A DNA stretch of 36,847 bases from Actinomycetes bacterium (GTDB lineage: Bacteria; Actinomycetota; Acidimicrobiia; Acidimicrobiales; RAAP-2): positions 1 to 36,847 of the forward strand of contig JAJXUK010000020.1 of NCBI GenBank assembly GCA_021782915.1, read 5' to 3'. This document shows positions 1 to 36,847 of this stretch, one piece after another. Position 1 is the stretch's first letter; each line of letters starts with the position of its first letter. The notes under the pieces are model-generated. The model saw only the letters and a list, made by a program, of their open reading frames with translations, searched no databases and was not told the origin of the DNA. The translations under genes and the position numbers were made by a program.

Positions 1-60
1 CCGTCACCGCGAAGAGCGGCGCTACGGCGCCCCTGGTCCCCAGCGGGTCAACCGGTCAAT

Positions 61-83
61 GGACCCCGTTTCGCATGGGGTCC
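61..83 (-). terminator. hairpin downstream of ssrA
   Basis: A 7-base stem (61-67 with 77-83) encloses a 9-base loop, four bases past the CCA end of the tmRNA on the minus strand. No run of T follows it, so it would be a weak intrinsic terminator or a 3' processing boundary. The 60 bases left of it show no gene I can support. Confidence 0.45.
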
Positions 84-87
84 CACG

Positions 88-436
88 TGGTGGAGGTGCG
101 GGGAATCGAACCCCGGTCCATCAGGGTATTAGCGAGCCTTCTCCGAGCGCAGCTGAACGTAGGTTGTCGGGACCATCGCCGCCGTCAGCACCAGCGAGTG
201 TCCGTAGTTAACTGAATTGTCCCGATCGAGCCGTTAACGAACTCGTTCGGTAAGCCCTACTATTTGACGCCCGGAATCTGCACCGCAGGGCAAAGCGCAG
301 GCGGACGTTGCTACCTAAGCAGCAAACGACAACTGGTAGTTGGCGTTTATTGTTTTTTCCGGCTCTTTTACGTGGCTCCGGAGACCACGGCTCGCTTCTC
401 TCGCCTCAACAACTGATGTCGAAACCAGTCACCCCC
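88..436 (-). ncRNA. ssrA: transfer-messenger RNA (tmRNA)
   Basis: The RNA rescues ribosomes stalled on broken mRNAs: its tRNA-like ends accept alanine and its internal frame adds a degradation tag. The 5' end reads GGGGGTGACTGGTTTCGAC, the canonical tmRNA start. The 3' end carries a T arm (GGTTCGATTCC) and an encoded CCA at 88-90. The first seven bases pair with the seven before ACCA (one G-U pair), which closes the tRNA-like acceptor stem and fixes both ends at about 349 nt. The tag frame ends at a TAG at 315-317; the preceding codons read ANYQLSFAA, with the GCC alanine codon at 342-344 as one possible resume codon. The exact resume codon is uncertain and could lie a few codons upstream. 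The tag ends in SFAA rather than the common ALAA. smpB, its protein partner, lies directly upstream on the same strand. Confidence 0.95.
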
Positions 437-462
437 TCGACGATCGCTCTGATCGTCTCTCC

Positions 463-468
463 AGCGTA
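463..468 (-). promoter_or_regulatory. candidate -10 element of ssrA
   Basis: TACGCT on the minus strand lies 26 bases before the mature tmRNA 5' end. The short leader between them contains a 7-bp hairpin (439-445 with 451-457), which would be removed when RNase P makes the 5' end. No convincing -35 element is visible. Confidence 0.4.
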
Positions 469-489
469 CCGGTCGGGCGTGTGACTCGC

Positions 490-1008
490 TCAGGCGTAGC
501 GCTCGGCGCTTCGCGCCGCGCGAGCCATGTCCCGCTCGGCGTCCCGCTTGGCGATCGCCTGGCGTCGGTCGTGCAGGGTGCGGCCTCTGACCAGGGCAAT
601 CTCGATCTTCGCGCGCCCCTCGGTGAAGTACAGGCGAAGTGGCACCAGGGTCAGGTTCTGGGTTTCGATCTTTCGCGCCAGGTGGTCGATCTCGTCGTGG
701 TGTGCCAGCAGCTTGCGGGTGCGGTTGGGGTCGTGGCTGCCGAAGCCCACCGCGAACGTCCAGGGAGGAATGTGAGCGCCGATGAGAAACAGTTCGTGAC
801 CGTCCACGTGGGCGTAGGCGTCGGTGATCTGCGCGCGGCCCTCTCGTAGGGACTTGACCTCGCTGCCCGTGAGCTGGAGGCCACACTCGAGCGTCTCGAG
901 GATCTCGTAGTCGTGGCGGGCGCGCCGGTTCGTGGCCACTACGCGGTCGCGGCTCGACTCGGCCTTGGCGCTGTCGCGCCGGTTCTTCACCTGTTTCGCG
1001 CGGCCCAC
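490..1008 (-). CDS. smpB: SsrA-binding protein SmpB
   Basis: SmpB binds the tRNA-like domain of tmRNA and carries it into the A site of stalled ribosomes. The core motifs are clear: [20 protein letters not shown], then [11 protein letters not shown], a central [12 protein letters not shown] segment and a basic C-terminal tail ([17 protein letters not shown]). The frame is open to 1134, but that would add some 40 residues unlike the family. I choose GTG at 1006-1008, giving 172 residues, because a TACGCT -10 lies exactly six bases upstream, as at eight other genes here. GTG at 988-990 is the alternative and gives a length nearer the usual 155-165. The gene lies just upstream of ssrA and diverges from rph, a grouping that fits joint control of trans-translation. 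Confidence 0.93.
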
Positions 1009-1014
1009 GTGCCC

Positions 1015-1020
1015 AGCGTA
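1015..1020 (-). promoter_or_regulatory. -10 element of smpB, leaderless type
   Basis: TACGCT on the minus strand is followed by exactly six bases and then the GTG start at 1008. This spacing would put the first transcribed base on the start codon, and no Shine-Dalgarno sequence is present. Confidence 0.55.
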
Positions 1021-1097
1021 GTAAGGCCGCGCAGTTGGCCACCGAGGACATCGGGACCGAGCACGGCGCAGGGCGGTCCACGCGGCGTTCGCTCCGG

Positions 1098-1103
1098 TAC
1101 CGT
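1098..1103 (+). promoter_or_regulatory. candidate -10 element of rph
   Basis: TACCGT lies 24 bases before the rph start codon, leaving room for a leader that holds the strong ribosome-binding site AAGGAGAT at 1118-1125. It is divergent from the smpB promoter. Confidence 0.35.
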
Positions 1104-1127
1104 GGTGCGCGACGTCGAAGGAGATCC

Positions 1128-1874
1128 ATGACACACCAGCGCCAGGATGGACGAGCCCCGAACGAGGCGCGACCGCTGAGCTTCGAGCGAGACTTCACGG
1201 AGATGGCCGCCGGGTCCGTGCTCGTGCGGGTGGGGCGTACGCACGTTCTCTGCACGGCGTCGGTCGAGACGGACGTTCCGCGGTGGCTGCGCGGCAGTGG
1301 CCGGGGATGGGTGACGGCTGAGTACTCCTTGCTGCCCGGCTCGACCCCCGACCGTGCGGGTCGCGAGGCCGCCCGCGGACGCCAGTCCGGGCGCACACAG
1401 GAGATTCAGCGATTGATCGGCCGTTCTCTGCGTAGCGTGACGAGGCTCGAGCGACTGGCCGACGTTCAGATCACGGTCGACTGCGACGTCCTGCAGGCCG
1501 ACGGCGGTACACGCACGGCGGCTATCTGCGGTGGCTACGTAGCCCTCCACGATGCGATTACGCGCTTGGTGCTCGCGGGACGGATCACGGAGCACGCGCT
1601 CGAGGATCTCGTGGCCGCGACATCGGTGGGCATCGTCGGCGGCGTCCCGGTTCTTGACTTGCCCTATGAGGAGGATTCGCGCGCGGAGACGGACATGAAT
1701 GTCGTCATGACCGGTGACGGGCGCTTCGTCGAGGTGCAGGGCACGGCCGAGGGTGTGGCCTTCTCCCGGTCCGAGCTTGATGCGCTGCTGGACTTGGCGG
1801 CGGAGGGCATCGCGCTCATACACCGTGCCCAGCGGGACGTTCTCGCGAGCCCTCCGGTGCCGAGGGTCCTGTGA
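1128..1874 (+). CDS. rph: ribonuclease PH
   Basis: RNase PH is a phosphorolytic 3'-5' exoribonuclease that trims tRNA precursor 3' ends in the cytoplasm. The 248 residues match the usual length. Visible family motifs include [20 protein letters not shown] near the N-terminus, [16 protein letters not shown] with the [19 protein letters not shown] helix, a [18 protein letters not shown] block (phosphate and RNA site) and [17 protein letters not shown] near residue 185. The ATG at 1128 is chosen because AAGGAGAT sits at proper spacing; an upstream ATG at 1035 in the same frame would add 31 arginine-rich residues not typical of the family. The stop overlaps the rdgB start (TGATG), an rph-rdgB pairing common in actinobacteria. 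Confidence 0.96.
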
Positions 1875-2485
1875 TGAGACTCGTCCTGGCCACGGCGAAC
1901 CCCCACAAGGCAGAGGAAATACGGGCCGCGCTGGCCGATACGGGCATCGAGCTCGAAGCGCGTCCGGCCGAGGTCGGGGAGATCGCCGAGACGGAGGACA
2001 CCCTGGAGGGCAACGCCCTGATCAAGGCGCGCTCTCTCTGGCGGGCCACTGGGCTGGCCGCGCTGGCCGATGACACGGGTCTGTTCGTGGATGCGCTCGG
2101 CGGCGAGCCAGGAGTGCTCAGCGCTCGATACGCGGGTGCTGACGCGAGTGACGCGGACAACGTGGCCAAGCTCCTGTCGCGTCTGCACGGAGTGAGCGAT
2201 CGTCGGGCGCGATTCCGCACGGTCATCGCACTCGTGGGTCCGGCAGGTGAGGAGATGTGCGTCTCGGGCGAACTGGAGGGCGTAATCGTGGACGATCCAC
2301 GCGGCTCTCACGGCTTCGGGTACGATCCCGTCTTCGTGCCGGGAGAGTCCGGCGGACGCACGTTGGCCGAGTTGAGTCTCGAGGAGAAGACCGCCGTATC
2401 GCATCGGGGCCGAGCCCTGCGAGCCTTGCACGACGCGCTGAGCGGACGAGGCGCGCAGGGCTTTGAGGCGCCGCCCGTAGGCTGA
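1874..2485 (+). CDS. rdgB: RdgB/HAM1 family XTP/dITP pyrophosphatase
   Basis: This house-cleaning enzyme hydrolyses dITP, ITP and XTP to monophosphates and keeps deaminated purines out of nucleic acids. The 203-residue protein begins with the substrate loop TANPHKAEEIRAAL, followed by ETEDTLEGNALIKARSL, ADDTGLFVDALGGEPGVLSA (catalytic acidic residues), GSHGFGYDPVFVP and the C-terminal SHRGRALRAL, all family hallmarks. The start is ATG at 1874, sharing a base with the rph stop; a GTG three bases earlier is also possible. The last codons contain the candidate -10 of the next gene, which starts four bases after this stop. Confidence 0.96.
   Translation: MRLVLATANPHKAEEIRAALADTGIELEARPAEVGEIAETEDTLEGNALIKARSLWRATGLAALADDTGLFVDALGGEPGVLSARYAGADASDADNVAKLLSRLHGVSDRRARFRTVIALVGPAGEEMCVSGELEGVIVDDPRGSHGFGYDPVFVPGESGGRTLAELSLEEKTAVSHRGRALRALHDALSGRGAQGFEAPPVG
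2478..2483 (+). promoter_or_regulatory. candidate -10 of the LON-domain gene, leaderless type
   Basis: TAGGCT, inside the last codons of rdgB, is followed by exactly six bases and then GTG at 2490. It could give the LON-domain gene its own leaderless transcript in addition to read-through from rph-rdgB. Confidence 0.45.
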
Positions 2486-2489
2486 CGCC

Positions 2490-3122
2490 GTGACTGGCGA
2501 GCTGGCGATGTTCCCTTTGGGCATGGTGGTCTACCCCCATCAGGTCGTTGGGCTCTGCGTCTTCGAGGACCGCTACCGGCGGATGCTGGACGAGTTGACG
2601 GATGAGACCTTCGGCACATGTCTGATCGAACGCGGCCACGAGGTGGGCGGTGGCGATCAGCGAACCGGCGTCGGAACCCTGCTGAGGATCTTGGACTCGC
2701 GGGAGGTGCCCACGGGCCAGGTCCTGCTCATGGCCGAAGGCGTGGCTCGGTTTCGAGTTGACGAGTGGCTCGCCGACTCGCCCTATCCGCGAGCTCGTGT
2801 GAGCGCGTTGCCGGACGACGACGGCGTTGACGTCACGTTGCTGTCCTATGCCGAGTCGGCGGTGCGCTCACTGCGAGCCCTACAGAGTGAGATCCAGACC
2901 GACGTGTGTCTGAAGAGAGACTGCGAGATGGACGACGATGCGTCGGTGCGAGCGTGGCAGCTCTGCTCGCTAACGCCCATGTCGGTTCTCGATCAGTTCA
3001 AGCTGCTCGGTCTGAGGTCGATGAACGAGCGGCTTCGCGAGTTGTCCGAGATCTGCTGCGAGCGCTACGGCGACTATCAACGCCTATTGGCCCTGGATGG
3101 GCCAGTGACCCTCAACGACTAG
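2490..3122 (+). CDS. LON substrate-binding domain protein
   Basis: The 210 residues resemble the N-terminal substrate-binding domain of Lon protease but carry no AAA+ ATPase or Ser-Lys protease domain. Visible marks are the opening LAMFPLGMVVYPHQVVGLCVFEDRYRRML strand-turn pattern (residues 5-33), a GVGTLLRILDSREVPTGQ block and LLMAEGVARFRVDEW (about 75-92). Stand-alone LON-domain proteins are common in actinobacteria; their function is not established, and I would not call this a protease. The gene follows rdgB by four bases and converges on the FKBP gene, sharing CTAG at 3119-3122. No Shine-Dalgarno sequence precedes its GTG start. Confidence 0.88.
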   Translation: MTGELAMFPLGMVVYPHQVVGLCVFEDRYRRMLDELTDETFGTCLIERGHEVGGGDQRTGVGTLLRILDSREVPTGQVLLMAEGVARFRVDEWLADSPYPRARVSALPDDDGVDVTLLSYAESAVRSLRALQSEIQTDVCLKRDCEMDDDASVRAWQLCSLTPMSVLDQFKLLGLRSMNERLRELSEICCERYGDYQRLLALDGPVTLND

Positions 3123-3490
3123 TCGAGCGCGATCAGGTCGACGACGAAGATCAACGTCTCGCCGGGGGCGATGACGCCTCCCGCACCGCGATCGCCGTAT
3201 CCCAGATGAGGGGGTATGACCAGGCGGCGGCGCCCGCCCACGCGCATGCCCACGACACCCCGGTCCCAACCGGCGATGACATATCCGGCACCGAGCGGGA
3301 AGCGGAACGTCTCACCGCGATTCCAGGAGGCGTCGAACTCCTCGCCACTGGACGCGGCAACGCCGACGTAGTGCACCGAAACGGTCTGACCGGCTCCGGC
3401 AATCGGCCCTGAGCCCTCAACGAGGTCCTCGACGACGAGTTCGCTCGGCAGCTCGCCGACGTGGGGCTCTACGAGGGGCTTCTGGCTCAC
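3119..3490 (-). CDS. FKBP-type peptidyl-prolyl cis-trans isomerase
   Basis: This enzyme speeds prolyl isomerisation during folding. The 123-residue protein is a single FKBP domain: VEGSGPIAGAGQTVSVHYVG, GEEFDASWNRGETFRFPLG, VIAGWDRGVVGMRVGGRRR and PPHLGYGDRG..IAPGETLIFVVDL correspond in order to the conserved strands and active-site loops (Y, F, D, W and Y positions present). No signal peptide is seen, so it is probably cytoplasmic. I chose GTG at 3490 because AGGAGA precedes it by four bases; a longer frame to 3577 would run into the tRNA-Leu gene. It ends at a CTAG shared with the convergent LON-domain gene. Confidence 0.92.
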   Translation of the reverse strand: MSQKPLVEPHVGELPSELVVEDLVEGSGPIAGAGQTVSVHYVGVAASSGEEFDASWNRGETFRFPLGAGYVIAGWDRGVVGMRVGGRRRLVIPPHLGYGDRGAGGVIAPGETLIFVVDLIALD

Positions 3491-3518
3491 GGGTCTCCTT
3501 GCCTGAGGGGTTCTCTCC

Positions 3519-3524
3519 ACGATA
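3519..3524 (-). promoter_or_regulatory. candidate -10 element of the FKBP gene
   Basis: TATCGT on the minus strand lies 28 bases before the GTG start, giving a short leader with the ribosome-binding site AGGAGA. Co-transcription with the upstream tRNA-Leu is also possible because only about 57 bases separate them. Confidence 0.35.
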
Positions 3525-3546
3525 GGTGTGACACGGAGATTCACCG

Positions 3547-3627
3547 TGCGGGCGGCGGGACTCGAACCCACACTCACGAAGAACTGGTACCTAAAACCAG
3601 CGCGTCTGCCAATTCCGCCACGCCCGC
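3547..3627 (-). tRNA. tRNA-Leu (anticodon UAG)
   Basis: The minus strand reads GCGGGCGTGGCGGAATTGGC at the 5' end, with acceptor arms GCGGGCG and CGCCCGC pairing perfectly. The anticodon stem CTGGT/ACCAG encloses loop TTTAGGT, giving anticodon TAG (reads CUA and related Leu codons). A long variable arm, expected for class II tRNA-Leu, precedes the T arm with GGTTCGAGTCC. The CCA end is not encoded. Confidence 0.95.
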
Positions 3628-3636
3628 GGAATACCC

Positions 3637-3642
3637 ACTCTA
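3637..3642 (-). promoter_or_regulatory. -10 element of tRNA-Leu
   Basis: TAGAGT on the minus strand lies nine bases before the mature tRNA 5' end, the same spacing as the TACACT element before tRNA-Gly at 11442. Transcription would begin about three bases upstream of the mature tRNA. Confidence 0.5.
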
Positions 3643-3689
3643 GACATCTCGTGGCGGAGTTGGTCGGAGGCTGTGTGGAGGCGCGGCAC

Positions 3690-3695
3690 TAGATT
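3690..3695 (+). promoter_or_regulatory. -10 element of clpP, leaderless type
   Basis: TAGATT is followed by exactly six bases and the clpP ATG at 3702. There is no Shine-Dalgarno sequence between them, so the mRNA probably starts at the ATG. A -35 element is not evident. Confidence 0.6.
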
Positions 3696-3701
3696 GGCTC
3701 C

Positions 3702-4280
3702 ATGGCCATCAACGAATCTCTTGGCGGGAATGACCTCAATCAGCGTCTATTGAGGGAGCGCATCGTCTTCTTGGGCACCCAGGTCGACCAGACCTCAGCC
3801 AACCGAATCTGTGCCGAGCTGCTGCTGCTCGAAGCCGAGGACCCGGATCGGGACATCAGCTTGTACATCAACTCACCCGGCGGATCAGTCACGGACGGGC
3901 TCGCCATCTACGACACCATGCAGTACGTCAAGTGCGACATCCGCACGATCTGCGTGGGCATGGCGGCCTCGATGGGCCAGTTCCTCCTCTGCGCGGGCAC
4001 ACCCGGCAAGCGCTTCTCGCTGCCGCACAGTCGCATCCTGATGCACCAACCCTCGGCGGGTGGCATGCAGGGCCAGGCCTCAGACATCGCCATCCAGGCC
4101 GAACAGATCGTCTACATGAAGAAGATGCTCGCTGAGCGCATCGCCTTTCACACGGGCCAGCCCCTTGAGCGAATCGAGGCAGACTCGGATCGCGACCGCT
4201 GGTTCACCGCTCAGGAGGCGTTGGACTACGGCTTCATCGACGCCGTCATCGACCGTTCGGTCGCGCGCCAAGGGGCCTAG
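3702..4280 (+). CDS. clpP: ATP-dependent Clp protease proteolytic subunit ClpP
   Basis: ClpP forms the barrel-shaped serine protease chamber fed by ClpX or ClpC ATPases. The 192-residue protein carries the catalytic triad: Ser90 in GMAASMGQF, His115 in [10 protein letters not shown] and Asp161 in EADSDRD. The oxyanion loop [17 protein letters not shown] (residues 58-74) and the handle helix (about 125-150) are intact. There is little or no propeptide. Only this clpP is in the window; actinobacteria often have a tandem clpP1-clpP2 pair next to clpX, so the lone copy followed by an exporter is a little unusual. Its stop shares a base with the next gene's GTG. It is the expected destroyer of proteins tagged by the tmRNA at 88-436. 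Confidence 0.97.
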
Positions 4281-5212
4281 TGGCTGAGCTTCCGGCGCGA
4301 GCCGAACGCTCTCATCTTCTTGAGGCGCCCGTGCGTGTGGTCAGCGCGCGCGATCCGCTGGGTGTGCGCCTGCGCAACTTGCTGGGACGTCGCGAACTGC
4401 TGAGCAGTCTGATCGTCTCGGACATCCGCATCAAGTACAAGGGTTCGGCTCTTGGCCTGGTGTGGTCGATGCTCTCGCCCGCGCTGACTCTGGCCACTTA
4501 CTACATGGTCTTTTCCGTGTTCCTAAAGAACGGCATCCCCAACTTCGTCGTCTACCTCTTCTCCGGGTTGGTGGTGTGGAACATGTTCCAGTCCGCGGTC
4601 AACGCGGCCACGGGGGTCATCGTGGACCGGGCGGGGCTCGTCAAGAAGGTCTCCTTCCCTCGTGAGATCCTCGCGCTGTCCAACGTTGGCGCCTCGATGA
4701 TCTATTTCGGGATCCAACTGGGTGTCCTGGTGGCCTTCCTCGCCGTGATTCGCCACGCGCCGGCGTGGAACTTCCTCTGGATCCTGCCGATCTCGTTCCT
4801 CGCCCTGTACCTGCTCACGGCGTCGATTGCGATCGTGATGTCGGCCATCACCGTGTATCTGCGAGACGTGCGTCACCTGATGGAGGTAGTCCTACAACTC
4901 TGGTTCTGGGTGTCGCCGGTCGTGTACTCCTACGAGAACTCCATCGCCGCCGCGCTGCACCGGCACGGACTGGCGAATCTGTACTTCCTCAACCCCATGA
5001 CGCTGATCATCCTGACCTTTCAGCGGATCTTCTACGTGTCCACAACGGTTCGTTCGACCACGTCCGGGCTGCCCCTGCACATCCTGCCGACGTGGCCCAT
5101 GTCGACCTACTTCTACCTGAACGCCGGGCTCCTGGGCGGCACCGCCATTCTCTTCCTGATCGCTCTGAGCGTCTTCGGGCGACTCGAGGGAAACTTCGAG
5201 TCGGAGCTCTGA
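4280..5212 (+). CDS. ABC-2 type polysaccharide export permease (Wzm-like)
   Basis: This is the membrane half of an exporter for polysaccharide, teichoic-acid-like polymer or polyol phosphate. The 310-residue protein has a short cytosolic N-terminus with RELLSSLIVSDIRIKYKGSALGLVWSM (about residues 38-65), which is diagnostic of the Wzm/TagG family, then six hydrophobic segments at roughly 62-85, 95-115, 140-160, 165-190, 205-225 and 275-300. The partner ATPase follows with a TGATG overlap at 5210-5214. The GTG start overlaps the clpP stop by one base. No glycosyltransferase gene is nearby, so the exported substrate cannot be named. Confidence 0.9.
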   Translation: MAELPARAERSHLLEAPVRVVSARDPLGVRLRNLLGRRELLSSLIVSDIRIKYKGSALGLVWSMLSPALTLATYYMVFSVFLKNGIPNFVVYLFSGLVVWNMFQSAVNAATGVIVDRAGLVKKVSFPREILALSNVGASMIYFGIQLGVLVAFLAVIRHAPAWNFLWILPISFLALYLLTASIAIVMSAITVYLRDVRHLMEVVLQLWFWVSPVVYSYENSIAAALHRHGLANLYFLNPMTLIILTFQRIFYVSTTVRSTTSGLPLHILPTWPMSTYFYLNAGLLGGTAILFLIALSVFGRLEGNFESEL

Positions 5213-6360
5213 TGGTCAACGTCGTCGAGGTCGAGCACGTCTCCAAGCAGTTCAAGATCCACCACGAGCGTCACCAGTCTCTCAAGGAGCGCCTGCTGCA
5301 CCCACGCTCCGGTTCGATCGAGGTGTTTGAGGCTCTCAAGGACGTGAGTTTCGCGGTGTCCGCCGGTGAGACGGTGGGGATTCTCGGGCGCAACGGGTCG
5401 GGAAAGTCCACGCTGCTCAAGACGATCTGCGGCGTGCTCCAGCCCACGTCAGGTGAGATCCGCCTGCGCGGCTCGCTGGCTGCGCTGCTGGAGCTTGGCG
5501 CGGGATTTCAGCACGAGCTCTCCGGGCGAGACAACGTCTATCTCTACGGCTCTATGCTGGGCTTCTCGCGCAAGATGGTGGACGCCATCTTCGATGACGT
5601 GGTGGCGTTCTCCGAGCTCGAGCACTTCATCGACACACAGGTGAAGTTCTACTCGAGCGGTATGTACGTTCGTCTCGCCTTTGCGGTGGCCGTCAACGTG
5701 AATCCGGACGTGCTTGTCGTGGATGAGGTTCTCGCCGTGGGCGACGAGAGGTTCCAGGCCAAGTGCATCGACCGCATCCGTGTCTTTCAGGACGAGGGTC
5801 GGGCCATCCTGCTGGTGACCCACCAGGCGGATCAGGTCCGCGCGATCTGTGATCGGGCAATCGTGCTGCAGTCCGGGCGCATGGTCGCCGACGGTCCGGT
5901 GGCGGACTCGCTGAGAGTATTCCGCGACTACCTTCTCGGCGAGGCGGTGGCACCCGATGCGCCAGAGGCTCCGGTCGCGCTGCATATTGACGCGGTGACG
6001 ACGCCGAGTGGAGCGTTCGAGACCCGTCACGGCGCTAGCTTGCACCTCGACGTGGACGTGTCGGCCGAACGTGCCGGGGCCGGGTACCTGGTCCTCGAGA
6101 TCTTCACGCGAGGCGGTCTGCTCGTCAGTCGCACTGACTCACAGGCGTCGCCGGTCTCGCTGTCGCCGGGCAGCAATCGCATCGGCGTCGAGTTGAGCGA
6201 CATCCCGCTGCTGGACGGGGTGTACGAGATGAACGTCGGCATCGTGGATCGTCCTGGCGGCACGGTGTTGGCCTGGCGCGAGAAGGCCGTGACCATGCAG
6301 GTGGTCTACGAGGGTCGTGCCAGTGGGGTCATCGAACTGGCCCCCTTGATTCGTCAGTAG
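5212..6360 (+). CDS. ABC exporter ATPase (Wzt-like) with C-terminal domain
   Basis: This is the ATPase partner of the Wzm-like permease. Over 382 residues it shows Walker A GRNGSGKST (59-67), a Q-loop region GAGFQHELSGRDN, signature YSSGMYVRLAFAVA, Walker B DVLVVDEVLAVGDE and the H-loop VTHQADQ. The ELGAGF..ELSGRDNVY and KFYSSGM blocks are typical of polysaccharide/teichoic acid exporters. After residue 240 follows a beta-rich C-terminal domain like the Wzt carbohydrate-binding domain, which in some O-antigen exporters recognises the modified chain end. Here it would bind an unknown polymer. The 3' end overlaps the convergent HAD gene by 32 bases, the only convergent pair here that does not share CTAG. 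Confidence 0.92.
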   Translation: MVNVVEVEHVSKQFKIHHERHQSLKERLLHPRSGSIEVFEALKDVSFAVSAGETVGILGRNGSGKSTLLKTICGVLQPTSGEIRLRGSLAALLELGAGFQHELSGRDNVYLYGSMLGFSRKMVDAIFDDVVAFSELEHFIDTQVKFYSSGMYVRLAFAVAVNVNPDVLVVDEVLAVGDERFQAKCIDRIRVFQDEGRAILLVTHQADQVRAICDRAIVLQSGRMVADGPVADSLRVFRDYLLGEAVAPDAPEAPVALHIDAVTTPSGAFETRHGASLHLDVDVSAERAGAGYLVLEIFTRGGLLVSRTDSQASPVSLSPGSNRIGVELSDIPLLDGVYEMNVGIVDRPGGTVLAWREKAVTMQVVYEGRASGVIELAPLIRQ

Positions 6361-7024
6361 GGTCCGGCGAGTTCAACGAGGGAAAGGCGCGTAGCGCTCC
6401 CCAGCGTCCGAGGCGTCCGACGTTGTAGGGCCGCTGGGCGAAATCCAGCAGACGCCGGTCGCCTCGGGAGTTGCCGTAGGCCCACACCTCCACCGGGATC
6501 GAATCGTGGCGCTCCTCGATCCAGGCGCGCAGGCGTCGCATCTTCTCCTCGCCCCGGCAGTTGTGCCCGTCGTAGCCACCCTCGAGGCGACCTGACGGGG
6601 CGACGGCGAGTCGAGTGCCGAGGGCGCCCTGCACGCCGAGGTGCTCGGCCACGACGCGGACGTAGATCTCGGGAGAGGCCGAGACGATGACCACCTCGTG
6701 GCCCTGGCTCTGATGCCAGCGCAGACGTTGCACCGACAGCTCTCGTGAGTGTCGCGCGAGATGCTCGCGCACGAAGTCACGTGACGCGGACTGCACCGCC
6801 TCGAGGTCCCGGTCGTGCAGAAGCGCGCGAAAGAGGCGCTCCTTGGCTCGGTCAGCGGCGAGTCCGCTCAGCAGCCCGCCGACGGCCAGGGGCACCGCGA
6901 GGCGCCCCGCCGCACCGTAGGTCGTTCGGAGCCCGGCGATCGCGGTGAGCCACTTGAAGACGCTGCCGCCCTCGGTCAGGGTGCCGTCGAGGTCGAAGGC
7001 GGCTACGGTCGGCGGCGCAGTCAT
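6329..7024 (-). CDS. HAD-IB family phosphatase
   Basis: The protein is a haloacid-dehalogenase-superfamily phosphomonoesterase of the phosphoserine-phosphatase-like IB group. Over 231 residues motif I is FDLDGTLTEG (nucleophile Asp11, acid Asp13), motif II is VIVSASPEIYV, motif III has Lys in GEEKMRRL and motif IV is YGNSRGDRRLL, where Asn replaces the first acidic residue as in many HAD-IB proteins. A helical cap follows motif I. Relatives include SerB and acyl-phosphate or lysophosphatidate phosphatases, so the substrate is not predictable. The upstream -10 position, GAGACT six bases before ATG, is a poor match to the leaderless pattern found elsewhere. Confidence 0.87.
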   Translation of the reverse strand: MTAPPTVAAFDLDGTLTEGGSVFKWLTAIAGLRTTYGAAGRLAVPLAVGGLLSGLAADRAKERLFRALLHDRDLEAVQSASRDFVREHLARHSRELSVQRLRWHQSQGHEVVIVSASPEIYVRVVAEHLGVQGALGTRLAVAPSGRLEGGYDGHNCRGEEKMRRLRAWIEERHDSIPVEVWAYGNSRGDRRLLDFAQRPYNVGRLGRWGALRAFPSLNSPDPTDESRGPVR

Positions 7025-7111
7025 CGCCCCAGTCTCACAGGTTCGTTCGTTCGCGACGGTGAAATCTCCACTTTTGCGAGTGGCCCACGAGGCTTAACGC
7101 CGGTCGCTCAG

Positions 7112-7117
7112 TAACAT
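7112..7117 (+). promoter_or_regulatory. candidate -10 element of the peroxiredoxin unit
   Basis: TAACAT lies 49 bases before the peroxiredoxin ATG; the leader holds GGAGGAG at 7156-7162 as the ribosome-binding site. No clear -35 element is seen. Confidence 0.35.
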
Positions 7118-7166
7118 GAGGTGACGCTCGGTCGAGGGACCGGGACGAGGCGCCAGAGGAGGAGCG

Positions 7167-7802
7167 ATGACGATTCATTTGGGCGACGTGGCACCGGACT
7201 TCACCGCACAGACGACCGAGGGCGTCCTGAGCTTCCATGAGTGGCTGGGTGAGAGCTGGGGAATCCTCTTCTCGCACCCCAAGGACTTCACCCCCGTGTG
7301 CACAACGGAACTGGGGGCCTTTGCCGCACGTAAAGCCGAGTTCGACCAGCGCAACACCAAGATCATCGGACTGTCGGTGGACGACGTCGAGAGCCACAAT
7401 CGCTGGAAGGGCGACATCGCCGAGACGCAGGGAGCGGCGTTGAACTTTCCCCTGATCGGCGACGAGGACCATCGGGTGGCCGACCTCTACGACATGATTC
7501 ACCCCCAGCCGAACGACACCCTCACGGTGCGCAGCCTCTTCGTCGTCGGTCCGGACAAGAAGATCAAGCTCACCCTGACGTACCCGGCGTCCACCGGACG
7601 CAACATCGATGAAGTCATCCGCGTGCTGGACTCGCTGCAGCTAAGCGCGAGCTACGCCGTGGCCACACCCGTGAACTGGCGCGACGGCGAAGACGTGATC
7701 ATCTCGAACTCCGTTAGCGACGAGGAGGCCCGCACGCGCTTTCCCAAAGGCTTTCGCAAGCTCAAGGACTACCTGCGCCTGACCCCGCAGCCGAACAAGT
7801 GA
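7167..7802 (+). CDS. 1-Cys peroxiredoxin (Prx6 type)
   Basis: This enzyme reduces hydrogen peroxide and organic or lipid hydroperoxides in the cytoplasm. Its 211 residues follow the Prx6 pattern closely: [15 protein letters not shown], then [20 protein letters not shown] with the peroxidatic Cys45, the [15 protein letters not shown] segment and a long C-terminal extension with [20 protein letters not shown] and a [13 protein letters not shown] block. No second conserved resolving cysteine is present, consistent with the 1-Cys class, so an external reductant must regenerate it. It is coupled to the following aldo/keto reductase by a GTGA overlap, suggesting shared redox defence. Confidence 0.95.
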
Positions 7803-8653
7803 GCGTGGATCCGATGACGACGAGGACCTTCACCTACGCGGGCCAAACGGTCCAGCGGCTCGGCTTCGGCGCCATGCGCATCACGGGGCCCGGTGTGTGG
7901 GGATACCCCGCCGACCGCACGGAGGCGATTGCCGTACTGCGTCGCGCGGTGCAGCTCGGGGTGGACTTCATCGACACCGCGGACTCCTACGGACCAGCGG
8001 TCTCCGAGGAGCTCATCGCGCAGGCGCTCTCGCCGTACGGGTCGGTGCGCGTGGCCACCAAGGCGGGTCTCTTGCGCACTGGACCGGACCAGTGGTTCGC
8101 CTGTGGCAAGCCCGCGTATCTGCGCCAGCAGTGCGAGATGTCGCTGCGCCGTCTCGGGGTCGAGGCGCTGGACCTGTTCCAGTTGCATCGCGTGGACCCG
8201 GACGTGCCCGCCGAGGAGCAGTTCGGCCTACTCGCCGCGTTGCTGGCCGAGGGCAAGGTGCGCGCGGTGGGCCTCTCCGAGGTCGACGTAGCCCAAATTC
8301 GTGCCGCCCAGGCGGTTGTTCCCATCTCCACCGTCCAGAATCTCTACAATCTGACGCGCCGCGGTGGCGACGCGGTCGTGGACTACTGCGAGGCCCACGG
8401 GATCGGCTTCATCCCGTGGTTCCCCGTCGCGGCGGGGGCCTTGGCGCGCCCGGGTGGGGCACTGGACGCCTGGGCGCGCGAGCACGCACTGAGCGTGGCC
8501 CAGGTGTCGCTGGCCTGGCTGCTCGCCCGCTCGCCGGTCGTGATGCCCATCCCCGGCACCTCGAAGGTCGCGCACCTGGAGGAGAACATGGGCGCTCGTG
8601 ACGTGCAGCTGAGTGCCGACGACGTCATCGCGATCGAGGCGGCCGTAGCCTAG
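7799..8653 (+). CDS. aldo/keto reductase
   Basis: This is an NADPH-dependent carbonyl reductase of the AKR superfamily with a predicted (beta/alpha)8 barrel of 284 residues. The catalytic tetrad is visible: Asp59 and Tyr64 in [10 protein letters not shown], Lys88 in VATKAGL and His130 in LFQLHRVD. The coenzyme segment near the C-terminus, [20 protein letters not shown] (about 241-260), is typical. GTG at 7799 overlaps the peroxiredoxin stop as GTGA; an ATG five codons later is the alternative. The aldehyde or ketone substrate is unknown; reduction of peroxidation-derived aldehydes would fit its neighbour but is only inference. The gene ends at a CTAG shared with the opposite ligase gene. Confidence 0.92.
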
Positions 8654-10374
8654 GACAGGCTGTCGCGCAGCTCGCGCTTGAGCACCTTGCCCTGGGGATT
8701 GCGCGGCAGGGGAGCGGCGCGGAAGAAGAACCGGGTCGGCACTTCGAACTTGGCCAGGCGCGCCGCAACGTGGCGCGCGAGCTCGTCGCCGTCGACGTGC
8801 GACGACGGTCGCAGCACTACCACCGCCGCGACCTCCTCGCCCAGCGTTGGATGGGCGAGGCCCACCACCGCGCACTCGGCAACGTCCGGGTGCTCGAAGA
8901 GGGCGGCCTCGACCATGACCGAATAGACGTTCTCACCGCCACGGATGATGACGTCCTTGGCGCGGTCCAGGATGTAGATGAAGCCGTCCTCGTCCAGTCG
9001 CGCGATGTCCCCGGTGTGCAGCCAGCCGCGCGTGAAGGCGCGCTGAGACTCGTGGGGCTTGCCCCAGTATCCGCTGGCCACGTTCGGTCCCTTGACCCAG
9101 AGCTCTCCGCGCACGCCGGGCCGGCCAACGTGCTCGGGCAGCGGTTCTAGGCCCTCGAAGTCCTCGGGCACGATGGCCACTTCGCACACCGGGACCGCCA
9201 CGCCGCAACTCTCCGGGCGTTCGACGTAGTCGGGGCCCGTGTTCAGCGCGATCGCCGCGGCCGTCTCAGTCAGTCCGTACCCGTTGCCCGGCTGGGCCAG
9301 CGGGAACGCCGAGCGGATGCGTCGAACGAGTTCCGGGGGAGCGGGTGCTCCGCCATAGGACACACTGCGCACGCTCGAGGTGTCGAAGCGATCGAAGTCC
9401 GGGTGGTCCAGCATCTGCATGACGATCGTCGGGACTCCCCCGATGAGCGTGAGGTGTTCGCGCTCGATGAGCTCGAGTGCTCGGGCGGGCTCGAAGTGAT
9501 GCATCATGACGAGCTTGCCCCCGGCGGCGGTGTTGACCACCATGGTGGCCAGACAGCCGGTCGCGTGAAAGAGGGGCACGTTGAGCAGGCTGGCGTTCTG
9601 GTTACGGGTCTCGTCGGCGCCGAAGCGCAGCGTCGCGCGCTGACCGATGAAGAACAGGTTCATCAGGTTGGTGACCACGTTGCGGTGGGTCCCGACGGCG
9701 CCCTTGGGTCGCCCGGTGGTGCCTGAGGTGTAGAAGAGGGTCGCCGTCTCGTCCGTGTCCACGTCCGGCCAGGCGAGGTCAGCCTCGACGGGGGCGAGGA
9801 ACTCCTCGAAGCGCACGACGCGCACGCGCCCGTGGGTCGCGAGCGGCTCGCGATTGGACGGGTCGAGGCTGATGACGACCAGGGTGTGCAGATCCGTGAG
9901 CTCATCAAGGACGGGCAGCAGCCTCTCGAGTCGCTCCTCGTCGACGAAGGCTACGTGAGCGCCGCTGTCGGCCAGCCCGTAGGCCAGCTCCTCCGTGGTC
10001 CACCAGGCGTTCAGGGGCACGCTGATCGCGCCCAGGGCCACCGTCGCCCAAAAGGCCGCTACCCACTGGGGCACGTTGCGCGCGGCGATTGCCACGCGGT
10101 CACCGCGCGCAAGGCCCAACTCGTTCAGACGCGCCGCCACGGCTCGGACCGTGGCGTAGTGCTCGTCAAAGGTGTAGCGCTGGTTCTCGTAGACGAGGAA
10201 GTCCGCCGGGCCGTGGCGGCGCGACATCTCGAGAACCTGGGACAGGTTGCGTGGCGCGTTCTTCCACACCGTCATGTCGACGCCACCGACGCGCGCGCGG
10301 GTCGTTTCGAACATCTGGCCCGGCGCGGTCATCGCCGCCGTCGCGGCGCTCAACGTCAAAGGCGAGTCGCTCAC
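8650..10374 (-). CDS. AMP-dependent acyl-CoA ligase
   Basis: This is a class I adenylate-forming enzyme, probably a fatty acid or other carboxylate CoA ligase. The 574-residue protein shows the P-loop-like [17 protein letters not shown] motif (near 210-227), YGLTE, the hinge region [34 protein letters not shown] and the C-terminal catalytic lysine at about 563 in [11 protein letters not shown]. No signal peptide is seen. GTG at 10374 overlaps the upstream orn stop as GTGA, so the two are probably co-transcribed even though their functions are unrelated. Substrate chain length cannot be told by eye. Confidence 0.92.
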
Positions 10375-10925
10375 GCGCTGGGGGGAGGATCGCCCGGTCG
10401 AAAGAGGGTGTCTCGGTAGTGCGCGAGCTCGGCGACGGACTCGCGGATGTCATCGAGGGCCCGGTGCGCCGAGACCTTCTCCGGGCGCGCTGCGAGCACG
10501 GACGGCTGCCAGCGCTTGGCTAGTTCCTTGATCGTGGACACGTCAACGTTGCGGTAGTGGAAGAACGCCTCCAGATTCGGCATGTACTGCTGGAGAAATC
10601 GCCGATCCGTTCCGATTGAGTTGCCGCACAGCGGCACACTGCCGGCTTCGCTGATGTACTCGCGCAGGAAGGAGAGAGTACGCGACTCGGCATCGGGAAT
10701 GGAGACGGTGGAGGCCCGCACTGCTTCCAGGAGCCCGGAGCCGGTGTGCATCTCCGTCACGAAGTCGCCCATCTCGGCCAGCTGATCCTCGCTCGCGTGG
10801 ATGACGAGGTCAGGTCCCTCGGCGATGACGTTGAGGTGATCGTCCGTGATCAACGTGGCGATCTCGACGATCACGTGCCGCTCGGGCTCCAGGCCCGTCA
10901 TCTCCAGGTCGATCCAGGCGAGCAT
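10371..10925 (-). CDS. orn: oligoribonuclease
   Basis: Orn is a DEDDh 3'-5' exonuclease that degrades di- to pentaribonucleotides, including pGpG from cyclic di-GMP turnover. The 184-residue protein has the first DE motif in WIDLEMTGLEPERHVIVEIA, a mid-protein NSIGTDRRFLQQYMP block with the next acidic residue, and the final H..D motif in SAHRALDDIRESVAEL. Length and motif order match the family. The ATG at 10925 is supported by a TAGTGT -10 exactly six bases upstream. It diverges from dut across only 44 bases. Confidence 0.96.
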   Translation of the reverse strand: MLAWIDLEMTGLEPERHVIVEIATLITDDHLNVIAEGPDLVIHASEDQLAEMGDFVTEMHTGSGLLEAVRASTVSIPDAESRTLSFLREYISEAGSVPLCGNSIGTDRRFLQQYMPNLEAFFHYRNVDVSTIKELAKRWQPSVLAARPEKVSAHRALDDIRESVAELAHYRDTLFRPGDPPPSA

Positions 10926-10931
10926 GCTTCG

Positions 10932-10937
10932 ACACTA
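10932..10937 (-). promoter_or_regulatory. -10 element of orn, leaderless type
   Basis: TAGTGT on the minus strand, six bases, then the orn ATG. The palindrome CACTAGTG at 10933-10940 overlaps this element and lies at the -35 position of the opposite dut promoter. Confidence 0.6.
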
Positions 10938-10957
10938 GTGACATCGCCGACGCGCAC

Positions 10958-10963
10958 TAGGGT
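10958..10963 (+). promoter_or_regulatory. -10 element of dut, leaderless type
   Basis: TAGGGT is followed by six bases and the dut ATG at 10970, with no Shine-Dalgarno sequence. The element lies at about the -35 position of the opposite orn promoter, so the two polymerases may exclude each other. Confidence 0.6.
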
Positions 10964-10969
10964 GCGCGC

Positions 10970-11404
10970 ATGGAAATCCTTGCCACGAGGTTGCACCCGG
11001 ATGCGGTGCTGCCCGGGACCGCCCACGACGGCGACGCCGGGTGGGATCTGGTGGCTGTCGAGGGGGTGCGCCTTCGCGCCGGGGGAGGGCGGGCCTTGGT
11101 GGGGACCGGGCTAGCCGTTGCCATTCCCGAGGGCTTCGCCGGCTTCGTGCTGCCGCGCAGCGGCCTGGCCGCGCGTCACGGCGTGACCTGCGTGAACGCC
11201 CCCGGCCTGATCGACAGCGGCTATCGCGGCGAGCTGCGGGTGGCTCTCGTGAACCTGGACCCGAGTGAGGACTACGACGTGGCGCCGGGTGACCGCGTCG
11301 CCCAGCTCGTCGTTCTCGAGCTCGCTCGTTTCAGCATCACCGTCGTGTCTGCGCTGCCCGACAGTCATCGAGGCGATGGGGGCTTTGGCAGCTCGGGTCG
11401 CTAG
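10970..11404 (+). CDS. dut: deoxyuridine triphosphatase (dUTPase)
   Basis: This trimeric enzyme hydrolyses dUTP to dUMP and diphosphate, keeping uracil out of DNA and feeding dTMP synthesis. The 144-residue protein has the five dUTPase motifs in order: DAGWDL (22-27), PRSGLAARHGV, GLIDSGYRGELRVALVN with the catalytic Asp, GDRVAQLVV and the C-terminal glycine-rich lid GDGGFGSSGR. Length is normal for a bacterial homotrimeric enzyme. tRNA-Gly follows 37 bases later with its own promoter. Confidence 0.97.
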   Translation: MEILATRLHPDAVLPGTAHDGDAGWDLVAVEGVRLRAGGGRALVGTGLAVAIPEGFAGFVLPRSGLAARHGVTCVNAPGLIDSGYRGELRVALVNLDPSEDYDVAPGDRVAQLVVLELARFSITVVSALPDSHRGDGGFGSSGR

Positions 11405-11426
11405 CGTGCGCACAGTGCGCGTCGGC

Positions 11427-11432
11427 TACACT
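11427..11432 (+). promoter_or_regulatory. -10 element of tRNA-Gly
   Basis: TACACT lies nine bases before the tRNA 5' end, matching the layout before tRNA-Leu. Confidence 0.5.
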
Positions 11433-11441
11433 GGTTCGCAC

Positions 11442-11517
11442 GCGGACGTAGCTCAGTTGGTAGAGCGCGACCTTGCCAAGGTCGAGGTCGCCGGTTCGAG
11501 CCCGGTCGTCCGCTCCA
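11442..11517 (+). tRNA. tRNA-Gly (anticodon GCC)
   Basis: The cloverleaf is complete: acceptor GCGGACG pairs with CGTCCGC, the D arm contains AGCTCAGTTGGTAGAGC, anticodon stem CGACC/GGTCG encloses TTGCCAA (anticodon GCC), and the T arm holds GGTTCGAGCC. The discriminator is T and CCA is encoded at 11515-11517. Confidence 0.97.
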
Positions 11518-11538
11518 GGGGGCTCGGGCCCCGCAGAT

Positions 11539-11579
11539 CACGACGAAGCCCCGGTCGTTGCGACCGGGGCTTCGTCGTG
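11539..11579 (+). terminator. long hairpin after tRNA-Gly
   Basis: A perfect 19-bp stem (11539-11557 with 11561-11579) closes a 3-base loop, 22 bases after the CCA of tRNA-Gly. It has no T tract, but its position between tRNA-Gly and the next promoter suggests a transcription terminator or a 3' boundary. As a perfect inverted repeat it would act in both directions. Confidence 0.75.
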
Positions 11580-11626
11580 GGTGATCGCATCCAGTTCCAG
11601 CTCGGCGAGCCGGGCGCCGTGATGCG

Positions 11627-11632
11627 TACGCT
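11627..11632 (+). promoter_or_regulatory. candidate -10 element of the esterase gene
   Basis: TACGCT would place the transcript start near 11639, leaving a 12-base leader that carries the GGAGG ribosome-binding site at 11641-11645. Confidence 0.45.
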
Positions 11633-11650
11633 GGGATCAGGGAGGCGAGC

Positions 11651-12604
11651 GTGATCCACGCGTCCATGGAGCCATTCGTGAGAGAGGCCCGGCAGGTGCC
11701 GCGGCCTCATCCGTCGAGCATGACGCCCGATGAGCGTCGGGACTGGTACCGCGAGCAGGCCGGCTTCTTGTGGCCAGCCCCGGAGCCACTGCCCGAGGTG
11801 CGCGAGGTCTTGCTCGAGGTCCAGGGCCGACGTCTGCGCGCGCGCCTGTACGTGCCTGAGTCGGACCACGAGCGGGGCCTGGTGGTCTTCTGCCACGGGG
11901 GCAGCTTTGTGGCGGGCGACCTCGACACTCACGACGGACTCTGCCGGCGCCTGGCGGCCGACACGGGCTGGCGCTTCCTGTCTCTGGAGTATCGTCTCGC
12001 CCCCGAGAACCCGTTTCCGGCGGGTCTTGATGACGTACGCGAGGCGATCGTTGTCATCAGCGCGCGCCGGGGCGACTTCGCGTCGCGCGACGCCGCGCTC
12101 GTGGTGATGGGCGACTCGGCGGGCGCGACGCTGGCCACGGTGGCGCTCACCCAGCTGCGCGGTCGGGACCTAGGCGTGAAGGCCCAGGTCCTGCTCTATC
12201 CGACGATGGGTCCTGACCTGCTCACTGACTCCGGGCACGCCTATCACTCCGGCTACCTGCTCGACGTCGAGCACCTGCGCTACGACTACGGCCAATACCT
12301 AGCTGATCAGGTCCTGGAGACGGACGAACGGGTATCGCCCCTGCTGAGCCGTGATCTAAGTGGTGTGCCGCCCGCGATCGTCGTGGTCGCTGAGTGCGAC
12401 CCGCTGCGTGACGAGGCGGTGGCCTACGCCGGCCTGCTCGAGCACTTCGGAGTGCCCGTGGAATTACTGGAGGCTCACGGGATGCTGCACGGCTTCCTTC
12501 GCCTGGGTGGAGTGGTTCCGGAGGCACTGTCCATTGTCGACGATCTGGCGGCGCACTTGGCTCGACTCCTGCCTGACTCCTCTAGCCCCGGCGCGGTGGA
12601 CTAG
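11651..12604 (+). CDS. alpha/beta hydrolase, HSL-type esterase
   Basis: This is a carboxylesterase or lipase of the hormone-sensitive-lipase family. In 317 residues it has the oxyanion-hole motif HGGSF (82-86), the nucleophile elbow GDSAG with Ser156, the acid Asp250 in ECDPLRDE and His280 in HGMLHGF. The SLEYRLAPENPFPAGLDD block is also characteristic. No signal peptide is visible, so it is probably intracellular and acts on short acyl esters. The GTG start at 11651 follows GGAGG at good spacing. Confidence 0.93.
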   Translation: MIHASMEPFVREARQVPRPHPSSMTPDERRDWYREQAGFLWPAPEPLPEVREVLLEVQGRRLRARLYVPESDHERGLVVFCHGGSFVAGDLDTHDGLCRRLAADTGWRFLSLEYRLAPENPFPAGLDDVREAIVVISARRGDFASRDAALVVMGDSAGATLATVALTQLRGRDLGVKAQVLLYPTMGPDLLTDSGHAYHSGYLLDVEHLRYDYGQYLADQVLETDERVSPLLSRDLSGVPPAIVVVAECDPLRDEAVAYAGLLEHFGVPVELLEAHGMLHGFLRLGGVVPEALSIVDDLAAHLARLLPDSSSPGAVD

Positions 12605-12654
12605 TTTTTCTTTCCAGTTCGTCGATGGCGAACCAAGCAGATCAAGGGGATTCA

Positions 12655-13530
12655 ATGAAGGTATCTACTAGGGCGCACGGTGTCATGGCTGCCGGTGCGA
12701 TGGTCGCCTTGGTGCTCTCGTCGGGCATCCCGGCGGGCGCCGCGACCAGCGTCAACGCCGCGGCGGCCAAGCTCGTGCCGGCGGCGTACAAGCACATCAC
12801 GCTGCAGGTGGCCACGGACGCGACCTACCCGCCAGATGAGTACATGAAGGGCAACACGATGGTCGGCTTCGACGTCGACCTGATGAACGCCTTGGCCGCG
12901 ACGCTGGGAATCAAGGTCAAGGAAAACAACGTGACCTTCGACAACATCATCGCGGGCATCAAGTCGGGTCGCTACCAGATCGGCAACTCGTCCTTCACGG
13001 ACACCAAGGCCCGTCAGGGCTCCGTGAACTTCGTCGACTACTTCCAGGCGGGCGAGGGCGTCTACGCCAACGCCGGCTCGAAGGTGAAGTTCACCGGTCT
13101 CAAGAGCCTGTGCGGCCTCAAGGTCGCCGTCGAGACCGCGACGGTGGAGCAGTCCGACGCCCAGACCACCGCCAAGAGCTGCCCGGCGAGCAAGAAGCTG
13201 ACCGTGCGCACCTTCTCGACCCAGACGGCGGCGAACCTCGCCGTGTCCTCGGGTCAGGCGGACGTCGGATTCTTGGACAGCCAGGTTGCCGGCTGGGTCG
13301 TCGCCCAGTCCCACGGCAAGTTCAAGCTCGTGGGCAACGCGGTGAACGTGGCGCCCTACGGCATCGCCACGGCCAAGTCCGCCGCCGGTCACGGACTCGC
13401 TCTGGCCCTGCAAGCTGCACTGAAGGTCCTCGTGGCCAACGGCACCTACAAGAGCATCCTGGCCAAGTGGGGCGTCCAGGCGGGAGCGATCGCGCCCGCC
13501 AAGATGGTCCTGAACGGAGCGTTGTCCTAG
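12655..13530 (+). CDS. amino-acid ABC transporter substrate-binding protein
   Basis: This is the extracytoplasmic solute-binding component (family 3, polar amino acid type) of the importer encoded by the next two genes. It has 291 residues. Residues 1-30 form a signal peptide: basic start, hydrophobic MAAGAMVALVLSSGIP, likely cleavage after AGA. There is no lipobox cysteine, so membrane anchoring is not obvious. The mature part begins with the family pattern TLQVATDATYPPDEY, followed by MVGFDVDLMNALAATLGIKV, a NIIAGIKSGRYQIGNSSFTDT hinge block and GLKVAVETATVEQ. The ATG at 12655 is preceded by AAGGGGA; an upstream ATG at 12625 lacks a binding site. A strong hairpin lies 28 bases after the stop and may protect this message. 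Confidence 0.93.
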   Translation: MKVSTRAHGVMAAGAMVALVLSSGIPAGAATSVNAAAAKLVPAAYKHITLQVATDATYPPDEYMKGNTMVGFDVDLMNALAATLGIKVKENNVTFDNIIAGIKSGRYQIGNSSFTDTKARQGSVNFVDYFQAGEGVYANAGSKVKFTGLKSLCGLKVAVETATVEQSDAQTTAKSCPASKKLTVRTFSTQTAANLAVSSGQADVGFLDSQVAGWVVAQSHGKFKLVGNAVNVAPYGIATAKSAAGHGLALALQAALKVLVANGTYKSILAKWGVQAGAIAPAKMVLNGALS

Positions 13531-13554
13531 GTCGGTTGTAGTAGAACGTCTCGC

Positions 13555-14520
13555 ATGGTGACGAACGGGGACGACGAGGTCGAAGTCGTCCCCGTTCGTC
13601 ATGTCGGGCGCTGGATCGGGGCCCTCGTGGTTGCCCTGGTGCTGGCGATGCTGGTGCACACGGTGGTCTTCTCCAAGGCCAGCGGGGGCACCTCGTCACG
13701 CTTTGGCTGGGCCATCGTCTTTCACTACTTCACCACGCGTGAGGTTCTCGACGGCCTGGCGTTGACGCTCGAGCTCACCGCGCTGGCGATGACGATCGGC
13801 ATCGTCCTAGGCATGATCATCGCGATCATGCGCCTGTCGCACAACCGCCTGGTGTCGGGTACCGCCTGGTCCTACGTGTGGTTCTTCCGCGGGACCCCGG
13901 TCTACGTTCAGCTGCTGTTCTGGTTCAACATCGCGGCGCTCTACAAGACGGTCACGATTGGTGTTCCGTTCATGAACGTCACCTTCCTGCACCTGGACCT
14001 GGTGGCCTTCTTCACCCCGTTCCACACGGCCATGGTCGGCCTGGGTCTGAACGAGGCGGCCTACATGTCCGAGATCGGCCGCTCCGGACTCATCTCTGTG
14101 GACGAGGGCCAGATCGAGGCGGCCACGTCGCTGGGCATGACCCGCTCCCAGACCCTGCGACTGGTTATCCTGCCCCAGGCGATGCGCGTCATCATCCCGC
14201 CCACGGGCAATGAGGTGATCTCGATGCTCAAGACAACGTCGCTGGCGATCGCCGTTAGCGTCACGGAGCTGTTGACCGCCGTCACCAACATCTACTCGGC
14301 CAACTACGAGATCATGCCCCTGCTGCTCGTGGCGAGTCTCTGGTACTTGATCGTCACCACGATCCTCTCGATTGGCCAGTACTACGTGGAACGCCACTAC
14401 GCCAAGGGCGCCCTGCGCACGCCCCCGCCCACGCCGCTGCAACGTCTGCGCCAGGACGTGCGGGGCGTCGCATCGAAGATGCGCTCGCCGCGTCGCGTGC
14501 GCCCGAAGGCCGCGGCGTGA
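13555..14520 (+). CDS. amino-acid ABC transporter permease
   Basis: This is the membrane subunit of the polar amino acid importer (HisM/GlnP-like family). The 321-residue protein has a hydrophobic segment at about 20-40, a further core of membrane helices and the EAA loop [29 protein letters not shown] near residues 187-215, which docks on the ATPase. The C-terminus is basic and proline-rich. ATG at 13555 has no good Shine-Dalgarno sequence and lies immediately before a 17-bp hairpin within the first codons. An in-frame GTG at 13627, just before the first membrane helix, would put the hairpin in untranslated sequence and is a realistic alternative. The stop overlaps the ATPase start as GTGA. 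Confidence 0.92.
13559..13601 (+). repeat. perfect inverted repeat at the permease start
   Basis: Arms 13559-13575 and 13585-13601 pair over 17 bases with a 9-base loop. It lies between the binding-protein stop (13530) and the first membrane helix of the permease, overlapping the annotated first codons. There is no T tract. Its position fits a hairpin that stabilises the upstream message or lowers expression of the permease. Confidence 0.8.
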
Positions 14521-15296
14521 GCACGATGACTCCTGCCGTGGCGATGGTGGAGGCCCGGGGCGTGCACAAGTCCTACGCGGGCGTCGAGGTGCTGCGCGGC
14601 GTCGACCTGACGGTGCAGCGCGGTGAGGTCACCTGTCTCATCGGGCCCTCCGGCTCCGGCAAGAGCACGCTGCTGCGCTGCATCAATCACCTGGAAAAGC
14701 ACGACGCCGGCGAGCTGCGCGTCGACGGGCACCTGGTGGGCTACGAGCTGCGCGACGGCAAGCTCTACGAGCGCAACAACAAGCAGATCTGCGCTGAGCG
14801 CTCGCGGATCGGGATGGTGTTCCAGCGCTTCAACCTCTTCCAGCACCTGACCGTGCTCGAGAACATCACCATCGGCCAGGTCAAGGTGCGCAACGTCAGC
14901 GCCGCGGCCGCTACCCAGCGCGCGCGCGAGCTGCTGGCTCGGGTGGGCCTGGACGCGAAAGAGGAGAACTACCCGAGCCAGCTTTCGGGTGGACAGCAGC
15001 AACGCGTGGCCATCGCGCGAGCCCTGGCCATGGAGCCGAAGCTCATGCTCTTCGACGAGCCGACGTCGGCACTCGATCCTGAGCTGGTCGGCGAGGTGCT
15101 CGACGTGATGAAGGACCTCGCCAGGTCCGGCATGACGATGGTGGTCGTCACCCACGAGATGGGCTTCGCGCGCGAGGTGGCCGACACTCTCTACTTCCTG
15201 GATCAGGGCGTGATCGAGGAGTCCGGAGATCCGCGCGAGGTCCTGGCCAATCCCCAGTCGGCACGTCTGCGCAGTTTTCTCTCCAAGGTCCTCTGA
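14517..15296 (+). CDS. amino-acid ABC transporter ATPase
   Basis: This is the ATP-binding subunit of the polar amino acid importer (GlnQ/HisP type). The 259-residue protein has Walker [10 protein letters not shown] (43-51), Q-loop [13 protein letters not shown], signature [15 protein letters not shown], Walker [15 protein letters not shown] and H-loop [14 protein letters not shown]. It is coupled to the permease by GTGA and to the following CoA-transferase by TGATG, so all four genes from the binding protein onward probably form one operon. Confidence 0.96.
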
Positions 15297-16450
15297 TGGC
15301 CTGGGACCTCGACCCACGCAACGTCGGCACCGGCTTGCCTCTGGAAGGCGTGCGCGTGTTGGACTTCTCGCGCGTACTCGCGGGTCCCTTGTGCGCGCAG
15401 ATCGCCGGTGACCTCGGCGCGGACGTGATCAAGATCGAGGGACCCGACGGCGACCCCGTGCGGGCCCTGGCGCCGCCACGCTTTGGCGAGGACGCCACGT
15501 ACTACCTCGCGGTCAACCGGCATCGGCGCAACGTGGTGGCGGACCTGCGCGACGCCGAGGACTTCGCCCGGGTCGTCGCCCTGGTGCGCGAGGCGGACGC
15601 GGTCGTGGACAACTTTCTGGCCCACCAGAGGGCCGCGCTGGGATTCGAGCGCCTCCGCGAGGCGAACGCGGACTGCGTATGGGTGAGCGTGACGCCCGCC
15701 TCGAGCGGCGGACCCCTGGCTGACCAGCCGTCCTTTGACTTGTTGGCCCAGGCGGGCTCGGGCCTGATGGCCGTCACGGGGGAGGCCGGCCGGGCCCCGA
15801 TGAAGGTGGGTGCGCCGCTGGCCGACGTGGTGACGGGTCTGTACGCGGCCGTGGGTCTGCTGACCGGGCTCTACGCGCGCCTCGCGGGACGACCCGGGCG
15901 CCGCTTCGAGGCGCCGCTACTGGAGTCGACGATGACGGCCCTCGTCAATCAGGCCCAGGGTTTCCTGTCCACGGGGGTCGAGCCGGCGCGCCAGGGCAAC
16001 GACCATCCCTCCATCGCGCCCTACGGGCCGGTGACCACGGCCGACGGCTACCTGCTCCTGGCGGTGGGAACTGACGCGCAGTACGCGCGTCTGGTGCAGG
16101 TCCTCGGAGAGAAGAGTCTGGCCGATCACTCGCGCTGGTCGAGCAACGCGGTGCGCGTCGCCGAACTGGGCGCGCTGTCCCAGGAGTTGAACCGGATCTT
16201 CGCGCGGCGTACGACGGCGGCGTGGTTGGACGTGTTGGGCCCGGCCGGGATTCCTCATGGTCCGATCAACTCCGTCGCCGATGCGTTCGCCCAACCGCAG
16301 ATCGCCGCGGGTGACTTCGTCGCCACGATGGACGCGCCGGGCGGTCGTACCCGTACCATGCGCAGTCCGCTGTTGATCGACGGCGTGCGCCCGCCGATTC
16401 GGCGCGGCCCGCGACGTCTGGGCGAGGACCGCGACGAGATCTTCTCCTAG
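15296..16450 (+). CDS. CaiB/BaiF family CoA-transferase
   Basis: This is a class III CoA-transferase that moves CoA between carboxylic acids. The 384-residue protein shows the family start GVRVLDFSRVLAGPLCAQIAGDLGADVIKIE (about 19-49) and a VNRHRRNVVADLRD block; the catalytic aspartate expected near residue 170 is plausibly in the GAPLADVVTGLYAAVGLLTG segment (Asp179 region). Substrates range from oxalate and carnitine to bile acids and aromatic acids, so none can be assigned. The ATG overlaps the transporter ATPase stop, which hints that the imported compound or its product is handled as a CoA thioester. The 3' end shares CTAG with the nitroreductase gene. Confidence 0.92.
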   Translation: MAWDLDPRNVGTGLPLEGVRVLDFSRVLAGPLCAQIAGDLGADVIKIEGPDGDPVRALAPPRFGEDATYYLAVNRHRRNVVADLRDAEDFARVVALVREADAVVDNFLAHQRAALGFERLREANADCVWVSVTPASSGGPLADQPSFDLLAQAGSGLMAVTGEAGRAPMKVGAPLADVVTGLYAAVGLLTGLYARLAGRPGRRFEAPLLESTMTALVNQAQGFLSTGVEPARQGNDHPSIAPYGPVTTADGYLLLAVGTDAQYARLVQVLGEKSLADHSRWSSNAVRVAELGALSQELNRIFARRTTAAWLDVLGPAGIPHGPINSVADAFAQPQIAAGDFVATMDAPGGRTRTMRSPLLIDGVRPPIRRGPRRLGEDRDEIFS

Positions 16451-17133
16451 GCGCTCGCGAGTGGCGGGCCATCGAACGAGTCACGTCGAGCGAACTCCGC
16501 GACGGGACGCCGACGCAGGCGTCGCCGGCGCTCGCCGGGATGCCCCAGGGCCACTATCGCCGCGACCGCCCAATTCGCTGGCAGATGCAGGGCCGCGACC
16601 AGTGTGGCCTCGTTGCGGATGGCCACGGTCGTCATGACCCCGCCGAGGCCGTGCTCGCGCGCGGCGAGGAGAATCGACCAGACGAAGGGGTAGATCGACG
16701 CACCGCCCACCAGCTGGTGGCGCTCGAGGTCACGGTCCGTGGCCGCCAGCGTGGCGAGGTCCACGGCGACGACAATCAGAACGGGCGCGCGATCGAGACT
16801 CTCGGCGAATCCCTCGGGGCGTGACAGGTCGATCGCGTCCTCGCGGCGTGCGGCGGCGGCGCGACGCTCCTCCTCGTCGGCGAGCGGGCTGAAGGCGACG
16901 AGCCCAGCGAGGCCGTGCGCGACGTAGTCGTGCCAGGCGTCCAGGTACGCGTCGCGCACCGCACGGCGCACGCTGGCGTCCTCGAGGACGATCGCGCGCC
17001 AGCCCTGGCGGTTGCCCCCGGAGGGCGCGAAGCGGGCCGTGTCGAGTATCTCGTACACGACCGCCGGCTCGACGGGCTCGCCAGTGAAGCTCCGGATGGC
17101 CCCGGTGCTCGTGAGGGCCTCGTGCAGCTGCAT
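16447..17133 (-). CDS. nitroreductase family flavoprotein
   Basis: This is an FMN-dependent NAD(P)H oxidoreductase. The 228-residue protein begins with an RSFTGEPVEPAVVYEILDTARFAPSGGNRQGWRAIV block (about 14-48), the FMN phosphate-binding and dimer-contact pattern of the family. A second FMN region is seen in the AAREHGLGGVMTTV segment near 165-178, and the C-terminus is arginine-rich (HPGERRRRLRRRPVAEFA). The electron acceptor is unknown. It begins four bases after the ABC-2 permease gene and is probably the last gene of the fur-side unit. Confidence 0.92.
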   Translation of the reverse strand: MQLHEALTSTGAIRSFTGEPVEPAVVYEILDTARFAPSGGNRQGWRAIVLEDASVRRAVRDAYLDAWHDYVAHGLAGLVAFSPLADEEERRAAAARREDAIDLSRPEGFAESLDRAPVLIVVAVDLATLAATDRDLERHQLVGGASIYPFVWSILLAAREHGLGGVMTTVAIRNEATLVAALHLPANWAVAAIVALGHPGERRRRLRRRPVAEFARRDSFDGPPLASA

Positions 17134-17137
17134 GGCG

Positions 17138-17920
17138 TCAGGCGTCGCGGCGCACGAGCAACGTGGTGCCGATGGCCGTCGTGAGCGCTACGTAGACCAC
17201 CAGGAGCGTCACCGCGACACCGGGTGAGAACAGGTCCAGTCGCGGCGCCGATGACATCATCGCGCGACCCAACTCGGACGGCAGGTACTTGGAGGCTGCG
17301 CTCTGCCAACTCGCCGGCAGGAGCAGCATGACGATGGGCAGGACCATCAGTAGCGACGTGAAGGTGGAGATCGCCGCGGCGCTGTGGCGCAAGATGAGAC
17401 CGAGAGCGAATCCCCAGACGCCCAGCAGGGTCAGATAGAGGCCCCCGAGCAGTACGGCACGCAAGACGCCGCCCGTGGCCAGCGACGCCGTCGGCACGAC
17501 ACCCGCGAAGATCGACTGACCGAGTAGAAAGGCACCGACGCACACGAGCTCGGCCACGACCAGGAGCGTCAGAACCAGCACCACCAGCTTGGCAGCGACC
17601 AGGAGGCCCCGACGCGGCACGGCGGCCAGGGTGGTGCGGATCGAGCCCGAGCTGTACTCGCTGGTGATGAACTGGGTCCCGATCACGCCGGTGGCGAACT
17701 GGGCGAACAGCGTGCCACCCAGACTCGTCGAGACCGGATCGAACGTGAGCTTGGCGATGGGATCCATCTGGTCCCAGTGCCCGCGTATCGCAGTAGCGAT
17801 CAGCGCCCCGAGGCCGATCGTCAGACCCACCGTGACGAGCAGGCCCGTGAGGGTGGAGCGAACGCTGCGGAACTTGATCCACTCGGATCGCACCACGCTG
17901 GGTAGCGACAGCCCGCTCAC
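17138..17920 (-). CDS. ABC-2 family transporter permease
   Basis: This is the membrane subunit of an exporter with the ATPase encoded just upstream. The 260-residue protein starts with SVVRSEWIKFRSVRSTLTGLL, typical of small actinobacterial ABC-2 permeases, then has six hydrophobic segments at roughly 22-45, 70-90, 115-140, 155-180, 185-205 and 230-252. TSEYSSGSIRTTLAAVPRR (near 86-104) is a recurring cytosolic motif in this family. Start and upstream stop overlap as GTGA. Substrates of such pairs are often lipids, peptides or antibiotics; none can be assigned. Confidence 0.9.
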   Translation of the reverse strand: MSGLSLPSVVRSEWIKFRSVRSTLTGLLVTVGLTIGLGALIATAIRGHWDQMDPIAKLTFDPVSTSLGGTLFAQFATGVIGTQFITSEYSSGSIRTTLAAVPRRGLLVAAKLVVLVLTLLVVAELVCVGAFLLGQSIFAGVVPTASLATGGVLRAVLLGGLYLTLLGVWGFALGLILRHSAAAISTFTSLLMVLPIVMLLLPASWQSAASKYLPSELGRAMMSSAPRLDLFSPGVAVTLLVVYVALTTAIGTTLLVRRDA

Positions 17921-18825
17921 GAGTCTGACCTCGTTGCTCCGTACTGCACGGCATCGGCGGTGAGCTCCATGAAGACCTCTTCGAGCGAGGCCCGCTGCGG
18001 CGTCAGTTCGCTGACGGCAACGCCCAGGCTCAGGGCGAGATCGCCAATCTCGGATCCACTCGCGCCGCTCACTTCGAGTCCGCGCTCACTGACCATGACG
18101 CTGGCGCCGCGCTCTCGCAGCGACGTCGTCAAGCGCGCATCGTCACGACTCGACACGAAGACGCTGCCGCTCGCGTGTCGTGTGAGCTCATCGACCGAGC
18201 CCTGGCTGATCAAGTGGCCACGGCCGATGACGACAATTTGATCGGCGCTAAGGGCCATTTCGCTCATCAGATGAGAGCTGACAAAGACGGTGCGTCCCTC
18301 CCGAGCGAGCGTGGCGAAGAGGTCCCGAATCCAGCGGATACCTTCGGGATCAAGCCCGTTGACCGGCTCATCGAAGAGCAGAACGCCGGGGTCCCCGAGG
18401 AGTGCCGCGGCGATGCCGAGACGTTGGCTCATCCCGAGCGAGAAGCCGCCCACGCGTTTGTGGGCCACGCTCGCGATGCCGGTCTGCTCCAGCACCTCGT
18501 CAACGCGTGAGGTGCTGATGCGGTTGGACGCGGCCAGGGCCAGGAGATGGTTGCGCGCGCTGCGCCCGGGGTGCACACCCTTCGCGTCGAGGAGGGCTCC
18601 AACCTCTCGCAGGGGAGCGGGGAAGTCATGGTAGGAGCGACCGTTGATGCTCACGCTGCCCCGGGTCGGCCGGTCCAGTCCCAGGACTACGCGCATGGTG
18701 GTCGTCTTGCCGGCCCCGTTGGGACCCAGGAAGCCCGTCACGCGTCCTGATTCGACGTCGAAACTCAGATCGTCGACCGCGACGTTGTCACCGAAGCGCT
18801 TGGTCAGGTGGTCGACACGCAGCAT
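17917..18825 (-). CDS. ABC exporter ATP-binding protein
   Basis: This is the ATPase partner of the ABC-2 permease. The 302-residue protein has Walker A GPNGAGKTT (34-42), signature FSLGMSQRLGIAAALL, Walker B VLLFDEPVNGLDPEG and an SSHLMSEMALSAD H-loop. The C-terminal 90 residues form a small accessory domain seen in DrrA/CcmA-like exporters. The frame, length and coupling to the permease indicate a heteromeric exporter of the drug/lipid type. A TAGTCT element nine bases before the ATG could give an almost leaderless transcript separate from fur. Confidence 0.94.
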   Translation of the reverse strand: MLRVDHLTKRFGDNVAVDDLSFDVESGRVTGFLGPNGAGKTTTMRVVLGLDRPTRGSVSINGRSYHDFPAPLREVGALLDAKGVHPGRSARNHLLALAASNRISTSRVDEVLEQTGIASVAHKRVGGFSLGMSQRLGIAAALLGDPGVLLFDEPVNGLDPEGIRWIRDLFATLAREGRTVFVSSHLMSEMALSADQIVVIGRGHLISQGSVDELTRHASGSVFVSSRDDARLTTSLRERGASVMVSERGLEVSGASGSEIGDLALSLGVAVSELTPQRASLEEVFMELTADAVQYGATRSDS

Positions 18826-18834
18826 GTCTACGTG

Positions 18835-18840
18835 AGACTA
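18835..18840 (-). promoter_or_regulatory. candidate -10 element of the ABC exporter unit
   Basis: TAGTCT on the minus strand, nine bases before the ATG at 18825, would start transcription two or three bases upstream of the start codon. It lies in the 43-base gap after fur. Confidence 0.4.
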
Positions 18841-18868
18841 GCCAGTCGCGCTGCGCCGGTTTCGGTCG

Positions 18869-19309
18869 TCACCCTCGGGCGTGCCGGCATGACGCGCACG
18901 TGCCGGAGATCGCGACGTGATGGCGGTCTAGTTCGAAACCGTACTCCTCGAGCAGCGTGCGGCTGAGCGCGTCGAAGTGGCCCGCCGGGATCTCCAGCGT
19001 GACCCCGCAGCCAAGGCAGACCAGGTGCCCGTGGGCGCGACCGGTGAGGTGGTAGACCGCCGCTGCGTGACCCAGGTGAGAGTGCTCGACCAGCCCGAGC
19101 TCTTCGAACTCGTCGAGCAGCCGGTATACCGTCGAGGGGCTCACGTCGGGCTCGTCGCGCTGCACGAGCGCGGTGAGCTCGTCGGCGCTCAGGTGCTCGC
19201 GGGCCGCCACGAGCACCTCGATGAGGCGACGCTTGGCCACCGTGACCCGTCGGCCCGCCGCGCGAATGTCCGCGATGATCTCGTCGGCGGCCGGTGATAC
19301 GTCGGGCAC
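18869..19309 (-). CDS. Fur family metalloregulator
   Basis: This is a metal-dependent DNA-binding repressor. In 146 residues it has an N-terminal winged helix with the recognition segment SPSTVYRLLDEFEELGLVEH (57-76), then a metal-binding half with HGHLVCLGCG (His93, His95, Cys98, Cys101) and a second CASC pair (Cys138, Cys141), the structural zinc site of the family. It is closest in feel to Zur/FurB-type members, but the sensed metal or peroxide cannot be fixed by eye. GTG at 19309 is supported by TAGGCT six bases upstream. Nearby msrA (divergent) and the exporter genes downstream could be targets. Confidence 0.93.
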   Translation of the reverse strand: MPDVSPAADEIIADIRAAGRRVTVAKRRLIEVLVAAREHLSADELTALVQRDEPDVSPSTVYRLLDEFEELGLVEHSHLGHAAAVYHLTGRAHGHLVCLGCGVTLEIPAGHFDALSRTLLEEYGFELDRHHVAISGTCASCRHARG

Positions 19310-19315
19310 CCCGTC

Positions 19316-19321
19316 AGCCTA
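19316..19321 (-). promoter_or_regulatory. -10 element of fur-family gene, leaderless type
   Basis: TAGGCT on the minus strand, six bases, then the GTG start at 19309. No ribosome-binding site intervenes. Confidence 0.6.
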
Positions 19322-19349
19322 GGTCTGGCTCATCTGGCGTCCCGGGCCC

Positions 19350-19355
19350 TACGCT
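19350..19355 (+). promoter_or_regulatory. -10 element of msrA, leaderless type
   Basis: TACGCT, six bases (CAAGGA), then ATG at 19362. AAGGA directly touches the ATG, too close for a normal Shine-Dalgarno role, so leaderless initiation is more likely. Confidence 0.55.
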
Positions 19356-19361
19356 CAAGGA

Positions 19362-19997
19362 ATGAAGTCTCCCGCCGTCATGGTCACACCCGAACGGGCC
19401 CTGGCGGGGCGTCTCGAGCCGATCGTCGTCGCGCGCCCGCATCTCGTTCTCGGCGTTGCGCTGGATGAGCGGCCTCTCAACAGCGAGACCGCCTACGTGG
19501 CCATGGGCTGCTTCTGGGGGGCCGAACGAGCGTTCTGGGGCCTCGAAGGAGTCCTCGTGACGGCCGTCGGCTACCAGGGCGGCTTCACGCCGAACCCGAC
19601 CTATGAGGAGGTCTGTACTGGCCTCACGGGACACGCGGAGTCCGTCAAGGTGGTCTTCGACCCTCGGCGGCGTTCCTATGCGCAGATCCTGGCCCACTTC
19701 TTCGAGAACCACGATCCGACCCAGGGCTTTCGTCAGGGGGCTGACGTGGGTACTCAGTATCGCAGTGCGATCTTCACCACGAGCGAGCAGCAGGCGAGCG
19801 TCGCACGTGAGGTGCGGGCCCTGTACGCCACCCGACTGGCCGACTCGGGCTACGGGCCCGTGACCACGCAACTGGAGCCCGCCGGGCCGTTCTACTTGGC
19901 AGAGGAGTACCACCAGCAGTACCTCGAGGCGAATCCCGCTGGCTACTGCGGTCTGGGCGGCACCGGAGTCAGCTGTCCGGTGGGCTTGGGGATCTAG
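19362..19997 (+). CDS. msrA: peptide methionine sulfoxide reductase MsrA
   Basis: MsrA repairs the S form of methionine sulfoxide in proteins. The 211-residue protein carries the active-site motif [18 protein letters not shown] with catalytic Cys50, the [24 protein letters not shown] block, [23 protein letters not shown] and the C-terminal resolving cysteines in [14 protein letters not shown]. An N-terminal extension of about 40 residues before the core is common in actinobacterial members. It diverges from the Fur-family gene across 52 bases and ends in a CTAG shared with the monooxygenase gene. Confidence 0.96.
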
Positions 19998-20953
19998 TCG
20001 CTGAGCGCGCGCAGGATCAGCTCGGCCTCACGCACCATCGAGGTCACGATCTGTCCGGCTGGAACCAGAGAGCCAATGGCGCCAACGGCCTGTCCGGCGG
20101 GGTACGCCTCGCGACTTGGCACGACGCCTGACGTGGATTCGTCACCCCCCAGATGGAACGTGCCATCGCGCATCGATACCGCCAGCTGCTCCGGAAACGG
20201 CCGTAGCAGGCTCGGCTCGGCTTCGTAGATCGCGGTCACGTCATTGCGGATCACCCGCATGGGCTTGCCGCTGTAGGCCCGAGAGATGATGGTGGCGTCC
20301 TCGTGACTCGACAGCAGCGCGTCCTTGAAGCCCATGACGGCGCGCGCCTCGGGTGTGGCGATGAAGCGAGTACCTACCCAGACACCGTCGGCGCCGAGTG
20401 CGAGCGCCGCCGCGAGGCCCCGCCCGTCGAAAATGCCGCCCGCGGCTACGACGGGGATCTGAGCGCCGACGGCGTCGACGATCATGGGTACCAGCGGCAG
20501 GGTCGCCACCTGCCCGGTGTGCCCGCCGGCTTCGGTCCCTTGGGCGACCACGACATCGCAACCCGCGTCCAGGGCCCGCCGGGCGTGCTCGACCTTGCCG
20601 CACAGGGAGATGACGAGAACGTCGTGGCGGTGACACAACGCGATGACGTCACCCGGCACGCCCAGCCCGGCGACGAACGCGCTGGCCCCGCCCTCGATGA
20701 GAATCTCGACGTTGCGCTGCAGCGTGTCGGGAAAGGCAGTGAGCAGATCCACGCCGAAGGGGTGAGACGTGAGGCCGCGCGTGGCAGCCACCTCCTCGAC
20801 CAACTGGTCACTCGTCATTGTGGACGCCCCCAGGCAGCCGTAGCCACCGGCCTCGGAGACGGCAGCGGCGAGTCGGTGATACGCGACGCCCCCCATTCCG
20901 GCCAGCATCACGGGATGCTCTACGCCCAGTCGCTCGGTCAGTCGCGTCTTCAT
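19994..20953 (-). CDS. nitronate monooxygenase family FMN protein
   Basis: The protein is an FMN-dependent TIM-barrel enzyme of the NMO/2-nitropropane dioxygenase family. The 319 residues begin [17 protein letters not shown], followed by the [10 protein letters not shown] turn, [11 protein letters not shown] with the conserved catalytic histidine, and the phosphate-binding [31 protein letters not shown] segment (about 185-215). The ATG at 20953 has an excellent ribosome-binding site (AAGGAGG) that lies within the end of nhaA. Start and nhaA stop overlap as ATGA. Many family members oxidise alkyl nitronates such as propionate-3-nitronate; others act as enoyl reductases, so the exact reaction is open. 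Confidence 0.92.
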
Positions 20954-22113
20954 CCGGCCTCCTTGGGTGAGCGATGGTTGCTCGAGCGCAACAGTACGAC
21001 GCCGAGTGCGGCCGCGAGCACCGATGCGGCTATCAAGCCGAGATCCAATGCGGCGTACGTCGGACCCGAGGGCCGGAACAGTCGCCCCGCAAAGAGAAGC
21101 GGGACCGTGAGCCCGATCGCGCAGAGCACGCTGGCGCCGAGCAGGGCGAGTCCAGTTGCCGAGCGCGGCACGTGCGCGCCGAGACGGCGAGCCAGGGCCA
21201 CGCCGGTGCTGATGCCGGCCGACTTGCCGACCAGTCGGGCGAGCACGATGACGCCGATGATCACGAGCGAGGTACGACTGGACACGCCCGTCCAGTCCAC
21301 TCCGCAAAAACTCAGAGCGAAGAGGGGAAGAACGAGCACTACTGCCAGCCGGGTCACGGCGCGCTCAAGTCGGATCGATCGATGAGCGTCGAACGGCACG
21401 ACGAGCGCCCCGAGGATCCCGGCGAGTGGTGGCTCAACGCCGGCCCGGGCCAGCGAGAGCCACAGGATCGCGACGAGGGCCACGCGAGCGGAGGTGCTGG
21501 TGAGCCGGTGCGAGGTCAGCGCAGCGAGTGATGCGAGCGCCGCCGTGGTCAGCAGGGCCCACACGCTGACTGGCCCGACGCCGGTGCCCGCGAGGATGGC
21601 AACGCTGAGAACGTCATCGGTAATGGCGAGAGTCAGAAGGAAGGGTCGCAGTCCGGCGACCGCCGTCGATCCGGCAAGGGAGAGGATGGCCAAACTGAAT
21701 GCGATGTCTGTCGCCATCGGCACGCCCCAGGCGTGAGTCAGGGACGTGACGTTGCTTGCCCTCCCGATGACGAGAACGATCAGTGCGGGTCCGATCATCC
21801 CGCCCATCGCCGCGAGGATCGGTGCGAGGGCGTGGCGCGATTGGCGGAGCGATCCGTGGTGCCGCTCGCGCACGAGCTCGAGGCCGATGCCGAAGAAGAA
21901 GATTGTCATCAATCCCGTGCCCACGAAGTCGCGCCAGGACCGCAGAACGCCGGTGGACAGCGATGACGGCCACCACGTCATGGCTCGCTGGTAGGACTCG
22001 CCGTCAAAGCCCGACCACGCAATCGCCGTCAGCGCTCCCATGCCCAACGTGATCGCCGCAGCGTAGTCATGATCGATGAGGTGCGCGATGGCGCCCGAGG
22101 TGCGCCGGGCCAT
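20950..22113 (-). CDS. nhaA: Na+/H+ antiporter NhaA
   Basis: NhaA exchanges cytoplasmic Na+ or Li+ for external protons. The 387-residue protein has about eleven or twelve hydrophobic segments. Asp136 in ATDIAFSLAILSLAG corresponds to E. coli Asp133, and the Asp166-Asp167 pair in LAITDDVLSVAILAG corresponds to Asp163-Asp164, so the ion-binding residues are intact. Also visible are FFFGIGLELVRE and GPALIVLVIG. The leaderless -10 (TAGTGT, six bases before ATG) fixes the start. The monooxygenase gene is coupled to its 3' end without evident functional relation. Confidence 0.94.
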   Translation of the reverse strand: MARRTSGAIAHLIDHDYAAAITLGMGALTAIAWSGFDGESYQRAMTWWPSSLSTGVLRSWRDFVGTGLMTIFFFGIGLELVRERHHGSLRQSRHALAPILAAMGGMIGPALIVLVIGRASNVTSLTHAWGVPMATDIAFSLAILSLAGSTAVAGLRPFLLTLAITDDVLSVAILAGTGVGPVSVWALLTTAALASLAALTSHRLTSTSARVALVAILWLSLARAGVEPPLAGILGALVVPFDAHRSIRLERAVTRLAVVLVLPLFALSFCGVDWTGVSSRTSLVIIGVIVLARLVGKSAGISTGVALARRLGAHVPRSATGLALLGASVLCAIGLTVPLLFAGRLFRPSGPTYAALDLGLIAASVLAAALGVVLLRSSNHRSPKEAG

Positions 22114-22119
22114 GTTTCG

Positions 22120-22125
22120 ACACTA
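22120..22125 (-). promoter_or_regulatory. -10 element of nhaA, leaderless type
   Basis: TAGTGT on the minus strand is followed by six bases and the ATG at 22113. The bases TAGTGTCGAA are identical to the orn promoter at 10928-10937. Confidence 0.6.
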
Positions 22126-22156
22126 CTGGGGCCGCGTGATTCATTCGTGTGGCCGA

Positions 22157-22162
22157 TAAGAT
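22157..22162 (+). promoter_or_regulatory. candidate -10 element of the MFS exporter gene
   Basis: TAAGAT lies 46 bases before the GTG start at 22209; the leader contains GAGGAAG as a possible ribosome-binding site. Confidence 0.3.
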
Positions 22163-22208
22163 CCCCGCACCGTGCCGCCGCTATCAGAGTAGAAGCGAGG
22201 AAGTGGGC

Positions 22209-23765
22209 GTGACAGATCCCGTCGTAACCAGCCTGCCCAAACGAGAGCTCCATTTCGTGTTTGGCGCCCTCATGCTCGGCTTGCTCCTCGCCGCGTTGGA
22301 CGGGACCATCGTGGCCACGGCGCTGCCCACGATCGTGGGAGACCTGCACGGTGCCAATCATTTGAGCTGGGTCGTCGTCGCGTACCTTCTGGCGTCCACG
22401 GTGAGTACGCCGCTGTGGGGAAAGCTCGGCGACCTGCACGGGCGCAAGGTCTACTTCCAGGCCGCGATTGTCCTGTTCCTGATCGGTTCGATTCTGTGCG
22501 GATTCGCAACGTCGATGTTCTTGCTCATCCTGTTTCGTGCGCTTCAGGGTCTCGGCAGTGGTGGACTGATGGTCGGCAGCCAGGCGGTGATTGCTGACAT
22601 CGTTCCCCCGCGAGAGCGCGGTCGCTACGCGGGGTTCTTCGGTGCTGTCTTCGGCGCCGCCACCGTCATCGGGCCCCTGCTCGGCGGCTTCATTGTCGAG
22701 TACTGGAGCTGGCGCTGGATCTTCTTCGTGAACGTGCCCATCGGCATGGTGGCCCTCGTCGTCACCGCCGCTGTGCTTCCGAGTGCGGGTGAACGGCGCA
22801 GTCACGTCATCGACTGGGCCGGCATCGTGACGCTGACGGTGTCGGCGTCGGCGCTGATTCTCTTCACCTCGCTCGGGGGCACCTCGTTCGCGTGGCTGTC
22901 GCTGCCGTCGGTGTCTCTTGCCGCAGTGGGCGTACTCGCCGCGGTCGTCTTCGCCGGCGTCGAGCGTCGCTCGCCCGAACCGATCCTGGCGCCGCACCTC
23001 TTCCGGAATCGGGTCTTTGGCTCAGGATCCGCCATCGGATTCGTGGTGGGCTTCGCAATGTTCGGTGCGATGACCTTTCTGCCCCTCTTCTTCCAGGACG
23101 TGCGGGGCGCGTCGCCAACTAATTCGGGACTGCGACTGATCCCGATGATGGTGGGACTGTTCGTATCCTCGATTGCCGTGGGTCAGTTTGTCTCACGCGG
23201 CGGGAAGTATCGCCCTTATCCCATCGCCGGCACGATCGTGATGACCGTGGGACTCGCTCTGTTGTCGACGATCGGCATCAGCACCTCAAATTCTCTGATG
23301 TCGCTCTACATGGTGATTCTCGGGGTGGGCCTCGGCCTCGTCATGCAGATTCTGATCACCGCAGTCCAGAACGCGGTTGCCCCGTCGGACATCGGCGTCG
23401 CGACGGCGGGAGCGAACTTCTTTCGCTCCATCGGGGGCTCTTTCGGTACGGCGGTCTTCGGCGCTCTGTACACGAATGACCTGCCACGCGAGTTGGCTAA
23501 ATCCTTTGCTGGCCATTCGATAAGTGGCGCGCATCTGTCGCCCTCGTCGTGGACGCCGGAGATCCTGCGTACCCTGCCGCCGGCCGAGCTGGCGCGCATA
23601 CTGCACGCCATCGCGGGCACGATCCAGCACGTCTATCGGTGGGCGACGCCGGTTGGAGCCCTGGCCATTTTGCTGTCCTTGACGCTGCCGGAGGTGAAGC
23701 TCCGCACGAGTCTGCACCCAGTCAGCGAGGAGATTCCGCTGTCGAACGTGGATCCCCTGGCCTGA
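22209..23765 (+). CDS. DHA2 family MFS multidrug exporter
   Basis: This is a proton-driven drug exporter of the 14-helix EmrB/QacA group. The 518-residue protein begins with a short cytosolic tail, then motif LDGTIVATALPTIVGDL in helix 1, motif A GKLGDLHGRKVYF in the first cytosolic loop, and motif C-like GAVFGAATVIGPLLGGFIVEYWSWRWIFFVNVPIG in helix 5-6. Further hydrophobic stretches continue to about residue 490. GTG at 22209 is preferred over an upstream ATG at 22149 because helix 1 then lies at the usual distance and a purine-rich binding site precedes it. No TetR or MarR repressor lies beside it. Confidence 0.93.
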   Translation: MTDPVVTSLPKRELHFVFGALMLGLLLAALDGTIVATALPTIVGDLHGANHLSWVVVAYLLASTVSTPLWGKLGDLHGRKVYFQAAIVLFLIGSILCGFATSMFLLILFRALQGLGSGGLMVGSQAVIADIVPPRERGRYAGFFGAVFGAATVIGPLLGGFIVEYWSWRWIFFVNVPIGMVALVVTAAVLPSAGERRSHVIDWAGIVTLTVSASALILFTSLGGTSFAWLSLPSVSLAAVGVLAAVVFAGVERRSPEPILAPHLFRNRVFGSGSAIGFVVGFAMFGAMTFLPLFFQDVRGASPTNSGLRLIPMMVGLFVSSIAVGQFVSRGGKYRPYPIAGTIVMTVGLALLSTIGISTSNSLMSLYMVILGVGLGLVMQILITAVQNAVAPSDIGVATAGANFFRSIGGSFGTAVFGALYTNDLPRELAKSFAGHSISGAHLSPSSWTPEILRTLPPAELARILHAIAGTIQHVYRWATPVGALAILLSLTLPEVKLRTSLHPVSEEIPLSNVDPLA

Positions 23766-23798
23766 AAAAGCGATGCCCCGACCGCGGGGCCAAGACGG

Positions 23799-23804
23799 TA
23801 CGAT
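23799..23804 (+). promoter_or_regulatory. candidate -10 element of the DUF3040 gene
   Basis: TACGAT lies 31 bases before the ATG at 23836. The 25-base leader contains AGGAGG at 23824-23829. A small 6-bp hairpin (CCCCG core, 23774-23789) sits just upstream in the gap after the MFS gene. Confidence 0.45.
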
Positions 23805-23835
23805 GAAGCCAGGAACAGAGGCCAGGAGGAGGGCG

Positions 23836-24222
23836 ATGCCACTTTCGGAACATGAGCAGCGCATCCTGGCTGAATTGGAGGAGTCGCTCTCCAAGCAGGA
23901 TCCACGCTTCGCAAAGAGTGTGAGGACCACCAACGTGTACGCGCACGGCGGGCGTCGCGTCCGGTGGGGGGTGGCGGGTTTCGTCGCCGGCCTGGCCATC
24001 TTGGTCCTGACGTTCTCGTACTCGGTGATCATCGGGTTGCTGGGTGTCGCCCTGATGTTCGTCTCGGCCGTCGTGGTCGAGCGCAACGCGCGCCTGATCG
24101 GACGTGCCTCGTGGCAGGACTTCACGCGCGCTCCACGCAGCGATGAGGCCCGTGGCGCGCATCCTTCCCGGGCGGGCTCGCTGCGCGAGTGGCTGTCGCG
24201 TCAGCGTCGCAAGGGCGAATGA
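23836..24222 (+). CDS. DUF3040 membrane protein
   Basis: The 128-residue protein opens with MPLSEHEQRILAELEESL and a DPRFA motif, the signature of DUF3040, a family found mostly in actinobacteria and of unknown function. Two adjacent hydrophobic helices (about residues 45-63 and 67-86) form a membrane hairpin; the C-terminal 40 residues are basic and polar (ending SLREWLSRQRRKGE). ATG at 23836 has a strong AGGAGG site; an earlier in-frame ATG lacks one. In many actinobacteria such genes lie close to dcw genes, as here (about 2 kb away). Confidence 0.9.
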   Translation: MPLSEHEQRILAELEESLSKQDPRFAKSVRTTNVYAHGGRRVRWGVAGFVAGLAILVLTFSYSVIIGLLGVALMFVSAVVVERNARLIGRASWQDFTRAPRSDEARGAHPSRAGSLREWLSRQRRKGE

Positions 24223-24259
24223 CCTCGATGGTGTCGCTCGACTTCACGGGCGCCCGGGA

Positions 24260-24553
24260 GTGACGCCGCCTGACCATAGCGTTGCGCCGCCACGGCGAGG
24301 TGCACTGCCGCGCATCGAGGGACTCGTGGGCTACGTGATGGGTCATCCGGGCGATGCGTGGTGCATGTGTCGCGCAGGCTGGCGTTTGCGGCGCAGTGGG
24401 TGGTGGCGCTCGTCGCCATTTCTGCCGGTGCCCGACGAGCGCTACTGGCGCTTTCGAGTCGCCACGGTTCAGGGCGATGCGAACGGTCGACTTCGGGCCG
24501 ATGAGGTTGCCGCGGCCGCCAGATGGGCGATGAGCCAAATGCGAGGGCGATAG
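24260..24553 (+). CDS. small uncharacterised protein
   Basis: This 97-residue reading frame fills the gap between the DUF3040 and HNH genes. I do not recognise a named family. It has a Trp-rich centre (GWRLRRSGWWRSSPF) followed by FLPVPDERYWRFRVATVQ and an alpha-helical end (RADEVAAAARWAMSQMRGR). The proline-aromatic-RFR pattern looks like a real folded domain rather than chance translation, and I have the impression of similar small proteins in actinobacteria, unverified. Two cysteines (CMC) lie near residue 36. GTG at 24260 is the chosen start, with GGGA before it; other starts are possible. The TAG stop doubles as the first bases of the HNH gene's -10. Confidence 0.65.
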   Translation: MTPPDHSVAPPRRGALPRIEGLVGYVMGHPGDAWCMCRAGWRLRRSGWWRSSPFLPVPDERYWRFRVATVQGDANGRLRADEVAAAARWAMSQMRGR

Positions 24554-24556
24554 GTT
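24551..24556 (+). promoter_or_regulatory. -10 element of the HNH gene, leaderless type
   Basis: TAGGTT, six bases, then ATG at 24563. The TAG is also the stop codon of the small upstream gene. Confidence 0.55.
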
Positions 24557-24562
24557 TCACCC

Positions 24563-25069
24563 ATGGGGCGAGTCCTCCTGCTGAACGCCACGTATGAGCC
24601 GCTCCAACTGGTGAGCGAGCGCCGCGCGGTGGTGCTCATGTTGGCGGGTCGTGCCGAGGCCGTGGCGGTGCCGGACGAACCCGTGGTGTGCCGCTCCGCG
24701 ACCTTGGCGGTTGCCATCCCCTCGATCGTCCGGCTCCACGACATGGTGCGACTTCCGGCCAAGGTCCGCACGCCGCCTCTCACCCGTCGTAGCCTCTTGC
24801 TGCGCGACAGCTACCGCTGCGCGTACTGCCTCGAGCAGGCCGACACTATCGACCACGTGGTGCCGCGCAGTCGTGGTGGTCGTCACGAGTGGACGAACGT
24901 GGTCGCGGCCTGCAAGCGGCATAATCTGCAGAAGGGCGATCGGCTCCTCGAGGAGCTCGGGTGGCGACTGCACTTCGAACCGCGCATTCCCGATGGGCCC
25001 TGGTGGCGTTGGCGACATTTGCCCGACCCTGACCCGCTCTGGGCGCCCTTTCTTCCGCGCGCTTCGTGA
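24563..25069 (+). CDS. HNH endonuclease domain protein
   Basis: This is a small metal-dependent nuclease-like protein of 168 residues. It starts VLLLNATYEPLQLVSERRAVVLMLAGRAEAV, a characteristic N-terminal domain of this actinobacterial and cyanobacterial HNH group. The HNH core is RDSYRCAYCLEQADTIDHVVPRSRGGRHEWTNVVAACKRHNLQKGD (about 93-137): CxxC, DHV, the N of WTNVVAAC and a CxxHN end make a zinc-supported beta-beta-alpha-metal fold. The family is widespread and chromosomal; it is not evidence of a restriction system or intron. It is coupled to the next gene by GTGA. Confidence 0.92.
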   Translation: MGRVLLLNATYEPLQLVSERRAVVLMLAGRAEAVAVPDEPVVCRSATLAVAIPSIVRLHDMVRLPAKVRTPPLTRRSLLLRDSYRCAYCLEQADTIDHVVPRSRGGRHEWTNVVAACKRHNLQKGDRLLEELGWRLHFEPRIPDGPWWRWRHLPDPDPLWAPFLPRAS

Positions 25070-25704
25070 GCGTGACGGATCTCTACGACTACGACGCACT
25101 GCGCGCTCAAGCCTCGCCGAGCGTGAGCGTGGTGCTCCCAAAGCGCACGCTGCTGGTGCTCGGTTCCAGCCAGAACGAGACGATCCTGCGTGCTGACTGT
25201 CACGCCGAGCGACGACGTCGCCGCGGGGGAGGCGGAGTCGTGCTGACGGGCCCGGGTGACCTCTGGGTGGACTTCTGGATTCCGAGCAGTGACCCGCGGT
25301 GGCGTCCGGATAGCCGCGGTGCCGCGATCCTGGTGGGCGAGTGGTGGGCGGAGGCGCTTGGCGCAGCCGAGGTCGCCGCGCGGGTTCATCGCGAGGGCCT
25401 CGCGGGAGACGCGGGCCATCGACTCGTCTGCTTCGCCGGGGCGGGCCCCGGAGAGGTCTTCCTCGGGCCGCGCAAGATCGTCGGCGTGACCCAGTGGCGC
25501 GTGCGCGAGGGAACCTTCCTGTCGAGCATCGTTCCTTCTCGCTCGGCGAGGGAGATCCTCTCGTGTCTCAGCGAGGTTCCCGACGGCCTCGAGGACGTCC
25601 TCGATCACCACACGACCCACAGTCTGGCGCTGACGTCGGCCGTCGTCACGCGGCTCGTGGAGCTCTCGGGTCCGTGGGCCCGCGGGCTCGCCCCACACCT
25701 GTAG
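25066..25704 (+). CDS. lipoate-protein ligase A-like protein
   Basis: The protein belongs to the biotin/lipoate ligase fold (BPL_LplA_LipB). In 212 residues it has LVLGSSQNETIL (30-41), an arginine-rich then glycine-rich strand RRRRRGGGGVVLTGPGDLWVDF (49-70), equivalent to the RR.GGGavyh.pGdl.. motif, and GPRKIVGVTQWRVREGTFLSSIV with Lys137, the ligand-binding lysine. The family attaches lipoate or octanoate to lipoyl domains, but short actinobacterial members are not well characterised, so ligase activity is inferred. It ends 56 bases before a strong terminator that separates it from the dcw cluster. Confidence 0.85.
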   Translation: MSVTDLYDYDALRAQASPSVSVVLPKRTLLVLGSSQNETILRADCHAERRRRRGGGGVVLTGPGDLWVDFWIPSSDPRWRPDSRGAAILVGEWWAEALGAAEVAARVHREGLAGDAGHRLVCFAGAGPGEVFLGPRKIVGVTQWRVREGTFLSSIVPSRSAREILSCLSEVPDGLEDVLDHHTTHSLALTSAVVTRLVELSGPWARGLAPHL

Positions 25705-25760
25705 ATCGCGCGCACCGCTCCCGAGCGAGCGGCGTCTGATCCTGCGTCCACTTTCCCATT

Positions 25761-25798
25761 GAGCCTCGTCACGCCTGGTGCGCGGCGGGGCTCGTTTT
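25761..25798 (+). terminator. intrinsic terminator before the dcw cluster
   Basis: A 14-bp stem with two G-U pairs and one A-C mismatch (25761-25774 with 25780-25793) and a 5-base loop is followed at once by GTTTT. It is the clearest rho-independent terminator in the window and closes the HNH/lipoate-ligase-like unit. Confidence 0.8.
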
Positions 25799-25820
25799 GC
25801 TGACTTTGTGGCGACAACGG

Positions 25821-25861
25821 GTGGATTTTGGTGGAAAGTGGTGTATTGTGTCACGAAGTGG
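25821..25861 (+). promoter_or_regulatory. MraZ operator-like GTGG repeats
   Basis: GTGG or GTGT occurs at 25821, 25831, 25838, 25848 and 25858, with an extra GTGG at 25808. Two runs keep exact 10-base spacing (25821/25831 and 25838/25848/25858). MraZ is known to bind short G-rich repeats with a 10-base period in front of its own gene, so this is the likely self-repression site. A TATTGT at 25844-25849 inside it could be the promoter -10. Confidence 0.75.
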
Positions 25862-25887
25862 GGGCCAAATCCCCCGGGGAGGCGCTG

Positions 25888-26310
25888 ATGCTCGGGTTCG
25901 TTGGTCAGTTCCAGCACTCGCTGGATGCCAAGGGCCGCCTCATCCTGCCCGCGCGCTTTCGCCCCGAGTTCGAACGCGGTGGCCACGTGAGTCCGAACAG
26001 TGAGGGGTGCGTGGCGCTGTGGACCCCGAGCGAGTTCGCTCGTCAGAGCGAGGAGCGCCTGGCTCAAGCCCGCACCGGAGGCTCCGCGGAGCGCCAGGCG
26101 GCGCGCTACTGGGCCGCGAACTCTTCGGACGTCGAGTTCGACCGGCAGGGCCGCTTCGCCCTGCCCGCCACGATTCGCGCCTACGCCGAGTTGGAGGGCG
26201 ACGTCCTGGTCGTCGGCGCCCTCGACCACGTCGAGTTGTGGGCGCCCGCGACCTTTGAGCGAATGGTCGGCCCGGCGGAGGGTCTCTTCCGGCGGGGTGA
26301 CGACGAGTGA
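25888..26310 (+). CDS. mraZ: transcriptional regulator MraZ
   Basis: MraZ controls the division and cell wall cluster, usually repressing its own promoter. The 140-residue protein has two AbrB-like half-domains with the DxxGR signature: HSLDAKGRLILPARFRPEF (10-28) and VEFDRQGRFALPATIRAYAEL (87-107). Length and duplication are typical. ATG at 25888 follows GGGGAGG at good spacing. It is the first gene of the dcw cluster and has repeat operators directly upstream. Confidence 0.95.
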   Translation: MLGFVGQFQHSLDAKGRLILPARFRPEFERGGHVSPNSEGCVALWTPSEFARQSEERLAQARTGGSAERQAARYWAANSSDVEFDRQGRFALPATIRAYAELEGDVLVVGALDHVELWAPATFERMVGPAEGLFRRGDDE

Positions 26311-26340
26311 AAGGAGTTGTGAGTCCGTCAAGGACCACGT

Positions 26341-26415
26341 GCAGCCGGTCAAGCCTGAGCGCGGAGAATGCTTCCTCCTCCGCCCGTGTTCGCGCGCTCG
26401 AGGTTGACCGGCTGC
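26341..26415 (+). ncRNA. structured RNA leader of rsmH (mraW-motif position)
   Basis: The arms 26341-26352 and 26404-26415 are a perfect 12-bp inverted repeat. Inside them three more pairs form (26354-26356 with 26401-26403), then a 7-bp stem (26357-26363 with 26393-26399). The result is a near-continuous 22-bp helix with two single-base bulges, capped by about 29 bases rich in pyrimidines (CTTCCTCCTCCGCCC). It lies between mraZ and the likely rsmH ATG at 26418. The published mraW RNA motif, a hairpin of unknown function in actinobacteria, occupies the same place, so this is probably that element or an analogue. I could not compare it with the family consensus. An upstream rsmH start would make this region coding. 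Confidence 0.65.
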
Positions 26416-26417
26416 AG

Positions 26418-27359
26418 ATGGCCCCTGACAACTACCACGTACCTGTGCTCGTCGAGGAGATCGTCGAGCTCTTCGCCGGCCTGGAGGCTGGCGTGGTGGT
26501 TGACGCCACCTTGGGTGGCGCCGGGCACGCGGCGGCGATTCTCACGGCCAACGGTCGTGTCCGCCTGGTGGGCATCGATCGGGACCCGGAGGCCCGCGCC
26601 GCCGCGGTGGAGCGCCTGGCGCCCCTTGGCGACCGCGTCGTCATCGTGGATGCGTCCTTCTCCGACCTGGCTCGGGTGCTGGCCGAGCAGACCGAGTTCC
26701 TGCGTGAGGAGCCGATTGTGGGCATCCTCATGGACCTGGGCGTCTCCTCGCACCAGCTGGATGAGCCACAGCGGGGCTTCTCCTTCCGCGCGGATGCGCC
26801 CCTCGACATGCGCATGGACCCCACTCGTGGTCCTTCGGCTGCTGAGTACCTAGCCGACGTGGAGGAGATCGAACTGGTCCGGCTCCTGCGTGAGAACGGC
26901 GAGGACCGCTTCGCGCGGGCTATCGCCCGCGCCATGTTGGAGGATCAGCCATCGACGACCTTCGAACTCAATGCGTCAGTGGAGAGGGCGGTGCCCGCGT
27001 CGGCGCGTCGGCGCGGCCACGTGGCAACGCGCGTGTACCAGGCCCTGCGCGTTGCGGTCAACGAGGAGCAGCAGGAGTTGGAGGTCGGCTTGCGGGCGGC
27101 ACTCGACGTCCTGGCCGTGGGCGGCGTGATTGCCGTGATCTCGTATCACTCTGGTGAGGACCGGCTCGTCAAGTCGCTCTTCCACGAGGCCGCGACCGGC
27201 GGGTGTCACTGCCCGCCGGAACTGGGCTGCGTGTGCGGTGCGCTGCGTCGCTACCGCCTCGCCAAAGCCAGTGCGCGCCTCGCGTCACCCGACGAGATCG
27301 CGCTGAATCCGCGAGCGCGATCCGCGCGACTGCGCGTGGCGTATCGGGTGCTGCCGTGA
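26418..27359 (+). CDS. rsmH: 16S rRNA (cytosine1402-N4)-methyltransferase RsmH
   Basis: RsmH (MraW) methylates C1402 of 16S rRNA using S-adenosylmethionine. The 313-residue protein starts YHVPVLVEEIVELF, then the SAM motif VVDATLGGAGHAAAIL, VGIDRDPEARA, MDLGVSSHQLDEPQRGFSFR and ISYHSGEDRLVKSLF, all family hallmarks. Two starts compete. GTG at 26307 overlaps the mraZ stop (GTGA) but adds 37 serine/arginine-rich residues that do not look like the family. ATG at 26418 gives the normal N-terminus but has no Shine-Dalgarno sequence and sits two bases after a long RNA hairpin. I prefer 26418, with translation possibly controlled by that structure. The stop overlaps ftsL as GTGA. Confidence 0.94.
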   Translation: MAPDNYHVPVLVEEIVELFAGLEAGVVVDATLGGAGHAAAILTANGRVRLVGIDRDPEARAAAVERLAPLGDRVVIVDASFSDLARVLAEQTEFLREEPIVGILMDLGVSSHQLDEPQRGFSFRADAPLDMRMDPTRGPSAAEYLADVEEIELVRLLRENGEDRFARAIARAMLEDQPSTTFELNASVERAVPASARRRGHVATRVYQALRVAVNEEQQELEVGLRAALDVLAVGGVIAVISYHSGEDRLVKSLFHEAATGGCHCPPELGCVCGALRRYRLAKASARLASPDEIALNPRARSARLRVAYRVLP

Positions 27360-27805
27360 GCGTCATCACTCTTCCCAATCGGGTCGACGCCCCCCGTCGA
27401 CGCCCCCCGGCCTCGGACCGGCGCCCCCCGGCGCATCGGGCGGGAGCACCGCGACGCAACGCGTTGCGCACCGTGTGGCGCAGCGCGACCGCGACGCGTC
27501 GGTCTGGATTGATTGTCCTGGTTGCGCTGGCGATTTGTCTCGCCGGCTCGATGCTCGTGGCCAACCGGCAGGTGGAACTGCACCAACTCCAGACCCAGCT
27601 GCTCCAGGTCGAGTCCAATTACGCTCAGCAGGTGGGAAGTCTCGCCAACGCCGCCGCCCCGGGGCAGATCGCCAGGCGCGCGGGTGCCTTGCGCCTGGTC
27701 GACCCGCAGACCATCGTGCAGGTCCCGTCCACGCCACTTGATGTTCCGCTGCCCCTGCCGAAGTTCTCGGGTTACGCACCGGCGACATCAAGGACGGCTC
27801 GGTGA
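27356..27805 (+). CDS. ftsL: FtsL-like division protein
   Basis: The assignment rests on place (between rsmH and ftsI) and architecture; FtsL sequences diverge strongly. The 149-residue protein has an arginine/proline-rich cytosolic N-terminus (1-50), one membrane helix (about 51-69, GLIVLVALAICLAGSMLVA) and an outside coiled-coil stretch starting NRQVELHQLQTQLLQVESNYAQQV (70-93). That is the FtsL plan, a septal partner that helps activate FtsW-FtsI. The GTG start and GTG of ftsI both overlap preceding stops as GTGA. Confidence 0.82.
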   Translation: MSVITLPNRVDAPRRRPPASDRRPPAHRAGAPRRNALRTVWRSATATRRSGLIVLVALAICLAGSMLVANRQVELHQLQTQLLQVESNYAQQVGSLANAAAPGQIARRAGALRLVDPQTIVQVPSTPLDVPLPLPKFSGYAPATSRTAR

Positions 27806-29628
27806 GCCACGCCACCACGACTCACGCCCGTCGCTCCACGCCCACTCCGCGCCCCACCAGTTCTCGTGCCCGACGACTGAAACTGGTTCGGGGCCTGGCC
27901 CTGCTCGCCTTCGTGGCCGCGGCCGGCAACCTCTTCTGGATCCAGGTTCATCAACACGACCGCTGGGCCGCACTCTCGGTGGCTCAAGTCCAGGAGAACA
28001 TCACCACCAGCGCGCTTCGCGCGGGCATCTACGACCGGTACGGGCAGATCCTCGCCGTCTCGCGACCGACGTCGCTGGTGCTCGCCGATGACTTCCAGAT
28101 CGCGCACCCCGTGGCGGAGGCCGCCGCAATGTCGCCCCTCGTCAAGGTGCCGGTCGCCAAGCTGACCAAGCTGCTCTCGGAAAAGAACGGCTACGTCATC
28201 ATCAACAACGCTCTGGACCTGAGCGCGGGGCACCAACTGGCGTCGATGGCCTTTCCCGGCATCGTCGTCGAGAACTCGTCGGTGCGCAGCTATCCGAACG
28301 GGACCATCGCGACGTCCTTGATCGGGGGTACGAACGCCGCTGGTGCCGGGTCCGCGGGATTGGAGTACGAGTACCAGTCGCTCCTGGCTGGTCAGAGCGG
28401 CATCACTCGCACCTACGTCTCCGCCGGGGGAGTGGCCCTGCCCAGCTCGGCGTCGAGCGTGATTCGCCGTGCGGAGCCTGGGGTCGGACTCGAACTCACG
28501 GTGGACACGTCCCTGCAGTTCGTCACCGAGCGCGCCCTGGCTCGTCAGTTGGCCGCCACTGATGCCATCACCGGATGTGCAGTGGTGATGGATGTGAAGA
28601 CGGGCGAGATTCTCGCTGACGCCTCGCTGGTGAACACCAAGTCCCGAGCCGGCATTCTGGGCCCGGTTCCCGCGTGGGGCCAGAGTGTGGGCGTTCCGGG
28701 CATCGAGCAGACCATCAACAACTTGCCCTTCACGCAGGCCTACGAGCCCGGTTCGGTCTTCAAAGTCGTGACTTTCTCGGCCGCCTTGCAGGACGGCGTC
28801 ATCACGCCCAGTTCCGTGCTGACGGTGCCGAATCACATCGTCGTCGGTGGTCGACTCTTCCACGACGCCGAGAACCATGGACTGGAGCACCTCACCGCCA
28901 CTCAGGTGCTCGCCCAGTCCTCGAACATCGGTACGTACCTCATCGGTCGTCGTGTCGGTGAGGCGGGACTCCTCGCCCAGGTCGAGCGACTGGGCTTCGG
29001 TCAGGTGACGCCCGTGAACTTTCCCGGTGAGACGGCGGGTCTGCTGGTGACGGCGGCCAACTGGTACGGCAGCGACGCCGCCGCCCTGCCCATCGGCCAG
29101 GTGGACGCGATTCCGCCGATTCAGGTTCTGGACGCCTACAACACCATCGCCAACGGCGGCGTCTACGTCGCGCCCAAGATCGTGCGCGGATACGTCTACG
29201 CGAACGGCACGATGAAGGCCACGACGCCCAGCGCGACTCACGAGGTGCTCTCCCCGAGCGTGGACGCCACCATGATGCGCATGCTCCAGCAGGTCGTCCT
29301 GGATGGCACGGGCACGAACGCCGTGATCCCGGGCTACGCGGTGGCCGGCAAGACCGGCACGGCGTCGATCCCGTACCCCGGTAAGGACCTCTTGCTTTCG
29401 GGCGCCTACAACGCGACCTTCGTCGGCTTCGCCCCGGCCGAGGCGCCCGTGCTGTCGATGATCGTCGTACTCGAGCGACCGTTGACAACTATCTACGGAG
29501 GGTCGGCGGCCGCTCCGGTGTTCCAGCAGGTGATGAGCTACGCCCTGCATCACTACGACATCCCCTCCACGGGCGTCGTGGTGCATCCGCTCAAGGGCGC
29601 AGCCTCCATAGCCTCGGACGTGACCTGA
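27802..29628 (+). CDS. ftsI: division transpeptidase FtsI (PBP3 type)
   Basis: FtsI cross-links septal peptidoglycan and is a class B penicillin-binding protein. The 608 residues comprise a basic N-terminus, one membrane helix (about 30-48), a dimerisation/pedestal domain and the transpeptidase domain with all three motifs: SVFK with Ser318, SSN (373-375) and KTG (517-519). The order and spacing are normal. It is coupled to ftsL (GTGA) and murE (TGATG). Confidence 0.96.
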   Translation: MSHATTTHARRSTPTPRPTSSRARRLKLVRGLALLAFVAAAGNLFWIQVHQHDRWAALSVAQVQENITTSALRAGIYDRYGQILAVSRPTSLVLADDFQIAHPVAEAAAMSPLVKVPVAKLTKLLSEKNGYVIINNALDLSAGHQLASMAFPGIVVENSSVRSYPNGTIATSLIGGTNAAGAGSAGLEYEYQSLLAGQSGITRTYVSAGGVALPSSASSVIRRAEPGVGLELTVDTSLQFVTERALARQLAATDAITGCAVVMDVKTGEILADASLVNTKSRAGILGPVPAWGQSVGVPGIEQTINNLPFTQAYEPGSVFKVVTFSAALQDGVITPSSVLTVPNHIVVGGRLFHDAENHGLEHLTATQVLAQSSNIGTYLIGRRVGEAGLLAQVERLGFGQVTPVNFPGETAGLLVTAANWYGSDAAALPIGQVDAIPPIQVLDAYNTIANGGVYVAPKIVRGYVYANGTMKATTPSATHEVLSPSVDATMMRMLQQVVLDGTGTNAVIPGYAVAGKTGTASIPYPGKDLLLSGAYNATFVGFAPAEAPVLSMIVVLERPLTTIYGGSAAAPVFQQVMSYALHHYDIPSTGVVVHPLKGAASIASDVT

Positions 29629-31037
29629 TGCACCTGGGCGACCTGCTGGACATGCTCTCGCTGGACGTGGCCACCGCGACGCTCGAGATCACGAGCGTCG
29701 AGGTCGACTCGCGTCGGTGCATCTCGGGCTCGCTCTTCTTCGCCATGCCGGGCCACGCGGATCACGGTGAGGCCCACGTGAGCGACGCGCTGGGCCGTGG
29801 GGCCGTCGCGGTCGTGGCCACCCGGGCCCTGAACGTCAGCGCGCCGGTGGTCGTGGTGCCGGCCAGTCAGCTGCGCGCCCTGCTCGCGGAGTCCTCGGCG
29901 GCCATCGTCGGTCACCCGGAGATCGGGCTGGACTTGGTGGGTGTGACGGGCACCAACGGCAAGACGACGGTGACGACGCTCGTCGCCCAGCTCGCACGTC
30001 TCGTTGGCTGGAACGGGGCCAACGTCGGCACATTGACCAATGAGCGCACCACGCCCGCGCCCCCCGAGCTCATGCGCACGGTGGCCGGACTGGCCAGCAC
30101 CTTCGAGCCAGGACTTGCGCACTCCGTACTCGCCCTGGAGGTGTCGAGCCACGCGCTCGATCAGGGGCGCGTCGACGGCCTGCGCTTCTCGGTGGGCGCC
30201 TTCACCAACCTGAGCCACGACCACCTCGACTATCACGGCTCCATGGAGGAGTACTTCGCCGCCAAGGCCAAGCTCTTCAGCCCCGAGCGAGCCCAGCGTG
30301 CGGTGGTCTGGGTCGACGACCCCTACGGCGAGAGGCTGTTGGACTCGCTGCACATCCCGGTCGTGGCGGTGAGACGTCAGGACGCCGCGGCGGTCGAGAC
30401 GTCGCTGAGTGGCACCTCCTTCAGCTGGCGGGGCTGGCCGGTGCGCACCGGGCTGATTGGTGGCTACAACGTGGACAACGCCCTCGTGGCGCTCGCCATC
30501 GTCTCGGCGCTCGGGGCCCACGACGCCGCACTAGCGGGGGCCATGGAAGCCGTGACGCCGGTGCCCGGCCGCCTCGAGGTGCTCGAGGGCTCCGGGGTGA
30601 CCGTCGTCGTCGACTACGCGCACACGCCCGAAGGCCTGCGTCGATTGCTGCTGGACGTGCGCGACATGGCGCCTCACGCGCGCGTGACGACGGTCTTCGG
30701 TTGCGGTGGCGACCGGGACGTCGCCAAGCGGCCCACCATGGGTCGCGTCGCCAGCGAGCTCTCCGACTTCACCCTTGTGACCTCGGATAACCCGCGACAC
30801 GAGGCGCCCGATGCCATCATGGATGCCATCATGTCGGGAGTCGTGGACGGGTCGGCGGTGACGCGCGTGGCCGATAGGGGAGCCGCCATCGCTGAGGCTG
30901 TCGCGCGTGCGCGTGCCGGGGACGTCGTGGTCATCGCCGGCAAGGGCCACGAGACGTATCAGATCCTCGGTGATGAGAACGTACCCTTCGATGACCGCGC
31001 GGTGGCGCGCGAGATGCTGGGGTTGCGCGCGTGCTGA
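29628..31037 (+). CDS. murE: UDP-MurNAc-tripeptide synthetase MurE
   Basis: MurE adds the third stem-peptide residue to UDP-MurNAc-Ala-Glu. The 469-residue protein shows the N-terminal VEVDSRRCISGSLFFAMPG block, ATP-binding GTNGKTT (108-114), LEVSSHALDQGRVDGL and TNLSHDHLDYHG. The DNPRHE sequence at 387-392 is the motif that selects meso-diaminopimelate rather than lysine, so the wall is predicted to be DAP-type. In most dcw clusters murF follows; here the next gene is mraY, which overlaps by seven bases. Confidence 0.96.
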   Translation: MHLGDLLDMLSLDVATATLEITSVEVDSRRCISGSLFFAMPGHADHGEAHVSDALGRGAVAVVATRALNVSAPVVVVPASQLRALLAESSAAIVGHPEIGLDLVGVTGTNGKTTVTTLVAQLARLVGWNGANVGTLTNERTTPAPPELMRTVAGLASTFEPGLAHSVLALEVSSHALDQGRVDGLRFSVGAFTNLSHDHLDYHGSMEEYFAAKAKLFSPERAQRAVVWVDDPYGERLLDSLHIPVVAVRRQDAAAVETSLSGTSFSWRGWPVRTGLIGGYNVDNALVALAIVSALGAHDAALAGAMEAVTPVPGRLEVLEGSGVTVVVDYAHTPEGLRRLLLDVRDMAPHARVTTVFGCGGDRDVAKRPTMGRVASELSDFTLVTSDNPRHEAPDAIMDAIMSGVVDGSAVTRVADRGAAIAEAVARARAGDVVVIAGKGHETYQILGDENVPFDDRAVAREMLGLRAC

Positions 31038-32065
31038 GTCTGATGGAGTCCGGCGGCGTGGCGTTCCTGTGCTCGATCCTCGTGACCCCGCTGTGGATCC
31101 GCTTCCTGCGCCGACGCTCGATGGGACAGCGAATCCGTGAGGAGGGACCGGCGACCCATCACGCCAAGGCGGGCACGCCCACCCTCGGCGGGGTCGTGAT
31201 CGTGGGCGCCGCCGTCGTCGGATACCTGATGGGCCACCTGGGCACCGACGTGGTGTTCACCAGGGCAGGCGTGCTCGTCATGGCGGTGACCATCGCCTCG
31301 GGACTGCTGGGATTCGCCGACGACTACATCGGCATTCGCAACGAGCGCAACCTCGGGTTGAACAAGCGCGGCAAGTTCGTCGGCCAACTGCTCATCGCCG
31401 GCGCCTTTGCCCTCCTGTCGATCTACTGGGTGCGCACCTCGACGAACCTGTCCTTCACGCGCTTCTCGTTGCCCGGCTGGAACCTGACGGTCCTGGGCTG
31501 GCTGATCCTCGCCGTCTTCATCATCGTGGCGACCTCGAACGCGGTCAATCTCACCGACGGCTTGGACGGATTGGCCTCGGGTGCGGCCTCCTTCTGCTTC
31601 GGTGTGCTGGCCATCATCGGGTACTGGCAGTTTCGTCACTACTCGATCTACCACCTACACGCGGCGTTGGACATGGGCCTGGTGGCCGTGGGACTGGTGG
31701 GAGCCAGCCTGGGATTCCTCTGGTGGAACGCACCGCCGGCGCGCATCATCATGGGCGATACCGGCTCGCTGGCCATCGGCACTTCCCTGGGAGCGCTGTG
31801 CCTGCTGATGAACCTCGACCTGCTGCTGCCGGTGCTGGGCGGGCTCTTCGTCGCCGAGACGGCGTCGGTGATCCTCCAGGTGATCAGTTTTCGCGTCTGG
31901 GGCCGACGCATCTTTCGCATGGCCCCGTTCCATCACCACTTCGAACTCAAGGGCTGGCCCGAGACGACCGTTCTGATTCGCTTCTGGATCCTGGCGGGCC
32001 TTCTGGCCACCCTGGGCCTGGGCATCTACTACGGCGACTTCCTCAAGATCGCCAAGGTGGTCTGA
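31031..32065 (+). CDS. mraY: phospho-MurNAc-pentapeptide transferase MraY
   Basis: MraY transfers phospho-MurNAc-pentapeptide from UDP to undecaprenyl phosphate, making lipid I at the membrane. The 344-residue protein has about ten hydrophobic segments and the signature loops GFADDYIGI, NAVNLTDGLDGLASG, IIMGDTGSLAIG and MAPFHHHFELKGWPE, containing the catalytic aspartates and histidines. GTG at 31031 overlaps murE by seven bases; an ATG four codons later (31043) is the alternative. Its substrate needs MurD and MurF, which are absent here. Confidence 0.96.
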   Translation: MLSLMESGGVAFLCSILVTPLWIRFLRRRSMGQRIREEGPATHHAKAGTPTLGGVVIVGAAVVGYLMGHLGTDVVFTRAGVLVMAVTIASGLLGFADDYIGIRNERNLGLNKRGKFVGQLLIAGAFALLSIYWVRTSTNLSFTRFSLPGWNLTVLGWLILAVFIIVATSNAVNLTDGLDGLASGAASFCFGVLAIIGYWQFRHYSIYHLHAALDMGLVAVGLVGASLGFLWWNAPPARIIMGDTGSLAIGTSLGALCLLMNLDLLLPVLGGLFVAETASVILQVISFRVWGRRIFRMAPFHHHFELKGWPETTVLIRFWILAGLLATLGLGIYYGDFLKIAKVV

Positions 32066-32066
32066 G

Positions 32067-33350
32067 ATGCGACGCGGCGCCACGCGCGTCGAGCAGGTAC
32101 GAGCGGCTCCGACGGATCGGGCGCGGCCCGCACGCTGGGCCTGGCTGCTGCAGCCCCTGCCGCGCGGGGACGCCAACGGTCGAATGGTCGTGGTCGTCAC
32201 CACCCTGATGGTCACGTTCGGCACCATCGCGGTGGCCTCGGCCAGCGAGGGCCAGTCGAGTCTCAATGGGGCGAGCTCATTTGCGCTGATGGTGCGCGAC
32301 GTGGCGTATCTGGTCTTCGGTCTGGCGGCCGCCTACGTCATGGCGCGGGTGCGCCTCGAGGTTCTCGTGCGCTACGCGCGCCAGTTGACCGTCGTCGGGC
32401 TCGCACTGCTGGCCGGCGTGGAGGTGGTTGGCGTGTCGGCCAACGGTGGCCGGCGCTGGCTCAATCTGCACGTGATCAACCTGCAGCCCTCCGAGCTCTT
32501 CAAGCTCTGTACCGTGCTCTACGTGGCCTGGATGCTCCAGCGTCACCACGACGAGTTGGGCAGCGCGCGCCAGCTCTTCCTCTGGTCACTGCCGGTGCTC
32601 GCGGGCGCCGGTCTGATCTTGCTCGAGCCGGACATCGGCACCTCGTCGGTGGTGCTGGCCATCGGCTACGTGATGCTCGCCGTGGCCGGTCTGTCGCGGC
32701 GGCTCCTCGTGCGCATCGCCGGCGTCGGCGTCCTCGGCTTTGGCGTGATGATGCTGGCCAAGCCCTACGCGGCCAAGCGCTTCTTCAGCTTCCTCAATCC
32801 CGGACAGGACCCCCTCGGCGCCGGCTATCAGTTGACCCAGTCCAAGATCGGACTGGGCGCGGGCGGCGTCGCGGGACTGGGCCTCGGACACAGTCGGGAG
32901 AAGTGGGGCCTGCTGCCGAACCCCCACACCGACTTCATCTTCGCGATCATCGGCGAGGAGTTGGGCTACATCGGCGCGCTGGTCGTGCTCGGACTGTTCG
33001 TGTGGTTCCTCTTCGCCGGGCTGCGTGTCGCGCGTCAGTGCTCGAATCCCGTCTATCAGCTCATCGCGGTGGGAATCACGACGTGGATCACGCTGGAGGC
33101 GGTGATCAACATCTTCTCGGTGATCGGCTGGTGGGCCGTCACGGGCATCCCCCTCCCGTTCTTCTCCTACGGGGGCACGGCACTGATCACCGAGCTAGGT
33201 GCGGTGGGATTGCTCTACAACGTTGCGCACGATCGCTCGCGCGCGGGTGACGTGACGATCCGCGAGCACGTCGTCTCCTCGTACCGCGACGTGCTGGGTG
33301 CTCGTGCCGGGCGCCCCGGCGGGCGCGGGCGTCGACCGCGCGACTGGTGA
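32067..33350 (+). CDS. ftsW: septal peptidoglycan glycosyltransferase FtsW
   Basis: FtsW is a SEDS-family polymerase that joins lipid II units at the division site with FtsI. The 427-residue protein has an extended cytosolic N-terminus and about ten membrane segments. Conserved SEDS marks are NGGRRWLNLHVINLQPSELFKL, LLEPDIGTSSVV with the catalytic-type Asp189, LGLGHSREKWGLLPNPHTDFIFAIIGEELG and PLPFFSYGGTALITEL. The ATG lies one base after the mraY stop, so no room exists for murD, which usually comes between. The C-terminal tail is Arg/Gly-rich. Confidence 0.96.
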   Translation: MRRGATRVEQVRAAPTDRARPARWAWLLQPLPRGDANGRMVVVVTTLMVTFGTIAVASASEGQSSLNGASSFALMVRDVAYLVFGLAAAYVMARVRLEVLVRYARQLTVVGLALLAGVEVVGVSANGGRRWLNLHVINLQPSELFKLCTVLYVAWMLQRHHDELGSARQLFLWSLPVLAGAGLILLEPDIGTSSVVLAIGYVMLAVAGLSRRLLVRIAGVGVLGFGVMMLAKPYAAKRFFSFLNPGQDPLGAGYQLTQSKIGLGAGGVAGLGLGHSREKWGLLPNPHTDFIFAIIGEELGYIGALVVLGLFVWFLFAGLRVARQCSNPVYQLIAVGITTWITLEAVINIFSVIGWWAVTGIPLPFFSYGGTALITELGAVGLLYNVAHDRSRAGDVTIREHVVSSYRDVLGARAGRPGGRGRRPRDW

Positions 33351-34462
33351 TGCCGCGCGTCGTGCTGGCCGGTGGTGGCACCGGCGGGCACCTCTTTCCC
33401 ATGGCGGGCACCGCCGCGGCCCTGGCCGAGAGCGGCCTGGCGCTCGAGCAGATGGTCTTCGTGGGCAGTCGGCGGGGTCAGGATCGGGCCATCTTGGGCG
33501 CCGGCCCGGTACGCCTTATTGCCCTGCCCGGCCGGGGACTGCGCCGCTCCCTCGGCCCACGTGCCCTCCTGCAGAACCTTCGCGCCCTCGCCGGCCTGGC
33601 CGGTGCGACGCTGGCGTGTCTGGGACTCTTTGCGCGGTGGCGCCCGGCGGTCGTGGTCTCCTTCGGCGGCTACGCGGCACTGCCCGCGGGCCTGGCCGCC
33701 ATCGTGTGGCGCCGTCCGCTGGTCGTGGTGGACCTGGACGCGATGCCGGGGGTGACCCAGCGGATCCTGGGACGCGTGGCGGCTGCGCGCTGCGTCGCGC
33801 TCGAGGCCCGTCGCGCAGGTGACGAGGTGACCGGAGTGCCCCTGCGGGCCGAGCTCGCTGGCCTGGCGCGAGACGAGCCGGCACGGCGTCGAGCGCGCCA
33901 CGAGATGTCCCCGCCGATCGAGGACGCGAGGGCCGTCATCGTGGTCATGACGGGCTCACTCGGCGCCCGCTCGGTCAATGATGCGGTCAGCGACCTGGCC
34001 GCGTCGTGGCGGGCCCGAGGCGACGTGACGCTGGTGCACGTCGCGGGACGGCGCGACTTCGCCCGCGTGACGGCCCGGGCGCCGTCGCTGGAGGGACTCG
34101 ACTACCGCGTGGTGGAGTTCGCGGACATGACCCAGCTGTGGGCCATCGCCGACGTGGCCCTGTGTCGAGCGGGGGCGGCCACGCTCGCCGAACTGGCGGC
34201 CCTGGGGATTGCGTCGGTCCTGGTGCCGTTGCCGGGCATGGCGGCACACCAGGCCCAGAACGCCGAGCGATTCGCGCGCGCGGGAGCGGCGCTCGTGCTC
34301 GAGGACGCGAGCCTCTCGGTCGCGCGCCTGGGCGCCGCGCTCGAGACGCTGCTCGACCGCGCGCCGCGAGAGGCCATGGGCGCGGCCGCTCGGTCCCTCG
34401 CGCGCCCGGACGCCGCCGCACGAATCGCCCAGGTGATTCGGCGCACGGGGAGTCTCGGGTGA
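33350..34462 (+). CDS. murG: UDP-GlcNAc:lipid I N-acetylglucosaminyltransferase MurG
   Basis: MurG converts lipid I to lipid II on the inner face of the membrane. The 370-residue GT-B glycosyltransferase begins RVVLAGGGTGGHLFPM, the lipid-binding glycine loop, followed by FVGSRRGQDRAIL, VVSFGGYAALPAGLAA, VMTGSLGARSVNDAV (second glycine loop) and LCRAGAATLAELAALGIASVLVPLPGMAAHQAQNAERF, the UDP-GlcNAc site. ATG at 33350 gives TGATG with ftsW; GTG three bases earlier is equally possible. Confidence 0.95.
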   Translation: MPRVVLAGGGTGGHLFPMAGTAAALAESGLALEQMVFVGSRRGQDRAILGAGPVRLIALPGRGLRRSLGPRALLQNLRALAGLAGATLACLGLFARWRPAVVVSFGGYAALPAGLAAIVWRRPLVVVDLDAMPGVTQRILGRVAAARCVALEARRAGDEVTGVPLRAELAGLARDEPARRRARHEMSPPIEDARAVIVVMTGSLGARSVNDAVSDLAASWRARGDVTLVHVAGRRDFARVTARAPSLEGLDYRVVEFADMTQLWAIADVALCRAGAATLAELAALGIASVLVPLPGMAAHQAQNAERFARAGAALVLEDASLSVARLGAALETLLDRAPREAMGAAARSLARPDAAARIAQVIRRTGSLG

Positions 34463-35814
34463 GCCTCCTGGGGCCCGGTCGGCGCGTGCACGTGGTCGGA
34501 GTGGGGGGTGCGGGCATGGGTGCGCTGGCCCAGCTGCTCATCGAGCGAGGCTGCATCGTATCCGGCTCAGACGCTCAGGACTCGATCGCCCTGTCCGAGT
34601 TGGCCCAGGCGGGGGTTCGTGTGAGCGTCGGGCATCGGGCCCAGCACGTCGAGGACGTCGAGGTGCTCACGTGGTCCCCGGCGGTGGGCGAGGACAACGT
34701 TGAACTCGTCGCGGGCCGAGCACACGGCGTGATGCTCGTGCCGCGTGCCCAGGCGTTGGCGAGTCTGGTTCAGGACCAGGCGACGATTGGTCTGGCCGGC
34801 ACGCACGGCAAGACCACCGCCACGTCGATGATGGCCCTGGTCCTGGCCGCCGCCGGCCGTGACGACTCGCGCCTCATCGGTGCTCCCGTGCGCGGCCTTG
34901 GCCCGGGGGGTCACTGGGGTCCCGACGGCTTGGTGCTGGAGGTGGATGAGAGCTACGGGACCTTTGAGCCGCTCGCGCTGAGCGCGCTGGGGCTGTTGAA
35001 CGTCGAGGCCGACCACCTGGACCACTACGGCACCGAGGCCGCGCTGGAGGCGGCCTTTGGACGACTCATCGAGCGGGTCTCGGGACCGGTGGTGGCCTGG
35101 GACGAGCCGGGGGCTCGGCGCGCGGCGGCCCACGCGACGCGCGAGGTGACGTGGGTCTCGCGAGGTCCGAACACGCCCTGGCGGGTGGGCGACGTGCGCC
35201 TGGAACGTCGCGGCTCGCACTTCGTGCTCGACGGCGCGGCGCGCGTCGCGATACGCCTGGCGGTCACTGGAGCCCACAACGTGGCCAACGCCGCGATCTG
35301 CGCGACGCTGGCGCTGAGTCTGGGCCTTGAGGAGATGGCGGTCGTGGCGGGCCTGGCCCGCTTCCAGGGTGCGCCGCGACGCTTCGACTTCCGGGGCCGC
35401 TGGCGTGGCGCGGACGTCTACGAGGACTACGCGCACCTGCCCGGTGAGGTCGCCGCGGCCCTGGCCGGGGCCCGCGCGGCGGGCTACCAGGACGTCACGG
35501 CGGTGTTCCAGCCTCATCGCTACAGCCGCACGCGGCGCCTCGCCGAGGACTTCGCCGACTCCTTCGTCGACGCGGCGCGCGTAGTTGTCATGGACGTCTA
35601 CTCGGCCGGCGAAGTCGACCCGGGCGACGTGAGTGGGCGACTCGTGATGGACGCGCTGCGCCGCGCGCACCCAGAGCTCGAGTGCACCTACGTGGCTCAG
35701 CGTGACGACGTCATCGCGTTCTTGGAGGCGAGCCGCGTGGTGGGCGACGCGCTCGTGCTGCTGGGCGCGGGCGACGTCGGCGAGCTGGCCGGTGAGCTCG
35801 TGGAGCGGTCGTGA
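34459..35814 (+). CDS. murC: UDP-N-acetylmuramate-alanine ligase MurC
   Basis: MurC adds L-alanine to UDP-MurNAc, the first step of stem-peptide synthesis. The 451-residue protein shows the Rossmann start VHVVGVGGAGMGALAQLL (10-27), ATP-binding GTHGKTT (114-120), LEVDESYGTFEP and NVEADHLDHYG, and a C-terminal VFQPHRYSRTRRLAEDFADSF block typical of MurC rather than MurD or MurF. GTG at 34459 overlaps the murG stop as GTGA; the frame is open further upstream but that is translation across murG. Confidence 0.96.
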   Translation: MSLLGPGRRVHVVGVGGAGMGALAQLLIERGCIVSGSDAQDSIALSELAQAGVRVSVGHRAQHVEDVEVLTWSPAVGEDNVELVAGRAHGVMLVPRAQALASLVQDQATIGLAGTHGKTTATSMMALVLAAAGRDDSRLIGAPVRGLGPGGHWGPDGLVLEVDESYGTFEPLALSALGLLNVEADHLDHYGTEAALEAAFGRLIERVSGPVVAWDEPGARRAAAHATREVTWVSRGPNTPWRVGDVRLERRGSHFVLDGAARVAIRLAVTGAHNVANAAICATLALSLGLEEMAVVAGLARFQGAPRRFDFRGRWRGADVYEDYAHLPGEVAAALAGARAAGYQDVTAVFQPHRYSRTRRLAEDFADSFVDAARVVVMDVYSAGEVDPGDVSGRLVMDALRRAHPELECTYVAQRDDVIAFLEASRVVGDALVLLGAGDVGELAGELVERS

Positions 35815-36719
35815 GCCTCGTAGAGCTCGTGGCTCGGGCCGGGCGGCGCGTGAGCGAGCACGCCGCGCTGGGCGGGCTGACCACCTACCGCGTCGGCGGC
35901 TCGGCCCGGGTGCTGCTGAGCCTGGAGGGCCCCGAGGACCTCGAGGAGCTGGGCCCCGCGATGGCCGGCTGCGCCGAGCCCATCGTGGTGCTGGGCAACG
36001 GGTCCAACCTGCTCGTCAACGAGGGCGAGCACGACATCATCGCGCTGCGCCTCGGGGGCGGATTCGCGGGTCTTGACTGGCGTGACGAGAGCGGAACGCT
36101 CGTGGTGCACGCCGGCGCCGCCCTGGACCTGCCGGTCGCGGCGCGACGCCTCGCCGGCGCGGGAGTCGTCGGCTTCGAGTGGGCGGTGGGCGTGCCGGGC
36201 ACCGTCGGCGGTGCGGTGGCGATGAACGCGGGCGGGCACGGCTCGGACATGGCCGCCTGCGTGGCGGGTGCTCGCGTCTGGCGCGGCTCCACGCGCGAGG
36301 TGACCGCGAGCGAGCTGGCCTTCGGGTACCGCACCAGCGCCATCGGCCCCGGTGAGATCGTGCTCGAGGCGACCCTGCACCTGACCCACGGCGACGCCGA
36401 GGCCGCGCGCGAGCGCGTGCGCGAGATCGTGGCCTGGCGCCGGGCGCACCAGCCTGGCGGGGCCAACGCCGGCAGCGTGTTCCGCAACCCGCCGGGCGAC
36501 GCGGCGGGACGGCTCATCGAGTCGATCGGTCTGAAGGGCCTGCGTCACGGCAGCGCCGAGGTGAGCGACAAGCACGCGAACTTCATCCTGGTGGACGCCG
36601 GGGGACGGGCGCGTGACGTCTACGAACTGGCCCGCGAGGTGGCCCGACGCGTGCACGAGGCCACGGGTGTGGACCTCGTCTTCGAGCACCGGCTCATCGG
36701 TTTCGAGGCCCCCGCGTGA
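35811..36719 (+). CDS. murB: UDP-N-acetylenolpyruvoylglucosamine reductase MurB
   Basis: MurB is the FAD- and NADPH-dependent enzyme that makes UDP-MurNAc. The 302-residue protein has TTYRVGGSARVLL, the FAD-site VLGNGSNLLVNEG, VGVPGTVGGAVAMNAGGHGSDMA, GSVFRNPPGDAAGRLIE with the catalytic serine and SDKHANFILVDAGGRA. The length fits the shorter type II form. GTGA overlaps link it to murC upstream and the next gene downstream. Confidence 0.96.
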   Translation: MSLVELVARAGRRVSEHAALGGLTTYRVGGSARVLLSLEGPEDLEELGPAMAGCAEPIVVLGNGSNLLVNEGEHDIIALRLGGGFAGLDWRDESGTLVVHAGAALDLPVAARRLAGAGVVGFEWAVGVPGTVGGAVAMNAGGHGSDMAACVAGARVWRGSTREVTASELAFGYRTSAIGPGEIVLEATLHLTHGDAEAARERVREIVAWRRAHQPGGANAGSVFRNPPGDAAGRLIESIGLKGLRHGSAEVSDKHANFILVDAGGRARDVYELAREVARRVHEATGVDLVFEHRLIGFEAPA

Positions 36720-36847
36720 GTCGCCGACGCCCGGAGCCACGCCCGCGACGCTCGCCTCGGACGCGTCCCGGAGCCCCGGAGCGCGCGAGTCGGCCCCCGC
36801 GACGCGCGCGGCGAGCCGCCGCGCGCCGGGTGCTCGGCGAGGAAGTG
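36716..36847 (+). CDS. ftsQ: probable FtsQ, N-terminal fragment
   Basis: The frame opens with GTG overlapping the murB stop (GTGA) and runs off the end of the window after 44 codons. The visible part is extremely basic: 16 arginines and 8 prolines in 44 residues, with no membrane helix yet. FtsQ usually follows murC-murB in actinobacteria and often has a basic, disordered cytosolic start, so FtsQ is inferred from place and style only. Confidence 0.6.
   Translation, partial: MSRRRPEPRPRRSPRTRPGAPERASRPPRRARRAAARRVLGEEV

Follow-up and report, generated by a model that had tools for sequence, protein, structure and literature searches.

We identified a structured RNA directly upstream of rsmH in the window, that is, the whole 36,847-nucleotide stretch of DNA analysed here, and found that it represents a separate cis-acting RNA family of the class Acidimicrobiia, with the rsmH start codon lying inside its stem in the lineage of the window. 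The existence and structure of the element are near certain; its structure, covariation, strand and position, the AUG within the stem and the phase with mraZ were all demonstrated computationally. The genes at the site are ordered mraZ, rsmH, a penicillin-binding protein and then an ORF read as murE-like, and the features of the locus are as follows:

25888-26310, + strand: mraZ (TIGR00242, E = 6e-24, 84.6 bits, under the curated cut-off of 98.35)
26307-26310, + strand: GTGA, an in-frame GTG overlapping the mraZ stop TGA (26308-26310), with GTG or ATG there in 27 of 27 genus genomes
26310-26316, + strand: purine-rich AAAGGAG right after the mraZ stop, loosely conserved
26332-26424, + strand: whole element, composed of the basal stem over the rsmH start codon and the main hairpin (match of the genus model R1 at 26319-26426, 94.7 bits; columns 14-106 of alignment A1)
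26332-26337, + strand: GGACCA, 5' strand of the basal extension and complement of the start codon and codon 2 (5 pairs with 26419-26424)
26341-26415, + strand: main hairpin with 27 tested pairs, P1 and P2 being continuous in the genus form
26372-26385, + strand: pyrimidine-rich terminal loop
26378-26385, + strand: nearly invariant loop core CUCCGCCC (alignments A1 and A2)
26380-26387, + strand: CCGCCCGU, the same as the 16S rRNA stretch with C1402 (sequence match)
26406-26411, + strand: site of the Shine-Dalgarno-like GAAAGG or GAGGGG of relatives, reading GACCGG in the window, with the opposite strand changed to match
26418-27359, + strand: rsmH, from the AUG inside the stem (TIGR00006, 279 bits, cut-off 154)

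The hairpin at 26341-26415 was confirmed and is larger than first described. Its fold energy is -46 kcal/mol, whereas 200 dinucleotide-shuffled versions average -27.9 +/- 3.1 (z = -5.8), none of them folding as well, and the hairpin together with its flanks (26311-26440) reaches -66.5 kcal/mol (z = -5.4). The claim of the sequence-only reading that a structured RNA directly precedes rsmH is thus borne out by this z score and by the compensatory changes described below. That reading had described 22 bp closing a loop of 29 bases; the hairpin stood, but its size did not, as the tested structure has a main stem of 27 pairs, a loop of about 14 nt and 5 further basal pairs, all of which also occur in the minimum-energy fold of the window. 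Nor does the hairpin end before the ATG as had been supposed, since the stem runs across the AUG (26418-26420): U26419 and G26420 are paired with 26337 and 26336, respectively, and A26418 lies opposite C26338, unpaired in the window genome. On the other hand, the AUG does lack a clear Shine-Dalgarno sequence in the window, as had been stated. The genus model R1 scored 94.7 bits on the + strand of the window and 42.9 on the - strand, the window being among its 28 training sequences. In the window genome assembly (2.1 Mb, 84 contigs), the full-length element occurs in a single copy and the other 20 matches are partial, which rules out a dispersed repeat.

Several further observations were made upstream. 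Just 5' of mraZ, positions 25808-25843 contain several GTGG repeats, which we take to resemble MraZ operator repeats; mraZ may regulate itself at the DNA level, by analogy with what is seen elsewhere. A short GGGGG...CCCCC inverted repeat (25858-25880) is located directly 5' of the GGGGAGG Shine-Dalgarno-like stretch of mraZ. The small protein encoded at 24563-25066 has weak matches, far under the cut-offs, to the HNH regions of IscB (40.7 bits) and Cas9d (33.3 bits), and is probably an ordinary HNH endonuclease.

We then compared the orthologous mraZ-rsmH gaps, as the sequence-only reading had proposed, and found extensive compensation. RsmH was detected in 59 of 61 genomes, 37 of them in the genus of the window (window included), and 30 loci were fetched, 28 of which were aligned (A1, window included), with L012 (masked bases upstream) and L036 (contig edge) left out. 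This gap-free alignment has 108 columns, over which RNAalifold predicted 30 pairs, 14 of them with changes on both sides. Within the genus form, 93.8% of cells are paired and 16 of 32 pairs show double changes; at most 1 of 500 shuffles was as high on any measure, a test that is inflated by the relatedness of the sequences. When the partner was slid by 1-3 columns, pairing fell to 27-40%, a control that leaves relatedness intact but is biased towards a structure drawn from the very sequences tested. Similar values were obtained for a longer, three-way form of the element (24 sequences; 90.3% of cells paired, double changes in 20 of 40 pairs, 0 of 500 shuffles). The basal pairs are paired in 99.3% of cells of the genus set with almost no variation, and their equivalents in the three-way form, pairs 14-133 and 17-130, show double changes; column pair 17-130, at codon 2 of rsmH (the base after the AUG), reads UA in 8 sequences, CG in 6 and GC in 2, and is unpaired in 8 of 24.

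Next, we examined the distribution of the element. R1, which describes the genus form, matched 84 of 99 genus genomes at E <= 10 (best E < 1e-5 in 78 of them) and 59 of 298 order genomes at E <= 1. Most of the new matches were longer (up to 135 nt, a few beyond), and 24 of these longer matches align as a three-way junction consisting of P1 (the basal stem), P2 (which carries the conserved loop) and P3. The element is a single hairpin in most of the window's genus, where the window's form has no P3, and a three-way junction of about 135 nt in other families; the longer form is also present in some genus members (L081, L082, and L101). R2, with 24 training sequences, matched 264 of 397 order genomes, representing 141 of 203 genera, at E <= 0.1; the training sequences of both models (28 for R1) match by construction, and counts of absence are upper bounds because filtering was stricter in the large searches. 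A phylum sample of 396 gave 32 R2 matches (16 in the order, 6 in the same class outside the order, and 10 weak ones outside the class), and two further same-class genomes were listed without an R2 match. None of the 10 weak stretches outside the class had a convincing RsmH match (best E = 0.05 in two of them). Model match, compensatory pairing and position before rsmH coincide in this Acidimicrobiia leader family as captured by R1 and R2, the position having been checked for 126 unique elements (135 minus 9 duplicates), a subset of all matches, with the misses L194-L196, L202, and L204-L208 left out of the loop and start counts. Where a confirmed element was matched on both strands, its sense strand had the higher score (e.g., 136 vs 54 bits).

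A scan of named records with the motif pattern returned at least 120 matches. Those listed include Acidiferrimicrobium sp. IK (class Acidimicrobiia) and PLHD01000025, CAIJYV010000027, PLON01000044, and PLQL01000031, three of which are titled Acidimicrobiaceae and one 'uncultured actinobacterium'; Streptomyces and Thioalkalivibrio, also among the matches listed, are likely chance, and the record titles Chloroflexi, Acidobacteria, and Saccharibacteria were taken as given. In the stretches next to rsmH of five genomes (G011, G026, G042, G038, and G055), R2 without filters found nothing above 8 bits. Two of these belong to the same genus as the window: in G011 (L329) the element is undetectable and rsmH apparently starts at the GTG overlapping the mraZ stop, and in G026 (L330) the element is likewise undetectable while the GTG, GAAAGG and ATG are still in frame. 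These two loci constitute a natural loss experiment. A second, weak R1 match (25.9 bits, E = 0.0056) was observed in another genus member at G100:C92:33848-33954, on a contig other than that of rsmH.

No family of Rfam 15 matches the element, nor is it described in the open-licence PMC literature searched (subscription papers being outside that scope). The passages available from PMC2864571, PMC5784534, and PMC3890552 yielded only one RNA at the mraZ-rsmH site, the mraW RNA motif (RF01746), described in Actinomycetales by Weinberg et al. 2010 (PMC2864571). The sequence-only reading had pointed out that the place of the window's hairpin matches this motif, but membership failed the covariance-model threshold in the window and in 61 relatives. 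RF01746 had no match in 24500-28500 up to E = 5 or in 12 relatives up to E = 1, and 0 of 61 relatives exceeded the gathering threshold (50 bits), the only weak match in the window genome lying on another contig; as controls, Corynebacterium glutamicum and 7 of 149 phylum genomes were over the cut-off. Conversely, R2 without filters had its best match on the mraW motif in two of eight mraW loci (L108 and L111), at 11 bits and E of about 0.1, and elsewhere or on the other strand in the other six. Neither model matches the other's loci significantly.

The two RNAs nevertheless have features in common. Both lie upstream of rsmH (mraW), between mraZ and rsmH, and form one long hairpin with a conserved pyrimidine-rich terminal loop. 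The loops differ, however: the conserved CUUCCCC of the mraW RNA, as read in its consensus and five loci, is absent from the window's loop, UUCCUCCUCCGCCC, and contrasts with CUCCGCCC of the Acidimicrobiia element. This difference, together with the lack of any RF01746 match over the cut-off, led us to reject identity with the mraW RNA, and the alternative held in reserve by the sequence-only reading, a separate element, proved right as to identity only. In the eight mraW loci examined, all outside the window's class, the RsmH motif HVPVL/HIPVL follows 41-185 nt past the motif end, and no common phase with mraZ was seen. The rsmH frame is open from the motif in seven of these eight loci (L106-L113), where other frames are often open too, and the published mraW motif may therefore overlap an N-terminal RsmH extension. 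Separately, a strong palindrome in one actinomycete locus (L109, 609-685), away from the mraW motif, gave 20-22 bits with R2 on both strands and is likely a generic hairpin.

The relationship between the element and the rsmH start was analysed across the family. Searches by tblastn with RsmH located the protein directly downstream of 121 of the 126 unique elements; 93 have within the stem a start codon (ATG in 89, GTG in 4) from which an open frame leads into RsmH, 28 have RsmH downstream but not continuous with the stem codon, and in the remaining 5 the 259 nt fetched gave no RsmH match. Some members of the downstream-start group possess a strong Shine-Dalgarno sequence of their own (L174 and L175). 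Many, if not most, relatives carry the Shine-Dalgarno-like hexamer GAAAGG or GAGGGG inside the stem. This hexamer was lost in the window and its two closest relatives, and the loss was matched on the other strand, as pairs 29-91 and 31-89 changed on both sides in these three sequences. According to structure prediction and covariation, the start site is paired in the closed form, and the fold, directly before rsmH and with the AUG in its stem, is predicted to be placed to control entry to rsmH translation, in agreement with the sequence-only reading. A start inside the stem can be functional, given that in L168 and L150 the stem codon, a GTG in both, is the only candidate start: mraZ is followed by an in-frame stop, beyond which the frame has no other ATG, GTG or TTG. 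Hiding the AUG is not the element's only or original job, because the element is kept where RsmH starts downstream; start-codon burial is, in many lineages, an output of a more widely kept element.

We further focused on translation through the element. An in-frame GTG (26) or ATG (1) is present at the mraZ stop in all 27 genus genomes read (L012, L033, and L036, masked or cut in this stretch, were left out). In the same 27 genomes the rsmH frame is open throughout the element, compared with two other frames closed in 19 and 26, which partly follows from sequence conservation; with 2.3 stops expected and 0 seen, stop avoidance is weak as proof of translation in the genus. Across the family (L012 outside the count), the distance from the mraZ stop to the start is 2 mod 3 in 78 of 92 stem-start elements, 14 being out of phase, and in 36 of the 50 distinct values (P = 3e-8 on the assumption of independence, which holds only partially). 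The intervening frame is open in 87 of these 92 elements vs 46 and 38 for the other frames. This phase is mildly in excess in the group with RsmH downstream as well (16 of 28 elements; 14 of the 26 distinct values; P = 0.025), where the frame is open in 14 of 28; selection may therefore not account for the whole phase signal, some of which could reflect common descent. Elements with the start in the stem thus hold strongly to the phase with mraZ, and the others favour it weakly.

The codons themselves appear unconstrained. In the hairpin, variability does not rise at third codon positions (0.71, 0.75, and 0.63 bits for positions 1 to 3), in contrast to the first 30 rsmH codons (0.51, 0.37, and 0.96). 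The synonymous share in the genus form is 0.15 in frame vs 0.18 and 0.19 out of frame, and that of rsmH itself is 0.48 vs 0.16 and 0.12; in the three-way form (13 sequences), values of 0.20 in frame vs 0.15 and 0.28 neither support nor exclude a weak coding role. The absence of codon constraint in the genus form indicates that the RNA is what is selected, and ribosomes probably pass through the element without the peptide being the selected product. The sequence-only reading had set its RNA against translation from GTG 26307 through conserved codons lacking covarying pairs; an open, phased frame does exist there, but codon conservation was not found and covarying pairs abound. A leader peptide in another frame was also considered and rejected: 26 of 27 genus genomes do have a UGA 13 nt ahead of the AUG, yet several of them break this frame farther upstream, and the UGA sits in conserved stem sequence.

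The most conserved part of the element is the terminal loop. Position by position, the loop core counts are C 28, T 28, C 28, C 28, G 28, C 28, C 27, and C 21 in A1 (28 sequences) and C 24, T 24, C 24, C 24, G 23, C 24, C 23, and C 23 in A2 (24 sequences), so that all 28 genus sequences have an unchanged CUCCGC, and the three-way form departs from it only at the G, once in 24. The core is present in 135 of 135 elements (duplicates included; 126 unique), which were located by a pattern that itself demands most of the core, and divergent loops could have been missed because the models themselves favour the conserved loop. A loop this fixed needs a partner and probably binds a factor, for which RsmH would be the best named candidate. 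Pairing of the loop with the purine-rich AAAGGAG that follows the mraZ stop, as a pseudoknot, was tried and not supported (mean duplex energy -10.1; 177 of 200 between-species re-pairings and 9 of 100 shuffles at least as good).

From these results we infer repression, coupling to mraZ, and a loop-binding factor, combined in a mechanism that we put forward tentatively, as plausible but somewhat short of probable. The element would act as a cis-acting RNA of the mraZ-rsmH mRNA, displaying its fixed pyrimidine-rich loop on a long stem whose pairing is conserved while its sequence varies. In the lineage of the window, where the 3' strand of this stem includes the rsmH initiation site, the fold would hide the AUG and hinder independent initiation. 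Most translation of rsmH would then come from ribosomes arriving from mraZ that reinitiate at the overlapping GTGA and stay in frame across the element. By unfolding it, these ribosomes could produce an N-terminally extended RsmH, expose the AUG for the short form, or both, and a factor bound to the loop would set the stability of the closed form. The AUG could be redundant, as ribosomes reading through from the GTG would make RsmH regardless of its exposure. Since the stem includes the rsmH start codon, the element probably controls the amount of RsmH made.

The identity of the loop-binding factor bears on an alternative in which RsmH regulates its own synthesis: the loop would imitate the 16S site around C1402 (E. 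coli numbering), which we take to be the base methylated by RsmH, and RsmH would bind it when its substrate is scarce, holding the closed form. The core CUCCGCCC matches 16S CACCGCCC at 7 of 8 positions, with the C1402-equivalent C present in 52 of 52 aligned sequences, and RsmH is the protein encoded directly downstream. The 16S of the window genome was not found in its assembly, and relatives' 16S was therefore used: CCGCCCG(U), the stretch around C1402, occurs in all three rRNA loci read (two confirmed as SSU), and CCGCCCG is the only sense match of at least 7 nt inside 16S common to the three. However, this resemblance was chosen after the fact, and its shuffle P of 0.006 applies to the window-type loop only, rising to 0.03 (7-nt identity) and 0.21 (7 of 8 matches) for the class loop and to 0.16 and 0.22 for the genus consensus loop. 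Likeness to 16S is also not unique to the C1402 target, because the loops have 7-nt complementary matches in all three 16S as well (CCCCUAC at two sites; UUCCUCC for the window-type loop). The mraW RNA, at the same gene, has a different loop. RsmH has solved relatives, 3TKA among them, and METTL15, its mitochondrial relative, contacts the RNA backbone rather than bases in the passages available from PMC10828496. Such autoregulation is, in our judgement, quite unlikely, and slightly more doubtful still is that the loop is a decoy of the C1402 site, with RsmH binding or methylating the rsmH mRNA in the start-hiding stem and so repressing its own production.

The stem, rather than the loop, is central to an explanation by RNA processing, in which RNase III or another nuclease would cut the stem and separate the mraZ and rsmH mRNAs, in the window lineage freeing the AUG strand and turning translation on. 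RNase III substrates are long, near-continuous stems with conserved pairing and variable sequence, as is the stem of the element, and cleavage would suit starts downstream as well as in the stem; but the near-invariant loop core would be left unexplained and the phase with mraZ would be purposeless, and we consider this account unlikely. A metabolite riboswitch acting through the three-way junction would account for the conservation of several helices in the leader and for a closing stem that, in many lineages, contains the start site. We regard it as very unlikely, as the genus form of the window is a plain hairpin without a third helix, the conservation peaks in the terminal loop, and no terminator-like site of the kind expected of an intrinsic terminator was found in 25700-26700. 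Finally, the open frame in all 27 genus genomes and its phase with mraZ would be expected if a coding N-terminal extension of RsmH were conserved and the hairpin incidental. With third positions and in-frame synonymous share showing no coding signal in the genus form, extensive compensatory changes, and 28 of 126 elements not continuous with RsmH, this is extremely improbable and, as the sole cause, already contradicted.

The element can be compared with other leaders. Leaders that sequester ribosome-binding sites are known from ribosomal-protein autoregulation, thermosensors, and translational riboswitches, and like them the element has a closing stem that contains the start codon, joined in many relatives by a Shine-Dalgarno-like hexamer. 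Unlike them, it has no known ligand or protein, its rsmH frame is continuous with the end of the upstream gene, and it is kept where the start is outside. Leaders processed by RNase III, such as that of adhE of E. coli, similarly have a long duplex at the 5' end of the coding sequence, whereas the element has a fixed loop sequence and its cleavage is only hypothetical.

The element lends itself to precise tests, thanks to the start codon held in its stem, its fixed loop and its phase with mraZ. If the loop imitates the rRNA target, ribosome maturation would be linked to the division and cell-wall cluster, and if the decoy reading is true, the dcw cluster would sense the amount of unmodified small subunit. 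In the literature passages available, the mraW RNA appears without a tested mechanism. The Acidimicrobiia element shares its place and general shape, and the two may serve one function, whether they arose convergently or from a remote common ancestor. That two classes each have a structured RNA at this position suggests that many Actinomycetota may control rsmH at the RNA level, and gives comparative leverage on such control.
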